Assembly (NCBI RefSeq): GCF_963665995.1
Contig: NZ_OY762512.1
Span: 3,348,001-3,412,000 of the forward strand
Reading direction: 5' to 3'
Source of the DNA: Pleurocapsa sp. FMAR1
Lineage (GTDB): Bacteria > Cyanobacteriota > Cyanobacteriia > Cyanobacteriales > Xenococcaceae
DNA: 64,000 nucleotides
Part shown: piece by piece, positions 1 through 64,000 of the stretch
Numbering within the stretch: position 1 is the stretch's first letter
How the letters are laid out: every line of letters starts with the position of its first letter
Made by a program: the position numbers and the translations under genes
The notes under the pieces: generated by a model
Told to the model about the DNA's origin: nothing
Database searches by the model: none
What the model saw: the letters and a program-made list of their open reading frames with translations, nothing else

Positions 1-232
1 GAAATAATATTTCGTATGTTTGATTAACTTTTTACTTTGTAACTTTATGCTCTAAATATTAGGTGCTTGTCAGCTAATTGGCATCCGAAAGTCTACCTAA
101 TTTTAAACAAGAAATAAACTAACATTTAAAGTTAATCTCAGTATTTTTACATCTACAGCTAAGTATTTTTCCTTATTTTGAAAACATAGTTGTCAACTTA
201 ATAAAAATTACTTAAATAAAATTACTTAAAGC
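1..232. other. AT-rich intergenic stretch, no gene seen
   Basis: No coding frame of interest is visible. The only structure I see is a 13-base direct repeat, AAAATTACTTAAA, at 204-216 and again at 218-230 (period 14, twice seven), next to the end of the first minus-strand gene. Its meaning is unknown. Confidence 0.4.
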
Positions 233-421
233 TTATTCTTCATAATCGCTGTTAATTTGAACATCTAGAGTATCTTCATCAACATAAATATATAAAACGT
301 TGGGACGACAGCACACCTGGCAATCTTCGGTATAAGATTGCTGCATTCCCGCACTTAGATCGATGAAAGTACTATTAGACTCGCCACAAAAAGCGCAGAT
401 ATATTCAGAAGTAGTTTGCAT
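233..421 (-). CDS. CPxCG-motif cysteine-rich small protein
   Basis: A 62-residue acidic protein with two cysteine pairs, C-A-F-C-G near residue 9 and C-Q-V-C-C near residue 34, spaced as in a zinc ribbon. It matches the small bacterial CPxCG cysteine-rich family, whose role is unknown; metal binding is inferred from the cysteines. It lies 25 bp downstream of rsgA on the same strand and may be the last gene of the grpE-dnaK-dnaJ-tusA-rsgA transcript. The C-terminus is acidic (DTLDVQINSDYEE). Confidence 0.75.
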   Translation of the reverse strand: MQTTSEYICAFCGESNSTFIDLSAGMQQSYTEDCQVCCRPNVLYIYVDEDTLDVQINSDYEE

Positions 422-446
422 ATTGACCTAATTAATAATCACCTAG

Positions 447-1577
447 TTAATTCTCATCTTCTATTTCTTCTTGTAACTGTCGATCGTAAACATCCTGTAG
501 ATTTTGATGTTTCTTCTTGCGCGAGGTACGACGGTATTTCTTAGTTTGTAATTTTGGTTCGTAATAGCTTTTTCCTGCTCTTTTGACCTTTAGTTTTAGG
601 CTAGACTCTCGATCTGGCTGTTGATCTAAGATATCTTGACGAGCGATCGCCTTGTCTAAAAAATCAAGATAATATTCATAACGTTCCCAATCTCCTCTAA
701 CTGCACAGTTAGGTTCATCTCGGTGCAGACAATCACTAAACTGACAGCTTTTTGTATGTAGTCTAGCTCTGGCTTCGGGGAAATATTGAGCTAAATCTTG
801 GGGAAGGCAGTCTAAATCTGGCTGGTTGAAGCCTGGGCTATCTGCCAACAAACCACCCCCAGGAAGCTCAAATAACTCTACATGGCGGGTAGTATGACGA
901 CCTCGCTGTAGCTTGCCTGAGACTTCGCCAATCCTGAGATTAACAGAGGGGATTAAAGCATCAATTAAGCTTGATTTTCCGACACCACTTGGTCCTGCTA
1001 CCACGGTAATGATACCCTTTAAATGTTCTAATAACTCATTGATGCCAGACTGCTGCTGAACGCTAATATAGTTTGCTTGGTAACCCCATTGCTCAAGACG
1101 TTCCTGCCATTGTTGCTGCTGCAACTGGGTAATCAAATCGCATTTATTGAGACATAAGCATAAATTTAAAGCAGTAGATTCCGCTTTAACCAAAAAGCGA
1201 CTTAGCTGCCAGGGATCTAAAGTAGGTTCTTCAACCGCAAATACTAGTAAAATGCTATGGGCATTGGCAACAGGAGGACGCTGTAGTTCGGTGGTGCGAG
1301 GAATAACTTGAGAGATCGCTCCTCTAGCATCTTGCCAATCTGGTTCCTCGACGATAATGCGATCGCCAACCATCACTTTTTGCCCAATTTTTTTGAGCCG
1401 AGTCCGACGGGTACACAGCAAAAACCGAGCCATGTCATTATTTTCTAGCTTGACATGGTAAAAGTTAGCCTGAACAGCAACTACAGTGCCAATGATTTGA
1501 CGCTCGGTATCTATATACTGGCTTGAGCGATCGAGCTTAAGCTCAACTGCGCCGTTCAAATCTCCATCCTTCACCAT
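447..1577 (-). CDS. rsgA: Ribosome small subunit-dependent GTPase RsgA
   Basis: RsgA (YjeQ) is a circularly permuted GTPase that checks late maturation of the 30S subunit. The sequence shows an N-terminal OB-fold (about residues 25-90), then the permuted order of GTPase motifs: G4 NKCDL near 143, G1 GPSGVGKSS near 193, G3 DSPGF near 246, followed by the Cys/His zinc knuckle (CQFSDCLHRDEPNC). The tail is rich in Lys and Arg, plausible for rRNA contact. At 376 residues it is slightly longer than the family norm because of this tail. Its start overlaps the end of tusA by 7 bp, so the two are probably translationally coupled. Confidence 0.96.
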   Translation of the reverse strand: MVKDGDLNGAVELKLDRSSQYIDTERQIIGTVVAVQANFYHVKLENNDMARFLLCTRRTRLKKIGQKVMVGDRIIVEEPDWQDARGAISQVIPRTTELQRPPVANAHSILLVFAVEEPTLDPWQLSRFLVKAESTALNLCLCLNKCDLITQLQQQQWQERLEQWGYQANYISVQQQSGINELLEHLKGIITVVAGPSGVGKSSLIDALIPSVNLRIGEVSGKLQRGRHTTRHVELFELPGGGLLADSPGFNQPDLDCLPQDLAQYFPEARARLHTKSCQFSDCLHRDEPNCAVRGDWERYEYYLDFLDKAIARQDILDQQPDRESSLKLKVKRAGKSYYEPKLQTKKYRRTSRKKKHQNLQDVYDRQLQEEIEDEN

Positions 1578-1852
1578 TTTGTCGGACGACGAACTAGTAA
1601 CGAAAAAAAGCCCTGACGCTCATCAATAGCTTCTAAATGATAGCCTTCCATCTTTAGGCTGTCTGGAACTTGTTCAATCGGCTCACCAGAATCGAGCCAA
1701 ACTTCTAATAAAGAACCAGGGGACATTTGTTCTAAACGAAGCTTAGTTCGCACAAAATTAATCGGACAGGGAGTACCGCGCAAATCTAGATGAGCATCAG
1801 CCTCTTTGGAGGTAGCATTATCCGCACCTTTTGAAGAGTCAACAGGGTTCAT
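1571..1852 (-). CDS. TusA-family sulfurtransferase-like protein
   Basis: A 93-residue protein with the TusA/SirA fold signature: [16 protein letters not shown] near residue 24. TusA proteins pass sulfur as a persulfide on the Cys of this motif, in tRNA thiolation or cofactor pathways. The usual motif is Cys-Pro-x-Pro; here it reads Cys-Pro-Ile-Asn, so the second proline is absent. This is an N-terminally extended form (about 20 extra residues). It is sandwiched by overlaps (4 bp with dnaJ upstream, 7 bp with rsgA downstream) inside a chaperone-ribosome operon, so its role may not be classical tRNA 2-thiolation. Confidence 0.85.
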
Positions 1853-2985
1853 TTTTGAAATAAACCTCCCAAAAAGCCCTCTTTGTTACCTTTACCTGTA
1901 GCTTCACCTCTAACGGTGGCTAGCTTTTCTAATAGTTCCCTTTCTTCAGAGTTGAGCTTAGTTGGAATATCTATCTTGACTGTAATCAAGTGATTCCCTC
2001 TACTGACAGGATTACCTAGCTTAGGTACGCCTTTATTTTCTAGAGTCAGCACAGTATTAGGTTGAGTTCCTGCTGGAATAATTAATTCTTCTTTGCCATC
2101 AACAGTGTTTATATTTAAACTACAGCCCAAAATTGCCTGTAGATAGCTGATGGTAAGTTCTGACCTGATGTTAATTCCTTCTCTAGTAAACTCTTTGTCA
2201 GATTCAACAAACAAATATACGTATAGGTCACCTGGTGTACCGCTACGAACTCCAGCGTCTCCTTCCCCAGAAACTCTCAGGCGAGTTCCATTGTCCACGC
2301 CAGGGGGAATAGTAATTTTTAGCTTTTTAGTTTCTTGTTGCCGACCTGCACCATGACAAGTATTACATTTTTCCTCAATTACTTGTCCTGTGCCATTACA
2401 AGTAGTACAAGCTGCAACCTGAGCAAAACTACCAAAAGGAGTGCGAGTTGCACGACGTACCTGACCGCTACCGCCACAAGTACCACAGGTTTTAACGCCT
2501 GTACCTGGTTTAGCTCCCGTACCGTTGCAGGTGTTACATGATTCTAGATGAGGAATTTTTATTTGCTTTTCGCCACCAAAGACAGCCTCTCGGAAGTCCA
2601 GCTTTAAGTCTAGTCGTAGATCGTCTCCTCTTGCTGGGCCATTACGACGACGAGATTGACCTGGACTAGTACCAACGCCACCGCCAAATCCACTAAAGAT
2701 AGTTTCAAAGATATCGGCAAAACCGCCCATATCACCGTAATCGTATCCCGATGCCCCTGCTGCACCACCTACGCCAGCCTCGCCAAAGCGATCGTATCTG
2801 GCGCGAGTTTCAGGTTCAGAAAGAACCTCATAGGCGCGACTAATTTCTTTGAACTTTTCCTCTGCTCCCGATTCTTTGTTGACATCGGGATGATACTGGC
2901 GAGCCAGACGACGATAAGCACGCTTTAATTCATCTTTATCTACATCTTGGGATACGCCCAGAATTTGATAGTAGTCCCCTGCCAT
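1849..2985 (-). CDS. dnaJ: Chaperone protein DnaJ (type I Hsp40)
   Basis: DnaJ delivers unfolded clients to DnaK and stimulates its ATPase. Visible parts in order: J domain (residues 3-68) with the HPD triad at 32-34; a Gly/Phe-rich linker with FGGGVG; four zinc-binding repeats [32 protein letters not shown] between about 150 and 220; and the two C-terminal beta domains. At 378 residues it is a full-length type I protein. It lies 116 bp after dnaK on the same strand and its stop overlaps the start of tusA (ATGA). Confidence 0.97.
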
Positions 2986-3101
2986 AAAATCTTAATTTTT
3001 TCCTATGGTTTGTTGATTGTACTTTAGCAAAATCAGCACTAGAAAACATAGTACGGTTACTACTAAGAGTTGTTTGTTCCAGCAAAACAATCTCAATTTA
3101 C

Positions 3102-5090
3102 TTAGTCAACTGCTTCATAATCATCATCATCAAGACCTAAACCAGCACCGCCTTCAATGTTGGCATCATTAGATACGTTAACTACTGCCTTGACGCTATT
3201 ATCTTGTGAAATACCCATTTCAGTTTTAGCATCAGCAAAATCATCATCATCAAATTTGAATGAATCATCTAAACCAGAATTCTTTTGTTGATAGACATCT
3301 GTTCCAACTTCTAATAAAGTTTGACGCAGGTTTTCTAAAATACTGCTGACATTTTTGATAGTTGTGTTGGGATTATTACAGGCTATCTTAAATTCTTCGC
3401 TAATTCTGGCAATTTTTGCCTTTAATTCATCACGGACTAGATCTCCTTGTTCGCTTAAAGTTGATTCGTAGTTATAGATAAGATTTTCAGCTTGATTTTT
3501 TAAGTTGACCAACTCAATATTGCGGCGGTCTTGTTCAGCATAATTATCTGCCTCTAGGCGCATTCGTTCAACTTCATTAGAACTTAAGCCTCCAGTATTG
3601 CTAATAGTAATACCTTGTTGCTTGCCCGTGCCTTTATCTTGCGCCCCAACCTGCAAAATTCCGTTAACGTCAATTTCAAAAGCAACTTCTATTTGAGGCA
3701 TTCCTCTCGGAGCAACAGGAATACCCGTTAGCAAGAATTTACCAAGGCTTTTATTATCTTTTGCCATGGCTCTTTCACCCTGAAGCACATGAATTTCGAC
3801 GCTTGTTTGACCATCAGCAGCAGTAGAAAAAACCTGAGATTTGCTTGTCGGTACGGTGGTATTTCTTTCGATAATTTTAGTAAAGACCTCCCCTAAAGTT
3901 TCAATCCCCAAAGAGAGAGGAGTAATGTCTAAAAGCAAAACATCTTCTATTTCTCCACCTAGCACTCCTGCTTGAATTGCAGCACCAGCAGCTACCGCCT
4001 CATCAGGGTTGACAGATCTATCAATCTGCATTCCCTCAAAGATGGTTTGAATTGCTTGTTGTACAGCGGGAATACGGGTTGAACCACCTACTAGGATAAT
4101 ACGATCTATCTCACTAGGCTCTGAATCTGCATCTTTGAGTGCCAGCCTAACAGGATCTAAAGTTTTTTGAATTAAATCTTTAGCTAATTCCTCAAATTTC
4201 GCCCGACTCAACTCCATTTCAATATGTTTTGGGCCAGTTTCATCTGCCGTGATAAATGGCAGATTTATTGAAGTTGTAGGCGCAACTGAAAGCTCAATTT
4301 TGGCTTTTTCCGCAGCTTCTCGCATTCGCTGTAGTGCCATTTTGTCAGTTCTTAGATCAATTTCTTCCTCAGCATAAAAAGTTTTGATCATCCAACGGAC
4401 AATAACATTATCAAAGTCATCTCCACCCAAATGATTGTTGCCCGAAGTTGCCTTGACCTCAAAAACACCATTTCCCAGTTGCAGAATGGAAACATCAAAA
4501 GTACCGCCACCCAAGTCAAAGACTAAGATGTTTTCTTCTCGGTCTTGTTTATCTAGACCATAAGCCAATGCTGCTGCCGTTGGTTCATTAACAATGCGCA
4601 AAACATCTAAGCCAGCGATAGTTCCTGCGTCCTTTGTTGCCTGTCTTTGAGCATCTGTAAAGTAAGCTGGAACAGTAATAACTACCTCAGTTACGGGTTC
4701 TCCCAGAAAACTTTCGGCATCTGTTTTTAATTTCTGCAAAATCATAGCCGAAATTTCTTGGGGAGTATACTGATGATTGTTAATTTGAACATCAACAGTA
4801 CCATCTCGACCAGAAATACATTTGTATGGAGTACGCGATCGCTCTTCTTCTGTATCTTCCCAGCGACGACCAATAAAACGCTTAATACTGTGAACAGTAT
4901 TTTTAGCATTAGTAACTGATTGTCTTTTAGCTAGTTGACCAACTAAACGAGTGTCACCTTTAGCAAATGCCACCATACTCGGTGTTGTTCGCGCACCTTC
5001 TGAGTTGGCAATTATTACAGGCTTTCCTCCTTCAAGCACAGCAACGCAACTGTTGGTAGTTCCAAGGTCAATACCGATAACTTTTGCCAT
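3102..5090 (-). CDS. dnaK: Molecular chaperone DnaK (Hsp70)
   Basis: ATP-driven chaperone, partner of DnaJ and GrpE. The nucleotide-binding domain shows GIDLGTTNS at the N-terminus, [10 protein letters not shown] near residue 200 and VGGSTRIP near 345; the substrate-binding domain and helical lid follow. The protein is 662 residues, with an acidic tail ([21 protein letters not shown]). Cyanobacteria carry several dnaK paralogues; adjacency to grpE resembles the Synechocystis grpE-dnaK1 pair, but I cannot assign the paralogue from this window. A 7-bp hairpin lies between grpE and this gene. No CIRCE element is visible upstream. Confidence 0.96.
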
Positions 5091-5156
5091 AGTGCTTAGG
5101 CAGTAACTTTCTTTCTATAGGGTTATCAGAAGTTAACAGCAAATTAGAAAGCAGTG

Positions 5157-5176
5157 TCGGCATTTCCCTATGCCGA
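5157..5176. repeat. Hairpin in the grpE-dnaK spacer
   Basis: Perfect inverted repeat TCGGCAT / ATGCCGA with a 6-base loop, in the 153-bp spacer between grpE and dnaK. No uridine run follows on the minus strand, so it is not a standard terminator. It could tune readthrough or mRNA stability between the genes, as inference only. Confidence 0.45.
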
Positions 5177-5243
5177 AGCTACTTATCCTAAGCCTACGTC
5201 TAAAATTTTAAAATACTTAAAATATTTGGTATTCTAAAATTTC

Positions 5244-5987
5244 TTAGCCGTTGTTTTCCTGTTCTTCTGTATTTTTCTCTTCCGAAGTTATCACAGGATC
5301 TTTAGGAACAGCAACTTTAACCATGGCATGACGTAAAATTGTATCCCCCAGAACATATCCTCGCATCAACTGCTCCATAACAGTTCCTTCTGGATACTCA
5401 TCGGTTTGCTCGCGCAACATTGCTTCATGAAAATTGGGATCAAATTCTTTTCCTTCAGGACGCATTGCCGATACACCCATTTTTTTGAGGCATTCTACTA
5501 AGGTCTTATAAACGCCTTGATAGCTGGTATGAATCGCCTTTTCACCGTCAGTTTCTGGCTTAAGTTGAGTTCTGGCACGTTCAAAATTATCGACTACTGG
5601 AAGTAACTCAGTAATTACATTTTTTTTTGCCTGTATTTCTAAAATTTCTTTTTCATTGATGGTTCGTCGGCGAAAATTCTCGAAATCAGCAGCTAATCGA
5701 GCGTATTGCGCTTTTGTTAGTTCTGCCTGTTGGCTTTTCTCATCTAAAAGATTTTTAAGATTGGCATTTTCTTGTTGAAAAGCAGCAAATATCTCTGCCT
5801 GCTCTTCAGAAAATTGTTTTTCTGGTTCTAAATTGACCTCTATAGACTCTACAGTTTCAACAGTGGACTCTACAGAATTTTTCTCAATAGATTCTGGAGC
5901 AGCGTTGAAAGTATCTGCTGGGGTGTCTGAAATCGTTACTTCAAGGTTTTGGTTAATTGTTTCTGGTTGCTTCTGCTCTTCAGTCAT
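5244..5987 (-). CDS. grpE: Nucleotide exchange factor GrpE
   Basis: GrpE releases ADP from DnaK. The 247-residue protein has a long acidic, Glu/Thr-rich N-terminal segment (about residues 1-75), a coiled-coil dimerisation helix (about 75-125, with FENFRRRT), then the conserved beta domain with GVSAMRPEGKEFDPNFHEAM near 170 and the GYxLxxxxLRHAMVKV end near 215. The extended acidic N-terminus is usual in cyanobacteria. It is the first gene of the minus-strand chaperone operon and is divergent from pilB. Confidence 0.96.
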   Translation of the reverse strand: MTEEQKQPETINQNLEVTISDTPADTFNAAPESIEKNSVESTVETVESIEVNLEPEKQFSEEQAEIFAAFQQENANLKNLLDEKSQQAELTKAQYARLAADFENFRRRTINEKEILEIQAKKNVITELLPVVDNFERARTQLKPETDGEKAIHTSYQGVYKTLVECLKKMGVSAMRPEGKEFDPNFHEAMLREQTDEYPEGTVMEQLMRGYVLGDTILRHAMVKVAVPKDPVITSEEKNTEEQENNG

Positions 5988-6290
5988 AGGAATGTTTATT
6001 TCTCCATATACAAAATATAGGATATTGCATTCTTTAGGGAAACTAATAGTTTTTAGGGAAATTTAGGGAACTTCTTAGTAATCGTTTTGCTTCATAAGCG
6101 ATCGCACCTAAGATCATTTTCTTTGATTCACGTTAGCTCAAGCCCTATGAACAGAATAACGCAGCTTAAAAGTAATAACTAAAAAAATCTGTAAATCAGC
6201 TAGCAAAGTTATGTTTTGTCAAGGTGAGTTGAAATTTTAATAAAACTTTGGGGAACACTAGATAACGTGACTAAGATCTTTTTACATTCT
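5988..6290. promoter_or_regulatory. Divergent spacer between grpE and pilB
   Basis: About 300 bp that must carry the promoters of the chaperone operon (minus) and the pilus genes (plus). I see the repeated string TTTAGGGAAA/TTTAGGGAA (6053-6070), an AT-rich stretch and one GCGATCGC, but no CIRCE inverted repeat and no clear consensus promoter I would defend. Confidence 0.35.
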
Positions 6291-8297
6291 ATGGCTTATT
6301 CTTCCTCTTCTAAAAAAACTAGGGCGATCGCTTTACGTAACAATCTATCTCCTTTTGGAAACCAATTGGTTCAAAAAGGATTTATTGATGGTAACGAAAT
6401 GCAGAAGGCTTTAGCTGAAAGTCGCAAAACTGGTCGTTCCTTGGTAGATATCCTCGAATCATCTACAGGTAAACAATTACCACCAGATTTATTACGCCAG
6501 TATAAGAGACACCATTTATTTGAACTCAAGGTTTTGTTTGGCGTAGAGTCGGCAGATCTAGAGTTAGAAACAGACCAGCTTAACAATAATCAAATGGGGG
6601 AATTAATCAATTCTTTAATTTCCTTGGATATTTGCCGTCGTTATCGATTGATCCCCATCAGAAAAGAAGAAGAACCAGCGACACTCGTGGTAGCAATGGT
6701 TGACCCTGAAAACTTGGAGGCTCAGGACGATCTCAACCGTATTCTTCGACCCAAAAAAATTAATGTTAAACGATTAGTTATTACCCAAGCTGACTATCAG
6801 CAGTTAATCGATCAATTTTTAGACGAGCAGGTTAAAAAAGAAACCGCCAAGAAAAAAGAAGTTAACGTTGATGTTTCTTTAGAATTAGACAATTTTGAGT
6901 TTAATTTGGAAGATGCAGAGGACGAGCTTGCTGATGATTTGGGTGCTGCTAATGAGGCACAGGCAGCACCGATCATTACTCTAGTTAATAAAATTCTGGC
7001 AAAAGCATTACAAGAAGGAGTTTCTGATATTCACATCGAACCCCAAGAAGAAAGTCTGAAAATCCGTTATCGCAAGGACAGCGTTTTGCAGCAGCCTTTT
7101 GATAAGATGCCGAAAAAGATTATTCCTGCGGTAGTAGCTCGCTTCAAGATTATGGCAGAGTTAGACATTGCCGAAAAACGCTTGCCCCAGGATGGCAAGA
7201 TTCGCCGTATGTTCCAGGGTCGAAAAGTAGATTTTCGGGTTAATACCTTGCCCAGTCGCTACGGAGAAAAGGTAGTACTCAGGATTTTAGATAACACAGC
7301 TACTCAGCTAGGTCTTGATAAGCTGATTTCTCATGAGCCTACTTTAGAAATAGTTCGGGACATGGCAAAACGTCCCTTTGGTTTAATTCTGGTAACAGGA
7401 CCTACTGGTTCGGGTAAATCTACAAGTCTTTACTCCGTTTTAGCAGAAAGAAATAGTCCTGACGTTAACATTTGTACTGCTGAAGATCCGATTGAATACT
7501 CCCTAGATGGGATTACTCAAGTACAGGTAATACGGGAAAAAGGCATGAACTTTGCCTCAATTCTGCGGGCTTTTTTAAGACAAGATCCTGACGTTATCTT
7601 AGTCGGTGAGACTAGAGACTCAGAAACCGCTAAAACGGCGATTGAAGCTGCCCTCACGGGTCACCTGGTATTAACTACACTACACACCAATGATGCTGCT
7701 GGTGCGATCGCTCGTCTCGATGAAATGGGGGTAGAGCCATTTATGATCTCTGGAGCATTGCTAGGAGTATTAGCTCAAAGACTAATGCGTAAAGTCTGTA
7801 GCGAATGTCGTATAGCCTATAATCCGACGCGCGCCGAGTTATCTAGATTTGGATTATCCGCAGCCGCAGAAGAGGAAGTTACGTTTTTCAAAGCCAATAA
7901 GCTGGATGTAGAACAGATGTCTAAGGCAAAAGCCAATGGCAGCATCTGTCCTAAATGTTCTGGGGTGGGATATAAGGGCAGAATTGGTGTTTACGAAGTC
8001 ATGAAAAATTCCGAAAGATTGGAAAGCTTAATTAACCAAGGAGCAAACACCGATCGCCTTAAAGAAGTAGCAATCGAAGAAGGGATGATTACCATCCTGG
8101 CATACAGCTTAAATCTAGTCAAAGAAGGTCAAACCACCCTCGAAGAAGTAGAGCGGGTCACATTTAGCGATTCTAGCGTGGAAGCGGAGCGCAAGTCCAA
8201 GCAAAAAAGTAGCCTGACTTGTCGTACCTGTAGTGCCGAGCTACAGCCTGAGTGGTTGGATTGTCCTTATTGTATGACCCCTCGCTTTAGCAAATAA
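6291..8297 (+). CDS. pilB: Type IV pilus assembly ATPase PilB
   Basis: Hexameric extension motor of type IV pili; in cyanobacteria needed for twitching and DNA uptake. It shows an N-terminal MshEN/GSPII_E domain, Walker A GPTGSGKST near residue 370, the Asp box AEDPIEY, Walker B with DPDVILVGETRD, and the zinc-binding CSEC/CPKC pairs. A further zinc ribbon, CRTC followed by CPYC, closes the C-terminus. I chose ATG 6291 (MAYSSSS), because related proteins begin with a short Ser-rich leader. A GTG at 6267 is in frame and preceded by GGGGAA, so an 8-residue longer form is possible. First gene of pilB-pilT-pilC. Confidence 0.95.
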   Translation: MAYSSSSKKTRAIALRNNLSPFGNQLVQKGFIDGNEMQKALAESRKTGRSLVDILESSTGKQLPPDLLRQYKRHHLFELKVLFGVESADLELETDQLNNNQMGELINSLISLDICRRYRLIPIRKEEEPATLVVAMVDPENLEAQDDLNRILRPKKINVKRLVITQADYQQLIDQFLDEQVKKETAKKKEVNVDVSLELDNFEFNLEDAEDELADDLGAANEAQAAPIITLVNKILAKALQEGVSDIHIEPQEESLKIRYRKDSVLQQPFDKMPKKIIPAVVARFKIMAELDIAEKRLPQDGKIRRMFQGRKVDFRVNTLPSRYGEKVVLRILDNTATQLGLDKLISHEPTLEIVRDMAKRPFGLILVTGPTGSGKSTSLYSVLAERNSPDVNICTAEDPIEYSLDGITQVQVIREKGMNFASILRAFLRQDPDVILVGETRDSETAKTAIEAALTGHLVLTTLHTNDAAGAIARLDEMGVEPFMISGALLGVLAQRLMRKVCSECRIAYNPTRAELSRFGLSAAAEEEVTFFKANKLDVEQMSKAKANGSICPKCSGVGYKGRIGVYEVMKNSERLESLINQGANTDRLKEVAIEEGMITILAYSLNLVKEGQTTLEEVERVTFSDSSVEAERKSKQKSSLTCRTCSAELQPEWLDCPYCMTPRFSK

Positions 8298-8306
8298 CCA
8301 GCCAGC

Positions 8307-8324
8307 CAGAGAATAAATTCTCTG
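8307..8324. repeat. Short palindrome between pilB and pilT
   Basis: CAGAGAAT-AA-ATTCTCTG, a perfect 8-bp inverted repeat 10 bases after the pilB stop. No uridine run follows. It could be a weak intercistronic hairpin. Confidence 0.35.
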
Positions 8325-8371
8325 TCTGAAAAGGTTCGCATTTTAAATTATGACTTTAGGAGAAAAGAATT

Positions 8372-9481
8372 ATGGATTTAATGATTGAAGACTTGATGGA
8401 GCAACTGGTAGAAATGGGTGGCTCAGATATGCACGTTCAGGCTAGTGCGCCAGTCTATTTTCGGATCAGTGGCAAATTAACCCCTATTGGCGAAAATCTT
8501 AATCCTCAAGAGTGCCAAAGATTGATTTTTAGTATGCTCAACAACAACCAAAGAAAGGAATTGGAGCAGCACTGGGAATTAGATTGTTCTTACGGTGTCA
8601 AAGGACTGGCTCGTTTTCGGGTCAATGTTTACAAAGAGCGAGGCTCTTATGCAGCTTGTTTACGGGCATTATCTTCTAAAATCCCTAACTTCGATCAGTT
8701 GGGTTTACCTGATGTAATTAGACGAACTACCGAAAGACCAAGGGGACTTGTCTTGGTAACTGGACCAACAGGCTCAGGCAAAACTACCACCCTGGCAGCG
8801 ATGCTCGATTTAATCAACCGTACCAGAGGTGAGCATATCCTAACGGTAGAAGACCCGATTGAATATGTCTTTGATAACGTTAAAAGCTTATTCCACCAGC
8901 GACAGAAGGGAGAAGATACCAAAAGCTTTGCTAACGCCTTAAAAGCAGCACTACGGGAAGATCCAGACATCATTCTGGTAGGAGAGATGCGGGATTTGGA
9001 AACAATTTCTCTGGCAATCTCCGCAGCCGAAACAGGTCACCTAGTATTTGGCACTCTGCATACTAACTCTGCTTCAGGAACAGTCGATCGGATAATTGAT
9101 GTTTTTCCCGCAGGTCAACAGGCACAAATTCGCGCCATGCTGTCTAACTCCTTAATTGCTGTATTTAGTCAAACCCTAGTTAAAAAGAAAAGTCCTAAGC
9201 CTGGCGAGTTTGGAAGAGTCATGGCACAGGAAATCATGATCGTCACTCCAGCGATCGCCAATTTAATCCGCGAAGGAAAAGCAGCAATGGTCTATTCTGC
9301 CATTCAAACAGGAGCAAAAATGGAGATGCAAACTATGGAACAAGCTTTAGCTGAGCTTGTTAAAAAAGGCATCGTCAGTATGGAAGAAGGAATAGCAAAA
9401 AGTTCTCGACCCGATGAGCTACAGCGTCTTACAGGTGCTGTAGCGGGCATGGGGATGGCAGCAAATGCCAAGCGTCATTAA
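8372..9481 (+). CDS. pilT: Twitching motility / pilus retraction ATPase PilT
   Basis: PilT powers pilus depolymerisation, giving retraction, twitching and DNA uptake. The 369-residue protein has the family length. It shows an N-terminal PAS-like domain beginning at GGSDMHV, Walker A GPTGSGKTT near 131, Asp box VEDPIEYVF, Walker B DIILVGEMRD, a His box TGHLVFGTLHT, and the retraction-type element LIREGKA near 305. A good ribosome site, AGGAG, lies about 10 bases before ATG 8372. It sits 74 bp after pilB, in the conserved cyanobacterial order. Confidence 0.96.
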   Translation: MDLMIEDLMEQLVEMGGSDMHVQASAPVYFRISGKLTPIGENLNPQECQRLIFSMLNNNQRKELEQHWELDCSYGVKGLARFRVNVYKERGSYAACLRALSSKIPNFDQLGLPDVIRRTTERPRGLVLVTGPTGSGKTTTLAAMLDLINRTRGEHILTVEDPIEYVFDNVKSLFHQRQKGEDTKSFANALKAALREDPDIILVGEMRDLETISLAISAAETGHLVFGTLHTNSASGTVDRIIDVFPAGQQAQIRAMLSNSLIAVFSQTLVKKKSPKPGEFGRVMAQEIMIVTPAIANLIREGKAAMVYSAIQTGAKMEMQTMEQALAELVKKGIVSMEEGIAKSSRPDELQRLTGAVAGMGMAANAKRH

Positions 9482-9550
9482 TTGCTCCTCAACCACGGCA
9501 TCTAATCAGCGTCGGCTAAGTATTTTTAAGACAAAGTAAGGCTGACCAAC

Positions 9551-9591
9551 GGTCACGCAAACCTCGTCGTCTTACGGCGGGGAAGGTGACC
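9551..9591. repeat. Strong two-part hairpin between pilT and pilC
   Basis: The outer stem GGTCAC (9551-9556) pairs with GTGACC (9586-9591). The inner stem CCTCGTCG (9562-9569) pairs with CGGCGGGG (9575-9582), all eight pairs counting two G-U, around a TCTTA loop. It lies in the 163-bp pilT-pilC gap and is GC-rich against an AT-rich background. It may be a dispersed-repeat insertion or an RNA element separating pilC expression from pilBT. No uridine tract follows directly. Confidence 0.6.
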
Positions 9592-9644
9592 TAAATTATT
9601 TAACCAACTATTTTTCTATTAGCAATTTAATTATTAATTTATCT

Positions 9645-10859
9645 ATGTCTGTATTCGTAGCCAAAGTCAAAGATCATTCGGGGAAAATCTTTAAAGAAAA
9701 GATCGAGGCAGCCACTGCTGAACAAGCCCGTTTAGCATTAAAAAACAAATACGTTGCCGTGGGCAAGATCAATAAATCTGGTATGGAAATTGACCTGTCT
9801 GCGTTGGAAATGGCTTTAGCCAAAGTCACAATTAAAGATAAAGCTGTATTCTCCCGCCAGTTTTCGGTCATGGTCAATGCGGGGGTAGCAATTGTTCGCG
9901 CTTTGGGTATTCTCTCGGATCAAGCTCCCAACGTCAAATTAAAAAAAGCTCTTTTGGGCATTAGTGCAGAGGTACAGCAGGGGATAAGTCTTTCTGAGTC
10001 GATGAGCAAATACCCTGAATGTTTTAACGATCTCTATGTCTATATGGTGGAGGCTGGAGAAGCTGGTGGGGTACTTGATGAAGTCCTGATGCGTCTATCT
10101 AAACTTTTAGAAGACATGGCAAAGTTACAAAACCAAATTAAGTCAGCTATGGCTTACCCTGTTACGGTGGGTATTTTTGCCGTTATCGCCTTTTTGGGGA
10201 TGACTATTTTTCTAATTCCTGTGTTTGGCGGAATTTTTGAAGGTTTAGGGGCAGAATTACCGCTTCTGACCAGAATTATGCTAGGTATAAGTAATATTCT
10301 CCGTAGCTGGAAGGTTGTAATTCCCATTGTTGCCTTTGTCGGCACTAGTTTTTTGCTTCGCAATTATTACAAAACCACAATGGGTCGTCTGCAAATTGAT
10401 GGCTTTATGCTAAAAATGCCGTTGTTTGGTGACTTAAACCAGAAAATTGCTGTAGCTCGTTTTTGTCGTGTATTTGGTACTCTGACTCGTTCTGGTGTTC
10501 CCGTCTTGCAATGTTTTGATATTGTTTGTAATACCATTGGTAATCAAGTAATTATTAATGCGGTTCAGAATGCTAAGGCAGATATTCAACAAGGGGGCAT
10601 GATTTCTCTGGCAATTCAAAAGGAAAACGTTTTTCCGCCTCTAGCAATTCAGATGATTAGTATTGGTGAAGAAACAGGTGAATTAGACGGCATGATGGAG
10701 AAAGTGGCAGATTTCTACGAGGATGAGGTAGAACAAGCAGTTAAAGCTCTTACTAGTATGATTGAACCAATTATGATGGTGGGTATTGCTTTGATGGTGG
10801 GTACGATTTTGCTATCTATGTATTTACCGATGTTTTCCATCTTCGATCAGTTGGGTTAA
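9645..10859 (+). CDS. pilC: Type IV pilus inner-membrane platform protein PilC
   Basis: PilC (GspF family) is the membrane platform that couples PilB and PilT to the growing pilus. The 404-residue sequence shows two T2SSF domains: the first around 70-190 with FSRQFSVMVNAGVAIVRAL and EAGEAGGVLDEVL, the second around 275-400 with ARFCRVFGTLTRSGVPVLQC and SIGEETGELDGMM. Membrane helices follow near 170-195 (FAVIAFLGMTIFLIPVF) and near 215-235, and the final one is near 380-400. The fold is complete. It is separated from pilT by a hairpin-containing gap, unlike the tight pilB-pilT spacing. Confidence 0.96.
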   Translation: MSVFVAKVKDHSGKIFKEKIEAATAEQARLALKNKYVAVGKINKSGMEIDLSALEMALAKVTIKDKAVFSRQFSVMVNAGVAIVRALGILSDQAPNVKLKKALLGISAEVQQGISLSESMSKYPECFNDLYVYMVEAGEAGGVLDEVLMRLSKLLEDMAKLQNQIKSAMAYPVTVGIFAVIAFLGMTIFLIPVFGGIFEGLGAELPLLTRIMLGISNILRSWKVVIPIVAFVGTSFLLRNYYKTTMGRLQIDGFMLKMPLFGDLNQKIAVARFCRVFGTLTRSGVPVLQCFDIVCNTIGNQVIINAVQNAKADIQQGGMISLAIQKENVFPPLAIQMISIGEETGELDGMMEKVADFYEDEVEQAVKALTSMIEPIMMVGIALMVGTILLSMYLPMFSIFDQLG

Positions 10860-10874
10860 TTTTAAGGAGCGAAT

Positions 10875-10910
10875 ATGTTTCAAGGCTTGTGGGCGCAATA
10901 TGTCTATTAA
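10875..10910 (+). CDS. Possible 11-codon leader ORF ahead of the next gene
   Basis: ATG 10875 follows an ideal ribosome site (AAGGAG at 10864-10869) and encodes MFQGLWAQYVY then TAA at 10908-10910. It overlaps the start of the 192-residue gene (ATG 10900) in another frame. The gene itself has no ribosome site of its own, so ribosomes ending on this minigene could reinitiate at ATG 10900. Alternatively a frameshift has separated the original start from its gene. Both readings are inference. Confidence 0.35.
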   Translation: MFQGLWAQYVY

Positions 10911-11478
10911 AAAATCTGACTACGAAACTTTGCTGGCTGAATATAGCACCCGTAGTGGGGCGATCGCTTTACTCAAGCAACATCGCCCTTATTTGGAGGC
11001 TTTGCCAAGCATTCGTCGCTCAGAACAAAGTTTAATTACTATTCCTCTTCCCGTTGTCCGCATTCGCCGACCTGAAATCGATTACAGTAATTCTCTACAG
11101 CCTAAAACTCCGCGCATTGCTACATCTCTTCCTTGTGATCTGGCTATTTTGATGTGTGACCCAGAATGGAAAATTAAGTTGGGTACGGAAATTATTGTTT
11201 TTATTCATCGTCCAGAAGAAGATTTTTCTGATTTAATCGATCGCTGGCGCAAAACTCAGATTTATCTTGATCGGGACTATGAATGGTTGATGCCTCCTAA
11301 TGAACAGCATATGTTTAGCGAAGCAGCAGAGGAAATTAATCCCCTGTTTGTTGTCTTTGAAGCTACTAGCGATCGCATTAAACAAGGTTTATCTGGTGCT
11401 GGTTTTCCCTTTGTTATCCAATCTCTTGATTTACCGATAGAGTCAGAAATTGAAGAGAATGCTCTTAATCTAGATTGA
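10900..11478 (+). CDS. Conserved cyanobacterial protein of unknown function
   Basis: I do not recognise a named family. The 192-residue soluble protein has no signal peptide or membrane helix. The middle contains a conserved-looking block (CDLAILMCDPEWKIKLGTEI) and a helical segment with RWRKTQIYLDRDYEWLMPP. It is 40 bp downstream of pilC on the same strand, so a pilus-related or merely co-transcribed role is possible. The open frame extends upstream of ATG 10900 to the pilC stop but without another start codon; the good ribosome site at 10864 serves a different frame. Confidence 0.65.
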   Translation: MSIKKSDYETLLAEYSTRSGAIALLKQHRPYLEALPSIRRSEQSLITIPLPVVRIRRPEIDYSNSLQPKTPRIATSLPCDLAILMCDPEWKIKLGTEIIVFIHRPEEDFSDLIDRWRKTQIYLDRDYEWLMPPNEQHMFSEAAEEINPLFVVFEATSDRIKQGLSGAGFPFVIQSLDLPIESEIEENALNLD

Positions 11479-11595
11479 AAGAGAATAAGATTTTTTATTT
11501 ATGGATGATTTTCTTAACCATGTAATATCTTGAGATATTTTATCTTGTTTGTTTCTTATTTGTACTTCTGTTGATTGTTCTGACATTTTAAATAC

Positions 11596-12225
11596 TTAAA
11601 GTTTATAGTGATCCTTTGGCACGGTATCTAAGTAAAAATTAGTCTTGTTAGGCTTGTAACTTAGTGAAGTCATTATTCCTGAATTTTTTAACTCAATAAT
11701 TGTGTAATCCTTTTCCCATATAGCATTTAATTCTGAAAATTTATCGCTATTTATATTTTTACTATTCGGTTCGCCATATTTTTCGCTTAAAAGTTTATAT
11801 AATTCAATAGAAGCGTTCCAGCTAACCTGCTTCATTAAGTTATTAGATCTCAAAATTTCTTCAATACTATTATTATTGCTACTTGCTAAAATTTCTGAGC
11901 TTTCATTGTGCATAAAATAAATATTTGACAATTGATTATTTTCAAGCCTAAAAGATATTTGATAATGTTGATTGCCTATTTTATAATTATCTAAAGATAT
12001 AGATTGACAGCTTTCTAAATTTTGGCTTTGAATATATTTTTTATTGCATTCACCTTTGTTTATTTCGGAACTAGTATTGTCAAGTTCAATAAAATTAAGC
12101 AATTGCTGTTCTGTCATTCCCCAATAAGTATCACTCCAGGCTTGATATCTATTTTTTAGTTCAGCTTTGTTATCAGAACAGCCAATTAAAGCAAATATTA
12201 AACAAATAGCATATAGTTTTTTCAT
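11596..12225 (-). CDS. Hypothetical lipoprotein
   Basis: The 209-residue protein starts with a lipoprotein signal: MKKLYAICLIFALIGC, lipobox L-I-G-C with Cys16 as the lipidation site. It is therefore predicted to be membrane-anchored outside the cytoplasm. The rest is a soluble domain with Trp, Tyr and Glu residues and no family I recognise; EKYGEPNSKNIN and an AIWEKDYTIIELKNSG strand suggest an alpha/beta mixed fold. It is markedly AT-rich compared with its neighbours, which could mean acquisition or weak selection. It lies after the hpf terminator and so is probably transcribed on its own. Confidence 0.6.
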   Translation of the reverse strand: MKKLYAICLIFALIGCSDNKAELKNRYQAWSDTYWGMTEQQLLNFIELDNTSSEINKGECNKKYIQSQNLESCQSISLDNYKIGNQHYQISFRLENNQLSNIYFMHNESSEILASSNNNSIEEILRSNNLMKQVSWNASIELYKLLSEKYGEPNSKNINSDKFSELNAIWEKDYTIIELKNSGIMTSLSYKPNKTNFYLDTVPKDHYKL

Positions 12226-12356
12226 TATAGAAAGTAATATTATTTACCTCTACAAAATGTCATATTTAATATTATTAATATTGTGATCGCGATCGCACTT
12301 TATTTGTGAATTTAAACTTTAGTTTTGTTACCTTTTTGCTTTTTTTTCAATAAGAA

Positions 12357-12386
12357 AAGGTGAGAGTTATCTTTCCTTCTCACCTT
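12357..12386 (-). terminator. Intrinsic terminator of the hibernation factor gene
   Basis: Perfect 9-bp inverted repeat AAGGTGAGA / TCTCACCTT with a 12-base loop, 60-90 bases after the minus-strand stop of hpf. On the minus strand the stem runs into TTCTTATTG, a uridine-rich tract; on the plus strand it is followed by ATGTTTTTT, so it could act in both directions. Confidence 0.65.
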
Positions 12387-12422
12387 ATGTTTTTTAAGCT
12401 TTTAACAAGAGCGACGAGCTTC

Positions 12423-12443
12423 CTTATCCTTTATCCCTTATCT
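12423..12443. repeat. Heptanucleotide tandem repeat (3 units)
   Basis: Units CTTATCC, TTTATCC, CTTATCT directly after the hpf stop codon. One of several 7-bp-period repeats in this window. Confidence 0.5.
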
Positions 12444-12448
12444 CTTGC

Positions 12449-13060
12449 TTAGTGTGAATAATCTGCCTGACGAGCATCGCTATCTGAACGAGGTTGAATT
12501 ACGCCATAACCACCATGATTGCGACTGTAGATAACGTTGATCTCTTTAGTTTCGCTATTTTGGAACATATAAAAATCATGGTCTACAAGCTGTAGGTGTT
12601 CTAAAGCCTCCTCTGTAGTCATTGGCGGCATGGCAAAATACTTGCTTCTAACTACTTTAGCAGGTAATTCTGGGGCGCGATCGCTATCTAATTCCTCTGT
12701 TTTGATTACAGCGTCTTCTTCTACTATTTCATCTTGGCGCACATGAGCATGGGCGTTTTTGGCTAAATGCTTTTCTTTATACTTGCGTAACTGACGGGCA
12801 ATTTTATCTGCAACCATGTCTATACTTGCGTAGAGACTTTCACTTCCTTCTTGAGCGCGGATTACTGTTCCGTTGGCAAATACCGTAACTTCAGCCTTAT
12901 GTTTTTTTTCGATCCGAGAATTGCGGGCTACAGACAAGTGAACATCTACTTTACTGGTTATATTTTGAAAGTGTTTAACCGCCTTTTCTAATTTTTGTTC
13001 GACATAATCATGAATTGATTCTGTGACTGTAATATTGTTTCCTTGGATCAAAAGCTTCAT
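12449..13060 (-). CDS. hpf: Long-form ribosome hibernation promoting factor (LrtA type)
   Basis: Binds the 30S decoding region and joins ribosomes into inactive 100S dimers during dark or starvation. The first ~95 residues carry the RaiA/S30AE fold ([20 protein letters not shown]). A variable linker follows, then the C-terminal dimerisation domain with [19 protein letters not shown] and [10 protein letters not shown] start at ATG 13060 because it matches the family N-terminus and has GGAG 9 bases upstream; an in-frame start at 13090 would add ten residues. Cyanobacterial lrtA is classically light-repressed with a long leader, consistent with the roughly 500-bp gap upstream. Confidence 0.93.
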
Positions 13061-13581
13061 GTTTGCTACTCCATATAATACAGTTGCCAAGCTAATAATA
13101 AAGTAGATATATCGTTCTTACTAATTAATAGTAAGATATACAAGTCGCTCAATCTAAAAATGATATTTTTGAACTACAAAACTTAGTAGCTAAAGTTACC
13201 TTTTAAAATTGAATTTTTCAATTTAACTCTGGTCGGCTCAGGTACTATAAGCTTTAAGTATAACTACTACAGAATCGTCTATTATGGTCTTACAGTCCTG
13301 TGTTTCACAGATTTCCTAAACAATTATCAAAGGTTAATTAAACTGGTTTAGGCTTAAATCTAACTTGTGCTGATGGAAAATCTACTGATTCAAACATTAT
13401 ACATTTAGGATAGTTTGCAGTTTTTTTGTTCCTGGCAATTCCTTAAATCAATGCTTTCTTTTTAATAGCTTTATGATGAGTATACTAACACTTTGTAGCC
13501 TGCAAAACATTAAAAACTTCAATTGTTTTGATGTTCTGTTACATTGTTTAATATTTGTTAAAATTGAATAGCAATAGCGAT
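13061..13581. promoter_or_regulatory. Divergent spacer between hpf and lipB
   Basis: About 520 bp without a credible gene. It must contain the hpf promoter and leader (minus) and the lipB promoter (plus). Known lrtA genes have long 5' untranslated leaders that control message stability, so part of this may be transcribed. I see no strong hairpin or consensus box. Confidence 0.35.
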
Positions 13582-14268
13582 ATGATGCAAAACAAAAGAT
13601 ATTGTCAATTAAATAACTATAAATTAGTTACATACAGCCAAGCATGGGCATATCAGCGATCGCTTGTAGCTGAAAGAATCAATAATCCGAGTTTAAATGA
13701 TGTTTTGATCTTATTAGAACACCCTCCCGTCTATACACTAGGAACAGGTTCTACTCTTGATTTTCTCAAGTTCGATCCGCAAGTAAGTGACTTTGAAATT
13801 CATCGTACCGAAAGAGGCGGAGAAGTTACCTATCACTGTCCCAATCAGTTAGTAGGCTATCCAATCCTCAATCTACGCTATTATCAACAGGATTTACACT
13901 GGTATCTTAGACAGTTGGAAGAAGTAATAATTAAAACCCTAGCCCAATATGATTTAAAGGCTTATCGTCTTCCTGAATTAACAGGGGTTTGGTTAGAAGG
14001 AAAAAAAGTAGCTGCCATTGGCATAAAAGTTCGTCGCTGGATTACGATGCACGGTTTTGCCTTAAACGTATGTCCTAATATGAGTGGTTTTGAGCAGATA
14101 ATTCCTTGTGGTATTGCTAATAAGCCAGTTGGGAGTTTGGCGGAGTTTATTTCGGATATTACAGTAGACCAAGTTCGAGTTAAAGTAGCAGAAGCTTTTG
14201 CAGAAGTATTTCAAGTAGAGTTAATTGAGCATAATTATGAGTCAGCCACCCTTAAAGCCATTATCTGA
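13582..14268 (+). CDS. lipB: Octanoyltransferase LipB
   Basis: Transfers octanoate from acyl carrier protein to the lipoyl domains of pyruvate dehydrogenase and the glycine cleavage system. The substrate motif [17 protein letters not shown] is visible (the usual PGQ reads PNQ). So are the catalytic Lys region [14 protein letters not shown], the HGFALNV block, and the catalytic cysteine in IIPCGI. I chose ATG 13582 (MMQNKRYC); a TTG at 13555 would add nine residues unlike the family. The end overlaps the next gene by 32 bp, so both are probably co-transcribed. Confidence 0.93.
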
Positions 14269-15016
14269 TAAAACTTGGGAAGATATCCGTCTTGTTGCCT
14301 CAGATATGGATGGTACTTTAACTAGAGAAGAAAAGTTTGATTCTGAGTTATTTAAGACTTTAAGCAGATTAGCTGCTGCGGGAGTAGATGTTTTAATTAC
14401 TACAGGACGTTCAGCGGGATGGGTTCAGGCGATCGCAACTTATTTACCTGTCGTGGGTGCGATCGCCGAAAATGGTGGCTTGCTGTACTGGCAGGGTAGT
14501 GTAGTACCGCAATTGATGAGCGAAATCGATATTGATGAACATCGTCTACAGTTGAGTCGAGTCTTTGAGTTATTACAAAGCAAGTTTCCTCAGCTAAAAG
14601 AGTCGCAAGATAATCGTTTTCGCTTAACAGATTGGACTTTTGATGTTGAAGGGTTGAGTCAAAATCAGTTAGAACAAATAGAGTATATATGTCAATCCGA
14701 AGGTTTTGGATTTACCTATAGTACAATTCAGTGTCATATAAAATCGCTACATCAAGATAAGGCTTTTGGCTTGAGTAAAGTGATCCCGCAGTATTTTTCT
14801 AAGTTAAAAATAGAAGAAATATTGACTGTGGGCGATAGTCCTAATGATGAGTCTATGTTCAATCAAGAACAGTTTCCTGTTTCAGTTGGGGTGGCAAATG
14901 TTTTGAAGTATCGCGATCACTTAAAGTATTTACCTACTTATATTACCAGTAAATATGAAGGAGAAGGCTTTTGTGAGTTAGCAGAATTAATTATCAATCA
15001 TCGTCAAAATAGATAA
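14237..15016 (+). CDS. Cof-type HAD-family phosphatase
   Basis: A haloacid dehalogenase superfamily hydrolase of the Cof/IIB subgroup, which removes phosphate from sugar or nucleotide phosphates. Motif I DMDGTLT near residue 26, motif II (T-T-G-R-S) near 58, and motif [12 protein letters not shown] near 200 are present. A cap domain sits between motifs II and III. The substrate cannot be read from sequence. ATG 14237 gives [11 protein letters not shown]; a TTG at 14225 is possible. It overlaps the lipB end by 32 bp. Confidence 0.85.
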
Positions 15017-15038
15017 ATTATTATTAATTGATTAGAAG

Positions 15039-15911
15039 TTAATTATCGTGTCCTAATTTTCGACAGGCTGCCAATAAATCTTGATGAAGTTCTAAGGAAT
15101 TAGCGACGATCGCGCCATTATAGCTATAGTCTTTACAGGCGTGTAAAGGAGGCAAGGGTAAACCATCTAATCCCGTTACCTTACAGCCGTTTTCCTGCGC
15201 CATAAAAGCCAGTGCAGCACTATCAATAAACTTACCCCGTTTAGTAATCCAGCCAATTAGATCTCCTGAAAAAATGCCGTTATAGTTGGGTAATTGGCGA
15301 TCGCTACAATAGCAGTTTTCAATATCGATTACGTCATATTTAGATTGCAAAGCAGGTTTGAGGTGCGCCATTCCCCAACCTAATAAAATACTTTGAGCGG
15401 GATTTGTGATCTTTAGCAATTGGCATTCATTTAAATCTCGATCTAACTTGCCTTTGTATACTCCTTGATTTTTAAAAGCATAGTAATAACAATCCTGTGC
15501 AGGAGAAATAGCAATTACCGCTTCATAGTGTTCTGCATTTAAAATACTTAGAATAATTTGGTAATTATCAAAACCATCGAGATAGTACTGAGTGCCATCA
15601 ATAGGATCTAAGGTAATTAAATAATCATTTTTGCCTAATTCTGTAGAAGTAAAATATTTAGTATTACGAGATTTTTCATATTCCTCACCATAAAAGGCAA
15701 GATCGGGGAAAGTTCCTAATAAAGCTACTTCTACTAAAGTCTGAATTGAAAGATCCGCATCGGTTAATGCTGCTGATAAAAAATTATCCCCTGTTTCTTT
15801 GGCTGGTAAAGAAATAATTTTAGCTTGAATCTGCTTTGCATAACCCGCAGCCACTCTTAGATGGGGTAGTAGTGTCTGGAGTATTTCACGAGGAGAAGGC
15901 TGAGAAGACAT
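15039..15911 (-). CDS. Inositol monophosphatase-family phosphatase
   Basis: A 290-residue member of the lithium-sensitive metal-dependent phosphatase family, which includes inositol monophosphatase and 3'(2'),5'-bisphosphate nucleotidase. The metal-binding motifs are visible: GEEYE near residue 75, LDPIDGTQYYLDG near 100-112, and a C-terminal IDSAALAFMAQENG block near 230. It faces the HAD phosphatase gene tail to tail (22 bp apart). The exact substrate (inositol phosphate, PAP or a sugar bisphosphate) cannot be decided here. Confidence 0.83.
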   Translation of the reverse strand: MSSQPSPREILQTLLPHLRVAAGYAKQIQAKIISLPAKETGDNFLSAALTDADLSIQTLVEVALLGTFPDLAFYGEEYEKSRNTKYFTSTELGKNDYLITLDPIDGTQYYLDGFDNYQIILSILNAEHYEAVIAISPAQDCYYYAFKNQGVYKGKLDRDLNECQLLKITNPAQSILLGWGMAHLKPALQSKYDVIDIENCYCSDRQLPNYNGIFSGDLIGWITKRGKFIDSAALAFMAQENGCKVTGLDGLPLPPLHACKDYSYNGAIVANSLELHQDLLAACRKLGHDN

Positions 15912-16077
15912 ATAAAGGTTACGCTTAGATTAATCTTTGAATCAACTTGGTTAGTTGAAGTTTTTAAGCTAATTACAATCATTCATTAGCTTATTACAAA
16001 TTTACATTCGGGTGTATGGTAATTTTACTAAATTATTAATTGATCTAATATTTAGTTGAATTTCAACTTTCAAGCCA

Positions 16078-16938
16078 ATGTGGACACAGATTACTCAAGC
16101 TATTACTCAAGCTACAGGAAAAGAATTTGCGATCGCCAATACGAAATCGGTTAGTGGAGGCTGTATCAATCAAGGCTATAAAATAAGCGGTAATAATACA
16201 GAATATTTCGTTAAGCTTAATCAGGCTTCTCAGGTAGAAATGTTTGCAGCCGAGGCTTTAGGACTAAAGCAAATGTATGCTACTCAGACAATTACTGTGC
16301 CACAGCCTGTATGTTGGGGATTAGCAGATAATTCTAGCTATATTGTCCTGCAATGGCTAGATTTGGGTAGGGGAAATAATGAAAGCTGGACAAAAATGGG
16401 TCGTCAGTTGGCAGCAATGCACCGCCAAGGAACAAACCAAAACTTTGGATTTGAAATTAATAACACTATTGGTTCTACCCCTCAGATTAACACCTGGATG
16501 GCTAACTGGGCAGACTTTTTTGCCCAACAGCGTATTGGCTATCAGTTAAAGTTAGCTAAACGCAGTGGCGGAAGTTTTCCTGATACAAACAGGGTTGTTG
16601 ATGCAGTTAGGGATAGATTGGCTGATAGGCAGCCTCAAGCCTCTATAGTACATGGAGATCTTTGGTCTGGGAATGCTGCAATTACCGCCGATGGCGCACC
16701 TGTAATCATAGATCCTGCCACATATTATGGCGATCGCGAAACTGATATTGCCATGACAGAATTATTTGGTGGTTTTCCTGCCGTTTTTTATCATGGCTAC
16801 AATGAGACTTGGCAATTAGACAGTGGTTATCAACAACGTAAAAGTGTTTACAATCTTTACCACGTCTTGAATCACTTCAATCTCTTCGGCAGTGGATACG
16901 CTAATCAAGCTAAAAGAATTATTGAGACAATAATTTGA
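16078..16938 (+). CDS. Fructosamine kinase-family protein
   Basis: Deglycation kinase family: phosphorylates ketosamines on glycated proteins so that they fall apart spontaneously. The 286-residue protein shows a Gly-rich loop VSGGCINQGYKI near 25, an ATP-side Lys in YFVKLN, the catalytic loop HGDLWSGN near 197, and the metal motif in IDPATYYGDRETDIAMTELF near 215-232. Length and motif order are typical. Divergent from the phosphatase gene upstream; no operon partner is evident. Confidence 0.9.
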   Translation: MWTQITQAITQATGKEFAIANTKSVSGGCINQGYKISGNNTEYFVKLNQASQVEMFAAEALGLKQMYATQTITVPQPVCWGLADNSSYIVLQWLDLGRGNNESWTKMGRQLAAMHRQGTNQNFGFEINNTIGSTPQINTWMANWADFFAQQRIGYQLKLAKRSGGSFPDTNRVVDAVRDRLADRQPQASIVHGDLWSGNAAITADGAPVIIDPATYYGDRETDIAMTELFGGFPAVFYHGYNETWQLDSGYQQRKSVYNLYHVLNHFNLFGSGYANQAKRIIETII

Positions 16939-16983
16939 TTGCTAGACATGAGCGTCCAAATAACTTAGATTCTGACCCTAAAT

Positions 16984-17532
16984 TTAATCTACTGTTTGCA
17001 CAGATAAATTTTCCTGTAGTTGAATCAATTCATCTCTATGGGCAATAACACTAACTAAATTAGGACTATCAGTTTTAGACACAACCTGAAGTAGTATTTG
17101 TTCCCAACGTCCTGCTTTGCGCCAATAAAAAACACCTGCTGCGGGGGCGAGTAAAAGCAAAAGCCAAAATACGCCTCTGACACTAGGAAATAAGAGAAAC
17201 AAAATTAAAGCCAAGCAGGAAAAGCCAACTAAAGCTAAAAAGGTAAGCAATATAGCCAGAAATAGACTAGGCTGCACAAAGCCTTTAAAAGTAACCTGTT
17301 TGTTTTCTGGATCGACAGCAGTCATCTGATAGGCTCGTGTTTCAAAATACTGCTGCAATTTTTTAATTAAAATATCCTCTGATTCATCAGGAACAAGTTG
17401 AATTTGTTTGGTACGGTCTTTAACCGAAGCACGAATAAAGAAGAACAACCCAATCATCATCAATAGGGTTAAAAGAAAAGTTGAGGAAATAATTGGCAGA
17501 TTCACGCTGATTAAATTTAGTTTGATTATCAA
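16984..17532 (-). CDS. Cytochrome b6f cofactor assembly protein, CCB1-like (DUF3529)
   Basis: The 182-residue membrane protein has one N-terminal helix (SSTFLLTLLMMIGLFFFIRA, residues 15-34) and a central hairpin of two long hydrophobic stretches (about 90-140, ending LLLLLAPAAGVFYW). A conserved soluble tail follows, with AHRDELIQLQENL. This is the pattern of the cyanobacterial and plastid 'cofactor assembly of complex C subunit B' family, which helps attach heme ci covalently to cytochrome b6. The assignment rests on remembered family pattern. It is 24 bp downstream of the Wzc-like gene on the same strand, probably by chance. Confidence 0.7.
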   Translation of the reverse strand: MIIKLNLISVNLPIISSTFLLTLLMMIGLFFFIRASVKDRTKQIQLVPDESEDILIKKLQQYFETRAYQMTAVDPENKQVTFKGFVQPSLFLAILLTFLALVGFSCLALILFLLFPSVRGVFWLLLLLAPAAGVFYWRKAGRWEQILLQVVSKTDSPNLVSVIAHRDELIQLQENLSVQTVD

Positions 17533-17556
17533 GATTAAGTCTACAAAGAATATAGA

Positions 17557-19926
17557 CTATTTTCTATTAGCATAATAATGACTGTAATAGTTATAAGAAC
17601 CTGTAGAGCGATTTACCTGATTAGCTATGACCCCTAGAACAGGTACATTAGACATTCTAATGTTGTCAAGATTCTGCTTTAACAAAAAGCGATCTGTTTT
17701 ACCAATTCTTACTATCAGTACAACTCCATCGGTATGGCTTGAGAGAATTCGACCATCGGCAAACTCTAATATGGGTGGAGTATCATAAATAATTAAATCG
17801 TATTGCTTACTTGCTTTTAGCTGATCCATTAAAGCATACATTTTCTGAGAAGAAAGTAGGCGGGTAGGATCGGGCGGAATGTCTCCTGCGGGAATGACGG
17901 ATAAATTCCCCCACCGAGGAAGGTTAACAATTGCTGATTCTATATCTAGACCAGTAGCCAAAACATTACTCAAACCAGCTTCATTTTTGACACCAATCCA
18001 ACGATGAATTTGAGGACGACGCAAATCAGCATCAATTACCAGTACCTTTTGTCCCATTGCTGCTGCTGCTTGAGCCAAATGACAAGAGACAGTTGACTTT
18101 CCTTCAGATGGAATAGATGAACTGATCACGAATGTGCGAATTGAAGTATCAGAACCCAAAAGCTTGATATTAGTATTGAGAGAGCGAAATGATTCTAGAA
18201 AATGAGTAGCACCATACCATTTTTGACCTCTATTTGTAGTTGACGCTGGCGTTAATTGATTGATGTTTAACGGTGTATCTCCTATGTATAGTTGAGGTAG
18301 GCTAAATTTATCTTTTTTAGGCGTTGCTTCTAGTTCATCTAAAGGTTTTAGATCTTTTTCAATAGGGATTTGACCCAGCAGAGGTAAATTAATGCTCTCT
18401 TTTAATTCTTCTGCCGAATGGAAAACAGGGTCAAGGCGTTCAGCCAGCAATGCTGCACTAAGACCCAAAAGAACGCCAGAAAACAGACCTAAAATAAGAT
18501 TGCGAGGAGGGTTAGGGGAAATAGGCTTTTTTAACAAAGAAGGCTGAGAAATTGTTTGCCAGGGCAAGGCTTGCTGCGCTCCCTGTAGCTGCAATTCTTC
18601 TTGAGCAGTTAAGAAACGAGTTAAGCTTTCCGTTGCTACTCTTAACTGTCGCCTTAAATCTGTATACTGACGAGCAATCACAGGCATTTGCTTAGTATAT
18701 TTGTTAATTTTCGCCAATTCTCCCTTAAGAGCCTGTTCACGAATTTTTAGTATTTCTAGCTCGTTGGCTGCCTGAATATATTGCTGATTTAGTTGCAAAC
18801 GTAGAGAGCTTGGAGAAGTATTATTTGGCTTATTTTCGACGGAGTTAGATAAATTGTCTCCTAATACTCCGCCAGCTTCCTCTTGAAGTAGATTAGTTAA
18901 ATTTGCTCTTTTCTCTTCTAAAGCTTGAACAGTTGGATTTTTGGCTGAAAAGCGAGTAGATTCTGTAGCTAACTCTACTTCTACCTTTTGTAATTCGTCT
19001 AGCAAGTTTTGATAGCGTGGAGATTCACTTAAATAGCTAGCTGCTAATGCCTGTTGCGGTTCTAAACCTAATTGTTTTTGCAGCAGAGTATATAAAGATT
19101 TTGTTTCTTTAGTTTTGGCTTGAGTGTCAAATAGCTTTTGCTCAAAGTCAACTTGTTGTCCTGCTAGTATTTCTGCCTGTTGTTCTGGGTCGAGTAAATT
19201 ATGAACTTGACGAAATTTTTGTACTTCACCCTGCAAGCGATCGACTCGTCCTCTCACTTCGGGTAGTTGCTGTTCAACGAAGTCTATTCCTTGCTGTACT
19301 TTGGCTCTTTTTTCCTCTAAAGAGTATTTAGGATACGCTTCGGCTAAAGTATCTAGGACAAATTTAATTTTTTTGGGGTCAGGATCGACGTAAGAGACCT
19401 TTAAAATTTTTGTTTCGTCTAACTGAGCGATTTTAAGGGGAGATTTTTTGGGTTTTATTAATTCATCGTATTCAATTTCGGGATATTTACTGGCGAGGCT
19501 TTTGATGATCGGTTTTAAAACACGAGGGCTACGTAGTACTTCTATTTGAGAATCGTAATCTAAACCACCAAGATTTTGTTGCAAGATAGATAAGGGGTTA
19601 TCACCTAAAGGGCTATCTTGCTTCTCGGAAACAGGTTCAACTAAAAGCTGAAAACTGCCTTCGTATTTTGGTTCTTGAGTAAATGTTACTATTGCCGTAG
19701 TGGTAGTGACACCAAGAATTACGGCACTAATAAGGCGCAAGCGATGTTTAATTATGCTTGCAAGGTGACGCAGATCGATACTATCTCCATCGGCTTTATT
19801 CTCTGATTGATTAACAGCAGGTAAGGAATAAACGTAGTTATTATTTCCATTTTTACCGTTAATTCCCTTGCCGTTTCCATTTTTTGAGGGGAGATAAGTA
19901 GAATGATCTGAACTTCTATCGGGCAT
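17557..19926 (-). CDS. Polysaccharide co-polymerase / tyrosine autokinase (Wzc-like)
   Basis: Controls chain length and export of capsule or exopolysaccharide. Order of parts: a Wzz domain with a first membrane helix near residue 75-95, long coiled-coil periplasmic arms (about 200-460), a GNVR-type region with a second helix (NLILGLFSGVLLGLSAALLAE), then the cytoplasmic BY-kinase. The kinase has Walker A SSIPSEGKSTVS, Walker A' VLVIDADLRRPQ and Walker B LIIYDTPP. The tail ends in a tyrosine cluster, SYNYYSHYY, the usual autophosphorylation site. ATG 19926 is preferred (GAGG 12 bases upstream); GTG 19944 is an alternative. It follows the Wza-like gene by about 110 bp. Confidence 0.92.
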   Translation of the reverse strand: MPDRSSDHSTYLPSKNGNGKGINGKNGNNNYVYSLPAVNQSENKADGDSIDLRHLASIIKHRLRLISAVILGVTTTTAIVTFTQEPKYEGSFQLLVEPVSEKQDSPLGDNPLSILQQNLGGLDYDSQIEVLRSPRVLKPIIKSLASKYPEIEYDELIKPKKSPLKIAQLDETKILKVSYVDPDPKKIKFVLDTLAEAYPKYSLEEKRAKVQQGIDFVEQQLPEVRGRVDRLQGEVQKFRQVHNLLDPEQQAEILAGQQVDFEQKLFDTQAKTKETKSLYTLLQKQLGLEPQQALAASYLSESPRYQNLLDELQKVEVELATESTRFSAKNPTVQALEEKRANLTNLLQEEAGGVLGDNLSNSVENKPNNTSPSSLRLQLNQQYIQAANELEILKIREQALKGELAKINKYTKQMPVIARQYTDLRRQLRVATESLTRFLTAQEELQLQGAQQALPWQTISQPSLLKKPISPNPPRNLILGLFSGVLLGLSAALLAERLDPVFHSAEELKESINLPLLGQIPIEKDLKPLDELEATPKKDKFSLPQLYIGDTPLNINQLTPASTTNRGQKWYGATHFLESFRSLNTNIKLLGSDTSIRTFVISSSIPSEGKSTVSCHLAQAAAAMGQKVLVIDADLRRPQIHRWIGVKNEAGLSNVLATGLDIESAIVNLPRWGNLSVIPAGDIPPDPTRLLSSQKMYALMDQLKASKQYDLIIYDTPPILEFADGRILSSHTDGVVLIVRIGKTDRFLLKQNLDNIRMSNVPVLGVIANQVNRSTGSYNYYSHYYANRK

Positions 19927-20034
19927 TATTTTATCAATCCTCACAACACGAATTATTTTTTATAAGCAGTCCTAATAGTAGTCCATTACTAATACACGGC
20001 AAAGCAATGGACTGCTGTTATTTGTGTTTGAGGC

Positions 20035-21633
20035 TTAGAATATGAGGTTTAGTAAACCACCAAATGCCCCAAGTGGACCGAGGAACTTACCTACACTATC
20101 AGAAGCTTTTGTTGAACCAGAGCGACCGACCACAACTACATCATTTTCATTCAGAACAGGGTTTGTCTCTTCATTGACTTCCGAGCCTAAGTCAACCTCG
20201 ATTTGGCGTTTATCTACTGTGCCATCAGGCTTTAAACTAATTAACTGTACTTTACCGCTGTTAGCACGCGTAGCATCAAAGCCACCAGCAGCCAAAATAG
20301 CCTGGTTAAGAGGAGTATTGGGTTCTACTGTCACTGGTCCAGGAGTAACAACTTCGCCAACAACATTAACTGTAATGGGTTGATTGAAACTACCTGAAGC
20401 AGTTGTCCGCCTATCTTGTTCGGTTAAATTATTTGCCTTAGCAATAACAATCTTGTCTCCATCTTGGAGAATAAGATCTTGGTTGGTATCTCCAGATTGG
20501 ATTAATTCCCACAAATTCACAGCAATAACTTTTTCCGAACCATCCCAAGCAGTGCGCTTGACTTTTATATCTCTAACATCAGCTAAAGGCTTAATCCCCT
20601 TAGCAGCAGCTATAGCTTGAGTAAGTCTGGGAGGACTGGACTCTTGTTTGCCCTCATTTGCCCTACCACCATTGTTACTTGCCAATTGCTCTGGCTGAAT
20701 AAAGTGAGAACCAGGACGATTGACTTCTCCAACTACTCCTACTTGGATCGGCTTATCTGTTTGTAGACCATAGCTGGCGGTGGCTAGTTTGTTTAACTCA
20801 ACGGTATTAATTTTGTCAGTAGTAGGTACAAAAATAGTATCTCCATCTCTTAAGGAAATATCTTGCTTGATTTGACCTTTGGTCAGCAAATCCCACAGAT
20901 TAGAGTTGTAGACAATCTCTTTGCCATTCGTGTCTCGTGTAACTCTAATATTGCGTACATCAGCAATAGTATTTATACCGCCAGCCTGCTCCAATAAATC
21001 AGTAACAGTAGGAAACTGAGGACTGTCGGGAGTGATAGCGACTTGATAAGAACCAGGGTTATCTACTTCACCAGAAACGCCAATTTTCAGAGGACGAGGA
21101 GCAATTAAACCGACAGTAATAATAGGTCTTTTGAGGTAAGCAGAATACTTTTTAGAAACTTTTTCCGAGGTCTCTTTTAAGCTCAATCCGCGAACATCAA
21201 CTCGCCCTACCAACGGCAAACTAATTGTACCATCAACTAATACAGGATATTCTCCGCTATATTCGGCTACTTGAAAAATGTCGAGTTTAATTTGATCTCC
21301 AGCACCGAGGGTATAGTCAGTTTCGTCAGTGGCAAAATCAAGGTTTTCTGCGGGAATAGGAGTAACATTACTACCAGGAATCGACTGAGGAACAGTTTGA
21401 CCTTCTAAAGGAGGTAAATCTCGGTAATTAATTGGTTGGTTTGGAGAATTAATTTGTTGGTTTGGAGTTTTTGATTCTCCTGAACCTGCATCCTGCAATT
21501 TTATGGTGTTGTCTTGAGCGATCGCTGGTGCAGCTGCCAATGCCAAACTAAAAGCTAAGGCAATTGCACTATATTTATTAACTCGTTCTAAAATTAATTG
21601 ATACAAAACAGATTTAGTTTTCATAAATAACAT
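20035..21633 (-). CDS. Polysaccharide export outer-membrane protein (Wza-like, SLBB domains)
   Basis: Forms the outer-membrane route for capsule or exopolysaccharide. An N-terminal signal sequence (hydrophobic ALAFSLALAAAPAIAQ) is followed by a low-complexity Pro/Gln segment and the Poly_export domain (YTLGAGDQIKLDIFQVAEYS, near 107). Three SLBB-type repeats come next, each with a 'VGEV..PG' start (GVSGEVDNPGSY, GVVGEVNRPGSH, NVVGEVVTPGPV), and a Gly-rich C-terminus. With 532 residues it is longer than E. coli Wza, as is usual in cyanobacteria. The starts ATG 21633 and ATG 21624 both fit. It forms a two-gene unit with the Wzc-like kinase. Confidence 0.92.
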   Translation of the reverse strand: MLFMKTKSVLYQLILERVNKYSAIALAFSLALAAAPAIAQDNTIKLQDAGSGESKTPNQQINSPNQPINYRDLPPLEGQTVPQSIPGSNVTPIPAENLDFATDETDYTLGAGDQIKLDIFQVAEYSGEYPVLVDGTISLPLVGRVDVRGLSLKETSEKVSKKYSAYLKRPIITVGLIAPRPLKIGVSGEVDNPGSYQVAITPDSPQFPTVTDLLEQAGGINTIADVRNIRVTRDTNGKEIVYNSNLWDLLTKGQIKQDISLRDGDTIFVPTTDKINTVELNKLATASYGLQTDKPIQVGVVGEVNRPGSHFIQPEQLASNNGGRANEGKQESSPPRLTQAIAAAKGIKPLADVRDIKVKRTAWDGSEKVIAVNLWELIQSGDTNQDLILQDGDKIVIAKANNLTEQDRRTTASGSFNQPITVNVVGEVVTPGPVTVEPNTPLNQAILAAGGFDATRANSGKVQLISLKPDGTVDKRQIEVDLGSEVNEETNPVLNENDVVVVGRSGSTKASDSVGKFLGPLGAFGGLLNLIF

Positions 21634-21693
21634 CACAATGATAAAAGATTGATTATTGCGACTAGACTATCATTATTGTCTCTTGAAGTTAAA

Positions 21694-21972
21694 ATGTCGA
21701 AAAAAAGAAAACAGAAGTTCCCTTATTTAATTGGTTCAAAGTGGACAGCTAAACAAAAAACTTGGGGATGGAGACATTTTCAGGTAATTAACCGCAAAAA
21801 CCATGGTAAGTGGATATTTGCCGAAATGGTAGCATCTTGTGATTCCCAAACTCGTTTCTGGTTGAATGCCTCGCAGCTCAAGGATGATTCTCTCTGGCTA
21901 TCTGGATGGAAAACTCTTCAAGAGACTGAACAGCTAGAGAACAGCAACGATATTAATTATTTTAGCTATTAA
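21694..21972 (+). CDS. TIGR02450-family Trp-rich protein
   Basis: A small basic protein of 92 residues from ATG 21694. It is rich in tryptophan, with GSKWTAKQKTWGWRHFQV near the start and a second motif FWLNASQLKDDSLWLSGW. This matches the small tryptophan-rich family TIGR02450, found in cyanobacteria, proteobacteria and some algae, of unknown function. An in-frame start at 21649 would add 15 residues with no family support. Divergent from the Wza-like gene, whose start is 60 bp away. Confidence 0.8.
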   Translation: MSKKRKQKFPYLIGSKWTAKQKTWGWRHFQVINRKNHGKWIFAEMVASCDSQTRFWLNASQLKDDSLWLSGWKTLQETEQLENSNDINYFSY

Positions 21973-22300
21973 TCTTGTTTATTTGTTTGAAGTTTGAATC
22001 AAGTTTTTATTAACAATCTAAATAAAAGGCTTGGAAAAAATAATAGCATTCTCTTTGGTAATTGTTTCTTAATTTCTTGATAAAGCTATCGATAATAAAT
22101 GAAGAAGAGATGAAGTTTTTAAAACTGGCACTATTTATATATATAAACTGATATTAGATAATTCCATTCAAAATAATTAGTTTTCAGCTATCAGCCATCA
22201 GCTATATTGTCCCACGTAGATGGGATTAGCTCTGGCTAAATAATTGATAAGTGTTCAATAATAACTGATAATTGATAACAGCTTAGTTAATAACTAATAA
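21973..22300. other. Intergenic gap with a short heptamer repeat
   Basis: About 330 AT-rich bases between the Trp-rich protein gene and hisS. Three heptamers (CAGCTAT, CAGCCAT, CAGCTAT) stand at 22185-22205. A run of TGATAATTGATAA-like words follows at 22242-22278. I see no gene or RNA here; it should contain the hisS promoter. Confidence 0.45.
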
Positions 22301-23623
22301 ATGATTCAAGCACTCAGAGGAACAAGAGATATTCTGCCAGAGGAAGTCGGTTACTGGCAGTTAATTGAAGCCACGGTCAAAGAAATACTAGGTCGAGCGG
22401 TATACCAGGAGATTCGAGCGCCAATCTTTGAGCAAACAGACTTATTTGAGCGTGGTATCGGCGAAGCCACCGACGTGGTAGGTAAAGAAATGTATACCTT
22501 TAAAGATAGGGGCGATCGCTCTTTAACACTGCGTCCAGAAGGTACAGCAGGAGTAGTACGAGCTTATATCAGCAATAAGCTTCATGCTCAAGGAGGAGTC
22601 CAGCGTCTTTGGTATACTGGACCAATGTTTCGTTATGAACGTCCTCAGGCTGGTCGTCAGCGTCAGTTTCATCAGGTTGGTTTAGAGTTACTGGGTAGTG
22701 ATGCTCCCCGTGCAGATGTGGAGGTAATTGCCTTAGCGACTGATATTTTGCAAACTTTGGGTTTAAAAAATTTAGAATTAGATATAAACTCGGTTGGTGA
22801 TAATAGCGATCGCGCTAACTATCGAGAGGCATTAGTTAGTTATTTTGAACCTTACAAGGATGATTTGGATCGAGATTCTCAAGCTCGTTTAACTGGCAAT
22901 CCTCTTAGAATATTAGATAGCAAAGATCCTCAAACCCAAAAAATTGCTCAAAACGCACCTAAAATTATCGAACATCTTAGTACTGAATCAAAAAAACATT
23001 TTGATACTGTGCTGCAATTATTGACTGATTTAAATATTAAATACCAAATAAATCACTGCTTAGTTAGGGGTCTAGACTACTATACCCACACGGCTTTTGA
23101 AATCAAGTCTGATGATTTGGGCGCACAGGCAACTGTCTGTGGAGGTGGACGTTATGATGGTTTGGTTGGCGAATTAGGCGGACCGCAGACGCAGGCTGTA
23201 GGTTGGGCGATCGGCATGGAAAGGCTGGTGTTATTGCTGCAAAAACTGCGGTCTAACCCTGTGAACAATCCCGATTTATATATTGTTTCTCGTGGAGAAG
23301 TTGCCGAAGCTCAAAGTCTGATTCTGGCGCAGAAATTACGTAGTGCTGGCTTGAGTGTTGAACTAGACCTCAGCGGCAGTGGCTTGGGAAAACAGTTTAA
23401 ACGAGCCGATCGCAGTGGTGCAGTTGCTTGCCTAGTTTTAGGAGACGCTGAGGCGGAAAACCAAACCGTAAACTTAAAGTGGTTAGCATCAGGGGAACAA
23501 CAGGCGATCGCACAAGCTGATTTATTAGCAATGAGCAGGGAATTAGAGTCGAAAGAGACTTTTGGTCAAAAAGCCTCTTTGACCGACTTGTTAAAAACTA
23601 AGATCGCCAAGCTAAAAGATTAA
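22301..23623 (+). CDS. hisS: Histidyl-tRNA synthetase
   Basis: Class II aminoacyl-tRNA synthetase charging tRNA-His. The N-terminal IQALRGTRDILPEE, motif 2 in MFRYERPQAGRQRQFHQVGLE region, the His A loop LVRGLDYYTHTAFE near 250, and the motif 3 block GWAIGMERLVLLL near 300 are all visible, with the anticodon-binding domain at the C-terminus (residues 325-420). It is full length at 440 residues. It meets pdhA tail to tail, 10 bp apart. Confidence 0.97.
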   Translation: MIQALRGTRDILPEEVGYWQLIEATVKEILGRAVYQEIRAPIFEQTDLFERGIGEATDVVGKEMYTFKDRGDRSLTLRPEGTAGVVRAYISNKLHAQGGVQRLWYTGPMFRYERPQAGRQRQFHQVGLELLGSDAPRADVEVIALATDILQTLGLKNLELDINSVGDNSDRANYREALVSYFEPYKDDLDRDSQARLTGNPLRILDSKDPQTQKIAQNAPKIIEHLSTESKKHFDTVLQLLTDLNIKYQINHCLVRGLDYYTHTAFEIKSDDLGAQATVCGGGRYDGLVGELGGPQTQAVGWAIGMERLVLLLQKLRSNPVNNPDLYIVSRGEVAEAQSLILAQKLRSAGLSVELDLSGSGLGKQFKRADRSGAVACLVLGDAEAENQTVNLKWLASGEQQAIAQADLLAMSRELESKETFGQKASLTDLLKTKIAKLKD

Positions 23624-23633
23624 ATATTATTTA

Positions 23634-24665
23634 TTAATCTTCCGCAAAAATATAACGATGTAAATCGCTTGGATTAGGTTCGGAACTATTTTCAGCAAAT
23701 TTAACCGCCTCATCTACTCTTGCCGATATCTTATGGTTAATTTCCTTAAGCTCGTCTGCGGTGGCTAAATTTTGCTCAATCATATATGTCGCGAATTTTT
23801 TAATCGGATCCCGTTGACCCCAAAATTCTTTTTCCGCAGGATCTCGCATCTCATCTGGATCGGCTAGAGAATGACCTCTAAAACGATAGGTCAAGGCTTC
23901 AATCAAGGTAGGTCCTTCTCCAGCACGAGCGCGGGCAACAGCTTCCTTAGCTAAAGTGTTAACTGCCAACACGTCCATACCATCAACTTCATAACCTGCC
24001 ATGTTAAACACGCTGGCTTTTTTGTAAATTTCGGTTTGAGAAGTAGCGCGATCGTGAGCCATGCCAATTGCCCACTTATTATTTTCGACTACGTATATAA
24101 TTGGCAGCTTCCAGAGGGCTGCCATGTTCAAACATTCAAAAAATTGACCATTATTACTTGCTCCATCCCCAAAAAAGCAAACCGCAACACTATCTGAACT
24201 ATCGTCCCCCATTGCTTCACGGCGATATTTACTTTGAAAAGCTGCACCAGTAGCTACGGGAATTCCTTCGGCTACAAAAGCGTAACCTCCCAAGAGTCCA
24301 TGTTCAGCAGAAAACATATGCATTGAACCCCCTCGACCTTTACTACACCCAGTTTCTTTGCCAAAAAGCTCTGCCATTACTTCTTTGGCAGGAACACCTG
24401 CACTCAAGGCATGAACGTGATCGCGATAAGTACTGCAAACGTAATCTCCCTGAGCGCGCAAAGCCTTAACTATGCCAGAAGAAACTGCTTCCTGACCATT
24501 GTAGAGATGGACAAAACCAAACATTTTGCCTCGATAATACATTTCAGCACACTTGTCTTCAAATAAGCGTCCCAAAACCATATCTTCGTATAGAATCAGT
24601 CCTTCTTCTTGGGTAATTTTGACAGAAGCAGTATCAAATTTAGGTAAGGTTCTTTCGGCACACAT
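23634..24665 (-). CDS. pdhA: Pyruvate dehydrogenase E1 component, alpha subunit
   Basis: Thiamine diphosphate-dependent decarboxylase subunit that feeds pyruvate into acetyl-CoA; it works with PdhB, which is not in this window. The sequence shows [17 protein letters not shown] near 44, the phosphorylation-loop homologue [11 protein letters not shown] near 80, the TPP-binding [12 protein letters not shown] through VENNKW (about 170-200), and [12 protein letters not shown] near 268. The length of 343 is typical of the stand-alone alpha subunit of cyanobacteria and plastids. The gene is monocistronic here. Confidence 0.95.
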
Positions 24666-25004
24666 AGAGCAGTTTTTAGAATAAAGGCGCAGACTTATAT
24701 TGAATCATAAAACCCAAGCCGATGAAAGAGAAAACTACTAAGTTGGATAGCTCAAAATAAATCTAGATTAAAAATAGCTAAAATACATAAATAAGATTAC
24801 AAGATTACTTGTTGCAGGGAAATTGTTCAGCACAAGCTATGGTGAAGGATAGTTAACGAAAATCAAGTTATAGTGCTTGAGAATCTGGCAATGTAAAAAG
24901 CAGTAAGTAGAGTTTGCAAGCATTGTCAGACACGAGTTGGATCCTATTCTAAATTGCTATACAACAAAGCATTCAATTGATAATTTAATTAAGGAGATAT
25001 TTTT
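24666..25004. other. Intergenic gap ahead of the Tic20-like gene
   Basis: About 340 bp between divergent pdhA and the Tic20-like gene. Apart from a clear ribosome site AAGGAG at 24991-24996 for the latter, I see no gene, RNA or strong repeat. Confidence 0.4.
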
Positions 25005-25478
25005 ATGGGAAGTGGTTCTGCTAATAATTACCTAGACCGTTTTTTTGGGGCAGCTGTCTATCTTTTTGCTCTATACGATGCCGTAGTTTTGGGGGCTGCT
25101 TTATTGACTATTCCTGCTCTGCGACCACTATTTCAACTGATACAAGTTCTCTTACTTCCTATTTCTACAGTCTATGGATTGATTCCCCTAGGGTTAGGTA
25201 GTTTAATTGTCTTTTTTGCTTTGTATTTAGCGGTAGTCCAAAATAATAATATTTCCTTTTTTATTCGTTTTAATGCCATGCAATCAATTTTGCTGGGTAT
25301 TGCTCTATCTTTAATTCAAATTATCTTGCAGACTTTACCAGCATTAGGTTTGGTTGGTAGCGTAATTTCTCTGGTGGCAATTGGCGTTTGTTTTTTCTGT
25401 ATGGTGCAGTGCCTCTTAGGTCGTCGTCCTGAAATTCCTTCTTTCTCTCATTTTGTCTATAATTTCATTTCCAGATAA
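25005..25478 (+). CDS. Tic20-family membrane protein
   Basis: The 157-residue protein has four predicted membrane helices (about 18-38, 46-80, 90-115, 118-140). It contains the Tic20-type blocks NYLDRFFGAAVYLFALYDAV and FFIRFNAMQSILLGIAL. In chloroplasts Tic20 is part of the inner-envelope protein import channel; the cyanobacterial ancestor's job is unclear. ATG 25005 has AAGGAG 8 bases upstream. It stands alone between unrelated genes. Confidence 0.85.
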   Translation: MGSGSANNYLDRFFGAAVYLFALYDAVVLGAALLTIPALRPLFQLIQVLLLPISTVYGLIPLGLGSLIVFFALYLAVVQNNNISFFIRFNAMQSILLGIALSLIQIILQTLPALGLVGSVISLVAIGVCFFCMVQCLLGRRPEIPSFSHFVYNFISR

Positions 25479-25511
25479 AAACAAACTCAAAATCTTGGTA
25501 TTTATTGGTTA

Positions 25512-26291
25512 TTAATTCAAGATTGCTATAACTTGATTGGAAATACAGCCAATACCTTCGATTTCTATTCTGACTGTATCTCCTGGATTCATTGAGCCAA
25601 TTCCCTCGGGTGTGCCTGTCAAAATAACGTCTCCTGGGGTTAAAGTCATCACCTGAGAAATATAAGATACAAGTACATCGGGGTTGAATACCATATTGGC
25701 AATAGAGGCAGATTGCTGGGGTTTATCTTCATTATTAAGAAAAGTCTGTATTTTTGCTTCGACGCTCAATTCTCTGACAATCCAAGGTCCTAAAGGGCAA
25801 AAAGTGTCAAATCCCTTGGCTCTTGTCCACTGTCCGTCTTTTTTCTGTAGATCTCTTGCCGTAACGTCGTTGGCAATAGTATAACCCCAAATGCTTTTAG
25901 CTGCTTGCTCTGGGGTGGCATGACTACAGCGATCGCCAATGACTACAGCCAATTCTCCTTCATAATCAACCCGTTGAGATTGGGGAGGATAATGAATATT
26001 TTGACCATCGGCAATTACAGTTGTTGAGGGCTTGAGAAACAACAATGGTTCTTTTGGTACTGGTGTACCCATTTCGGCTGCGTGTTTAAGATAGTTTTTG
26101 CCGACTGCCACAATTTTTGAAGGTACACAAGGAGCAAGTAATTCGTAGGTATCTAAATCTTGCTCAAGCTCCGTTGCTTGCCCTCCCAGCCAAGGAGGAG
26201 CATCATATATAGATACACTTCGATTGGGCTGTAGCAGACCATAGTAAATCTGGTCACGATTAGTTTTAATGCGAACATAGCGTTGTGCCAT
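25512..26291 (-). CDS. Fumarylacetoacetate hydrolase-family protein
   Basis: FAH-superfamily metal-dependent enzyme acting on C-C bonds of acyl-pyruvates or similar diketo acids. The 259-residue protein has a short N-terminal beta domain, then the catalytic domain with YEGELAVVIG near 127 (metal-binding Glu), TANDVTARDLQKKDGQWTRA near 152-171, KGFDTFCPLGPWIV, and the C-terminal GDVILTGTPEGIG. This is the common stand-alone form annotated as a 2-hydroxyhepta-2,4-diene-1,7-dioate isomerase or oxaloacetate decarboxylase homologue. The true substrate is unknown. Confidence 0.88.
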   Translation of the reverse strand: MAQRYVRIKTNRDQIYYGLLQPNRSVSIYDAPPWLGGQATELEQDLDTYELLAPCVPSKIVAVGKNYLKHAAEMGTPVPKEPLLFLKPSTTVIADGQNIHYPPQSQRVDYEGELAVVIGDRCSHATPEQAAKSIWGYTIANDVTARDLQKKDGQWTRAKGFDTFCPLGPWIVRELSVEAKIQTFLNNEDKPQQSASIANMVFNPDVLVSYISQVMTLTPGDVILTGTPEGIGSMNPGDTVRIEIEGIGCISNQVIAILN

Positions 26292-26337
26292 AACAAAACC
26301 AAGTTAAAAATTAATCATACTAAAGATAAAATTCACC

Positions 26338-26364
26338 AACGAGCGCAGATAATCTGCGCTCGTT
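26338..26364. repeat. Perfect 13-bp-arm palindrome in a divergent promoter region
   Basis: AACGAGCGCAGAT, one central A, then ATCTGCGCTCGTT. It lies between divergent genes (FAH protein on minus, rpsF on plus), so it is not a terminator of either. It may be a DNA-binding site, an RNA hairpin in one of the leaders, or an inserted dispersed palindrome. Confidence 0.55.
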
Positions 26365-26578
26365 TAAGGCGGAGTAATCTTTGACTCAAAAATAGTGTTG
26401 TTTTGAGCTAGCTCAATTTTAAATTAATTTGTCGATGGAAAATCAAAGAACTGGTAATTAATCATCAAGTAATAGTAAGATTGTAATTCCTTGCTTTTGT
26501 GATTGCTAGAAAGTGAATACCGCTTTCGACTGAAGCTAATTGCCAAAAGCCATACTGTCCATAAGGAGAACAATTAAA

Positions 26579-26929
26579 ATGAGCAACACTTACGAAATGA
26601 TGTACATCCTCCGTCCTGATTTGTCAGAAGATCAGGTAGGAGAAGCAGTGAGTAAATATCAGACTTTTCTCAATGAAAACGGTGCAGAAAACTTAGAGGT
26701 TCAAATCAAGGGCAAAAGAAGGCTCGCCTATGCTGTAGGTAAGTATTTGGACGGTATTTATGTACAGATGAATTATCAAGCTGATGGAAGCCAAATAGCA
26801 CCATTAGAAAGGATGATGCGCTTGAGTGAAGACACTATTCGTTATCTCACCCTCAAACCCAAAAAACGTGCTATTATTGCTGCCCAAAATGCCCTAGCCG
26901 AACCTGTCTCCGAAGCACCCCAATCATAG
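26579..26929 (+). CDS. rpsF: 30S ribosomal protein S6
   Basis: S6 binds 16S rRNA with S18 in the platform of the small subunit. The start at ATG 26579 ([15 protein letters not shown]) has AAGGAG ten bases upstream and fits the family; an in-frame codon at 26540 would add 13 unrelated residues. The protein shows the S6 core with [10 protein letters not shown] and [16 protein letters not shown], and a short acidic tail. The 116 residues are normal for cyanobacteria. As often in this phylum, it stands alone rather than with rpsR. Confidence 0.95.
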
Positions 26930-26950
26930 ATAATCTAGAAAACTGAGATT

Positions 26951-27799
26951 TTAGTTTCTAGTTTCTAGAACCCGCAGGCGATCGCCTACCTGGATAATTC
27001 CCTCATTTTGGGGAATCATATTAACACCAAACATTACCCCTTGTTCACTTAACTGTCTAAAAGTTCCCAGTGTATTAAGGGGTTCTTTTAATTTATTTTT
27101 GTCTCCACTTGTTTGATCGATGGTAGTCATAATACAGCGACTACAGGGTTTGGCGACTGTAAATTTAATCTCGCCAATTTGAATTACGCTCCAAGTATCT
27201 TCAATAAAAGGCTCCATAGTCTCTATGACTATGTTTGGGCGAAAACGATCCATGGGAATAGCCTCTTTTTGTTGCTGATGAATTTCCATGATTCTTTGGT
27301 TTAACTCCACTAAAGAAGCTGTTGCCGTAAGCATGAGCGGATAGTTATCAGTAAAGCTGATAGGGTTGTCGAGATCGCTGGAATATTTTTTATCTAGTAG
27401 GCGAGTATGTTGACTAGACTGCCTAACCAGACGGCAGACTTTGCCAAGCTCTAAATTTAATAATTGATGAAACCATTGAGCTACCTCATTTCCCTGATCG
27501 ATTGCTAAAATGCGATCGCGCCAAATTTCTACTTCTATAGCTGATCCTGTCAGGGTGGGAGTAAAAACCAAAGGAGGCAAAGTTTCGTCTGACAGCCTCA
27601 AAGTAATCTGATTCTCGTCCAGTTTAACTATCACTTTAGCCAATTGAGGAAATTGCCTTTGAGTGATAAATTTGCCACTACCAGAAACGAGCATCATTTC
27701 TCTGTCTAACAAAAATCCTTTAATTTTAACCTGCGTTTGCTGTAACTCAATTCCTTGACAAGATTTAAGGGGATAAATACACAATTGCGAGACAATCAT
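26951..27799 (-). CDS. MOSC domain-containing protein
   Basis: A 282-residue protein with an N-terminal MOSC beta-barrel (residues 1-120, start IVSQLCIYPLKSCQGIEL) and a C-terminal MOSC domain. The latter has a conserved cysteine in VAKPCSRCIMTTID (about 215-230) and GTFRQLSEQGVMFGVNM. MOSC proteins carry sulfur or molybdenum cofactor; relatives include YcbX and the mitochondrial amidoxime reductase mARC, which reduce N-hydroxylated bases. An activity of that type is possible. It meets rpsF tail to tail. Confidence 0.88.
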   Translation of the reverse strand: MIVSQLCIYPLKSCQGIELQQTQVKIKGFLLDREMMLVSGSGKFITQRQFPQLAKVIVKLDENQITLRLSDETLPPLVFTPTLTGSAIEVEIWRDRILAIDQGNEVAQWFHQLLNLELGKVCRLVRQSSQHTRLLDKKYSSDLDNPISFTDNYPLMLTATASLVELNQRIMEIHQQQKEAIPMDRFRPNIVIETMEPFIEDTWSVIQIGEIKFTVAKPCSRCIMTTIDQTSGDKNKLKEPLNTLGTFRQLSEQGVMFGVNMIPQNEGIIQVGDRLRVLETRN

Positions 27800-28066
27800 A
27801 AGCTTTGATAAACTGGCAAAAATAGGAAGAATAATCTATGAAGGAGATTGTCTTTATCCCAGCATTTCCATAGAATTACTTAAAAGCAAAGTTCAAGAAG
27901 ATATTTATTTGATTTGATGGTTGCTCTTCTATGTTTTGTAAGGCAAAATTTCCAATTCGTCCACTTTTACACCCATAATAGTTGTTATATTTATTTTGCC
28001 AAGACAGTCTAAAGTCTCAATCAAAAAAGGCGTTCTTTTTAATACTTTTGGTTTCCAAGGCGATCG

Positions 28067-28101
28067 CTTTATTTATATTTGCTTTGTAAATATAAATAAA
28101 G
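28067..28101. repeat. Perfect 14-bp AT-rich inverted repeat
   Basis: CTTTATTTATATTT (28067-28080), 7-base loop GCTTTGT, AAATATAAATAAAG (28088-28101). It ends 11 bp before the toxin remnant and overlaps a HIP1 site. It could be the terminator of a lost gene or the scar of a mobile element. Confidence 0.6.
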
Positions 28102-28112
28102 TTATTAAGTAG

Positions 28113-28278
28113 TTAGACAAAATCAAATTCAACTTTGACTGTGGTGAAATCTTTCTCAACGATTGGCTTAAGACGCGCTCTTAAAAATGATGTGGGAGAT
28201 GCCAGTAGAACCTATGTTGTTTGCAGCAACGACACAGTAGTAGCCTATTACTCTCTCCATTTAGTAAGTAATAAGTAA
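28113..28278 (+). pseudogene. Frameshifted remnant of a TacT-like GNAT toxin
   Basis: One frame reads FNFDCGEIFLNDWLKTR and then a stop at 28182-28184. The overlapping frame reads RALKNDVGD followed by ASRTYVVCSNDTVVAYYSL and a stop at 28276. Together they reproduce the acetyl-CoA-binding N-terminal half of GNAT toxins of the DUF1778-GNAT type: the FDCG...L..WL signature, then ASRTYVV and VVAYYSL. The join needs a net 2-base loss near 28176. The C-terminal half and any DUF1778 antitoxin are missing. These toxins acetylate charged tRNA; this copy must be dead. Confidence 0.7.
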
Positions 28279-28699
28279 TAAGTCAGGATAATTAATACAT
28301 CCTAACTTTAGTTTTTTTAGTTTGGCAGTTATTTACGCTCGCCTACTTAATAAACTGCTAGCTATAAAAGTTGATAAATTATTTAATGTTACATGGTTTA
28401 TCTGGCTTTGTCTGACCTATACCAGACATAGTAAAAGTTTTTCAGCAACTTAAAAATTCTTAACTTATACAAATTTGGCTGTACTACCTGTCTTGTAAGG
28501 TTATAGCAATTAATACATTTATTTTAGGCAGTTAAAGTAAGCTATTGATTTAATTTAGATAAATTATTTCTCTGAAAAATACTACGATCAAAGAATAGTA
28601 AGAAAGATCAAAAACAATAAAAATAAAAAACTTTGGTAGGCAATCAAATATTCAAATATCTTATGAAAACTCGGCTAGAAGAAAAGTCGTTTCTTGATT

Positions 28700-30997
28700 A
28701 TGTTTAAAAGATCGCTCCAGGCATCAGCAGCAGGAATCAAGCAGGCTAAAAAAGCTTTTAACTACAAAGGCTGGACTCAAGAAAATCTAGCCGAAGAAGT
28801 AAATTTGAAGACTCGTCAGCCAATCTGGAGGTTTTTCACTGGTCGTCCTATTGAACGTTACAATTTTAGGGAAATTTGCTCAATTTTAGACTTAGATTGG
28901 CGAGAAATTGCTGTCGATCCACCAGAGGAGTTTTCTGATAGAGAACTATCAGCTATTAATGTCGATGTCCTAGTTAAAAGAGTGCGATCGCAACGCCATG
29001 CAAAAATTAAAGTTCAGTGCGGGACTTTAAAGTTATTAGATACTAATCATCCTGTGGATCTAGAAAACATCTATGTCGATGTCAATATTTTGCCAGACAT
29101 TGCCAGTCAACAGTGGTTAGACATCGCCAACTTAGAAAATCCTACTACCGAAGAATTTTATCGCTTTGGTTTAGGACAAATTTCTCAGTCACAAATTTCA
29201 GGCATGGATGCAGTCAAAACTCATTCAAAACTTAGATTATTGGGTAAGCCTGGGTGTGGTAAAAGTACCTTTTTGCGACATCTAGCTGTTGAATGCGATC
29301 GAGGTAATTTTGCTGCCAATTTAGTACCGATCATGATTACCTTGAGAGATTTTGCTGACGAATCAAAAGATATCTCTTCATTTAGCTTATTAAACTACAT
29401 CCACTCTGAATTAATTGTCGATGGTGTCGAGCTTTCGGAACTCAAAATTCTACTACGCAATAGCAGAGTTTTACTTCTACTCGATGGGCTGGATGAGGTT
29501 TCCCAGCAAGATAATAATGCAGTCTTAAAAGAAATTCGCCGTTTCTCTGAAAAATATAGCCAGAATTTGTTTGTCGTCACCTGTCGAACCGCTGCCAAAA
29601 CATTAGATCTTAAGGGCTTTACCGATGTTGAAATTGCTCCTTTTACCCAATCACAAATTGTCGCTTTTGCTCAGAAATGGTTTGCCGTATTTAGCAAGCA
29701 AAACAATCTCAACGATTTAGATCCAGCAGTTGAGTTCATCGCCCAACTAGACTTACCAGAAAACCTCTCGTTTCGTAGATTGGTAGTTACCCCCTTGTTT
29801 CTCCATCTTGCTTGCTGGGTATTTCATCGCCAAGAAAAATTCCCCCGTAAAAAAGCCGAATTCTATAAGCAGTGCTTAGATCTGCTCTTGGGTAAATGGG
29901 ATAAAATTAGGGGCATCAAGCGAGATGAAGTATATCGAGGATTTTTGCTGCCTCAAAAGCTGAAGCTGATGAGTCAAATTGCTGCTGCGACTTTTGAACA
30001 GGGGGACTACTTTTTTGAGCAAAAAACTGCCGAACAGCAGATTTGCGACTTTATTAGTAATTTACCCAATGCCCCTATCGAACCAGAAGAACTAGTATAC
30101 GATAGCGAAGTGGTGCTAAAGGCGATCGAACTGCAACATGGGCTATTAACCGAACGAGTGCGAGGAATTTTCTCTTTTTCCTCTTTGACCTTTCAAGAAT
30201 ACTTTACTGCTCGTAATATCGTTGCTAGTCATAATTTAAAGTCCTTGGAGCGAGACTTAGAGCGTTTAGTTAGTCACATTACCGAACCACGCTGGCGCGA
30301 AATCTTTTTATTAACGGCTGCTATGTTACGCAGTGCAGACTCTTTAGTCAATCTAATGAAGCAAGAGATTGATGCCTTGGTAGCTGAAGAACCCTATCTT
30401 CAAGAGTTTTTAACCTGGACAAATCAAAAATCTCTGCTCGTACCCCAACCCACCTTAGCAGCAACTCGCGCTTTTTATCTAGATCTTACAGAAACTTTTT
30501 ATCTAGCTCCTCACTTTGCTCTTGCCTATACCCTCAATCCAGGTATTTTCCTCGATACATTATTGGACAATCTGGTGTTGGAATGTGCCATAGAATCTAG
30601 TTCTGACTTTGTTCATGCCCATGCCTGTGGGGATGCTTTGGATAATGCCTTAACTATTGTGCTTGACGTTGCTTTACAGCAATCCTTGCAGCAACTCAGA
30701 GACAAACTCCCCGATCCAGATGGCGATCGCCAAGTCTTTCAGTCATGGTATCAAGTCAATCATTCAGCTTGGAATGAGCGTTTAAAAAGTGCGATCACCC
30801 AACATCGCCATATACAGTCTGATTGGCACTTTAGCCCCGTACAGCAGCAGATTCTGCAACGCTACTATGATGCCAACAAGTTACTCCTCGATTGCCTCAA
30901 CAGTAACTGTGAAGTAACGGCTGCGGTGCGACAGGATATTGAAGCTAGCTTGTTATTGCCACTAAAAGAACTGGAAAACAAAGAGTGGGATAAGTAA
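28700..30997 (+). CDS. HTH-NACHT NTPase, probable antiphage STAND protein
   Basis: A 765-residue protein. Residues ~8-65 form a Cro-like helix-turn-helix (WTQENLAEEVNLKTRQPIWR). A NACHT ATPase follows, with Walker A GKPGCGKST at about 182, Walker B LLLLDGLDEV at about 258, a sensor region and TFQEYFTARN near 500. From about 615 to the end lies an all-helical C-terminal domain. NACHT proteins of this build are abundant in cyanobacteria, and several bacterial members protect against phage. The effector domain is not an obvious nuclease. ATG 28700 is used; TTG 28694 is in frame. Flanked by gene fragments and a duplicate of its own C-terminus. Confidence 0.82.
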   Translation: MFKRSLQASAAGIKQAKKAFNYKGWTQENLAEEVNLKTRQPIWRFFTGRPIERYNFREICSILDLDWREIAVDPPEEFSDRELSAINVDVLVKRVRSQRHAKIKVQCGTLKLLDTNHPVDLENIYVDVNILPDIASQQWLDIANLENPTTEEFYRFGLGQISQSQISGMDAVKTHSKLRLLGKPGCGKSTFLRHLAVECDRGNFAANLVPIMITLRDFADESKDISSFSLLNYIHSELIVDGVELSELKILLRNSRVLLLLDGLDEVSQQDNNAVLKEIRRFSEKYSQNLFVVTCRTAAKTLDLKGFTDVEIAPFTQSQIVAFAQKWFAVFSKQNNLNDLDPAVEFIAQLDLPENLSFRRLVVTPLFLHLACWVFHRQEKFPRKKAEFYKQCLDLLLGKWDKIRGIKRDEVYRGFLLPQKLKLMSQIAAATFEQGDYFFEQKTAEQQICDFISNLPNAPIEPEELVYDSEVVLKAIELQHGLLTERVRGIFSFSSLTFQEYFTARNIVASHNLKSLERDLERLVSHITEPRWREIFLLTAAMLRSADSLVNLMKQEIDALVAEEPYLQEFLTWTNQKSLLVPQPTLAATRAFYLDLTETFYLAPHFALAYTLNPGIFLDTLLDNLVLECAIESSSDFVHAHACGDALDNALTIVLDVALQQSLQQLRDKLPDPDGDRQVFQSWYQVNHSAWNERLKSAITQHRHIQSDWHFSPVQQQILQRYYDANKLLLDCLNSNCEVTAAVRQDIEASLLLPLKELENKEWDK

Positions 30998-31531
30998 GTA
31001 GATAGGCAGAATAATTTATAAAACCTAAAAAGCTAATCTTTTCCCTACACCCTACACCCTGACACAACCCAAGTCTCTGGCTATATTCAAGAATTGGTAT
31101 TAATACATCAATCTGCAACTCTTATAGATTAGATAATACGCTAATTAATCATCGACATTACTTATTGATTAAAAAATGAAAGAGCGATCGCTTCACTAAT
31201 GCAGTCGCTACAACGGAGGTTCACTCCCTTCGGGTTCATGAATTGCATTGCGATTATTGTGACTTTTCAAATATCCTCTTGGCAAAAAATTAAAAATGTA
31301 TGAATTCTAAACGAATTGAATGACTCTAACTGCAAAGATTATTTTAAATTTTATAACGAACTCAAACATAACAAACTTATCTTATACATTTCTAATGTTG
31401 ACCGCCATAAATCTGTCGTAATATATATAGAAAAAATATAGAAAAATAGCATTAAACACCAATTAATCAGGCTATTAAATTATTAATCAAAGATTATTTC
31501 TTTATTAATAATTTATTACTGAATTCTAATT
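30998..31531. other. Gap between the NACHT gene and its C-terminal paralogue
   Basis: No gene and no recognisable NACHT remnant in any frame. It holds heptamers CCCTACA, CCCTACA, CCCTGAC at 31043-31063, a small inverted pair AATGCA / TGCATT around a GC-rich insert (about 31198-31249), and a candidate promoter at 31398-31427. Confidence 0.45.
31398..31427 (+). promoter_or_regulatory. Candidate sigma-70 promoter for the orphan C-terminal gene
   Basis: TTGACC, an 18-base spacer, then TATATA, about 105 bp upstream of the start of the 158-residue gene. The AT-rich setting makes chance matches likely, but it implies the orphan has its own transcript. Confidence 0.35.
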
Positions 31532-32008
31532 ATGCCCAAATCTCAGCTTGTTTCTACCCATGAACTTATCTTTGACACCCTATTGGATAATTTGTTGTTG
31601 CAATTTAGCATTAGCTCTATTTATAGTTGTAATCTTGTCCAGGCTCATGCTTGTATTGATGCTCTTATCTATGCCATAGATACTGTCCTTGATGTTGGGT
31701 CAAAGCAACCTCTACAACTATTCAAAGACCAAATACCTAATTTAAGAGATCGATCGACACATAAATTACGCTGGTGCCAGGTCGAGTATCTGGTCTGGAT
31801 TGAAGAGTTGAAAACGGCAGTTTCACTCTATCGAAAAATGCAGTCTTGCTGGAATTTTACTAGCGAGCGCAAAATTCTCGAACAATATTACAACGTTAAC
31901 AAATTCTTAATCGACTGTCTCGATCACCACTATGGAATAACAATTGAGCTACGCCAAAAAATTGAAACTGCTTTGTTATTTTCCGATAAGCAACCAATAG
32001 AAAGATAG
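31532..32008 (+). CDS. Free-standing NACHT C-terminal helical domain protein
   Basis: A 158-residue protein homologous over nearly its whole length to residues ~615-755 of the adjacent NACHT protein. Shared blocks are FDTLLDNLLLQ versus FLDTLLDNLVLE, VQAHACIDAL versus VHAHACGDAL, TVLDV versus IVLDV, LEQYYNVNKFLIDCL versus LQRYYDANKLLLDCL, and LRQKIETALL versus VRQDIEASLL. There is no ATPase domain. It starts cleanly with ATG just before the domain boundary and the frame is intact. It may be a regulator or immunity partner of the full-length protein, or a decaying partial duplication. Its stop overlaps the MscS remnant on the other strand. Confidence 0.75.
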   Translation: MPKSQLVSTHELIFDTLLDNLLLQFSISSIYSCNLVQAHACIDALIYAIDTVLDVGSKQPLQLFKDQIPNLRDRSTHKLRWCQVEYLVWIEELKTAVSLYRKMQSCWNFTSERKILEQYYNVNKFLIDCLDHHYGITIELRQKIETALLFSDKQPIER

Positions 32009-32180
32009 TATGAACCAAATCAGCAATCGGTAATTATTTGTAAATAACTCTGCATTAGGAATTACAATTTTTGTGCCTTCATAGGTTCTAATCGTAGTAG
32101 CGCGAATTTGAATGTTTTCTAGCGTACCTTCAAACTTCTTGGAAACAATCCGATCGTTAATTACAAAAGGTTCGTTTAAA
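32005..32180 (-). pseudogene. Fragment of an MscS-family mechanosensitive channel
   Basis: The minus strand reads NEPFVINDRI, then VSKKFEGTLENIQIRAT and TIRTYEGTKIVIPNAELFTN. This is the conserved beta-domain of MscS channels (usually EPF..GD.I, G.VE.I..R.T.IRT.DG..V.IPN). There is no start or membrane region. The segment begins right at the queE stop and runs into the 3' end of the orphan gene. It is about 58 codons left of a gene that normally has hundreds. Confidence 0.72.
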
Positions 32181-32189
32181 TTTGTTTTG

Positions 32190-32813
32190 TTATTGAATAT
32201 CTAATAGTTTATGAGTTTGCAAACTAATGCGCCATTGCGGATGCTGAAGCACGTATTGGAAGATTAAGTCTTTACTCAAAGAAGAATTCCACTCTGGCTG
32301 TAAATAATACAAGGCAGTTTTGGGAACTGAGGCTGCCTGTTGTTCTGCCCATTTCAAGTCGTATTCATTAGTCACCACTACTTTTAATTCGTTGACACGC
32401 TTATAAACACTACTGTGAGGTGCTTTAAACTGTTTGGGAGAAAAAGTTACCCAATCAAAATGACCGCTAAAAGGATGTGCGCCAGAAGTCTCTAAATGAA
32501 CTTGCAATCCTGCTTTTTTGAGTACTTCAGTCAGAGGAGTTAAATCGTGCATTAGGGGTTCACCTCCCGTAATAATAACGATGGCAGGACTAACCGCTTT
32601 TGCTGCACGAGCTAACTCAACCGTAGACTGTTGAGGATGATGTTGAGAATTCCAAGAATGCTTAGTATCGCACCAAGGACAATGAACATCACAACCACCT
32701 AGACGAATAAAAAAAGCGTTTACTCCAGTCCAATAACCCTCCCCTTGAACAGAATGAAAAGTTTCTACAATCGGATAGGTAATGGTTTTGGCAGCAATGT
32801 TCAAAGTATTCAA
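32190..32813 (-). CDS. queE: 7-carboxy-7-deazaguanine synthase QueE
   Basis: Radical SAM enzyme of queuosine/deazapurine synthesis: converts 6-carboxytetrahydropterin to 7-carboxy-7-deazaguanine. The motif GGCDVHCPWCDTKHSW (residues ~33-48) supplies the iron-sulfur cysteines, followed by VIITGGEPLMHDL near 76 and the terminal YLQPEW block. The length of 207 fits. The N-terminal ETFHSVQGEGYWTGVNAFFIRL is family-typical. It is the first intact gene to the right of the accessory island; its stop borders the MscS fragment. Confidence 0.93.
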   Translation of the reverse strand: MNTLNIAAKTITYPIVETFHSVQGEGYWTGVNAFFIRLGGCDVHCPWCDTKHSWNSQHHPQQSTVELARAAKAVSPAIVIITGGEPLMHDLTPLTEVLKKAGLQVHLETSGAHPFSGHFDWVTFSPKQFKAPHSSVYKRVNELKVVVTNEYDLKWAEQQAASVPKTALYYLQPEWNSSLSKDLIFQYVLQHPQWRISLQTHKLLDIQ

Positions 32814-32912
32814 AATGATTGAAGTTTTTGGTGTTTAGCTCTCTTTAATTTTATCTTTATTTTTAGTTTCTAGGTTTGATTCTGATTTGGACTGGCGATC
32901 GCGCTTGGATCG

Positions 32913-34745
32913 CTAATTGCTATTTTCAACTTTTTTTTCGTCTGTTTCTTCATTAGCCTGGGGTTTGTCTTTAGATTCTTCTGGCTCTACATTTCCTGCA
33001 CATTTCTTAGCTTCTTTAATAGTGTTGATATCCTTGGCACATTTTTCGTACTCTTGCCACTCAACAGTTACGAGCTTTTTAATTTTTTGGTGTCGAGCTA
33101 CTCCTTCGTAAGCGTAACGATTAAGATTGTTATCCACAATCAATTCTTCCATATACTCAATCCTTTGTTTGCTGTTGGGATGGGTTGATAGCCAAGCAGG
33201 AGGCTCTGAATTTTCTTCATCGTGATTAACTTTATCGAGTTTTGCCATCAAATTCCTGACTCCATCTGCTGCATAGCCAGCGTTGACTAAGGTTCTGGTG
33301 CCAAAGAGATCTGCTTGTTTTTCCATCCCTCGGCTGTAGTTAAGGACGATTAAGCTAGTGGCAGTATTGCCCACATAGGGGACGTAGCTGATAATATTGG
33401 CGGTCAAATTCCCTTTGGCAGCTAATTGGAAGCCATGAGATAAAGCAGCATGAGAAATTTCGTGTGCCAACAAGCCAGCTAATTCAGCCTCAGAATCAGT
33501 GTTCATAATTGCTCCTGCATTAACAAATACTTTTCCTCCAGGTAAAGCAAAGGCATTAAGTTGATTATCCATAACCAAATAAAATCCATAGGTAAATTCA
33601 TCTCTTCCAGATGCAGCAGCAACTTTTTGACCAATTTCATTTACATATTGAGTCGCTTGTTTATCTTCGAGCAGAGGTAGCTGTTTTTTAATTTGTTTAA
33701 CGGAACTTTCTCCTACCGCCGACTCTCCTTTTAGCAACAAAGAGCTAGTTTGTAAGGCAGAAAGAGGACCAAATAAATTACCCGTTAGAGCAAAACCAAC
33801 TGTACCAGCGATCGCATTGCCGATAGCATTCCAAGTAATTGAAGAGCGTAAATTGCTTTGATACTTAGCTAAATATTGATCGGCTAATTGACCAAATTCT
33901 TCTGCTTCGGGTAAATTAGGATTAAATAAGGCAAACTGACGCGCCGTAATTGAGGCATCAAGCCATTTATCTTCAGCAATATCCTCATTCATTTTGGCTT
34001 TGAGCAACTTTGGTTCATTAGGATAAAGATTAACCGCCCGATTTAAAACTTGCAGAGATTCTTCTTCTCGTTCGTATTGTTTTAGTACCTCTGCATAGCG
34101 AATATGACCAGAAATAAATTGAGGCTCTCTGGTAGTTAACAGCTTTAGTGAACTAATAACTTTAGTTTCTAGCCCTTGTTCTTTTCCTTGTTGATAGTTG
34201 CGCCAAAATACTTGACCTGCGGGGCTTAATTGCTCAGGATCGTCAAAAGTTGCCACTTGTTTATTTTCTGTGGCTCTTTCCTTCTCAATTGGCCAGACTT
34301 CTTTAGCCTCGCGATATAGTTTGACAGCAGCAGCTTTATTTCCTGCCAGATATAGCTTATCTGCTTTAGCTAATTTTTTTAAGCGCGCAATTTCTTCTGG
34401 AGTTGGTTTTTTGACTTTATCCTTGGCTTCTGACTCGTCTTCTGTCGGTCTATCTTCATCAGTAGTTTCTGGCTCTGACTTTTCTGTTGAAGTATTTGCT
34501 TCGGTATTGTCTATTTCAGCATCTTCGGTTGATGTTTGTTGCTGAGGTTCAGGCTCTGATTCTTGCTCTTTTAAATCTTCTGTTGACGTATCATTGGCAG
34601 CAGTCTTAGGATCATTTGACTCTGATTTTACTAGGTTAATTGTATTTGTCTGATCGATCTTGCTGTCTGTGGCAGAGTCTGCCAAAGTAATCGTCGGAAA
34701 AATTAAAATATTTAAAATTATTAAGTAAAAGTTTAGAAATTTCAT
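32913..34745 (-). CDS. M48-family zinc metalloprotease with TPR-like region, exported
   Basis: An exported peptidase of 610 residues. The N-terminal signal sequence ends near TLADS. A Glu/Thr/Ser-rich acidic linker (about 25-115) follows, then a helical TPR-like region (about 170-290). The M48 peptidase domain has the zinc motif HEISH near 424 and the downstream Glu region MEKQADLFGTR near 475. A basic/acidic tail with two cysteines (KCAKDINTIKEAKKC) ends it. Relatives (BepA/YfgC, Oma1-like) degrade misassembled envelope proteins. The acidic linker is low complexity and unlikely to be catalytic. Confidence 0.86.
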   Translation of the reverse strand: MKFLNFYLIILNILIFPTITLADSATDSKIDQTNTINLVKSESNDPKTAANDTSTEDLKEQESEPEPQQQTSTEDAEIDNTEANTSTEKSEPETTDEDRPTEDESEAKDKVKKPTPEEIARLKKLAKADKLYLAGNKAAAVKLYREAKEVWPIEKERATENKQVATFDDPEQLSPAGQVFWRNYQQGKEQGLETKVISSLKLLTTREPQFISGHIRYAEVLKQYEREEESLQVLNRAVNLYPNEPKLLKAKMNEDIAEDKWLDASITARQFALFNPNLPEAEEFGQLADQYLAKYQSNLRSSITWNAIGNAIAGTVGFALTGNLFGPLSALQTSSLLLKGESAVGESSVKQIKKQLPLLEDKQATQYVNEIGQKVAAASGRDEFTYGFYLVMDNQLNAFALPGGKVFVNAGAIMNTDSEAELAGLLAHEISHAALSHGFQLAAKGNLTANIISYVPYVGNTATSLIVLNYSRGMEKQADLFGTRTLVNAGYAADGVRNLMAKLDKVNHDEENSEPPAWLSTHPNSKQRIEYMEELIVDNNLNRYAYEGVARHQKIKKLVTVEWQEYEKCAKDINTIKEAKKCAGNVEPEESKDKPQANEETDEKKVENSN

Positions 34746-35020
34746 TAAAATGCCTCGTAGTTTAAAATGTTTTTATCTTTGGACATAAATGCCAACAAGT
34801 TTGTGATCGTCAAAGTTAAACAATGCCGATTAATAAAAATTGATTATTGTTTAAAACTGGAATTAGATAAATTTAATAATTTGACTGCTAAATATTGAAA
34901 AATGTTGCCAAAAATACAAAAAAAGTAATAAATAATCAAAAAATATTAACTATTACCTTTTGTTTTAGAATTTGCACCTTTTAGATTGGAAAATGTTAAC
35001 TAATAATTAAAGTAAAAATC

Positions 35021-35194
35021 ATGACTACACATTTTATTACCGCCGAAATCAACCTTCAAGAAACTCCCCTGCAACTTCACAAAGAAATTGAATCCCAGCT
35101 AGAAAAAGAGGGTAAGCCTTTACGTTGGGCTGTGACTCAGGTAAATAAAGAGAAACAAACAGCGACAGTAGAAGCTATCGTTACTAAAGAGTAA
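35021..35194 (+). CDS. Small conserved-looking protein, 57 residues, upstream of DUF3326 gene
   Basis: ATG 35021 to TAA 35192-35194. The product begins MTTHFITAEINLQETPLQLH and ends TVEAIVTKE. It has charged amphipathic character, a periodic beta-helix-beta pattern and codon use like its neighbours. It lies 28 bp upstream of the DUF3326 gene on the same strand, so the two are probably co-transcribed. I do not know its function. Too short for most ORF filters. Confidence 0.65.
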   Translation: MTTHFITAEINLQETPLQLHKEIESQLEKEGKPLRWAVTQVNKEKQTATVEAIVTKE

Positions 35195-35222
35195 GTTTTT
35201 TTTTAGACTAGATTAAAAATTT

Positions 35223-36272
35223 ATGTCCCCGTTTACAGTTGTTCTTATTGTTCCCACAGGAGTGGGTGCAGCTATCGGTGGTTATGCGGGAGATGCTCTA
35301 CCTGTAGCTAAGGCGATCGCAAGTTTGAGCGATCGCCTGATTACCCATCCCAATGTTCTCAATGGCGCGCAGCTTTATTGGTCTTTAGACAATACTTATT
35401 ACGTCGAAGGTTACGGTTTAGATCGTTTTGCTGCTAATCAATGGGGATTACGTCCTGTCAGACAAAATAAAGTCGGGTTATTATTAGATCGAGGTATTGA
35501 ACCTGAATTGCGTCTACGACATATTCAGGCTGCTGATGCTACTAGAGCTACTTTAGGGCTAAGTTTAACTGATTATGTGATTACCGATGCTCCTTTAGAA
35601 GTTGAGTTGCGTACTGCCGATTCTGGGGCTAGTTGGGGAACAATTGGTAACCCTGGCAGTTTGCTAAGGGGAGCAGAAAAGCTAATAAAGCAAGGAGGTG
35701 CAGAAGCGATCGCCGTCGTTGCTCGTTTTCCCGATGATCAAAGTACAGAACTACAAAATTATCGTCACGGAGAAGGAGTAGATCATCTAGCAGGGGCAGA
35801 AGCAGTTATTTCCCACTTGATTGTGCGTCATTTTCAAATACCTGCTGCCCATGCACCCGCCCTCCAGCCTTTAGCTGTTGATGCTGGTGTACATCCTCGT
35901 GCTGCCGCCGAGGAATTAGGCTATACTTTTCTTCCCTGTGTTTTGGTGGGCTTGAGTCGCGCCCCCCAATTTATTACCGAAGCTAAATCCTTAACTACTG
36001 ATAGTATTTGGGCAGAATCAGTAGATGTAGCGATCGTTCCCTATAGTGCCTGTGGTGGTAGTGGAATTCTCAGCTTTAGCAATACTCAAACCGAAATTAT
36101 AGCTGTAACCAACAATTCAACTCACATTCAAGTACCTCCAGAACCTTTGGGCATTAAAGTAACTAAAGTTAATTCTTATCTAGAAGCTTTGGGTGTTTTA
36201 GTGACTCGTCGGGCGGGGGTAGATTATCGAGTTTTAGATCCTAATTTATCTTCTCTTCGTTGTATAGTATAA
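35223..36272 (+). CDS. DUF3326 domain-containing protein
   Basis: A 349-residue cytoplasmic protein of the cyanobacterial and plant DUF3326 family; function unknown. Conserved-looking blocks include VPTGVGAAIGGYAGDALP at the N-terminus, GASWGTIGNPGSLLRGAEKL in the centre, and NYRHGEGVDHLAGAEAVISH and LPCVLVGLSRAPQ. The Gly-rich starts and HGEGVDHLAGAE could form a ligand-binding pocket. It ends 6 bp before the CPBP protease gene and starts after the 57-residue gene, so the three look like one operon. Confidence 0.82.
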   Translation: MSPFTVVLIVPTGVGAAIGGYAGDALPVAKAIASLSDRLITHPNVLNGAQLYWSLDNTYYVEGYGLDRFAANQWGLRPVRQNKVGLLLDRGIEPELRLRHIQAADATRATLGLSLTDYVITDAPLEVELRTADSGASWGTIGNPGSLLRGAEKLIKQGGAEAIAVVARFPDDQSTELQNYRHGEGVDHLAGAEAVISHLIVRHFQIPAAHAPALQPLAVDAGVHPRAAAEELGYTFLPCVLVGLSRAPQFITEAKSLTTDSIWAESVDVAIVPYSACGGSGILSFSNTQTEIIAVTNNSTHIQVPPEPLGIKVTKVNSYLEALGVLVTRRAGVDYRVLDPNLSSLRCIV

Positions 36273-36278
36273 AAACCA

Positions 36279-36881
36279 GTGGCAAATCCTAATAATCCCG
36301 AACTCGAACCCCTTAGCCGTACCCAGATCTTAGTTTTCATGGGTATTACTGCCATTATTTTGTTAGCAGTCGCTAAGATTTGGCAAAAGTTGGGATCAGT
36401 TCAAATGCTTTCGATCCAGTTTGATACTCAAGCTCTATTGTGGAGTTTAGGGCTGGCAATTAGCATTATTCTTACCAGTGGTCTAATTTACCGTTTGTGG
36501 CCAGGCTATCGTCGCAGTGCTGATATCTACTTAGAATTAGTAATTAAGCCCCTAGTGTGGACTGATTTAATTTGGCTAGGACTGTTGCCTGGACTGAGCG
36601 AAGAACTATTATTTCGGGGAGTGATGTTACCAGCTTTAGGTTTAAATGTGGCTGCGGTAGCTATCTCTAGTATTCTCTTTGGAGTCTTGCATTTAAGTGG
36701 CTCAGGACAATGGCCTTATGTAGTCTGGGCAACGATCATCGGTTTTGCATTGGGTTACTGCGCCTTAGTTACAGGAAATTTAGCTGTACCTGTAGTTGCT
36801 CATATCATTACCAATTTAATTTCTAGCTCATTGTGGAAAGCTAACCATTGGCAAAAAGAGCCGATTGACTCTGATAATTAA
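36279..36881 (+). CDS. CPBP-family intramembrane glutamic protease
   Basis: A 200-residue membrane protein with about six hydrophobic segments. The CPBP (Rce1-like) motifs are visible: LSEELLFRGV (EExxxR) near 107, FGVLHLSG (FxxxH) near 132, and HIITNLISSSLW (HxxxN/S) near 173. Family members cleave within membranes, process peptides, or act in bacteriocin self-immunity; the specific role here is unknown. The start is GTG 36279, 6 bp after the DUF3326 stop. Confidence 0.85.
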   Translation: MANPNNPELEPLSRTQILVFMGITAIILLAVAKIWQKLGSVQMLSIQFDTQALLWSLGLAISIILTSGLIYRLWPGYRRSADIYLELVIKPLVWTDLIWLGLLPGLSEELLFRGVMLPALGLNVAAVAISSILFGVLHLSGSGQWPYVVWATIIGFALGYCALVTGNLAVPVVAHIITNLISSSLWKANHWQKEPIDSDN

Positions 36882-36967
36882 GTTAGGTAGGCTTGGTTGC
36901 ATGAATTGTCATTTGCTATGCCTTCGTGACAAGTTAAGAGAGTGTGCTGTTTGTCAACACAGCGATT

Positions 36968-36996
36968 AGAGATGCTTTCTAACCGAAAGCATCTCT
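36968..36996. repeat. 12-bp-stem hairpin downstream of the CPBP gene
   Basis: AGAGATGCTTTC, loop TAACC, GAAAGCATCTCT. It could terminate the DUF3326-CPBP transcript, but no uridine run follows (next bases CGCCGTC), so a dispersed palindromic repeat is as likely. Confidence 0.5.
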
Positions 36997-37240
36997 CGCC
37001 GTCAATCGGTTTTAAGCTATAAGCTTTATGCTGTCTTGTCGAGCATTACATGCGGACAAGTCCTTTGTTTGCGCAGTAGCGGCGACGCGGGCAGATGCGG
37101 CTAAAGCCTTAGATGCGGACAAGTTCTTTCTCGACGCTATTAGCTATTAGCTTTAGAAAAGTGTTTACTAACTAACGTTACGCAGAATAGCCAAAAATCA
37201 ATACTTTCATCAAGCGCAGGTCAGCAGAAAAGTAAAATTT

Positions 37241-37275
37241 ACTACCCACTACCCACTACCCACTACCCACTACCT
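37241..37275. repeat. Heptanucleotide tandem repeat (ACTACCC, 5 units)
   Basis: Four exact ACTACCC units and one ACTACCT. This is the STRR type of repeat known from cyanobacteria (tandem 7-mers in intergenic DNA). Confidence 0.8.
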
Positions 37276-37380
37276 ACTTTTCACAGATTAATTAGTGCGT
37301 AACATCAGTTACTAATAAATAAAACACCATCTTTGCTTTTAACTGTTAGCTTTTAAAAGCATCTTGATCGCAAATTATAA

Positions 37381-38412
37381 ATGAACAGTTTATTTTCTCC
37401 ACCTTGGTTACTCAACAACGGGCTGTCAATGACCTTGTATACTGCCCTGCACTCTAGTAAAATCTGGTCTCAAACTTTAGCAGAATCTCAGCCTGAGTAC
37501 CAAAAAGTGCAATTTACTAGGGGAGAAGTCCCTCTTTTTGCCTGGGTAGCAATTCCTAATAATCCACAAGGAACAATTGTTGGGACTTATGGCATAACTG
37601 GAACTTTAGATAATCAGTGGTTTCTACAGATAATAGGCAGAAAAGCCTATGCTCAAAATTATGCTGTAGTTTTGTTTGATTGGCGCGCTCATGGAGAATC
37701 AGCTAAGTTATCTCCTGCACTTACTTCGGATGGCATTAATGAAGGAAAAGACTTTGTAAGTGTTGCTGCCGAGAGTAAAGCAATGGGTTGTCCTGCGCCA
37801 TTTTGGTTTACGGGCTATTCTTTGGGAGGACAGTTGGCTTTGTGGGGAATTTATTATTCTCAATTTATAGAGGTAAACGGCTTAAGTGCTTCTGATGTGG
37901 CAGGAGGAGCAGTTATTTGCCCGAATTTAGATTCTAATCGCTCCTTACCTTACCTAATGAAGCATCCAACTGGTAAATATATTGAAAAGGCGATCTCCAA
38001 GGAACTAAAAAAGCTGGCTCTTAAGCTTCATTCTTATCATCCTGAGAAGATTGATTTGGCAGCAATTGAACGAGCCAATACTATCTGGGGATTTGACCAT
38101 GAATTAGTAATTCCTCGCTTGGGGTTTGCTTCAGTAGAAGAATACTTTAGTGCTAGTAGTCCGTTGCGAATTTTGCCTAAAATCAATAAGCCAACCTTGA
38201 TTCTTTATGCAGCAGATGATCCAATGTTTGCGCCTGAAGTTATTGACGATCTAAAAGAGGTTTGTCAGCATAATCAAGCATTAGATTTATGGCTCACCAA
38301 ATTTGGAGGACACGTAGGCTATATCAGTAGTTTAACCTGTCAACAAGCCAATGGCGATCGCGATTGTTGGTGGGCATGGAATCGGATTTTAGACTGGTGG
38401 AGAAGTCATTAG
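37381..38412 (+). CDS. Alpha/beta-hydrolase fold protein (YheT-like)
   Basis: A 343-residue esterase/lipase-like protein. The oxyanion-side block YGITGTLDNQW, the FDWRAHGESAKL turn, the nucleophile elbow GYSLGGQLALW (serine near residue 145), an acid in YAADDPMFAPEVI near 285, and a histidine in KFGGHVGYI near 318 give a complete Ser-Asp-His triad. The overall pattern resembles YheT/EMB8-type hydrolases. Substrate unknown. Its N-terminus has no signal peptide, so it is likely cytoplasmic. Stands alone. Confidence 0.85.
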   Translation: MNSLFSPPWLLNNGLSMTLYTALHSSKIWSQTLAESQPEYQKVQFTRGEVPLFAWVAIPNNPQGTIVGTYGITGTLDNQWFLQIIGRKAYAQNYAVVLFDWRAHGESAKLSPALTSDGINEGKDFVSVAAESKAMGCPAPFWFTGYSLGGQLALWGIYYSQFIEVNGLSASDVAGGAVICPNLDSNRSLPYLMKHPTGKYIEKAISKELKKLALKLHSYHPEKIDLAAIERANTIWGFDHELVIPRLGFASVEEYFSASSPLRILPKINKPTLILYAADDPMFAPEVIDDLKEVCQHNQALDLWLTKFGGHVGYISSLTCQQANGDRDCWWAWNRILDWWRSH

Positions 38413-38561
38413 ACATGAGTCATAAACCAAGATCACTAAAGGGTTTTTGGGGATCGGCTATACTTTATTATTGATAATAATCTCTTAAATGATCACTTAA
38501 TTGTGTATTATTGTTTCTAAATATAAATGCTTCTCGCTCAAATACTTTTATATTATTTTTT

Positions 38562-39269
38562 ATGCAGACTATTCTTTCTCCTAACTCTACTTTTACCTCC
38601 AGTAACAATAGAGTTTTACAGCAAAAATTACAGACAAAGCAGCCACTAAAAGTTATTGCTTTGGGAGATAGTCTGATTTATGGCTATGGAGATTATGTGG
38701 GAGGTGGCTGGGTAGAAAGGCTGCGTCGCCAGTGGATGTCTCCCCAGGGAGAAGGTCACGTATTATATAATTTAGGAGTAAGAGGCGATCGCACACAGCA
38801 AGTTGCCCAGCGTTTAGAACAAGAATTTAACTGTCGTGGAGAATTGCGTAATTGTGTTCCAGATTTAATTGTGCTTTCAGTTGGTCTCAACGATTCTGCT
38901 CGTCTGGGCAAGCCAAACGGAAAGCTTTACACTAATTTTGCAGATTTTAAGCGACAGATTGCCTATTTGCTTGATGTTTCTCAAAATCTTTGCCCTGTAT
39001 TGTTTATTGGTATGACTCCAGTTGATGAGGCAAAAATGCCCTTCATGGATTGTTTATACTACAATCACTTCGAGCAATATCGTTATAAAGAAGCAACTCT
39101 ACAGGCTTGTCAACAGCGAAATATTCCCTATCTAGATATCTTTGATATTTGGCTATCAAGGAAGACAAACTGGATCAACACTCAGCTTGGAGATGATGGT
39201 TTACATCCTAATGTAAATGGTTATCAAAACTTGTTTGCAGACATCATGGCATGGGGTTCAATTGAATAG
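38562..39269 (+). CDS. SGNH/GDSL-type esterase
   Basis: Block I IALGDSLIYGYGDYVGG places the nucleophile serine near residue 35. Block III is in LSVGLNDSAR, and block V DDGLHPNVNGYQN near the C-terminus supplies Asp and His. The family cleaves acyl or acetyl esters of lipids or sugars. I use ATG 38562 (MQTILSPNS); the longer frame begins at a TTG at 38511 and adds 17 unlikely residues. No signal peptide. Possibly cotranscribed with the preceding hydrolase gene (about 150 bp apart). Confidence 0.88.
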   Translation: MQTILSPNSTFTSSNNRVLQQKLQTKQPLKVIALGDSLIYGYGDYVGGGWVERLRRQWMSPQGEGHVLYNLGVRGDRTQQVAQRLEQEFNCRGELRNCVPDLIVLSVGLNDSARLGKPNGKLYTNFADFKRQIAYLLDVSQNLCPVLFIGMTPVDEAKMPFMDCLYYNHFEQYRYKEATLQACQQRNIPYLDIFDIWLSRKTNWINTQLGDDGLHPNVNGYQNLFADIMAWGSIE

Positions 39270-39331
39270 TTTCATAATCTAAAAACTTATAGATACACTT
39301 AAGAAAAGGTTTTATACTAGTTTTAAATTCT

Positions 39332-39380
39332 TGACCTCTGACCTCTAACCTCTGACCTCTGACCTCTGACCTCTGACCTC
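39332..39380. repeat. Heptanucleotide tandem repeat (TGACCTC, 7 units)
   Basis: Seven consecutive 7-mers, six exact TGACCTC and one TAACCTC, between the tail-to-tail SGNH esterase and TPR-GNAT genes. Confidence 0.9.
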
Positions 39381-39415
39381 ATTCTCAATCAATATTTCTG
39401 ATTCGTGCCAGAGGT

Positions 39416-40675
39416 CTATTTATCTTTTGCAAGCTGAGGATTCCATAACATCCACTGTAAATTAGCAGGTTGAGCAACAAATCCTAATTGATGATAAAAA
39501 TCGACAATGTGAGGACTGGCAAATAAAGTAATGTCTTTAATTTTCCTTTGATGCAGCAGCTTAATTAAGCTTTGAACAGTCTTTTTGCCTATGCCTTGTC
39601 CTTGAAAGTTGGGATGAGTTACTATATCTAGCAATGTTGCCTGAAACACTTCATCAGAAACGGCTCTAGCAAATCCAATTAATTGTCGTCTGTCATCAAC
39701 AAGATGCCAAGCGCAGACATAACAAAAGCTGTTGGCGATCGCTTGTTCTACCTTGTCTAAAGGACGGCGTGACCAGCCTACAGCAACGCATAAGTCTTCT
39801 AGCTGATTTGGCTGAATTAGGCAATTAGCTTGAAAGATAACTCGACCCGCAATCGAATTATTTTCAGGTTTATGAGTGGCAGGAGTTGTGTATCTTGTAA
39901 CTAATTCGCTTTCTAGGTTGCTTTGATTAGAGGCAATTTTTTGTTCTAATTGGTTTTGCCGTAGAAGCAATTGAGCAAGCTGCTGTAAAACCTCAGTCTG
40001 ATTTGGCTGAATTTCCAAAATCATATAGTAAGCAATAATTGCGCCAACAGTTTGATGTTCGGTGGCTAAAGCATTTGCCAGATTAAGCAATTCTTGGGGC
40101 TTTGTCTTGAAAGCATTAAAAACCGAATTATGTCCGCAAGACTTTATTAGGTAACGATAATCTTGAATTGATTGCTCTAAACTATCTCTTTGTTTAAATG
40201 CTGTGCCTAATTTTTGATAAACAAGCTGATGTTGTGGATCGAGTTGAATAGCCTGAAGATAATTAGCGATCGCTTTATCCCATTGTTCTAACTTGCTCAA
40301 TACATCTGCCAAATTATACCAAGACCAAAAGAAACTAGGGTCAAGTTCTACTGCATGGCTATAAGCCTCAACCGCCTCTTGCCATTGCTGAAGCTCACTG
40401 AAGGCATCTCCTAAATTATGCCAAGACCAAAAGAAACTAGAATCAAGTTCTACTGCACGATTATAAGCCTCAACCGCTTTTTCCCACTGCTGAAGCTTAC
40501 TTAAGGCATCTCCTAAATGATGATAAGACCAGAAAAAACTAGGGTCAAGTTCAATTGCTCGTTGAAAAGCTATGCTTGCTGCTTGCCACTGCTGTTGTGT
40601 TTTATAAGTATCAGCTAACTCGTATATTTCCAACCAATTTTGCTTAATTGCAATCGCCTTTAATTCTGCGGTCAT
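39416..40675 (-). CDS. TPR repeats fused to a GNAT acetyltransferase
   Basis: A 419-residue two-part protein. The first ~165 residues hold tandem 34-residue TPR units, three nearly identical around AVELDPSFFWSW...LGDA. The matching DNA blocks are spaced 102 bp apart (around 40322, 40424 and 40526). A looser helical linker runs to ~275. Residues ~285-419 form a GNAT domain with HPNFQGQGIGKKTVQSLI (acetyl-CoA loop) and DFYHQLGFVAQP. TPRs probably dock a partner that is acetylated. The fusion is uncommon in my experience. The repeats have recently been homogenised. Confidence 0.8.
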   Translation of the reverse strand: MTAELKAIAIKQNWLEIYELADTYKTQQQWQAASIAFQRAIELDPSFFWSYHHLGDALSKLQQWEKAVEAYNRAVELDSSFFWSWHNLGDAFSELQQWQEAVEAYSHAVELDPSFFWSWYNLADVLSKLEQWDKAIANYLQAIQLDPQHQLVYQKLGTAFKQRDSLEQSIQDYRYLIKSCGHNSVFNAFKTKPQELLNLANALATEHQTVGAIIAYYMILEIQPNQTEVLQQLAQLLLRQNQLEQKIASNQSNLESELVTRYTTPATHKPENNSIAGRVIFQANCLIQPNQLEDLCVAVGWSRRPLDKVEQAIANSFCYVCAWHLVDDRRQLIGFARAVSDEVFQATLLDIVTHPNFQGQGIGKKTVQSLIKLLHQRKIKDITLFASPHIVDFYHQLGFVAQPANLQWMLWNPQLAKDK

Positions 40676-40741
40676 TATGATGATTACTAATTACTTGGTG
40701 GGCATTAAGTAGGCAGGAAACAATAAACCTTGGTATAGATT

Positions 40742-40782
40742 GACTAGGGAACTAGGGGACTATAGGGGACTGGGGGACTAGG
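40742..40782. repeat. G-rich degenerate tandem repeat
   Basis: Irregular units around GGGACTA (GACTAGGG, AACTAGGG, GACTATAGG, GGACTGGG, GGACTAGG). It could form G-rich secondary structure; it is less regular than the 7-mer repeats elsewhere in the window. Confidence 0.5.
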
Positions 40783-40886
40783 AGAATTCTATTTTCAGTT
40801 TAATTATGTCGCTTTACTTAATCAATTGTATTTTTATGATGAACAGAATTTTGTATTATGCCCAGCCTACCAATACTAATTACTGA

Positions 40887-42488
40887 TTAAGTTTTCACTG
40901 GTAATTTACTTTCGGCGATCGCGGCAATTAATTCTACATCAAATTCTTCTTCAAAGAGTTCTTTTTTGTAGCTCAAGTTCCATAATTCAAGCTTGCATTT
41001 ATCTCCTATTTCTACTGGCTCAATTTGGAAATCGAGAGAGTGATTGTGCTTATCATATTGACAGTTTACTTCCGCGATCGCGCCTTTATTTCGGCGTTCT
41101 AAAGCTACTGCCAGTCTAAGAATAGCACTCAACTGTCTTACCATTAGCTGATAATGTTTATCTGGCAAACTGTTATATGGTTCATGTTTTTTCTTGGGCT
41201 TACTTTTGCGATGGTAGCGGGCAATACTCGCAATTAACTCTAATTCTAATTCAGTAAAACCTAGCAATTCGGCGTTACGAATTAGATAATAAGAATGCTT
41301 GTGATGAGATGAATGACTAATGTATATTCCACAGTTGTGCAAAATTGCTGCTGACCACAATAATTCTCTTTCTGCTACATCCCAAGAATGTAATTTATCT
41401 TTTAGCTGGTCAAAGATACTCAAGGCAAAATACGCTACTCTCTCGCCGTAATCTAAATCTACATGATACTTTTGGGCAATTTTTAAAACATTGCGCTTTT
41501 TAACTTCGTTTTGATAACGTAATCGACTGTTGATCAAGCCACGAGTTAACATCCAATCAACAATCATGCCTTCTCGCAATGCCCGTTCACAAATCACGAT
41601 TGATTCTAGCTTGAGCATAGTCATCGCCTCAAGCAGAATAACCGCACCTGGGATGATAATTTCGGCTCGTTTTTCTGAAAGTCCTGATACATCTAGTCTT
41701 TCTTTAAAGCTCATTTTTGCCAGCTTCTTGACAATTTTTTCAATATCCTTACGACTGACTTCATAACCGTTGAGGGGGTCGGGAACATAACCCAACTCGT
41801 CTTTGGCATGAATCGCTGCAATAGTTTCAATGGTGCCAGATGTCCCAATTGTTCGAGGTACTTCATTTAGCTGTAAATTGCGCCAAATTTCATCTACAGG
41901 ACGCTCTAGCATCCCTTTGACATAGGCTCTCAAAACCTTTAATTCGCTATCGCTAATGGGATCTGTAGTCACAAATTCTTTAGCTAAACGTACCGCACCG
42001 ATTTTGGTACTGCTCAAAAAGCGCGGTTCATGAATATCTGCTAATACTAGTTCGGTCGAACCACCACCAATATCAATAATAATGTGAGGCTGATCGTTAA
42101 AGTCCATTCCTGATAGGACTCCCAGGTAAATTCGCCGAGCTTCTTCCTGACCAGAAATTAGATTGACCACAATACCTAATTCCGATTCAATTTGACGCAA
42201 AAAAGCTTCACCGTTAGGTGCTTCTCTAGTTGCACTGGTTGCCACAGCAATAATTTGACTGGCTTCTAAGCTATTGGCTAAGTCTCTACAGCGTCTTAGA
42301 GTGTCAAGCGAACGTTGAATTGCTTCTGGAGTTAACTTACCTGTTGTCGGGTCGCGATCGCCTAATCTTACCGTATCTTTTTCTTTGGCAATAACTGTAA
42401 AGGATGGTAGAGAAGGCTCTATTTCAACAATTACCATGTGAATTGAGTTAGTGCCGATATCGATCGCTGCAATAATCTGTTGGTTCAT
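40887..42488 (-). CDS. Ppx/GppA exopolyphosphatase or pppGpp phosphatase
   Basis: A 533-residue member of the actin-fold Ppx/GppA family, which removes phosphate from polyphosphate or pppGpp. The N-terminal phosphate loops IDIGTNSIHMV near 9-19 and DIGGGSTELV near 142-151 are visible, with TIGTSGTIETIAAIH near 213. A C-terminal HD-like helical domain with LWSAAILHNCGIYISH (about 372-388) follows. The length matches the long two-domain form. Whether it prefers polyP or pppGpp cannot be decided from sequence. Confidence 0.92.
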   Translation of the reverse strand: MNQQIIAAIDIGTNSIHMVIVEIEPSLPSFTVIAKEKDTVRLGDRDPTTGKLTPEAIQRSLDTLRRCRDLANSLEASQIIAVATSATREAPNGEAFLRQIESELGIVVNLISGQEEARRIYLGVLSGMDFNDQPHIIIDIGGGSTELVLADIHEPRFLSSTKIGAVRLAKEFVTTDPISDSELKVLRAYVKGMLERPVDEIWRNLQLNEVPRTIGTSGTIETIAAIHAKDELGYVPDPLNGYEVSRKDIEKIVKKLAKMSFKERLDVSGLSEKRAEIIIPGAVILLEAMTMLKLESIVICERALREGMIVDWMLTRGLINSRLRYQNEVKKRNVLKIAQKYHVDLDYGERVAYFALSIFDQLKDKLHSWDVAERELLWSAAILHNCGIYISHSSHHKHSYYLIRNAELLGFTELELELIASIARYHRKSKPKKKHEPYNSLPDKHYQLMVRQLSAILRLAVALERRNKGAIAEVNCQYDKHNHSLDFQIEPVEIGDKCKLELWNLSYKKELFEEEFDVELIAAIAESKLPVKT

Positions 42489-42698
42489 GGTAGCTGCGTT
42501 TGCTTTAAACTCGCTTTGAGAGACGATTTATAGATAAAATTAGTTTATGAAACCTCTTAACAAAACGATAATTATTTTCTATCAAATTATTAAGATATTC
42601 TTATAATCTCATGGATTTTGCGAACAAGATATAAATACACTTAATTTTTTTAAATATTTATCTATTTATCTAAAAAGCAGCTAACAACTAATTACCAA

Positions 42699-43229
42699 TT
42701 ACGACCAAGTTACCTTCGCTTCTAAAGACTTGAGATATTCCGTATTTACCTTAGACTCTCTAATAAGGGCAATTTTACCAGTACGGGCAATTTCCCGTAT
42801 GCCAAACTTGTTTAGCATTTGAATAATGGCGACTATCTTGCCAGGATCGCCCACCACTTCAATGGTTAGAGCCTCTTCTGAAAGATCGACAATACGAGCG
42901 CGGAAAATTTGAGCCAACTGAATAACTTCTGCCCGATTAGATGCAGTGGCGTTGACTTTAATTAACATTAATTCTCGTTCGACGCTAGGCTGTTGGCTAA
43001 TATCCTGTACCTTAAGTACGCTAATTAACTTGTAAAGTTGTTTTATTAGCTGCTCGATAATTTGTTCATCTCCAGGCACAACCATAGTAATACGAGAAAC
43101 ACCTAGCTGTTCGGCAGGTCCTACTGCCAGACTTTCAATATTAAAACCACGACGGGCAAATAATCCTGAAATGCGGGTCAAAACTCCCGCTTCGTCTTCT
43201 ACTAAGACAGAAATGGTGTGCTTTATCAT
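42699..43229 (-). CDS. ilvH: Acetolactate synthase small (regulatory) subunit
   Basis: Regulatory subunit of the first common enzyme of branched-chain amino acid synthesis; it gives valine feedback inhibition. The ACT domain begins at [34 protein letters not shown], continues with TMVVPGDE, and the C-terminal ALS_ss domain follows. The 176 residues are typical of the cyanobacterial form. The catalytic subunit ilvB is not in the window, as is usual in this phylum. Confidence 0.95.
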
Positions 43230-43326
43230 AGCTGAAATATTAGTCGGTTTTTATTGGGTTGATTTTCTATCATAAATTAAATTGGTTATCTAGATTAGGG
43301 TAGTACAGCTTCGCTTAAGAAAGAAT

Positions 43327-43521
43327 TTATAAAGTGAAACTTAAGAAGCGAGGCAGACACAGCATAAATTTAACCATAGCACTGTAAATTGAATCCTTTC
43401 TAACTTCACGAATGAACTTATAATCAACTACTAAACGCCGACCAAAAAACCAGCCGAAGGTACGCTTGACTACCCAACGTCAAAATAAGAATTGAAAACC
43501 CGATTCGGTTCGTTCTCCAAT
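43327..43521 (-). pseudogene. C-terminal remnant of an IS5-family transposase
   Basis: Directly after the stop of the ureohydrolase gene, the minus strand reads ESGFQFLF, then an in-frame TGA, then RWVVKRTFGWFFGRR, LVVDYKFIREVRKDSIYSAM, VKFMLCLPRFL and a stop. This is the C-terminal end of IS5/IS427-type DDE transposases (GFxxLPRRWVVERTFGW ... SEAMIYLAMIRLMLRRL). The N-terminal and catalytic parts are gone, so it is inactive. It marks an old insertion at the left border of the ureohydrolase-creatininase cluster. Confidence 0.75.
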
Positions 43522-44490
43522 TTAATGTTTTAACTTTGGGCTAAGAGACAGCAAATTGATCAGTTCGTAGGTGATAGTCGCAGCCGCCAGGGAGGTAATT
43601 TCAGCATGGTCATAAGCGGGAGCTACTTCTACAACGTCAGCAGAAATTACAGATAGACCAGCAAGCCCTCGTAGCACCCCCAACAGTTCGCGGCTGGTCA
43701 TTCCAGCAAGTTCGGGTGTCCCTGTACCAGGAGCATGGGCTGGGTCGAGGACATCGATATCAATGGATAAATAAAGTGGGCGATCGCCTACTCGTTCTCG
43801 AATTCGTTCAACAACGCCAGTGATGCCAATGGTTTCAAACTCATCGCAATGGACAATTCTAAAACCTAGTTCCTCATCATTAGATAAATCGTGACGGCTA
43901 TAAAGCGGACCGCGAATTCCTACGTGCATTGAGGCACTATCTAGAAACAAGCCAGCCTCGGCTGCTCTTCGGAAGGGAGTGCCGTGGGTATAGGGCGCAC
44001 CAAAATAGGTGTCCCAGGTATCGAGGTGGGCATCGAAGTGAACCAAAGCCACTGGCCCGTAACGTTGATTGACTGCCTTAAGCAGGGGATAGGCGATCGT
44101 ATGGTCGCCACCCAAACTAATTATTGCTCCAGTCTGTTGAAGCAGTTCTGTAGCCGCCGTTTCGATTTGCTCGATCGCCTGATTGATATTATAGGGATTG
44201 CAGGCAATATCTCCAGCATCGGCGACTTGTTGAACCATAAACGGCTCAACGTCATAGGCAGGATGATACTGCGTCCGCAAGTTTCTAGAGGCTTGGCGGA
44301 TTGCTTGGGGACCAAACCGCGCACCAGGACGAAAACTCGTACCAGCATCAAACGGAATGCCTACAATGCCTACATCACAGTGAGGAACATCTCGAAGTTC
44401 GGGCAGGCGAGCGAAGGTTGAAGCCCCCGCATAGCGAGGTGAGATCGTGCCATTAATCGGCTGAATGGGAATTAAGTCGGGATTTTGCAT
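43522..44490 (-). CDS. Ureohydrolase: guanidinobutyrase/agmatinase-like
   Basis: A 322-residue arginase-superfamily enzyme that cleaves urea from a guanidino compound with a bimetal centre. All metal ligands are present: GGDHT (His130), DAHLDTWD (Asp153, His155, Asp157), SIDIDVLDP (Asp244, Asp246). The start (GTISPRYAGASTFARLP), GTSFRPGARFGPQAIR and HGTPFRRA are closer in my memory to Pseudomonas guanidinobutyrase/guanidinopropionase than to classical SpeB. The substrate is therefore unproven: 4-guanidinobutyrate, guanidinopropionate, guanidinoacetate or agmatine. It ends at an IS5 scar and follows the creatininase gene by 27 bp, so both form an operon. Confidence 0.88.
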   Translation of the reverse strand: MQNPDLIPIQPINGTISPRYAGASTFARLPELRDVPHCDVGIVGIPFDAGTSFRPGARFGPQAIRQASRNLRTQYHPAYDVEPFMVQQVADAGDIACNPYNINQAIEQIETAATELLQQTGAIISLGGDHTIAYPLLKAVNQRYGPVALVHFDAHLDTWDTYFGAPYTHGTPFRRAAEAGLFLDSASMHVGIRGPLYSRHDLSNDEELGFRIVHCDEFETIGITGVVERIRERVGDRPLYLSIDIDVLDPAHAPGTGTPELAGMTSRELLGVLRGLAGLSVISADVVEVAPAYDHAEITSLAAATITYELINLLSLSPKLKH

Positions 44491-44517
44491 GATGCGATCG
44501 CTATAAAGGTAAAGTAT

Positions 44518-45318
44518 TTAGGCTTTGTGATTTAGTGCTACTGCGTTAGTAACCGAACCCTGAAATTCTTGCTTGAGTGCGGTGGCAATTCCCTTGGCGA
44601 TGTGGGCTGCCATGAGTGAACCTTTCTCAACGCTGGCAGATTTAGCCGAGGAGAGTACCCCCGACGCATGAACCCAATCCGAACACTGGGGAAACAGATC
44701 GTAGGGGGGAAATTCTGCTGCTGAAACGTCAGGAATCAGATCGAGTCTGACTAAGTTTGGGTGATAATACGCCATTAGCGAGGTTTCAATTACAGCAGCG
44801 TGTTCGAGAGCAAAACCAGGAAAGCCATCTGGAAACACCTTGGTAATAATATCTGGAGTGAGAAAATCCCAGTATTCCAAGCGCATGACGCGCATTGATG
44901 TATTGCCTACATCTCGTATTGCTAGCTCGATTCCTTCAGTAAGAAACCACTGATTTTCATAATGCCCATTAACTAAAACAATTTGGGTCGCCCCTTGGCG
45001 TGCCAATTCCCGCACGATATCTCGAATTAATTGGCTCAGGCTGTTGCCATCTAAACTGGTGGTGCCAGGAAAATTTTGTCCTCCGCCACATTTGGGCTGA
45101 GATTTATAGCCATAGCTAATAGTTGGTGCAACAATGCCGTTAATTTGTTCGGCAACGCTTTGAGCTACGGAAGTACTGAGTAATGCGTCGGTGCCTAATG
45201 GCAAATGGGGACCGTGTTGCTCTAATGCACCACAAGGCAGGAGCAAGATCTGATTTTCATCCTGTAGGCGTTGCTGGTATTCAATCCAACTTAATGAACC
45301 CATCATTAGTGGATGCAT
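44518..45318 (-). CDS. Creatininase (creatinine amidohydrolase)
   Basis: Reversibly opens creatinine to creatine. The 266-residue protein keeps every metal ligand described for the Pseudomonas enzyme with a one-residue shift: Glu33, His35, Asp44, His119 and Glu121 (in LEQHG, GTDALL, NGHYEN). It also shares the long block YGYKSQPKCGGGQNFPGTT, TSLDG, and LSSAKSASVEKG. Family members can instead act on other amides (FAPy deformylase, mycofactocin factors), but this level of match to true creatininase is unusual. Start M1, M5 or M6 are possible. Co-oriented with the ureohydrolase gene downstream. Confidence 0.88.
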   Translation of the reverse strand: MHPLMMGSLSWIEYQQRLQDENQILLLPCGALEQHGPHLPLGTDALLSTSVAQSVAEQINGIVAPTISYGYKSQPKCGGGQNFPGTTSLDGNSLSQLIRDIVRELARQGATQIVLVNGHYENQWFLTEGIELAIRDVGNTSMRVMRLEYWDFLTPDIITKVFPDGFPGFALEHAAVIETSLMAYYHPNLVRLDLIPDVSAAEFPPYDLFPQCSDWVHASGVLSSAKSASVEKGSLMAAHIAKGIATALKQEFQGSVTNAVALNHKA

Positions 45319-45720
45319 AAGGTACTATCTCTCTTACAACAAATTAATTCGGCAGCAATTTGACAAGCACTATTTTGAGAAAATCCTTGATGGCTCGATC
45401 TCGCTGCTGAATTTATAGTAGAGGCACTAAAGCGATAATTTATGTAGCCTTTGTTACTAAACTATAAATTATTTTGCTGAATACGCAATGTTTTTTCGCT
45501 CCTGATTAATAAAAACACATTTTCTTTATTATATTAAATAATTTAGCAACTTTAAGCTGATATTATTACGTTTACCTTAAAAAAAAGAAAAATAAAGCTA
45601 ATGTTGAGATTACCTGACTTTCCAATAAGTAAAAAGCTAGAGGCATTGTGCAGCATAAATTCCAGCAGTTTTTATTAGCTACGCTGATTGCCAACGAAGC
45701 AAAATCCGAGCGAGGTTTCC
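45319..45720. other. 400-bp gap between creatininase and the AsnC-type regulator
   Basis: AT-rich, with no gene. It should carry the creatininase-ureohydrolase promoter on the minus strand. An octamer TTTAGCAA at 45542-45549 repeats one half of the dyad found near the regulator gene. I see no other structure. Confidence 0.4.
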
Positions 45721-46197
45721 CTAACTCAACACATATTTATACTCAGCCTTTAATAACTTCATCACCATCTGAGACTCGTAGCGAATGATACCTGGAATTT
45801 TGTGCAGCTTGGCATAGAAGGACAGCATCTCATCATGGGTATCAAAGCAGACATCAATCACTATATTGTGATGTCCAGCAGTAACGGCAACAAACTGAAC
45901 TTCTTCAATCTCAACCAATGCTTCTGCCACCGCATCAATCTTATTATTTTCGACAAAGAGTTGAACGATTACTGTGTGTGGCGTACCAAGACGATTTGGA
46001 TTAGGGGTGGCATGAATTTTCACTACCTTAGATTGAAGGAGTCGCTGTACGCGATAACGCGCCGTAGCCTCTGGAAGATTGAGCCTTTTGGCAACCTCTG
46101 TAAAGGAAATTCGCCCGTCAATTTTTAGTAAGCCAATAATGTCGCGATCGAGATCGTCAAGTGCGAATGGAGTAGTATGTGAATTCTTTTGGGTCAT
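45721..46197 (-). CDS. Lrp/AsnC-family transcriptional regulator
   Basis: A 158-residue feast/famine regulator. The N-terminal winged helix-turn-helix (DDLDRDIIGLLKIDGRISFT, EVAKRLNLPEATARYRVQRL, about residues 14-54) is followed by the effector-binding RAM domain (residues 70-155, VAVTAGHHNIVIDVCF). These proteins form octamers that respond to amino acids or related molecules. Its location between the creatininase-ureohydrolase operon and the divergent Rieske-transporter operon makes it the likely local regulator. The effector is unknown. A perfect dyad lies 35-50 bp before its start. Confidence 0.9.
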   Translation of the reverse strand: MTQKNSHTTPFALDDLDRDIIGLLKIDGRISFTEVAKRLNLPEATARYRVQRLLQSKVVKIHATPNPNRLGTPHTVIVQLFVENNKIDAVAEALVEIEEVQFVAVTAGHHNIVIDVCFDTHDEMLSFYAKLHKIPGIIRYESQMVMKLLKAEYKYVLS

Positions 46198-46519
46198 AGC
46201 GTTTGAAAAAACACAATTATGGACTAAGAAATTGCTAATTTAGCAAACAAAAAAATGTATGCAATAAGATTGTATCATAAATAACTTTTTTGCCTTGCTA
46301 CTTTATTTAAGATTAGTTTCAAAGGTTAAGGTTTTAGTAATCGAGCTAGTATTTAGCACTTTATTTATATGTGCAAAAGTTGCCAGCGTTAGATTGAAAT
46401 TTAGACAAAATTGATACTTTACGTAGTGAACACAAGCTCTGCCTTAAAAGAGCGGGGTACTTGTTATAAGCCAGAGAAGCCCCTAACCGCCTAAAAACCA
46501 TGCTATTGAGGATGTAGTC
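46198..46519. promoter_or_regulatory. Divergent control region between the regulator and Rieske genes
   Basis: This 322-bp region separates two oppositely transcribed units of the cluster. It holds the dyad at 46232-46246 close to the regulator start. An S/D-like GAGG at 46507-46510 precedes the Rieske ATG. No guanidine riboswitch consensus is recognisable, although a short GC-rich segment with GGGG/CCCC exists at 46450-46500. Confidence 0.4.
46232..46246. promoter_or_regulatory. Candidate Lrp/AsnC operator (perfect 15-bp dyad)
   Basis: TTGCTAA-T-TTAGCAA, a perfect inverted repeat around a central T, 35 bp upstream of the AsnC-type regulator start. Lrp-family sites are 13-15 bp dyads with an AT-rich centre, so autoregulation is plausible. 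A TTTAGCAA half-site recurs upstream of the creatininase operon at 45542. Confidence 0.5.
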
Positions 46520-47506
46520 ATGCTCAAAGACACTCTCATCTACGATCCGATTCTGCACGACGCTTGGCATATTGTGGCTTTAGCAGAAGATGTTAAAGCA
46601 CGACCGCTACAAGTTCATTTATTGGGTGAAACAATTGCCCTCTGGAGGTCTCAAGCAAAGATTATTGCTTGCCAAGATCGCTGTCCCCATCGGGGTGTAT
46701 CGCTCTCAATGGGATGGCTCGACGGCAACAGCGCGATTGTCTGCCCTTATCATGCAATGTCATTCGACTCGCAAGGATACTGTACTCGAATTCCAGCCGA
46801 TCTGAAAATAAAATCGTTTCCTCAAGCTGCCAATCTTCGCACCTACAAAGTTAAGGAGAAGTATGGTTTTGTTTGGGTGGCTTTGGGTGAACCAAAGCAA
46901 GAGATTCCAGTTTTTCCCGAATGGGAACAAAGTAGTGCGATCGCCTTTGAGTGCGGGCCTTATTATATTAATGCCAGTGCGCCACGCATTGTCGAAAACT
47001 TTGTCGATATTGCTCACTTTCCCTTTACCCACAGGGGTTTATTAGGCGATCCTCAGTTCCCAGAAGTGCCAAACTATAGATTGGTAGTAGAGGCTGAAGA
47101 AATTAGCGCAGAAGACATCCACTTCTATCAGCCCAATCCAGAAGGGACGGGGGAAGCCAAATCTGTTTCTTATCTCTATAAAATAGTGCGACCGTTAGTA
47201 GCTTGCTTTGCCAAGGGAGAAGACAGCAAGCAGTTTTCGATCTTTTTAGCCGTGACACCTATAGAAGAAACCCGCAGTATCGCTTGGTTGGGGGTAGCGC
47301 GCAACTATTCGCCTGAAATTGACAATGATGAACTACGCACCTTTCAAGATGAGGTCATGGCGCAAGATATACCGATGGTCGAGTCCCAGCGTCCGCAAAA
47401 GCTACCGCTAAACCTACAGCAAGAGTTTCATTTTCCCTGTGACAAAATGTCGATCGCCTATCGCAAGTGGCTCAAGCAACTCGGTCTTCAATTTGGCACC
47501 TGCTAA
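46520..47506 (+). CDS. Rieske-type non-heme iron oxygenase (VanA/N-demethylase-like)
   Basis: A 328-residue oxygenase alpha subunit. The Rieske [2Fe-2S] site is Cys55-x-His57 and Cys75-x2-His78 (CPHRG, CPYHAM). The mononuclear iron site is in ENFVDIAHFPFTHRG, with Asp163, His166 and His171 as expected positions. Relatives remove O- or N-methyl groups (vanillate, caffeine, stachydrine, carnitine-like) or hydroxylate rings. No reductase gene is nearby; photosynthetic ferredoxin could be the electron donor. It heads a plus-strand unit with an ABC importer and an NCS1 permease. The substrate is unknown. Confidence 0.88.
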   Translation: MLKDTLIYDPILHDAWHIVALAEDVKARPLQVHLLGETIALWRSQAKIIACQDRCPHRGVSLSMGWLDGNSAIVCPYHAMSFDSQGYCTRIPADLKIKSFPQAANLRTYKVKEKYGFVWVALGEPKQEIPVFPEWEQSSAIAFECGPYYINASAPRIVENFVDIAHFPFTHRGLLGDPQFPEVPNYRLVVEAEEISAEDIHFYQPNPEGTGEAKSVSYLYKIVRPLVACFAKGEDSKQFSIFLAVTPIEETRSIAWLGVARNYSPEIDNDELRTFQDEVMAQDIPMVESQRPQKLPLNLQQEFHFPCDKMSIAYRKWLKQLGLQFGTC

Positions 47507-47562
47507 TAAAGATTCTCGTATCGCTTTAGAGAACTATAACTTACTTATTTCTAGAATTAATT

Positions 47563-48432
47563 ATGAATTGGAATTTTAAACGGTCAAATTTTGGGCTTCG
47601 CCTCTGTGTTCTGCTTATCCTTGCCAGTTTAACTTGCTTTAGCGTTATCGCCTGTTCTTCGACCGATAGTGCTTCAGGAGGGAGTCAGGAAATTGTTGTA
47701 GCGACAGAAGATGACTATCCTCCCTATGATTTTCTCAAAGACGGAAAGCATGCAGGTTACAATCAGGAACTGCTCGAATTGGTGACTAAAAATGCTCCCT
47801 TTAAGGTCAAGCAAGAGATTTTACCCTTTCAAGGAATTTTGACTGGGATTGCCACTAATAAATACGATGCTACCAATGCAGCCGTGGCAATTCTAGAAGA
47901 ACGCCTGGGAACTGTAGACTATACAATGCCTACGACAGATATTACTAACTACTTTATTAAACGCAAAGGCGATCCGATTAACTCGATTGACGATATGGCA
48001 GGTAAAACCATCGGTATTCAGCAAGGCAGCGTTACTGCTCAAGTTGTGGCTGAGGAAATTAATCCAGCCTTAAAAGCAGCGGAGAAACCAGAAGCCAAAA
48101 CCGTCGAGTATGGTGCTTTTGCCGAAGCCTATCAGGATTTAGAAAACAAGCGTGTAGATGTGGTAATTAACAATTTGGTGGCACTTACTCAAACTGTAAA
48201 CGCCAAACCTGAGGTCTTTGAAATCCTCGAAAAGCCAGTGGGAGGTAAATTGTACGCTGCTTGGGCAGTTAAAGAAGGCAAAAAAGATATTCTGCAATTC
48301 TTAAACGATGGACTGGCAAAGGCGAAGACAGATGGCTCTTTGAAGCAACTACAAGAGAAATGGCTGGAGGTTACTTTTGACCTACCTAACGAGCCGAGAC
48401 TACCAGGAGATAAACCAATTCCTGCTTCCTAA
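47563..48432 (+). CDS. ABC importer substrate-binding lipoprotein (family 3)
   Basis: Binds a polar amino acid or a similar small solute in the periplasm. The signal peptide ends in a lipobox-like FSVIAC, with Cys31 likely lipidated. The mature part shows VVATEDDYPPYDFLKDGKHAGYNQELLELV (SBP_bac_3) and the C-terminal SLKQLQEKWLEV. It starts 56 bp after the Rieske stop and is followed by two permeases and an ATPase. Taken with the neighbours, a guanidino or betaine-like ligand is plausible, but that is inference. Confidence 0.9.
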   Translation: MNWNFKRSNFGLRLCVLLILASLTCFSVIACSSTDSASGGSQEIVVATEDDYPPYDFLKDGKHAGYNQELLELVTKNAPFKVKQEILPFQGILTGIATNKYDATNAAVAILEERLGTVDYTMPTTDITNYFIKRKGDPINSIDDMAGKTIGIQQGSVTAQVVAEEINPALKAAEKPEAKTVEYGAFAEAYQDLENKRVDVVINNLVALTQTVNAKPEVFEILEKPVGGKLYAAWAVKEGKKDILQFLNDGLAKAKTDGSLKQLQEKWLEVTFDLPNEPRLPGDKPIPAS

Positions 48433-48481
48433 AGCAGATTAAACTTCTGTGCGTAAATTAGTTGAATTCAAGGTGAGTTAA

Positions 48482-49123
48482 TTGGGAAATTTAGAATATT
48501 TATTGTATGGGTTATTAGTTACTTGTGCTGCATCTTTAGTCGGGGTTGTCATTGGGATTCCTCTAGGTTTAGCGATCGCTCTATGCAGAGTAAAACGGAT
48601 TCCCGTTCTCAGTCCCCTACTGGCAGTTTATGTCAGTTTCATTCGCAGTCTACCACTGGTGCTGCTAGTACTCTGGCTTTACTTTGGGATGCCGATGCTG
48701 GGTATCGACCTCAATGCCTTTGTCGCGGGTAGTATCGCCCTCGCCCTCAACCATTCCGCATTTATTAGCGAGATTTGGCGTTCCTCGATTATGAACTTTC
48801 CCGTCAAGCAAATTGAGGCAGCAAAAGCCTACGGGTTGACTGATAACCATGCCTTCGTCCGCATCATTTTGCCCCAGGTGTGGCGCACGAGCCTACCAGC
48901 GATCGCCAACGAAATTACCTTCATTATCAAAGCCAGTCCAGCCATCGGTGTGATTGGGATTGACGATCTAACCCGTCGCGCCAGCAAGTTGGCTGCCAGC
49001 AACTTCCAACCGTTAGCCATGACAGCGATCGCCATGTTGCTTTACATCATTGTTTTATTTGCCGTTACTCGCTTAACCCGCAGGCTCGATTATCGGCTAC
49101 AGCAGAGGTACGAATTGGTATGA
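48482..49123 (+). CDS. ABC importer permease, HisM/GlnP type (first)
   Basis: A 213-residue inner-membrane permease with about five helices and the EAA loop EAAKAYGLTDNHAFVRIILP near 110-130. TTG 48482 is the only usable start: an in-frame TAA lies immediately before it and AAGGTGAG precedes it by 5 bases. The family usually has about ten more residues before WxxLEYLLYGLLVT, so the N-terminus is short. The SBP, two permeases and ATPase are adjacent or overlapping, which means one complete importer. Confidence 0.88.
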   Translation: MGNLEYLLYGLLVTCAASLVGVVIGIPLGLAIALCRVKRIPVLSPLLAVYVSFIRSLPLVLLVLWLYFGMPMLGIDLNAFVAGSIALALNHSAFISEIWRSSIMNFPVKQIEAAKAYGLTDNHAFVRIILPQVWRTSLPAIANEITFIIKASPAIGVIGIDDLTRRASKLAASNFQPLAMTAIAMLLYIIVLFAVTRLTRRLDYRLQQRYELV

Positions 49124-49779
49124 GCATTCAATTTAACGTCATTATCGAACAGTTTCCCAAATTTCTTGAAGGCTTATGGAACACGGTTTGGCTTTGTTCT
49201 GTGGGTACATTTGTCTCTCTTTTGCTGGGTATTCTGCTGCTGATTCCCTTGACCTCACCTTACCCAGTTGCTCGTAATTCAGCTCAAGCATTCATCGATG
49301 CAGCCAGAGCAGTTCCTTTTCTGATGTTGGCATACTTTGTCTACTATGGGTTGCCATCTTTGGGAGTGACCTTAAACAGTTGGACAACGGCAATTTTGAC
49401 CATCATAATTTACAACACGGCTTACATGGCAGAAATTTTGCGATCGGCATGGAAAAGCTTGCCAAATGGACAAATTGAGGCAGGGCAAGCTTATGGCTTC
49501 GGTGGCTGGCAGTTATTGAGACGAATTATTTTACCTCAAGTGATGTTGGCTGCGGTGCCAGTGTTGGGTAATCAGTTTATTCAGGTAATTAAAGACTCTG
49601 CATTCCTGTCGATTATTACCATTCAAGAATTAACCTTTGTAGCGCAATCGATTCAGTCTACCTATTATATTCCCTTTGAATCATTTTTCGTCGCAGCAAT
49701 ATTGTATTGGCTCTTATGTTTAACCGTAGAATTTGGTGTCAAGCAAATTGAAAACAATCGGAGGATTTATGCTGGATAA
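49120..49779 (+). CDS. ABC importer permease, HisQ type (second)
   Basis: A 219-residue polar amino-acid permease. It has a hydrophobic start (FLEGLWNTVWLCSVGTFVSL), the EAA loop IEAGQAYGFGGWQLLRRIILP near 125-145, and KDSAFLSIITIQEL after it. The start overlaps the first permease's stop (ATGA), so the two are translationally coupled and probably make a heterodimeric channel. Confidence 0.9.
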   Translation: MSIQFNVIIEQFPKFLEGLWNTVWLCSVGTFVSLLLGILLLIPLTSPYPVARNSAQAFIDAARAVPFLMLAYFVYYGLPSLGVTLNSWTTAILTIIIYNTAYMAEILRSAWKSLPNGQIEAGQAYGFGGWQLLRRIILPQVMLAAVPVLGNQFIQVIKDSAFLSIITIQELTFVAQSIQSTYYIPFESFFVAAILYWLLCLTVEFGVKQIENNRRIYAG

Positions 49780-50563
49780 CAGAACGCAAACAAAAACGAT
49801 CGCAGCAGTGGAGTTGCAGCATTTGCAAAAAAGCTTTGGACAGCTTGAGGTATTAAAAGATATTAGTTTGTCAATTATGCCAGGAGAAACGGTATGTTTA
49901 CTCGGACCGAGCGGTTCGGGCAAATCTACCCTACTTCGCTGCATCAATTGGTTAGAGCCTCCCAGCCACGGAAAAATCATGATTCATGGAGCGCAGATGG
50001 GACGGAGAATCAGACGCGGTAAAGATTCCCCGATGACCGAAGCAGAGTTAGCCAAGATGAGAACTCGTGTCAGCATGGTCTTTCAGCATTTTAATCTTTG
50101 GCCTCACATGACGGTCTTGGAAAACGTCACCGAAGCACCAATTTACGTACAAAAGCGTCCTAAAGACGAAGTGATTGACGAAGCCAAACAACTACTGAAT
50201 AAAGTTGGGCTGCTCGAAAAAAAAGACGCTTATCCCGCTCGGCTTTCAGGGGGACAAAAACAGCGCGTAGCCATTGCTCGTGCGCTGGCGATGAAATCAG
50301 AAATAATTTTATTTGATGAACCAACGAGTGCGCTCGACCCAGAGTTAGTCGGGGAAGTACTTTCGGTTATTAAAAACATAGCAAATGAGGGGATGACGAT
50401 GCTGATTGCAACCCATGAAATGAAATTTGCCGAAGAAGTAGCCGACCAAATTGTTTTTATGGCTGGAGGCAATATTGTTGAAGCTGCCGACCCTCGCAGT
50501 TTCTTTAGAAACCCACAAACAGAGCGTGCTAAACAATTTTTAGAACGCTATATCAACGTATAA
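49769..50563 (+). CDS. ABC importer ATP-binding protein (GlnQ/HisP type)
   Basis: Drives the importer. Walker A GPSGSGKST near residue 46, Q-loop VFQHFNLWPHMTVLENV, signature LSGGQKQRVAIARAL near 155 and Walker B IILFDEPTSALDPE near 180 are all present. It also has the longer insert between Walker A and the Q-loop (MGRRIRRGKDSPMTEAEL) typical of the histidine/octopine type. ATG 49769 has GGAGG 6 bases upstream and overlaps the permease by 11 bp; a GTG at 49733 would add 12 residues. Confidence 0.93.
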   Translation: MLDNRTQTKTIAAVELQHLQKSFGQLEVLKDISLSIMPGETVCLLGPSGSGKSTLLRCINWLEPPSHGKIMIHGAQMGRRIRRGKDSPMTEAELAKMRTRVSMVFQHFNLWPHMTVLENVTEAPIYVQKRPKDEVIDEAKQLLNKVGLLEKKDAYPARLSGGQKQRVAIARALAMKSEIILFDEPTSALDPELVGEVLSVIKNIANEGMTMLIATHEMKFAEEVADQIVFMAGGNIVEAADPRSFFRNPQTERAKQFLERYINV

Positions 50564-50577
50564 ACCAGCAAAAAATT

Positions 50578-51864
50578 ATGAGCAAGACTACAGAACCAAT
50601 CGTTACAGAGCGATCGCCACAACCAAACGAAGATTTTCCTCTAACTCCCGTCCCTGTTAATTCTAGAAAGCCGATCTGGTCTTTGGCACCGCTTTTAATT
50701 GGCTTTACCCTCTATTCGGGAACTCTTTTCGGTGGAGGCTTAGTTGGTCCTAATTTTCGCTTTTTCCCCGATTTGATTGGCTTAATTGTTTTAGGAAACC
50801 TGATTTTAGGTCTATATGCGGGAGGATTGGGCTATATTGCAGCTAAAACGGGTTTGAGTACTGTCTTAATGTCACGCTGTAGCTTTGGTGAGTTTGGTTC
50901 TCGCTGGGTCGATTTTATTTTAGGTTTTACCCAAGTGGGCTGGTATGCTTGGGGTTCGGCTTTGATTGCCGATCTGCTGATAAAGCTCGCTGGTGTTCCC
51001 CCGTCTCTCAACTGGCTTTTGGTTATTATTGCTACCTATCTTTTTTGTATTACCGCATATATGGGCTACCAAGCGATGGACTGGATAAGTCGCCTTGCTG
51101 TACCTGCAATGATTATTCTGATGATTTGGAGTCTTTCTATTGCCTGGGGAGATATCGGCGGTTATACCCAGTTGCAAGCACTTCAGCCAGCAGGAAAAAT
51201 GGGAGTAGGTGAAGCTTTAACCGTGATTATCAGTACTTTTATCTCTGGTGGTACTCAGGTAACGAACTGGAGTCGTTTTGCTAGTTCGCCGAATACGGGA
51301 TTTTGGGCAACTTTCCTGGCATTCTTCTTAGCAAATGGGTTTTTAATTTTTAGCGGTGCTTTTTGTGCTTTGGTTTACGGCAACGAAGATATTGTACAGG
51401 TGATGGCACAGCAAGGTTTGTTGTTTTGGGGCTTAGTGCTATTTCTCTTAAATATGTGGACGACTCAGGATAATACAATCTATGCTTTCTCCGTCGCGGG
51501 GGCGCATATGTTTCGTACTTCCAAAAGAACTTTATTTGTTCTCGGTGGTGCTACCTTTGCCCTTGTTTTATCTCTAGGCGGTATTTATGAGGCGTTAGTT
51601 CCCTATTTAGTGTTGCTGGGAACTTTTATTCCTCCCATTGGTGGTGTCGTGATGGCAGACTTTTGGCTGTACCGTAAACAAGGGTATGATTTAGAGCAAA
51701 GACAACCGAACTTTAATTGGGCAGGTATCATAGCTTATATCTTGGCAAGTGCGATCGCCTATTTTACTCCAGGAATTAAACCAATTAACGGTATCGTTGC
51801 TGCTGCTTTGATTTACTGGCTTTTGAGTTCTATTTTAAAAAATAATTCAGAACTACAAACTTAG
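50578..51864 (+). CDS. NCS1-family cytosine/purine-type permease
   Basis: A 428-residue secondary transporter with about 12 membrane helices. The NCS1 signature pieces are visible: PIWSLAPLLIGFTLYSG, LSTVLMSRCSFGEFGSRW, QVGWYAWGSALIADLL, and NWSRFASSPNTGFWATF. Family members carry cytosine, purines, hydantoins, allantoin, and in some bacteria creatinine. It starts 14 bp after the ABC ATPase and so belongs to the same transcript as the Rieske gene. Two independent uptake systems in one operon suggest two substrates or one substrate at different affinities. Confidence 0.9.
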   Translation: MSKTTEPIVTERSPQPNEDFPLTPVPVNSRKPIWSLAPLLIGFTLYSGTLFGGGLVGPNFRFFPDLIGLIVLGNLILGLYAGGLGYIAAKTGLSTVLMSRCSFGEFGSRWVDFILGFTQVGWYAWGSALIADLLIKLAGVPPSLNWLLVIIATYLFCITAYMGYQAMDWISRLAVPAMIILMIWSLSIAWGDIGGYTQLQALQPAGKMGVGEALTVIISTFISGGTQVTNWSRFASSPNTGFWATFLAFFLANGFLIFSGAFCALVYGNEDIVQVMAQQGLLFWGLVLFLLNMWTTQDNTIYAFSVAGAHMFRTSKRTLFVLGGATFALVLSLGGIYEALVPYLVLLGTFIPPIGGVVMADFWLYRKQGYDLEQRQPNFNWAGIIAYILASAIAYFTPGIKPINGIVAAALIYWLLSSILKNNSELQT

Positions 51865-51889
51865 TCAGCGTTACACCGCCGTGAATCGC

Positions 51890-53362
51890 TTAAGGTAACC
51901 ACTGGGGACGAAAACCCACAAATGGTAGCTGTTCGGCGTTAAAATCAGCAGAATTGGACTTTTGGGAAGCTCGAATTAACAACCAAATGCTTTGACCGCT
52001 TGTGGTAGAAGAATCGGTAGCTGAAGAAGTACTATTTGGCGATCGCTCGAAGAGAATTCCTAGTCCATCTGGTGCAACACTAAGTTGACTGTCTTGATAT
52101 TCTGCTAAAGATATCAAGGTTCTAGCTTTTCCAGTTTTGAGATTAATTTCTGCTATGTAGGGTTTTTCGATATATTCTTTACCTTTAATCAACTCTGTCA
52201 GCCAACAATATAAATAGGTTGCAGTAGGATCGAACTGACAGCTTTGAATTGAGCCTTCTGTATTTAAGAGTTCTTTCTGGATTCCCTGAGTATTGACATA
52301 AAAAAGCGATCGCGTGTAGCTTAACTTAGCATTGTCGGTATTATAATTAATCATTGCTGCCCCCGTACCATCAGCCGTAAAATCAAGAACTTGACCAAAT
52401 TTAGGGATAAAGTCTAGCGGTTTAGCATTGGTTTCTAACGGCAACAAAGCGATACCTTCCCCTTGAGCAACTGCTACGGTTTGACTATCAGGAGCAATCA
52501 GAAAATCGCCAATTTGAGCATCGGTTATTAGCTGCGGTGGCTGATCGGCAGTAATCATCCACAAGCCAGAGTTGTTAGGGTTATTACGGTTTAGCCTCTG
52601 TACCAAAATCTTCTTACCATCCTCTGCCAGATCGAATTGATTATTTTGATATTTTTGATTATCTAAAATCAACTTTGGTTGAGGATTATTGTTGTTTACT
52701 TCAGAATTTAAACCCGTAGTAACGGTATAAAGCTGTAAATTTAGAATCCCTTTAATTCCCAGCTTATTATCGGCAGCAGAAAACAGTAAGCGATCGCCCT
52801 GGGGATAAGGTTCAAAATCAAATACAGTTAGATCGTTAGGAGTCAGAATTGTTTTTTTTTGCTGCGTCCAGTTAAATAGAACCAATTTACCTTTCTCTAT
52901 CCCTTGCGTACCAATATAGGCAGAAGCGCGATCGCGACTGCGAAATTTGGCAGCAAAAGGTCTGATCTTGTTACCCACTTTTTCTTGGTTAGAAAATCTT
53001 TCTGTTGCCTCTGCCAGAGATACCTGATAATTTTCTCCATAGGGTGCGGGGGATTTTAAGGTATAAGCCAGTCTTAATCCCGACCAGCTAATTTTACCTG
53101 GTAGAGCAGGACTAATGGTTAAATTTTGCTCGACGCTGGTGCGATCTAGGGGACGATTGAAGTTTAAGATAAAAGCCCGATCTTCGCTGCCGATAGTTTT
53201 ATTTTCCCAGTTAAAACCGTTGACTCTTGCCCCTGCATAAAATATACAGGTATCATCACAAACATTACCAACCCAAACTAACAAGCCGATAATTAATGCC
53301 AGCAAGATAACTAAGGCGATCGCTAGTCTGTCAATTGGTTGTAATAGCTTATTTGCGTTCAT
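51890..53362 (-). CDS. Membrane-anchored Ig-like/beta-propeller protein, function unknown
   Basis: A 490-residue protein with one N-terminal membrane helix (LAIALVILLALIIGLLVWVG, residues 13-32). An Ig-like domain follows (about 50-115, RAFILNFNRPLDRTSVEQNL), then a WD40/TolB-like propeller of repeated blades. The large part is probably outside the cytoplasm. It is 4 bp from the TIGR03943 gene and faces the NCS1 gene tail to tail. No named function; location suggests it works with the permease and TIGR03943 protein. Confidence 0.65.
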   Translation of the reverse strand: MNANKLLQPIDRLAIALVILLALIIGLLVWVGNVCDDTCIFYAGARVNGFNWENKTIGSEDRAFILNFNRPLDRTSVEQNLTISPALPGKISWSGLRLAYTLKSPAPYGENYQVSLAEATERFSNQEKVGNKIRPFAAKFRSRDRASAYIGTQGIEKGKLVLFNWTQQKKTILTPNDLTVFDFEPYPQGDRLLFSAADNKLGIKGILNLQLYTVTTGLNSEVNNNNPQPKLILDNQKYQNNQFDLAEDGKKILVQRLNRNNPNNSGLWMITADQPPQLITDAQIGDFLIAPDSQTVAVAQGEGIALLPLETNAKPLDFIPKFGQVLDFTADGTGAAMINYNTDNAKLSYTRSLFYVNTQGIQKELLNTEGSIQSCQFDPTATYLYCWLTELIKGKEYIEKPYIAEINLKTGKARTLISLAEYQDSQLSVAPDGLGILFERSPNSTSSATDSSTTSGQSIWLLIRASQKSNSADFNAEQLPFVGFRPQWLP

Positions 53363-53366
53363 GCTT

Positions 53367-54173
53367 TTATTTGTAACTATAGGGATCTGCTGGAGTAGGA
53401 ATTGATTTAATTGATTTGGCAGCCAAAACCAAGGAACGTTTTTCGGTAACGGCTTTGGAGTCTAGCTTATCTTTGCTGGGTAAAGTTGCGGTGATCATTG
53501 CCCCCTGAATGTCTAACCAGGTATCGGCAGGATAATTGCTGCTGCTAGTTTTTAGTTTGACTGGAATACCGATGGGATAAGCATCCACTGCACAACAGGT
53601 AATTACAAACCGAGACAGCATGAGGTAATTATCGGGAAGTTCTGGTAAGTGCAGCACAAAACCACTGACGTTGGCTGGTTGTCCACTATAAGCATCAGGT
53701 TCAGGATAGGCATTAATTGTCCTAATCCAGTCAATGAGCGATCGCTCTTCTGGCTTAGTTGCGGTACGGAAAGCTTGAGGCTGGTAACTAGTAAAAGAAA
53801 TATCTCCAACTCCCCTGGCAATGGCAGTTTGGCTGGTTAAAACCGTGGGCGGAATCAGTAATCCAGCGATCGCAACTATTAATAATAGGCTACTGCCAAC
53901 CCCAGGAGGGAAAAGACTAATATGTTCCCTAGAATTGTTAGATCTACGCGTAAAAATTAATTTAACTTTGACTATGCCTAAACCCAGCAAAAGTATGCCG
54001 CTGCCTAATACCAATCCATAATAGTTGGGGTGAATTAACAGTTTATACTGTCCTGTTAAGGCATATTTTAGTAGTAAATTGCCCCAAGCCAATAAAGCTA
54101 ATGCCTCGATCCAGGTTAATAAGTAACTATTTGGTTGAGGAGAACTTGAACGTAAGGGTTGATTAGGAATCAT
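53367..54173 (-). CDS. TIGR03943-family membrane protein
   Basis: A 268-residue protein with N-terminal helices (about 14-30, 40-65 and 88-110) and a soluble C-terminal domain holding FVITCCAVDAYPIGIPV and a Trp-Leu-Asp-I-Q-G-A beta pattern. This matches the TIGR03943/DUF1980 family, which is nearly always encoded beside a DUF318-type permease. The pair's transported substance is not settled (metals or sulfur compounds have been suggested). It is 8 bp downstream of the permease gene. Confidence 0.8.
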   Translation of the reverse strand: MIPNQPLRSSSPQPNSYLLTWIEALALLAWGNLLLKYALTGQYKLLIHPNYYGLVLGSGILLLGLGIVKVKLIFTRRSNNSREHISLFPPGVGSSLLLIVAIAGLLIPPTVLTSQTAIARGVGDISFTSYQPQAFRTATKPEERSLIDWIRTINAYPEPDAYSGQPANVSGFVLHLPELPDNYLMLSRFVITCCAVDAYPIGIPVKLKTSSSNYPADTWLDIQGAMITATLPSKDKLDSKAVTEKRSLVLAAKSIKSIPTPADPYSYK

Positions 54174-54181
54174 TATCTCGA

Positions 54182-55177
54182 TTAGAAAAAATAACTGTAA
54201 GCTAAGGTAAAAATAAAAGTCAACTGAGCAATTAATGTAAAAATATAAATAATTATTTTTGGTTTAAAAATTGATGCCATCAAGCCAATACTTTTAATAT
54301 CTATCGTCGGTCCAAAGACTAAAAAAGCTAATAAAGAACCCCCTGTAAAAGTAGAAGCAAAAGACAGAGCAAAAAAAGAATCAACCGTGGAACAAATTGA
54401 GACAATTGCTGCCAATAGCATCATCGCCAAAATTGAAGTTACAGTATCTTGACCAAGACTCAAAATTAGTTCGCGGGGGACAAAAACTTGAATAGCTGCT
54501 GCGATCGCACTACCAAAAACTAGCATTGCTCCTAATTCACTAAATTCTTGTAGTACGTTGTCAATAAAAAGCTGCAATGATGATGCTTGCTTCTTAACTA
54601 CGGCTGAGGAGAACGAACTATCCAAAGCCAAAGATTGACCTTGTTCAATTAAAAAGCTCCCTGACTGTAGCAATGGCGATATTGATTCAGCTTCTTCTAG
54701 CTGATAATAATTAACAGGTTTTAATCTTTTGGAAAATGATTCTTGTAACAAAAAGCGAACATCTTTTTGCACGCTAAAAATACAGCCAATTATGGTAGCA
54801 ATTGCCAAAGAAAACAAGACTCGAAAGAATACGATACTTGGGCGATCGCCAAAAGCAACCCAGGTAGACCAAATCACAATTGGATTAATTGTTGGTGCTG
54901 CTAAAAGGAAAGATATGGCAACTGAAGGAGATACTCCTGTTAATAATAACCTTCTAGCTACGGGAACATTACCACATTCACATACAGGAAATAAAAAGCC
55001 AATACAACTACCAACAACTGCCCCTAAAAAGGGATTTTTGGGTAATCTAGCAATTAATTGTTTTTCATTAATTAAAAATAATAAAAAACTAGAAAGTAAT
55101 ACCCCTAATAATAGAAAAGGCATCGCTTCAACTAATAAACTCAAAAACAAAGTGAAGGCGTTGTGTAATTGATTCAT
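54182..55177 (-). CDS. DUF318/ArsP-type permease with CECG motif
   Basis: A 331-residue membrane protein with about eight helices and the family hallmark FPVCECGNVPVARRL near residue 60. It also has LLAAPTINPIVI near 90 and a second half beginning VLQEFSELGAMLVFG. A hydrophilic loop (about 150-205) separates the halves. The cysteines of the CECG motif may bind a metal or organoarsenical-like ligand. It forms an operon with TIGR03943 and the Ig/propeller protein. Confidence 0.85.
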   Translation of the reverse strand: MNQLHNAFTLFLSLLVEAMPFLLLGVLLSSFLLFLINEKQLIARLPKNPFLGAVVGSCIGFLFPVCECGNVPVARRLLLTGVSPSVAISFLLAAPTINPIVIWSTWVAFGDRPSIVFFRVLFSLAIATIIGCIFSVQKDVRFLLQESFSKRLKPVNYYQLEEAESISPLLQSGSFLIEQGQSLALDSSFSSAVVKKQASSLQLFIDNVLQEFSELGAMLVFGSAIAAAIQVFVPRELILSLGQDTVTSILAMMLLAAIVSICSTVDSFFALSFASTFTGGSLLAFLVFGPTIDIKSIGLMASIFKPKIIIYIFTLIAQLTFIFTLAYSYFF

Positions 55178-55216
55178 TGAGAATGTTTTTGCTTTACTTA
55201 ACTTTCGATCGATTTT

Positions 55217-55873
55217 TTATCTGGGAAAATTCAAAATTTCTCCTTGTTCTCCCAACTCAGGATAAGATTTGCCCTGACGCTGACACATAGCAGCCAGATC
55301 GGGATAAGCCCATTCAAAGATAACTTGCCTATAAGTTTTTGGATTTAAGCGAATCTGATTATATAAGCCAGCCTCTAAACGTTGACGTTGCGCCTCAAAT
55401 AAAATTACGCCATTGGCGACAGATACATTGAGAGACTGCACCATCCCCTGCATAGGAATAACAATATGTCCGTCTACCAAATCCGCAGCTTCATCAGTAA
55501 CGCCCCATTTTTCTGTACCCAGAAGAATAGCTGTTGGCTGAGTATAATCCACTTGACGATAATCGATGGCTGTATCGCTTAAATGAGCAGCATACACTTT
55601 ATGATTCTTTTCTTGTAGAAGTTTAATAGCGGTTTTAATATCAGGATGGGAATGTAGTTTAACCCATTTTTCACTTCCTTGAGCAACTTGTGAATACGTT
55701 GGGGTATTGTTGTCAAAGTTTACTGTGTGTACAGCAAAAACTCCGACCGCATCGCAGGTACGAATAATAGCCGAAAGATTATGGGGCTTATGGACATCTT
55801 CAGTTAAAACCGTTAGATCTGGCTGTCTTTTGTCAAGAACTTGCCTTAATTTTTTATATCGTCTGAGAATCAT
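55217..55873 (-). CDS. trmH: tRNA (guanosine-2'-O-)-methyltransferase TrmH
   Basis: SPOUT-fold enzyme that methylates the ribose of Gly/G18 in tRNA D-loops. Motif 1 VHKPHNLSAIIRTCDAVGVF near 28-47, motif 2 ILLGTEKWGVTDEAADLVDG near 117-136, and motif 3 GMVQSLNVSVANGVILFEAQ near 142-161 are visible, and the knot region is complete. The 218 residues match the family. It is 39 bp from the permease gene on the same strand, possibly the first gene of that operon. Confidence 0.93.
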   Translation of the reverse strand: MILRRYKKLRQVLDKRQPDLTVLTEDVHKPHNLSAIIRTCDAVGVFAVHTVNFDNNTPTYSQVAQGSEKWVKLHSHPDIKTAIKLLQEKNHKVYAAHLSDTAIDYRQVDYTQPTAILLGTEKWGVTDEAADLVDGHIVIPMQGMVQSLNVSVANGVILFEAQRQRLEAGLYNQIRLNPKTYRQVIFEWAYPDLAAMCQRQGKSYPELGEQGEILNFPR

Positions 55874-56023
55874 CTTTAAGGAAATGCTGAATTAGTGGGG
55901 ACTTACGCAAAAATCATCTATATATCTTCAATAAAATATTAATTCTGAAACATCCCATACAGTATACAAAATCATTTCCCAGCAAGATAAACAAATACGT
56001 ACAAAACGCGAGTCGCTCATTTT

Positions 56024-56863
56024 ATGGATTTGTATAGCGTCGAAACCTATCTGCGACCGAAATCAGTAACTGAAGTATCAGATTGGCAACCAGACTGGAA
56101 TTGGTTGGCTGGCGGAACCTGGATTTTTAACGAAGTCCAACCCCAGGTAAAAACCCTGGTAGATATGCAGCAGTTTGACTGGTCAGAAATAGAAGTTACC
56201 CCCCAAGGCTTATCTATTGGGACAACCTGTATTCAAAACGATTTGCTAGACTTTTCTTTTCCCAAACCTTGGTCAGCAACAGAAGCACTTAAAGATGCAG
56301 TCAGAGAACTAGCCTCGTTCAAGTTATCTCATGCTGCTACAGTGGGAGGTAATATTTGTTTGGCCTTAAGTGCCAGTACCTTCGCCCCTGCTATGGTGGC
56401 ATTGAACGCTAGCTATGAGATTTGGCGACCGCATAACGAACCTTATTTTGTTGATGCAGTTGATTTCCAAACCGCACCTCAACAAACGATCTTGCAGCCT
56501 GGGGAAGTATTACGCTCAATTAAAATTCCCATTTGGAATTTGGCGCAGTGGCAAACTAGCTTTAAACGGATGGCGGTGTGTACGGCGGGATATGCGATCG
56601 CCATTGTCGTAACGGCATATCATCCTCAAACTCAGCAAGTAAGATTTGGCATTGGCGGTAGTGTTAAAGCACCGCGTTTAATTGAATTTGATACTGTACC
56701 AACCCTCGAACAAATCGTCGGGGCAATTCGCGAATCACCTTTACAGTTATACATTGACGACGAACGAGGTAGTGCGGCATATCGCCAACACATTACCCAG
56801 GTATTAATGCAGCGGGGAATTGACGAATTAACCGCAGGAATAAACGGAAAACGCCGTTATTAA
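56024..56863 (+). CDS. Xanthine dehydrogenase-type FAD-binding subunit
   Basis: The middle subunit of xanthine dehydrogenase-like enzymes, carrying FAD. The FAD-binding block WNWLAGGTWI (about 25-35) and the SHAATVGGNICLALSAST stretch (about 103-122) are visible. The CO-dehydrogenase C-terminal domain spans about 170-279. Start ATG 56024. It is followed 45 bp later by the fused iron-sulfur/Mo subunit and stands first in the xdh operon. Confidence 0.88.
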   Translation: MDLYSVETYLRPKSVTEVSDWQPDWNWLAGGTWIFNEVQPQVKTLVDMQQFDWSEIEVTPQGLSIGTTCIQNDLLDFSFPKPWSATEALKDAVRELASFKLSHAATVGGNICLALSASTFAPAMVALNASYEIWRPHNEPYFVDAVDFQTAPQQTILQPGEVLRSIKIPIWNLAQWQTSFKRMAVCTAGYAIAIVVTAYHPQTQQVRFGIGGSVKAPRLIEFDTVPTLEQIVGAIRESPLQLYIDDERGSAAYRQHITQVLMQRGIDELTAGINGKRRY

Positions 56864-56908
56864 TCGTCGGGGCGGGTCGTTCGCCCTTACAATAATCGAT
56901 TTAAAATT
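56864..56908. repeat. GC-rich repeat-like spacer between the two xdh genes
   Basis: The 45-bp spacer contains GGGGCGGGTCGTTCGCCCTT, with imperfect arms (GGGCGG.. / ..CGCCC). This resembles the truncated dispersed GGGGCGAA.../...TTCGCCC element seen complete at 62970-63102. Confidence 0.45.
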
Positions 56909-59647
56909 ATGCCAGATTCATTAAATTTCCAGGTTAACAACCAATCCCATAACAGCAAATGTAACCCAGGAACGAGTTTATTAAGCTTACTGCGTTCTCT
57001 AGGATATGCGGGAGTGCATCGCGTTTGCGAGTCGGGAGACTGCGGTAGCTGTACGGTATGGCTGGATGATAAGCCCATTCATAGCTGCATTTGCCCTGCA
57101 ATGCGGGCGGATAGTCATCAGATAACTACTATTGAGGGATTAGAAAACGGTAGACTGTCGCCGATGCAGCAAGCTTTTTTAGATAAGCAGGGTTTCCAGT
57201 GTGGTTACTGTACTCCTGGCATGATTATGACGGCTAGCAAGCTAGAGTATGAATCAGAAGCCGAATTAAAAGCAGAACTGGAAGGTAATCTCTGTCGCTG
57301 TACTGGTTATGAGGCAATTATTGACAGCGTTCTTGAATGTGGTAACGAGAGTTCAGCTAAAACCATAGCTGCATCAGAAGGACAGGTGGGTAAAGACGTT
57401 CCCAAACAAGATGGTCCCGATCTAGTTACAGGAAAACCAGTATACACCGCCGACTGGTCGCCCCCTGGGTTATTACATCTTAAAGTATTGCGATCGCCCT
57501 ATCCCCATGCCCGTATTCGCGATATTGATACTACAAAAGCCCAAGCCCTATCAGGAGTTGAGGCAGTTTTTACCTATAAAGATATTACTCGTAAAGCCTA
57601 CAGTACCGCAGGACATGGCGCACCAGTACCCGATCCTTTAGATCATTACCTATTGGATAATAAAGTACGCTTTATTGGCGATCGCGTGGCAGCAGTAGTG
57701 GCGGAATCAGAAGCGACCGCAGCGATCGCCTGTGAATTAATTGAAGTTGATTATGAAATATTACCTCACGTAATTAATCCCCTAGAAGCAATGCAGGGAG
57801 AAACAATAATTCATGACGAACCAGAATCGAGTCAAATACACGATGCGGCACATAATATTGCGGGAGAAGTCAATCTAGACAAAGGCGATTTAGATGCGGG
57901 ATTTGCCCAAGCGGATTTAATTGTCGAAAATACTTATATTTTACCTGCCGTTCAACACGTCCATTTAGAACCCCACGTTAGTATTACTTGGTTTGATGGA
58001 GATGGTACTCTAGTGGTTCGTACCAGTACCCAAGTACCATTTCACTGCCAAAGATTGCTATCCGAACTGTTTGATATACCTAAAGAAAAGCTGAGAGTAT
58101 ATAAACCCCAGTTAGGGGGTGGTTTTGGTAACAAGCAAGATATATTAACCGAAGACTTGTGTGTCTTTGCCACAATAAAAACAGGCAAACCTATACAATG
58201 GCGATTTACCAGAGAAGAAGAATTTACCGCTACCAATAGTCGCCATGCCATGAACATCCGCCTTAAAACGGGCGTTAAAAAAGATGGTACTCTGGTAGCA
58301 CAGGAAATGAAGGCTATTTCTAACACGGGTGCTTATGGCAATCACGGAGAGGCAGTAACTTTCTTGACAGGTTGTTTTCCTCTAGGCTTATATCGCTGTG
58401 AAAATCAATCCTATAAAGGAACGGTAGTTTATACCAACACAATGCCCGCAGGCGCTTTCCGAGGTTATGGGGCAACTCAAGGCACGTTTGCAATGGAATC
58501 CCAACTCGATGAAATTGCTAAGAAATTAAACATCGATCCAATCGCGCTGCGCCAGCATAATCTAATTACTGCCAAAGATGAAATATTAATCGGCACAGAA
58601 GAACACTTTCATATTATTGGTAGCTATGCCCTCGATGAGTGTATTGAAAAAGTTACCCAGGCGTTAGATTACCAGCCAGATAAACAAACAGAAGAAGGAC
58701 ACATTAAGCGCGGTATTGGTTTCGCTGCGACGATGCAAGCCAGTGGTTTAGCTAAAATTCACTTAGCCAGGGTCAAATTATCTCTACTGCCAGATGGATA
58801 CGAACTGCGGACAGGTTCGGTTGATGTGGGTACGGGTTCGGATACGTCTTTGCGTCAGATAGCGGCACAGGTATTAGGCACGGTGGTAGAGAAAATTAAG
58901 ATAGTTACCGCCGATACTCATCACACTCCCTTTGATGCTGGTTCTTATGCTTCTGCTACGGCATTTATCACTGGACAGGCGGTAAATTTGGCGGCACAAA
59001 AACTGCGATCGCACCTGCTTAAAACCGCAGCCGAAATTAGAGAAGTTGACATAGAAACATTAGAACTAGACGAAGCTAAAATATATAGTCCTGCTACAAA
59101 AATAACTCTCCAGCAATTAGCAAAAACAGCCGAAACAGGATCTTTATCAGTAGAGTTGGAACATACAAGCGATCGCGCTTCTCTTACCTTTGCCTTTTTA
59201 GGGGCAGAAGTAGAAGTAGACACCGAAACAGGAAGGATTACGGTGTTGCGCTGCGCCGAGGCGATCGATGTTGGTCAGGCAATCAATCCTCGCATTTGTC
59301 ACGGACAGGCTACAGGCGGACTGGTAATGGGCTTAGGCTATGCCTTGAATGAAGAACTGCGCTTTAACGAACAGGGTAAAATACTCAACCCTAGCCTGCG
59401 TACCTATCGTATTCCTGCTGCTACTGACGTTCCACCAATAGAAGTATTTTTAATCGAAAAACCCGATCCCTATGGTCCTTTTGGAGCAAAAGGTATTGGC
59501 GAAATTGGTACTAATTGCGCTGCCCCAGCGATCGCTAATGCCGTAGCCAATGCAACAGGAGTTAGGCTGCGACAGTTACCGATGATTCCCGAACGAGTAT
59601 GGGAAGCAATGAACAATGAACAATTATCAATGAACAATTATCAATGA
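56909..59647 (+). CDS. Fused [2Fe-2S] + molybdopterin subunit of a xanthine dehydrogenase-type enzyme
   Basis: A 912-residue fusion. Residues 1-150 carry two iron-sulfur clusters (CESGDCGSC...C and CGYCTPG...CRCTGY). The remainder is the molybdopterin-binding domain with GGGFGNKQD, AFRGYGATQGTF and GAKGIGEIGTNCAAPA, whose Glu is the catalytic base. E. coli XdhD has the same architecture. The substrate could be a purine, aldehyde or N-heterocycle. The C-terminal tail MNNEQLSMNNYQ is encoded by tandem AATGAACAATTATC repeats and is probably not ancestral. The FAD subunit is separate, upstream. Confidence 0.88.
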   Translation: MPDSLNFQVNNQSHNSKCNPGTSLLSLLRSLGYAGVHRVCESGDCGSCTVWLDDKPIHSCICPAMRADSHQITTIEGLENGRLSPMQQAFLDKQGFQCGYCTPGMIMTASKLEYESEAELKAELEGNLCRCTGYEAIIDSVLECGNESSAKTIAASEGQVGKDVPKQDGPDLVTGKPVYTADWSPPGLLHLKVLRSPYPHARIRDIDTTKAQALSGVEAVFTYKDITRKAYSTAGHGAPVPDPLDHYLLDNKVRFIGDRVAAVVAESEATAAIACELIEVDYEILPHVINPLEAMQGETIIHDEPESSQIHDAAHNIAGEVNLDKGDLDAGFAQADLIVENTYILPAVQHVHLEPHVSITWFDGDGTLVVRTSTQVPFHCQRLLSELFDIPKEKLRVYKPQLGGGFGNKQDILTEDLCVFATIKTGKPIQWRFTREEEFTATNSRHAMNIRLKTGVKKDGTLVAQEMKAISNTGAYGNHGEAVTFLTGCFPLGLYRCENQSYKGTVVYTNTMPAGAFRGYGATQGTFAMESQLDEIAKKLNIDPIALRQHNLITAKDEILIGTEEHFHIIGSYALDECIEKVTQALDYQPDKQTEEGHIKRGIGFAATMQASGLAKIHLARVKLSLLPDGYELRTGSVDVGTGSDTSLRQIAAQVLGTVVEKIKIVTADTHHTPFDAGSYASATAFITGQAVNLAAQKLRSHLLKTAAEIREVDIETLELDEAKIYSPATKITLQQLAKTAETGSLSVELEHTSDRASLTFAFLGAEVEVDTETGRITVLRCAEAIDVGQAINPRICHGQATGGLVMGLGYALNEELRFNEQGKILNPSLRTYRIPAATDVPPIEVFLIEKPDPYGPFGAKGIGEIGTNCAAPAIANAVANATGVRLRQLPMIPERVWEAMNNEQLSMNNYQ

Positions 59648-59756
59648 GTTGTAGGGTGGGCAAGGAACTAACTATGCTACTCATCAACAATATTGTTTTT
59701 GCCCACCGAAATTACCAAAGTCGCAGTGTATACATCAATTAACAATTATCAATGAG
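59619..59756. repeat. AACAATTATCAATGAG repeats flanking an inserted element between xdh and xdhC
   Basis: AACAATTATCAATGA copies begin at 59619, 59633 (16 bases with final G) and 59741 (16 bases). Between the last two lies an inverted repeat GGTGGGCAA (59655-59663) / TTGCCCACC (59699-59707). The last copy supplies the ATGAG of the xdhC start; the middle copy supplies the stop of the Mo subunit. This fits an insertion with a 16-bp duplication at a former ATGA overlap. Confidence 0.6.
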
Positions 59757-60741
59757 CGATCGCAATTTTCATCAACAACTGAGAAGTATCTTAGAAACTG
59801 AGCCAGTAGTTATTGCAACTATAGTCAAGGTAATTGGTTCTGCGCCTAGAGAAGTTGGGGCAAAGATGGCTATATGCGCTGATGGTAGCATTATCGGTAC
59901 TATCGGCGGTGGTGCGGGGGAAGGGAAGGTAATTAAACAAGCGTTGAAGGTATTGACAACAGGAGAAAAGCAGCTTGTTGAGATAAATCTTACTGGTACG
60001 CCAGGAAAAGATATTCAGGGTGTTTGTGGCGGAAAAGTACAGGTCTGGTTAGAAACCTGGGCAGGAGTAGAAACAATCGCCTTAATTGACCGAATTATGG
60101 AATTATTTCAGACAGGACAATCAGGAAAACTAGTCACGCCTTTTACTCAAGATACTCAACCTTATTTGATTTGCGAGTACGGACGGTTCGCGAACCGTCC
60201 CTACATATTTATCGAAACAATCCAACCACCCCCCTGCTTACTTATCATTGGCGGTGGTCATGTAGCCGTATCTTTAGCTGAAGTTGCCAGCTTCGCAGGG
60301 TTTGAAATTGCCGTACAGGATGATCGCCCTGAATTTGTTACCCCCCAGAGATTTCCCCAAGCAGGGTTTCTTTTTGAATCTATGGGCGAGACTTTAAATA
60401 AATTTGCTACTTATCAGCAGCTTTATATTGCTTTAGTTACCAGAGGTTTGACCCAAGACATTGCAGCATTGCAGGCTATTTTACAGAGTTCTTTAGCCTT
60501 TCAATATATTGGCGCGATCGGTAGTCACAAACGTATCCGTATGATTCATCAAACAATACAGCAGCAAGGTATATCCTTGGAAGAATTACCCAATTTTTAC
60601 GCGCCTATTGGTTTAGATATTGGGGCATTAACTCCCCAAGAAATTGCCGTTAGTATCTGCGCTGAACTAATTAAAGTGCGTCGTGGCGGTACAGGCTTAT
60701 CCCTTCGCGAGCCAGCGCGTTGCGGGTCCATGACCCGTTGA
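59752..60741 (+). CDS. XdhC-family molybdenum cofactor insertion protein
   Basis: Binds and sulfurates molybdenum cofactor for xanthine dehydrogenase. The N-terminal XdhC_CoxI block (VIATIVKVIGSAPREVGAKM, GTIGGGAGEGKVI) and the C-terminal Rossmann domain (LLIIGGGHVAVSLAEVA, QDDRPEFVT) are both visible. Two repeat insertions affect it. One is a perfect palindrome coding for EYGRFANRPYIF in the interdomain linker. The other is a repeat that replaces the usual end with SLREPARCGSMTR. The frame stays open, so the protein may still work. Confidence 0.88.
   Translation: MSDRNFHQQLRSILETEPVVIATIVKVIGSAPREVGAKMAICADGSIIGTIGGGAGEGKVIKQALKVLTTGEKQLVEINLTGTPGKDIQGVCGGKVQVWLETWAGVETIALIDRIMELFQTGQSGKLVTPFTQDTQPYLICEYGRFANRPYIFIETIQPPPCLLIIGGGHVAVSLAEVASFAGFEIAVQDDRPEFVTPQRFPQAGFLFESMGETLNKFATYQQLYIALVTRGLTQDIAALQAILQSSLAFQYIGAIGSHKRIRMIHQTIQQQGISLEELPNFYAPIGLDIGALTPQEIAVSICAELIKVRRGGTGLSLREPARCGSMTR
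60177..60204. repeat. In-frame palindromic element inside xdhC
   Basis: GGACGGTTCGCGAACCGTCC (60181-60200) is a perfect 20-base palindrome, and GTA/TAC flank it one base out. It encodes YGRFANRP in the linker between the two XdhC domains without breaking the frame. It matches the style of dispersed GTAGGGACGGTTCGCG-type repeats in cyanobacteria. Confidence 0.7.
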
Positions 60742-60756
60742 AGCGACTGGCGAGGG
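60701..60756. repeat. GC-rich repeat forming the 3' end of xdhC
   Basis: An imperfect inverted repeat CCCTTCGCGAGCCAG / GCGACTGGCGAGGG with a perfect inner stem CGGGTC-CAT-GACCCG at 60723-60737, followed by GCGATCGC. It supplies the last codons and stop of xdhC. Confidence 0.6.
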
Positions 60757-60811
60757 TGCGATCGCCTAGAGCATTCAAAAGCAGCGAAAGTTCACATAGG
60801 AGAACTACTTT

Positions 60812-61420
60812 ATGCAAAACTGCTCTGATCGAGATTTCGCCATAATTTTAGCAGCAGGTTACTCTACCCGTATGGGAACTTGTAAAACTGCTTTACCCTG
60901 GCGTAACAATCAAACTCTGCTACGCTATCAAGCCGAACAATTTTTACAGGCTGGCATTACACCAATTATTGTACTTGGTTCTCATAATGCCCACAGGAGA
61001 TCGGATTGTCCGAAAGGTAGCCAAGTTGTAATTAATTTAGATTGCGATCGCGGTAAAACAAGTTCTATCTTAGCTGGCTTAGACTGTCTCCCTCTAGAAT
61101 TTTCAACCATTACCATTTCTGCCGTCGATCAACCTCGTTCTCTTTATATTTATCAAACTTTATTACAGACTTTTTATCAAGAAAAGGCTTTGATTACTGC
61201 ACCTTTTTATCAGGGTAAATTAGGGCATCCACTATTATTTTCTGAGCAATTATTCCCCGAACTCAAAAAGATAAGTGAGTCGAGTTTAGGATTACGAAAA
61301 ATTGTTAAAGAGTTTTATGATCACATCAAAAAAATAGCATTCGATCATCCTGAAGTTTTAAGCGATCTTAATCATAAGGTTACCTATAACAATGGTTTGG
61401 ACAAAATTAAGAGGCAATAG
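60812..61420 (+). CDS. MocA-like molybdenum cofactor nucleotidyltransferase
   Basis: Activates molybdenum cofactor, probably to the cytosine dinucleotide form needed by many xanthine dehydrogenase-type enzymes. The NTP-binding motif LAAGYSTRMGTCKTALPW near 12-29 is the MobA/MocA signature. The metal-binding region ISAVDQPRS near 107 and the acceptor block KLGHPLLFS near 135 follow. 202 residues. It sits 70 bp after xdhC and completes a functional unit FAD subunit - Fe-S/Mo subunit - XdhC - MocA. Confidence 0.85.
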   Translation: MQNCSDRDFAIILAAGYSTRMGTCKTALPWRNNQTLLRYQAEQFLQAGITPIIVLGSHNAHRRSDCPKGSQVVINLDCDRGKTSSILAGLDCLPLEFSTITISAVDQPRSLYIYQTLLQTFYQEKALITAPFYQGKLGHPLLFSEQLFPELKKISESSLGLRKIVKEFYDHIKKIAFDHPEVLSDLNHKVTYNNGLDKIKRQ

Positions 61421-61676
61421 TTCCATATTGTCCGAACTATTGTTATACCAAATTACAACGATAAATAATTTTTTTTACTACCTGTTAAAAGTGACAGGTG
61501 TTTATAGTTTTTATACTTTAACTATCTTTTACTCCTGTACCTATCGCTAGTATCAACTATTCTGTAGCAAAATACACAGGCTGATTAAGGACATAACTTC
61601 TAATCTATTGGTAACTCAGTCGCGAGATATACATCAGCAATGTTGGTGCGATCGCGATCAATATTTGAGATAGCTA

Positions 61677-62960
61677 ATGATAAAAAAGCACTATTCCGTA
61701 ATAGTTGTGGGTGGTGGTCAAGCTGGGCTTTCAATCAGTTATTGTTTGAAGGGAAAAGGCATCGACCACATTGTCTTAGAAAAAAATCACCTTGGTTATT
61801 CTTGGCAACATAAACGCTGGGATACTTTTTGTCTAGTTACTCCTAACTGGCAATGTACTCTGCCTGGTTATCATTATCCAGGGGATAATCCTGACGGTTT
61901 TATGGAAAGAGATGCGATCGTTGAATATATCAAAGATTATGCCAAATCTTTCAACCCACCAATTAAGCAAGGAGTAGAAGTATTTTCAGTTAAGAAAAAT
62001 AATTCACAAGGGTTATTTGAACTAGCGTCTTCTATTGGCAACTATACGGCGGATCAGGTTGTTGTAGCCACAGGAAGCTATCATCAGGCAAAAGTGCCAA
62101 GAATGGCTGAAAAATTTGCGGTCGAGGTAATACAACTGCATTCTTCTGAGTACAAAAACCCCAAATCATTGCCAGAAGGAGAAGTGTTAGTAGTCGGTAG
62201 TGGACAATCTGGTTGTCAGATAGCAGAAGACTTACACTTGGCAGGAAGAAAAACTCATCTCTGCGTTGGTGGCGCACCGCGATCGCCTCGCAAATATCGG
62301 GGCAAAGATGTTGTAGACTGGTTGGATAAACTAGGGTATTACAATCTGAGTATAGATAAGCACGCCGATCCTGAAAGTGTAAGAAACAAAACTAACCATT
62401 ATCTTACAGGTCGCGATGGTGGTCATGAAATAGATTTAAGACAGTTTGCCTTGGAGGGAATGCAGCTATATGGTTCACTCAAAGATATTCAGGGCGATCG
62501 CTTAAAATTTAAACCTAACCTAAAGCATAATCTCGATCACGCTGATGATGTAGCCGAAAGCATCAAAAGAACTATTGATGATTACATTGTCAGAAAAGAA
62601 ATAGACGCGCCTACCGAAGCAGCCTATCAACCAGTTTGGCAACCAGAAGAAGTTGCACAACTTGACTATAAAAAAAGCAACATCACTTCTGTAATTTGGT
62701 GTATTGGCTATCAAACTAACTTTAGCTGGGTTAAAATTCCCGTATTTGATGGCAAAGGTTATCCCAGTCATGATCGCGGTGTCACAAGTGCCAGAGGCTT
62801 ATATTTCGTAGGTCTTCCTTGGCTATATACCTGGGGTTCGGGAAGATTTTCGGGCATAGCCAGAGATGCAGAATATCTGTCTGACTATATTGCTAATAGG
62901 ATGAAATATGCCTATCCAGGTACATTGCTGGCTGTTAATGAAGCTGCGATCGGCTCTTAA
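61677..62960 (+). CDS. MSMEG_0569-type flavin-dependent oxidoreductase (Nit1C)
   Basis: A 427-residue FAD/NAD(P)H oxidoreductase of the flavin monooxygenase fold. The FAD site VVGGGQAGLSISYCL is at residues 10-24, and the second Rossmann motif VVGSGQSGCQIAEDL lies near 172-186. YTWGSGRFSGIARDAEY is near the end. This pattern is characteristic of the flavoprotein of Nit1C clusters, which in several bacteria are needed for assimilating cyanide or for nitrogen starvation. Its neighbours (Sll0783 homologue, nitrilase) support that. The reaction is unknown. Confidence 0.82.
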   Translation: MIKKHYSVIVVGGGQAGLSISYCLKGKGIDHIVLEKNHLGYSWQHKRWDTFCLVTPNWQCTLPGYHYPGDNPDGFMERDAIVEYIKDYAKSFNPPIKQGVEVFSVKKNNSQGLFELASSIGNYTADQVVVATGSYHQAKVPRMAEKFAVEVIQLHSSEYKNPKSLPEGEVLVVGSGQSGCQIAEDLHLAGRKTHLCVGGAPRSPRKYRGKDVVDWLDKLGYYNLSIDKHADPESVRNKTNHYLTGRDGGHEIDLRQFALEGMQLYGSLKDIQGDRLKFKPNLKHNLDHADDVAESIKRTIDDYIVRKEIDAPTEAAYQPVWQPEEVAQLDYKKSNITSVIWCIGYQTNFSWVKIPVFDGKGYPSHDRGVTSARGLYFVGLPWLYTWGSGRFSGIARDAEYLSDYIANRMKYAYPGTLLAVNEAAIGS

Positions 62961-62969
62961 TCAATGAAT

Positions 62970-63102
62970 GTAAGGGCGAATGGTAAGGCAGTTGCGGTGG
63001 GCGGGTTTCCCGACATAAGCAAACTGAGGAAAGACCCCGCGTCGCCGAAGGGCGCAAGGGAATGCTTTCCGATGCCGAACCCGAAGGGCCATTCGCCCCT
63101 AC
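62970..63102. repeat. MITE-like element with terminal inverted repeats
   Basis: GTAAGGGCGAATGG at 62970-62983 and CCATTCGCCCCTAC at 63089-63102 are inverted copies (13 of 14 pair). Inside are nested GC-rich segments with local inverted pairs (CCGAAGGGC, GCGCAAGGG, CCGAACCCGAAGGGCC). It lies between two Nit1C genes, with no transposase. It appears to be a non-autonomous dispersed element into which others inserted. Confidence 0.65.
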
Positions 63103-63142
63103 CAAGAAATCGTTAATTAAAAAAATTAAAGGAATATAAATT

Positions 63143-63625
63143 ATGCCTGAAGTTACTACCCCCGCACACAAAGCTGGTGATTTCTTTGTCGATTACGAAG
63201 AAAAAGTATTTCCCGATGTTAAAGCTGAACCAGGAGAGAAAGCACTAGTTACCTTTCATACCGTGGCTTTTGAAGGATCGATTGGTTTAGTAAATTTATT
63301 ACAGGCTACTCGTCTAATTCGTAAAGGCTTTGATACCTCGGTGTTGCTTTATGGTCCTGGAGTAACGTTAGGAATACAGCGAGGCTTTCCAAAGATTGGC
63401 GATGAATCTTTTCCTGGACATCAGGCGATGAACAACCAGCTAATCAAAATTATGGAAGAGGGTGCAAAAGTCTATGCCTGTCGCTTTGCCTTGCAAGCAC
63501 TATATGGACATGGTGAACCTTCCCTAATTCCTGGAATCACCCCCATTAATCCTCTAGATGTGCTGGATATAGTCTTAATGCACCGTAGAGATGGCTCATT
63601 TATCCTTGATACTTGGACGATGTAA
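63143..63625 (+). CDS. MSMEG_0572/Sll0783-family nitrogen starvation protein (Nit1C)
   Basis: A 160-residue DsrE-like cytoplasmic protein with [21 protein letters not shown] near 40 and [18 protein letters not shown] near 80. The matching Synechocystis gene sll0783 is strongly induced by nitrogen starvation and affects polyhydroxybutyrate accumulation. It is the usual first gene of Nit1C clusters and is followed here by a nitrilase. Start ATG 63143 with AAAGGAA upstream. The biochemical role is unknown. Confidence 0.88.
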
Positions 63626-63632
63626 ATCATTG

Positions 63633-63774
63633 AACATTAAGCATTAAACATTTATCAAAGATTTTGAGATAAAAAACTGTGTTCTTAATAAGAAATTATC
63701 GAAAAAATATTCCATGATAAATGTCTAGTGTTTGACCATGAATGTTAAACGGTAAATGCTAAATGATAAATGTT
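63633..63774. repeat. Heptamer tracts around the nitrilase start
   Basis: Left tract AACATTA, AGCATTA, AACATTT (63633-63653); right tract TAAACGG, TAAATGC, TAAATGA, TAAATGT (63746-63773). AACATTTATCA (63647) and TGATAAATGTT (63764) are perfect 11-bp inverted copies, and ATGATAAATGT appears at 63713 and 63763. Confidence 0.6.
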
Positions 63775-64000
63775 AAAGCTGCTGCTGTACAGATATCTCC
63801 TGTGCTGTATAGCCGAGAAGGAACTACCGAGAAAGTATTAAAGGCGATCGCCAGTGCAGCTAAACAAGGGGTGCAGTTAATTGTTTTCCCTGAAACCTTT
63901 ATTCCCTATTATCCTTATTTTTCTTTTATACAGCCACCAGTGTTGATGGGAAAGGAACACATGAGGCTATATGAGGAAGCGGTAGAAGTTCCTAGTCCTG
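63763..64000 (+). CDS. Nitrilase of the Nit1C cluster (partial, runs off the window)
   Basis: The first 79 codons from ATG 63763: [17 protein letters not shown], then a helix ending [20 protein letters not shown]. The Glu in FPETF is the catalytic glutamate of the nitrilase superfamily (Glu-Lys-Cys triad); the Lys and Cys lie beyond the window. This type hydrolyses nitriles to acids and ammonia. It is 137 bp after the Sll0783 homologue, with heptamer repeats in between that include its start codon. The true start could be a neighbouring codon. Confidence 0.88.

What the first reader, a model, noticed from the sequence alone, without database searches (positions are those of the whole stretch)
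43522..51864. Possible creatinine (N-methyl-guanidino) catabolic regulon with a Rieske demethylase step
Sequence shows a creatininase with all metal ligands, a guanidinobutyrase-like ureohydrolase, an AsnC/Lrp regulator, a Rieske oxygenase of the N/O-demethylase type, a full amino-acid ABC importer and an NCS1 permease, within 8.4 kb. Known: creatininase yields creatine; ureohydrolases split guanidino acids to urea and an amine; Rieske enzymes demethylate glycine betaine, caffeine and stachydrine. Inference: creatinine is opened to creatine, the Rieske enzyme demethylates it to guanidinoacetate, and the ureohydrolase releases urea plus glycine. Classical creatinase and sarcosine oxidase are absent. 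I know of no described cyanobacterial route of this kind.
Basis: partly seen in the sequence, partly recalled or inferred. Interest (0 to 1): 0.85.

Follow-up and report, generated by a model that had tools for sequence, protein, structure and literature searches.

The report
Cyanobacterial creatinine-to-urea gene module
Some cyanobacteria carry a compact, apparently nitrogen-controlled gene set that looks able to take up creatinine (a waste product in animal urine) or a close chemical relative and release its nitrogen as urea, using an enzyme pair different from the textbook bacterial route.

Summary
In detail: every gene named is at the stated coordinates. A divergent four-gene core (Rieske, AsnC/Lrp, creatininase, guanidino-acid ureohydrolase) recurs at 76-96% identity; with the window I hold 9 loci: AsnC+creatininase in 9 of 9, ureohydrolase in 8, intact Rieske gene in 7 (only remnants in 2). 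The NCS1 permease follows the Rieske gene in one relative too; the ABC importer was seen only here. An exact NtcA-type site precedes creatininase in 7 of 9. M24 creatinase was not found in the own genome or 11 related ones. Other ureohydrolase lineages lie beside creatininase in a gammaproteobacterium and a Rhizobium plasmid, and near it in another cyanobacterium, so the creatininase-ureohydrolase coupling is probably real and repeatedly assembled. Best reading: creatinine to creatine to urea plus sarcosine, Rieske demethylation accessory. All substrates are inferred; against it, the ureohydrolase's closest kin sit in guanidinobutyrate-like contexts and a related human enzyme does not cleave creatine.

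The parts
43522..44490 (-). Guanidino-acid ureohydrolase; proposed to release urea from the ring-opened guanidino acid
   Evidence: PF00491 326 bits; GpuA/GbuA-type motifs, Tyr at the GpuA Tyr157 position (role of that residue recalled); 87-96% identical in 7 further type A loci, one of them truncated by the contig end
44518..45318 (-). Creatininase; proposed to open creatinine or a close cyclic relative
   Evidence: TIGR04448 354 bits, cut-off 235; catalytic residues kept, lid W174 replaced by F; 76-85% in 8 further type A loci
45444..45457 (-). NtcA-type site GTAN8TAC upstream of creatininase, with a TAN3T -10 element 23 bp further on
   Evidence: exact site in 7 of 9 type A loci, with the -10 element in 6 of 9; in the 8 loci, 0 of 2000 shuffles reach the observed count
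45721..46197 (-). AsnC/Lrp-family regulator
   Evidence: PF13404 and PF01037; present in 9 of 9 type A loci
46232..46246 (.). Perfect dyad TTGCTAATTTAGCAA, 34 bp from the AsnC/Lrp start; putative operator of that regulator
   Evidence: only match with at most 1 mismatch in the 64 kb window; same dyad with 0-2 mismatches in the gap of all 9 loci, weaker in the five with 2 mismatches (15-37 of 1000 shuffles do as well)
46520..47506 (+). Rieske non-heme iron oxygenase (SxtT/GxtA and NdmA-like); proposed accessory N-demethylase or hydroxylase
   Evidence: PF00355 and PF19112; CPHRG/CPYHAM cluster motifs and D163, H166, H171, D283 kept; intact in 7 of 9 loci, remnants in L036 and L037
47563..48432 (+). 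Polar-amino-acid-type solute-binding protein
   Evidence: PF00497 94 bits; not next to the module in the other 8 loci
48482..49123 (+). ABC permease 1
   Evidence: PF00528
49120..49779 (+). ABC permease 2
   Evidence: PF00528
49733..50563 (+). ABC ATPase (listed TTG start; an ATG at about 49768 is a likelier start)
   Evidence: PF00005; sequence printed
50578..51864 (+). CodB-like NCS1 permease; proposed importer of the heterocycle
   Evidence: PRK11017 457 bits, cut-off 326; directly follows the Rieske gene in L216, 88% identical

Best explanation
A nitrogen-scavenging module for creatinine (or a very close cyclic guanidino compound). The NCS1 permease, and in this strain an added ABC importer, bring the substrate in. 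Creatininase opens the ring to creatine. The ureohydrolase takes over the job that the unrelated M24-family creatinase does elsewhere and splits creatine into urea and sarcosine; urease then frees ammonia. The Rieske oxygenase removes the N-methyl group at some point (creatinine, creatine or sarcosine, giving formaldehyde) as a useful but dispensable step. NtcA switches the creatininase-ureohydrolase operon on under nitrogen shortage, and the AsnC/Lrp protein senses a pathway compound and acts at the dyad between itself and the Rieske gene. Shown: gene content, conservation, gene order, regulatory motifs, absence of a creatinase match. Inferred: every substrate, the place of the Rieske step, and both regulators' action.
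For: Core conserved in 9 loci. Ureohydrolases of separate clades are joined to creatininase: type A with actinobacterial enzymes, L104 and L143 with GpuA, L042 with a third group; L104 and L143 are directly adjacent, L042 lies about 3 kb away with genes on both strands between. In 11 of 96 creatininase loci an M24 creatinase is near, in 9 a ureohydrolase, in none both. No creatinase match above 33 bits in 11 related genomes or above 40 bits in the own genome. In proteobacterial plasmids the same creatininase family sits with M24 creatinase, Pot-type importers, and in 3 of those 11 loci an NCS1-family gene right after it, so the family context is creatinine use. NtcA-type site in 7 of 9. Two UreC genes. 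The Rieske gene is lost in 2 of 9 loci, ureohydrolase in 1 of 9.
Against: No substrate is demonstrated. The exclusion of M24 and ureohydrolase is not significant alone (about 1 joint locus expected). The type A ureohydrolase is 50-60% identical to actinobacterial enzymes beside a ketoarginine-decarboxylase-like or amino-acid-permease/nitrilase-family set, a guanidinobutyrate-like context, and its motifs match theirs. Human AGMAT, a GbuA relative, does not hydrolyse guanidinoacetate or creatine at 10 mM (PMC9772407, passages). Creatininase has lost lid residue W174, as have all its closest relatives in clusters of another make-up. The NCS1 permease is only 24% identical to the creatininase-linked NCS1 protein of Azoarcus. 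L038's genome (a MAG) lacks the ureohydrolase.
Confidence: 0.42

Rival explanations
1. One reading: creatininase makes creatine, the Rieske enzyme demethylates it to guanidinoacetate, and the ureohydrolase, a guanidinoacetase, yields urea and glycine. A variant has the Rieske enzyme act first on creatinine, so that creatininase opens glycocyamidine.
For: The Rieske gene is conserved and under selection where intact; the NdmA-type N-demethylase is its second-nearest solved family; no M24 creatinase or heterotetrameric sarcosine oxidase match in the genome.
Against: Rieske gene decayed in L036 and L037 with creatininase and ureohydrolase intact, although those genomes keep a 42% paralogue elsewhere that might stand in. 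L104 and L143 have the pair without a Rieske match in the stretch held. Candidate sarcosine-oxidising enzymes exist. AGMAT does not take guanidinoacetate.
Confidence: 0.2
2. Another substrate: the creatininase-like enzyme opens the ring of a different cyclic guanidino acid (for example the lactam of 3-guanidinopropionate or 4-guanidinobutyrate), the Rieske enzyme hydroxylates or demethylates such a ring, and the ureohydrolase is an ordinary guanidinopropionase or guanidinobutyrase.
For: Ureohydrolase clade and motifs; GpuA-like Tyr in the chain-length position (role recalled); lid change W174F in this creatininase clade; the Rieske enzyme's nearest solved relatives act on guanidinium rings without demethylating (reaction recalled).
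Against: Equivalog-level creatininase score; related creatininases sit with true creatinase genes. No natural source of such lactams is known to me.
Confidence: 0.25
3. Two independent units side by side: a creatininase/ureohydrolase operon and an unrelated Rieske-plus-permease operon that share only the divergent regulator.
For: Rieske and creatininase are transcribed apart; Rieske and ureohydrolase genes are each lost in some loci; the NtcA-type site was found only on the creatininase side.
Against: Same order and shared regulator in 7 of 9 loci; the dyad lies between regulator and Rieske gene.
Confidence: 0.13

Closest known systems
Classical creatinine pathway (creatininase, M24 creatinase, sarcosine oxidase), as in the plasmid loci L146, L152-L160 and L162
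   Same: Creatininase family (44-50% identical in these loci); NCS1-family gene after creatininase in L146, L152 and L155; a Pot-type importer in L034, L036 and L037 as in 9 of these 11 loci
   Different: A ureohydrolase instead of M24 creatinase; Rieske oxygenase; AsnC/Lrp regulator instead of LysR/GlxA; NtcA-type promoter
Guanidino-acid ureohydrolases GpuA, GbuA, human AGMAT
   Same: Fold family, metal motifs, GIRG-x-x-Y loop, 'agmatinase' model hit
   Different: Linked to creatininase; AGMAT itself rejects creatine and guanidinoacetate
Rieske oxygenases SxtT/GxtA (saxitoxin pathway) and NdmA/NdmB (caffeine N-demethylases)
   Same: 34-36% identity and TM 0.80-0.85 to SxtT/GxtA; 26-30% and TM 0.72-0.73 to NdmA/NdmB
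   Different: No biosynthetic neighbours; part of a catabolic-looking, nitrogen-regulated set; CPYHAM instead of CPYHG after the second cluster motif in most relatives
Methylguanidine demethylation by MgdH/MgdL with guanidine carboxylase (PMC12508155, passages)
   Same: Oxidative removal of a methyl group from a guanidino compound for nitrogen use
   Different: That enzyme is 2-oxoglutarate-dependent and its genes are riboswitch-controlled; here a Rieske enzyme, and no Rfam match in the window
Creatine/creatinine use in Corynebacterium glutamicum under AmtR (PMC8864220, passages)
   Same: Creatininase-family gene and transporters under the global nitrogen regulator
   Different: Goes through N-methylhydantoin and N-carbamoylsarcosine; no ureohydrolase or Rieske enzyme in the passages seen

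Membership tests
Creatininase (TIGR04448) | Score over the curated equivalog cut-off | tested here: met
   354 against 235 bits
Creatininase (TIGR04448) | Metal ligands E34, H36, D45, H120, E122 and catalytic H178 | tested here: met
   (residue roles recalled)
Creatininase (TIGR04448) | Lid residue W174 (P. putida numbering) | tested here: not met
   F in all 8 type A loci examined; W in 14 of 16 plasmid loci. Effect on activity not known from any call
Creatininase (TIGR04448) | Hydrolysis of creatinine | not testable with these tools
   needs an assay
Guanidino-acid ureohydrolase | Arginase-fold metal motifs and acid-binding loop absent from agmatinases | tested here: met
   GGDH, DAHLD, DIDVLD and GIRGPLY; the two agmatinases aligned read GIRTW and GIRTE
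Guanidino-acid ureohydrolase | Chain-length choice (creatine/guanidinoacetate against longer acids) | tested here: inconclusive
   Tyr as in GpuA, motifs as in actinobacterial enzymes; pocket loops under pLDDT 50 in the model
Classical creatinine pathway | M24-family creatinase | tested here: not met
   own genome best 40 bits, 26% identity; 11 related genomes best 32 bits
Classical creatinine pathway | Sarcosine oxidase or dehydrogenase in the genome | tested here: inconclusive
   no SoxB; SolA-family and DMGDH-like candidates
Rieske N-demethylase (NdmA-like) / SxtT-GxtA group | Intact Rieske cluster and mononuclear iron motifs | tested here: met
Rieske N-demethylase (NdmA-like) / SxtT-GxtA group | N-demethylating rather than hydroxylating activity | not testable with these tools
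   nearest solved proteins are SxtT/GxtA, then NdmA
NtcA-activated promoter | GTAN8TAC followed after 19-25 bases by TAN3T (consensus recalled) | tested here: met
   6 of 9 type A loci with both, 7 of 9 with the site; 0 of 2000 shuffles
NtcA-activated promoter | NtcA binding and induction on nitrogen shortage | not testable with these tools
   needs gel shift and transcript data
Guanidine-riboswitch regulon | Guanidine riboswitch near the genes | tested here: not met
   0 Rfam matches at gathering score in the window

The most novel reading that the evidence does not exclude
Ureohydrolases have repeatedly replaced the M24 creatinase: in cyanobacteria, a gammaproteobacterium and a Rhizobium plasmid, different ureohydrolase lineages were recruited as creatine hydrolases behind creatininase. 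In cyanobacteria this became an NtcA-controlled module with a Rieske demethylase whose nearest solved kin act on the guanidinium rings of the saxitoxin pathway, suggesting that this Rieske group has an ancestral link with small guanidino heterocycles.
Probability: 0.3. Interest if true: 0.75.

Novelty: new variant of a known kind. Interest (0 to 1): 0.57.

Why it matters
If true, cyanobacteria can use a major nitrogen waste of animals by an undescribed route, a second fold does creatinase chemistry, and a small conserved gene set becomes testable for substrate, for Rieske function outside toxin pathways, and for nitrogen control of guanidino-compound use. I found no cyanobacterial creatininase route in the papers held; subscription papers and preprints are not held there.

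Tried and rejected
Guanidine riboswitch: no Rfam match. Guanidine hydrolase (GdmH) identity for the ureohydrolase: the GdmH-like paralogues of cyanobacteria are 33-37% identical and branch far off (the name GdmH-like is recalled). Tryptophan before the GpuA-Tyr position as a creatine signature: dropped, because actinobacterial enzymes and one agmatinase share it. ABC importer as a conserved member: rejected; the similarity to importers near creatininase in 6 of 80 loci (44-45%, 204-209 bits) is barely above the best plasmid match (41%, 201 bits). NCS1 permease as orthologue of the classical creatininase-linked one: rejected, 24% identity. Mutual exclusion of M24 creatinase and ureohydrolase: true in the sample (11, 9, 0 of 96) but not significant. 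Ureohydrolase structure model: too uncertain at the pocket to use. Papers: PMC12508155, PMC11399263, PMC9772407, PMC10833137 and PMC8864220 were seen as passages only; all others as search listings.
Full report
What is there. One search gives nine ORFs in two divergent sets: (-) AsnC/Lrp, creatininase, ureohydrolase; (+) Rieske, solute-binding protein, two permeases, ATPase, NCS1. In the (+) set the gaps are 56, 49, -4, -47 and 14 bp, so it looks like one operon; creatininase and ureohydrolase are 27 bp apart; 402 bp separate AsnC/Lrp from creatininase. Family scores are, nearest solved chains.

How rare it is. In 386 cyanobacterial-phylum genomes the creatininase model is over its cut-off in 1 (the own genome; 179 have weaker family matches). 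The next-best match to the window's Rieske protein is 45% (197 of 386 with any match at E 0.001), and to the ureohydrolase 47% (351 of 386 with any match). In 27 genomes of the own family the creatininase is shared by 1 relative (86%, G406); the others have matches of at most 36%. The distribution is patchy.

Related loci. A scan of named genomes with creatininase gave 168 relatives, of which the best 80 are held. Seven (L033-L039) share the window's arrangement; L216 from G406 makes eight, the window nine. AsnC/Lrp and creatininase are in all nine; the ureohydrolase is missing only in L038, whose genome, a MAG, has no better match than 30%; the Rieske gene is intact in seven. In L036 it is cut at about residue 110 and frame-shifted; in L037 only the last 35 codons remain; the two genomes have a 42% Rieske paralogue elsewhere. 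In L216 the NCS1 permease (88%) directly follows the Rieske gene and the ABC importer is absent. L034, L036 and L037 carry instead a Pot-type importer and two TRZ/ATZ-type amidohydrolases.

The remaining creatininases of the scan (up to 74% identical) lie with SDR, NMT1-type binding protein, fatty-acid-desaturase-like and biuret-hydrolase-like genes (51, 35, 29 and 28 of the 80 loci for the clusters C1, C2, C4, C5, annotation of one member each; one type A locus, L034, also holds a C1 gene). Their pathway is unknown to me, and they share the W174F or W174Y lid change. This is the main reason for caution about creatinine as the substrate.

Link of creatininase and ureohydrolase. Of 96 creatininase loci (80 from the scan, 16 plasmid loci), 11 have an M24 creatinase, 9 a ureohydrolase, none both, 76 neither. 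The ureohydrolases are not one lineage: type A groups with actinobacterial enzymes (99/98), L104 and L143 with GpuA (100/99), L042 with a cyanobacterial and a Rubrobacter enzyme (98/98) (the tool warns of long-branch joins elsewhere in that tree). L143 has its 'speB' starting 1 bp after creatininase; in L104 the two genes are adjacent; in L042 they are about 3 kb apart with genes on both strands between. Whole-genome searches found no creatinase match above 33 bits in 11 related genomes.

Regulation. GTAN8TAC occurs in the 450 bp before creatininase in 6 of 8 type A loci, with a TAN3T element at NtcA spacing in 5; 2000 first-order shuffles of the same sequences never reach either count (means 0.34 and 0.055). 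L216 adds a seventh site and a sixth complete promoter; L038 and L039 lack the exact site. Of 11 other cyanobacterial creatininase loci 5 have the site, none with the -10 element. A dyad TTGCTAN3TAGCAA is perfect in the window, with 1 mismatch in three loci and 2 in five. The NtcA consensus and its spacing are recalled.

The Rieske enzyme. The model (mean pLDDT 78; residues 165-170 and 285-306, near the iron site, are below 50) matches SxtT/GxtA best (TM 0.80-0.85, 34-36% identity) and NdmA/NdmB next (TM 0.72-0.73). Relatives at 38-45% in 16 other cyanobacteria have varied neighbours; beside three of them (L148, L182, L188) lie nucleoside/BMP-type ABC genes (L182 and L188 named from their first residues by eye). 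This places the enzyme in a group that works on small nitrogen heterocycles, without fixing demethylation or its substrate. No reductase gene lies in the window module.

Fate of products. The genome has two urease alpha genes. At 739-747 kb it has a SolA-family oxidase, a GbcA-like Rieske protein and an FAD/GcvT protein near a BCCT-type transporter (the transporter named by eye), a betaine-type set that could also take sarcosine. So sarcosine need not be a dead end.

Verdict. A real, conserved and probably nitrogen-regulated module, new in its combination. The creatininase-ureohydrolase coupling is the strongest part; the Rieske demethylation of creatine is the weakest. Substrates need assays.

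Noticed in passing
window 56024-61420: FAD-binding subunit, fused 2Fe-2S/molybdopterin oxidoreductase, XdhC-like and MobA-like genes on the + strand 4 kb downstream: a xanthine-dehydrogenase-type set, possibly purine use; link to the module not tested.
   Followed up: no
genome C1 2444028-2444756 (L001): A second creatininase-family gene (250 bits to PF02633, about 28% identical to the window's); similar genes are widespread in cyanobacteria.
   Followed up: no
L060:11569-12432 and its relatives (cluster C3, 31 of 80 creatininase loci): An uncharacterised protein recurring next to creatininase, with no Pfam or NCBIfam match for the one member scanned.
   Followed up: partly
L040-L112, mainly betaproteobacteria: A different creatininase cluster with SDRs, fatty-acid-desaturase-like protein, NMT1-type importer and biuret-hydrolase-like protein; pathway unknown.
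   Followed up: partly
L034, L036, L037: Two tandem TRZ/ATZ (8-oxoguanine-deaminase-like) amidohydrolases plus a Pot-type importer beside the module; the Rieske gene is decayed in two of these three loci.
   Followed up: partly
L216:14217-15560: D-amino-acid-dehydrogenase-family gene about 250 bp after the NCS1 permease; could oxidise a product amino acid.
   Followed up: no
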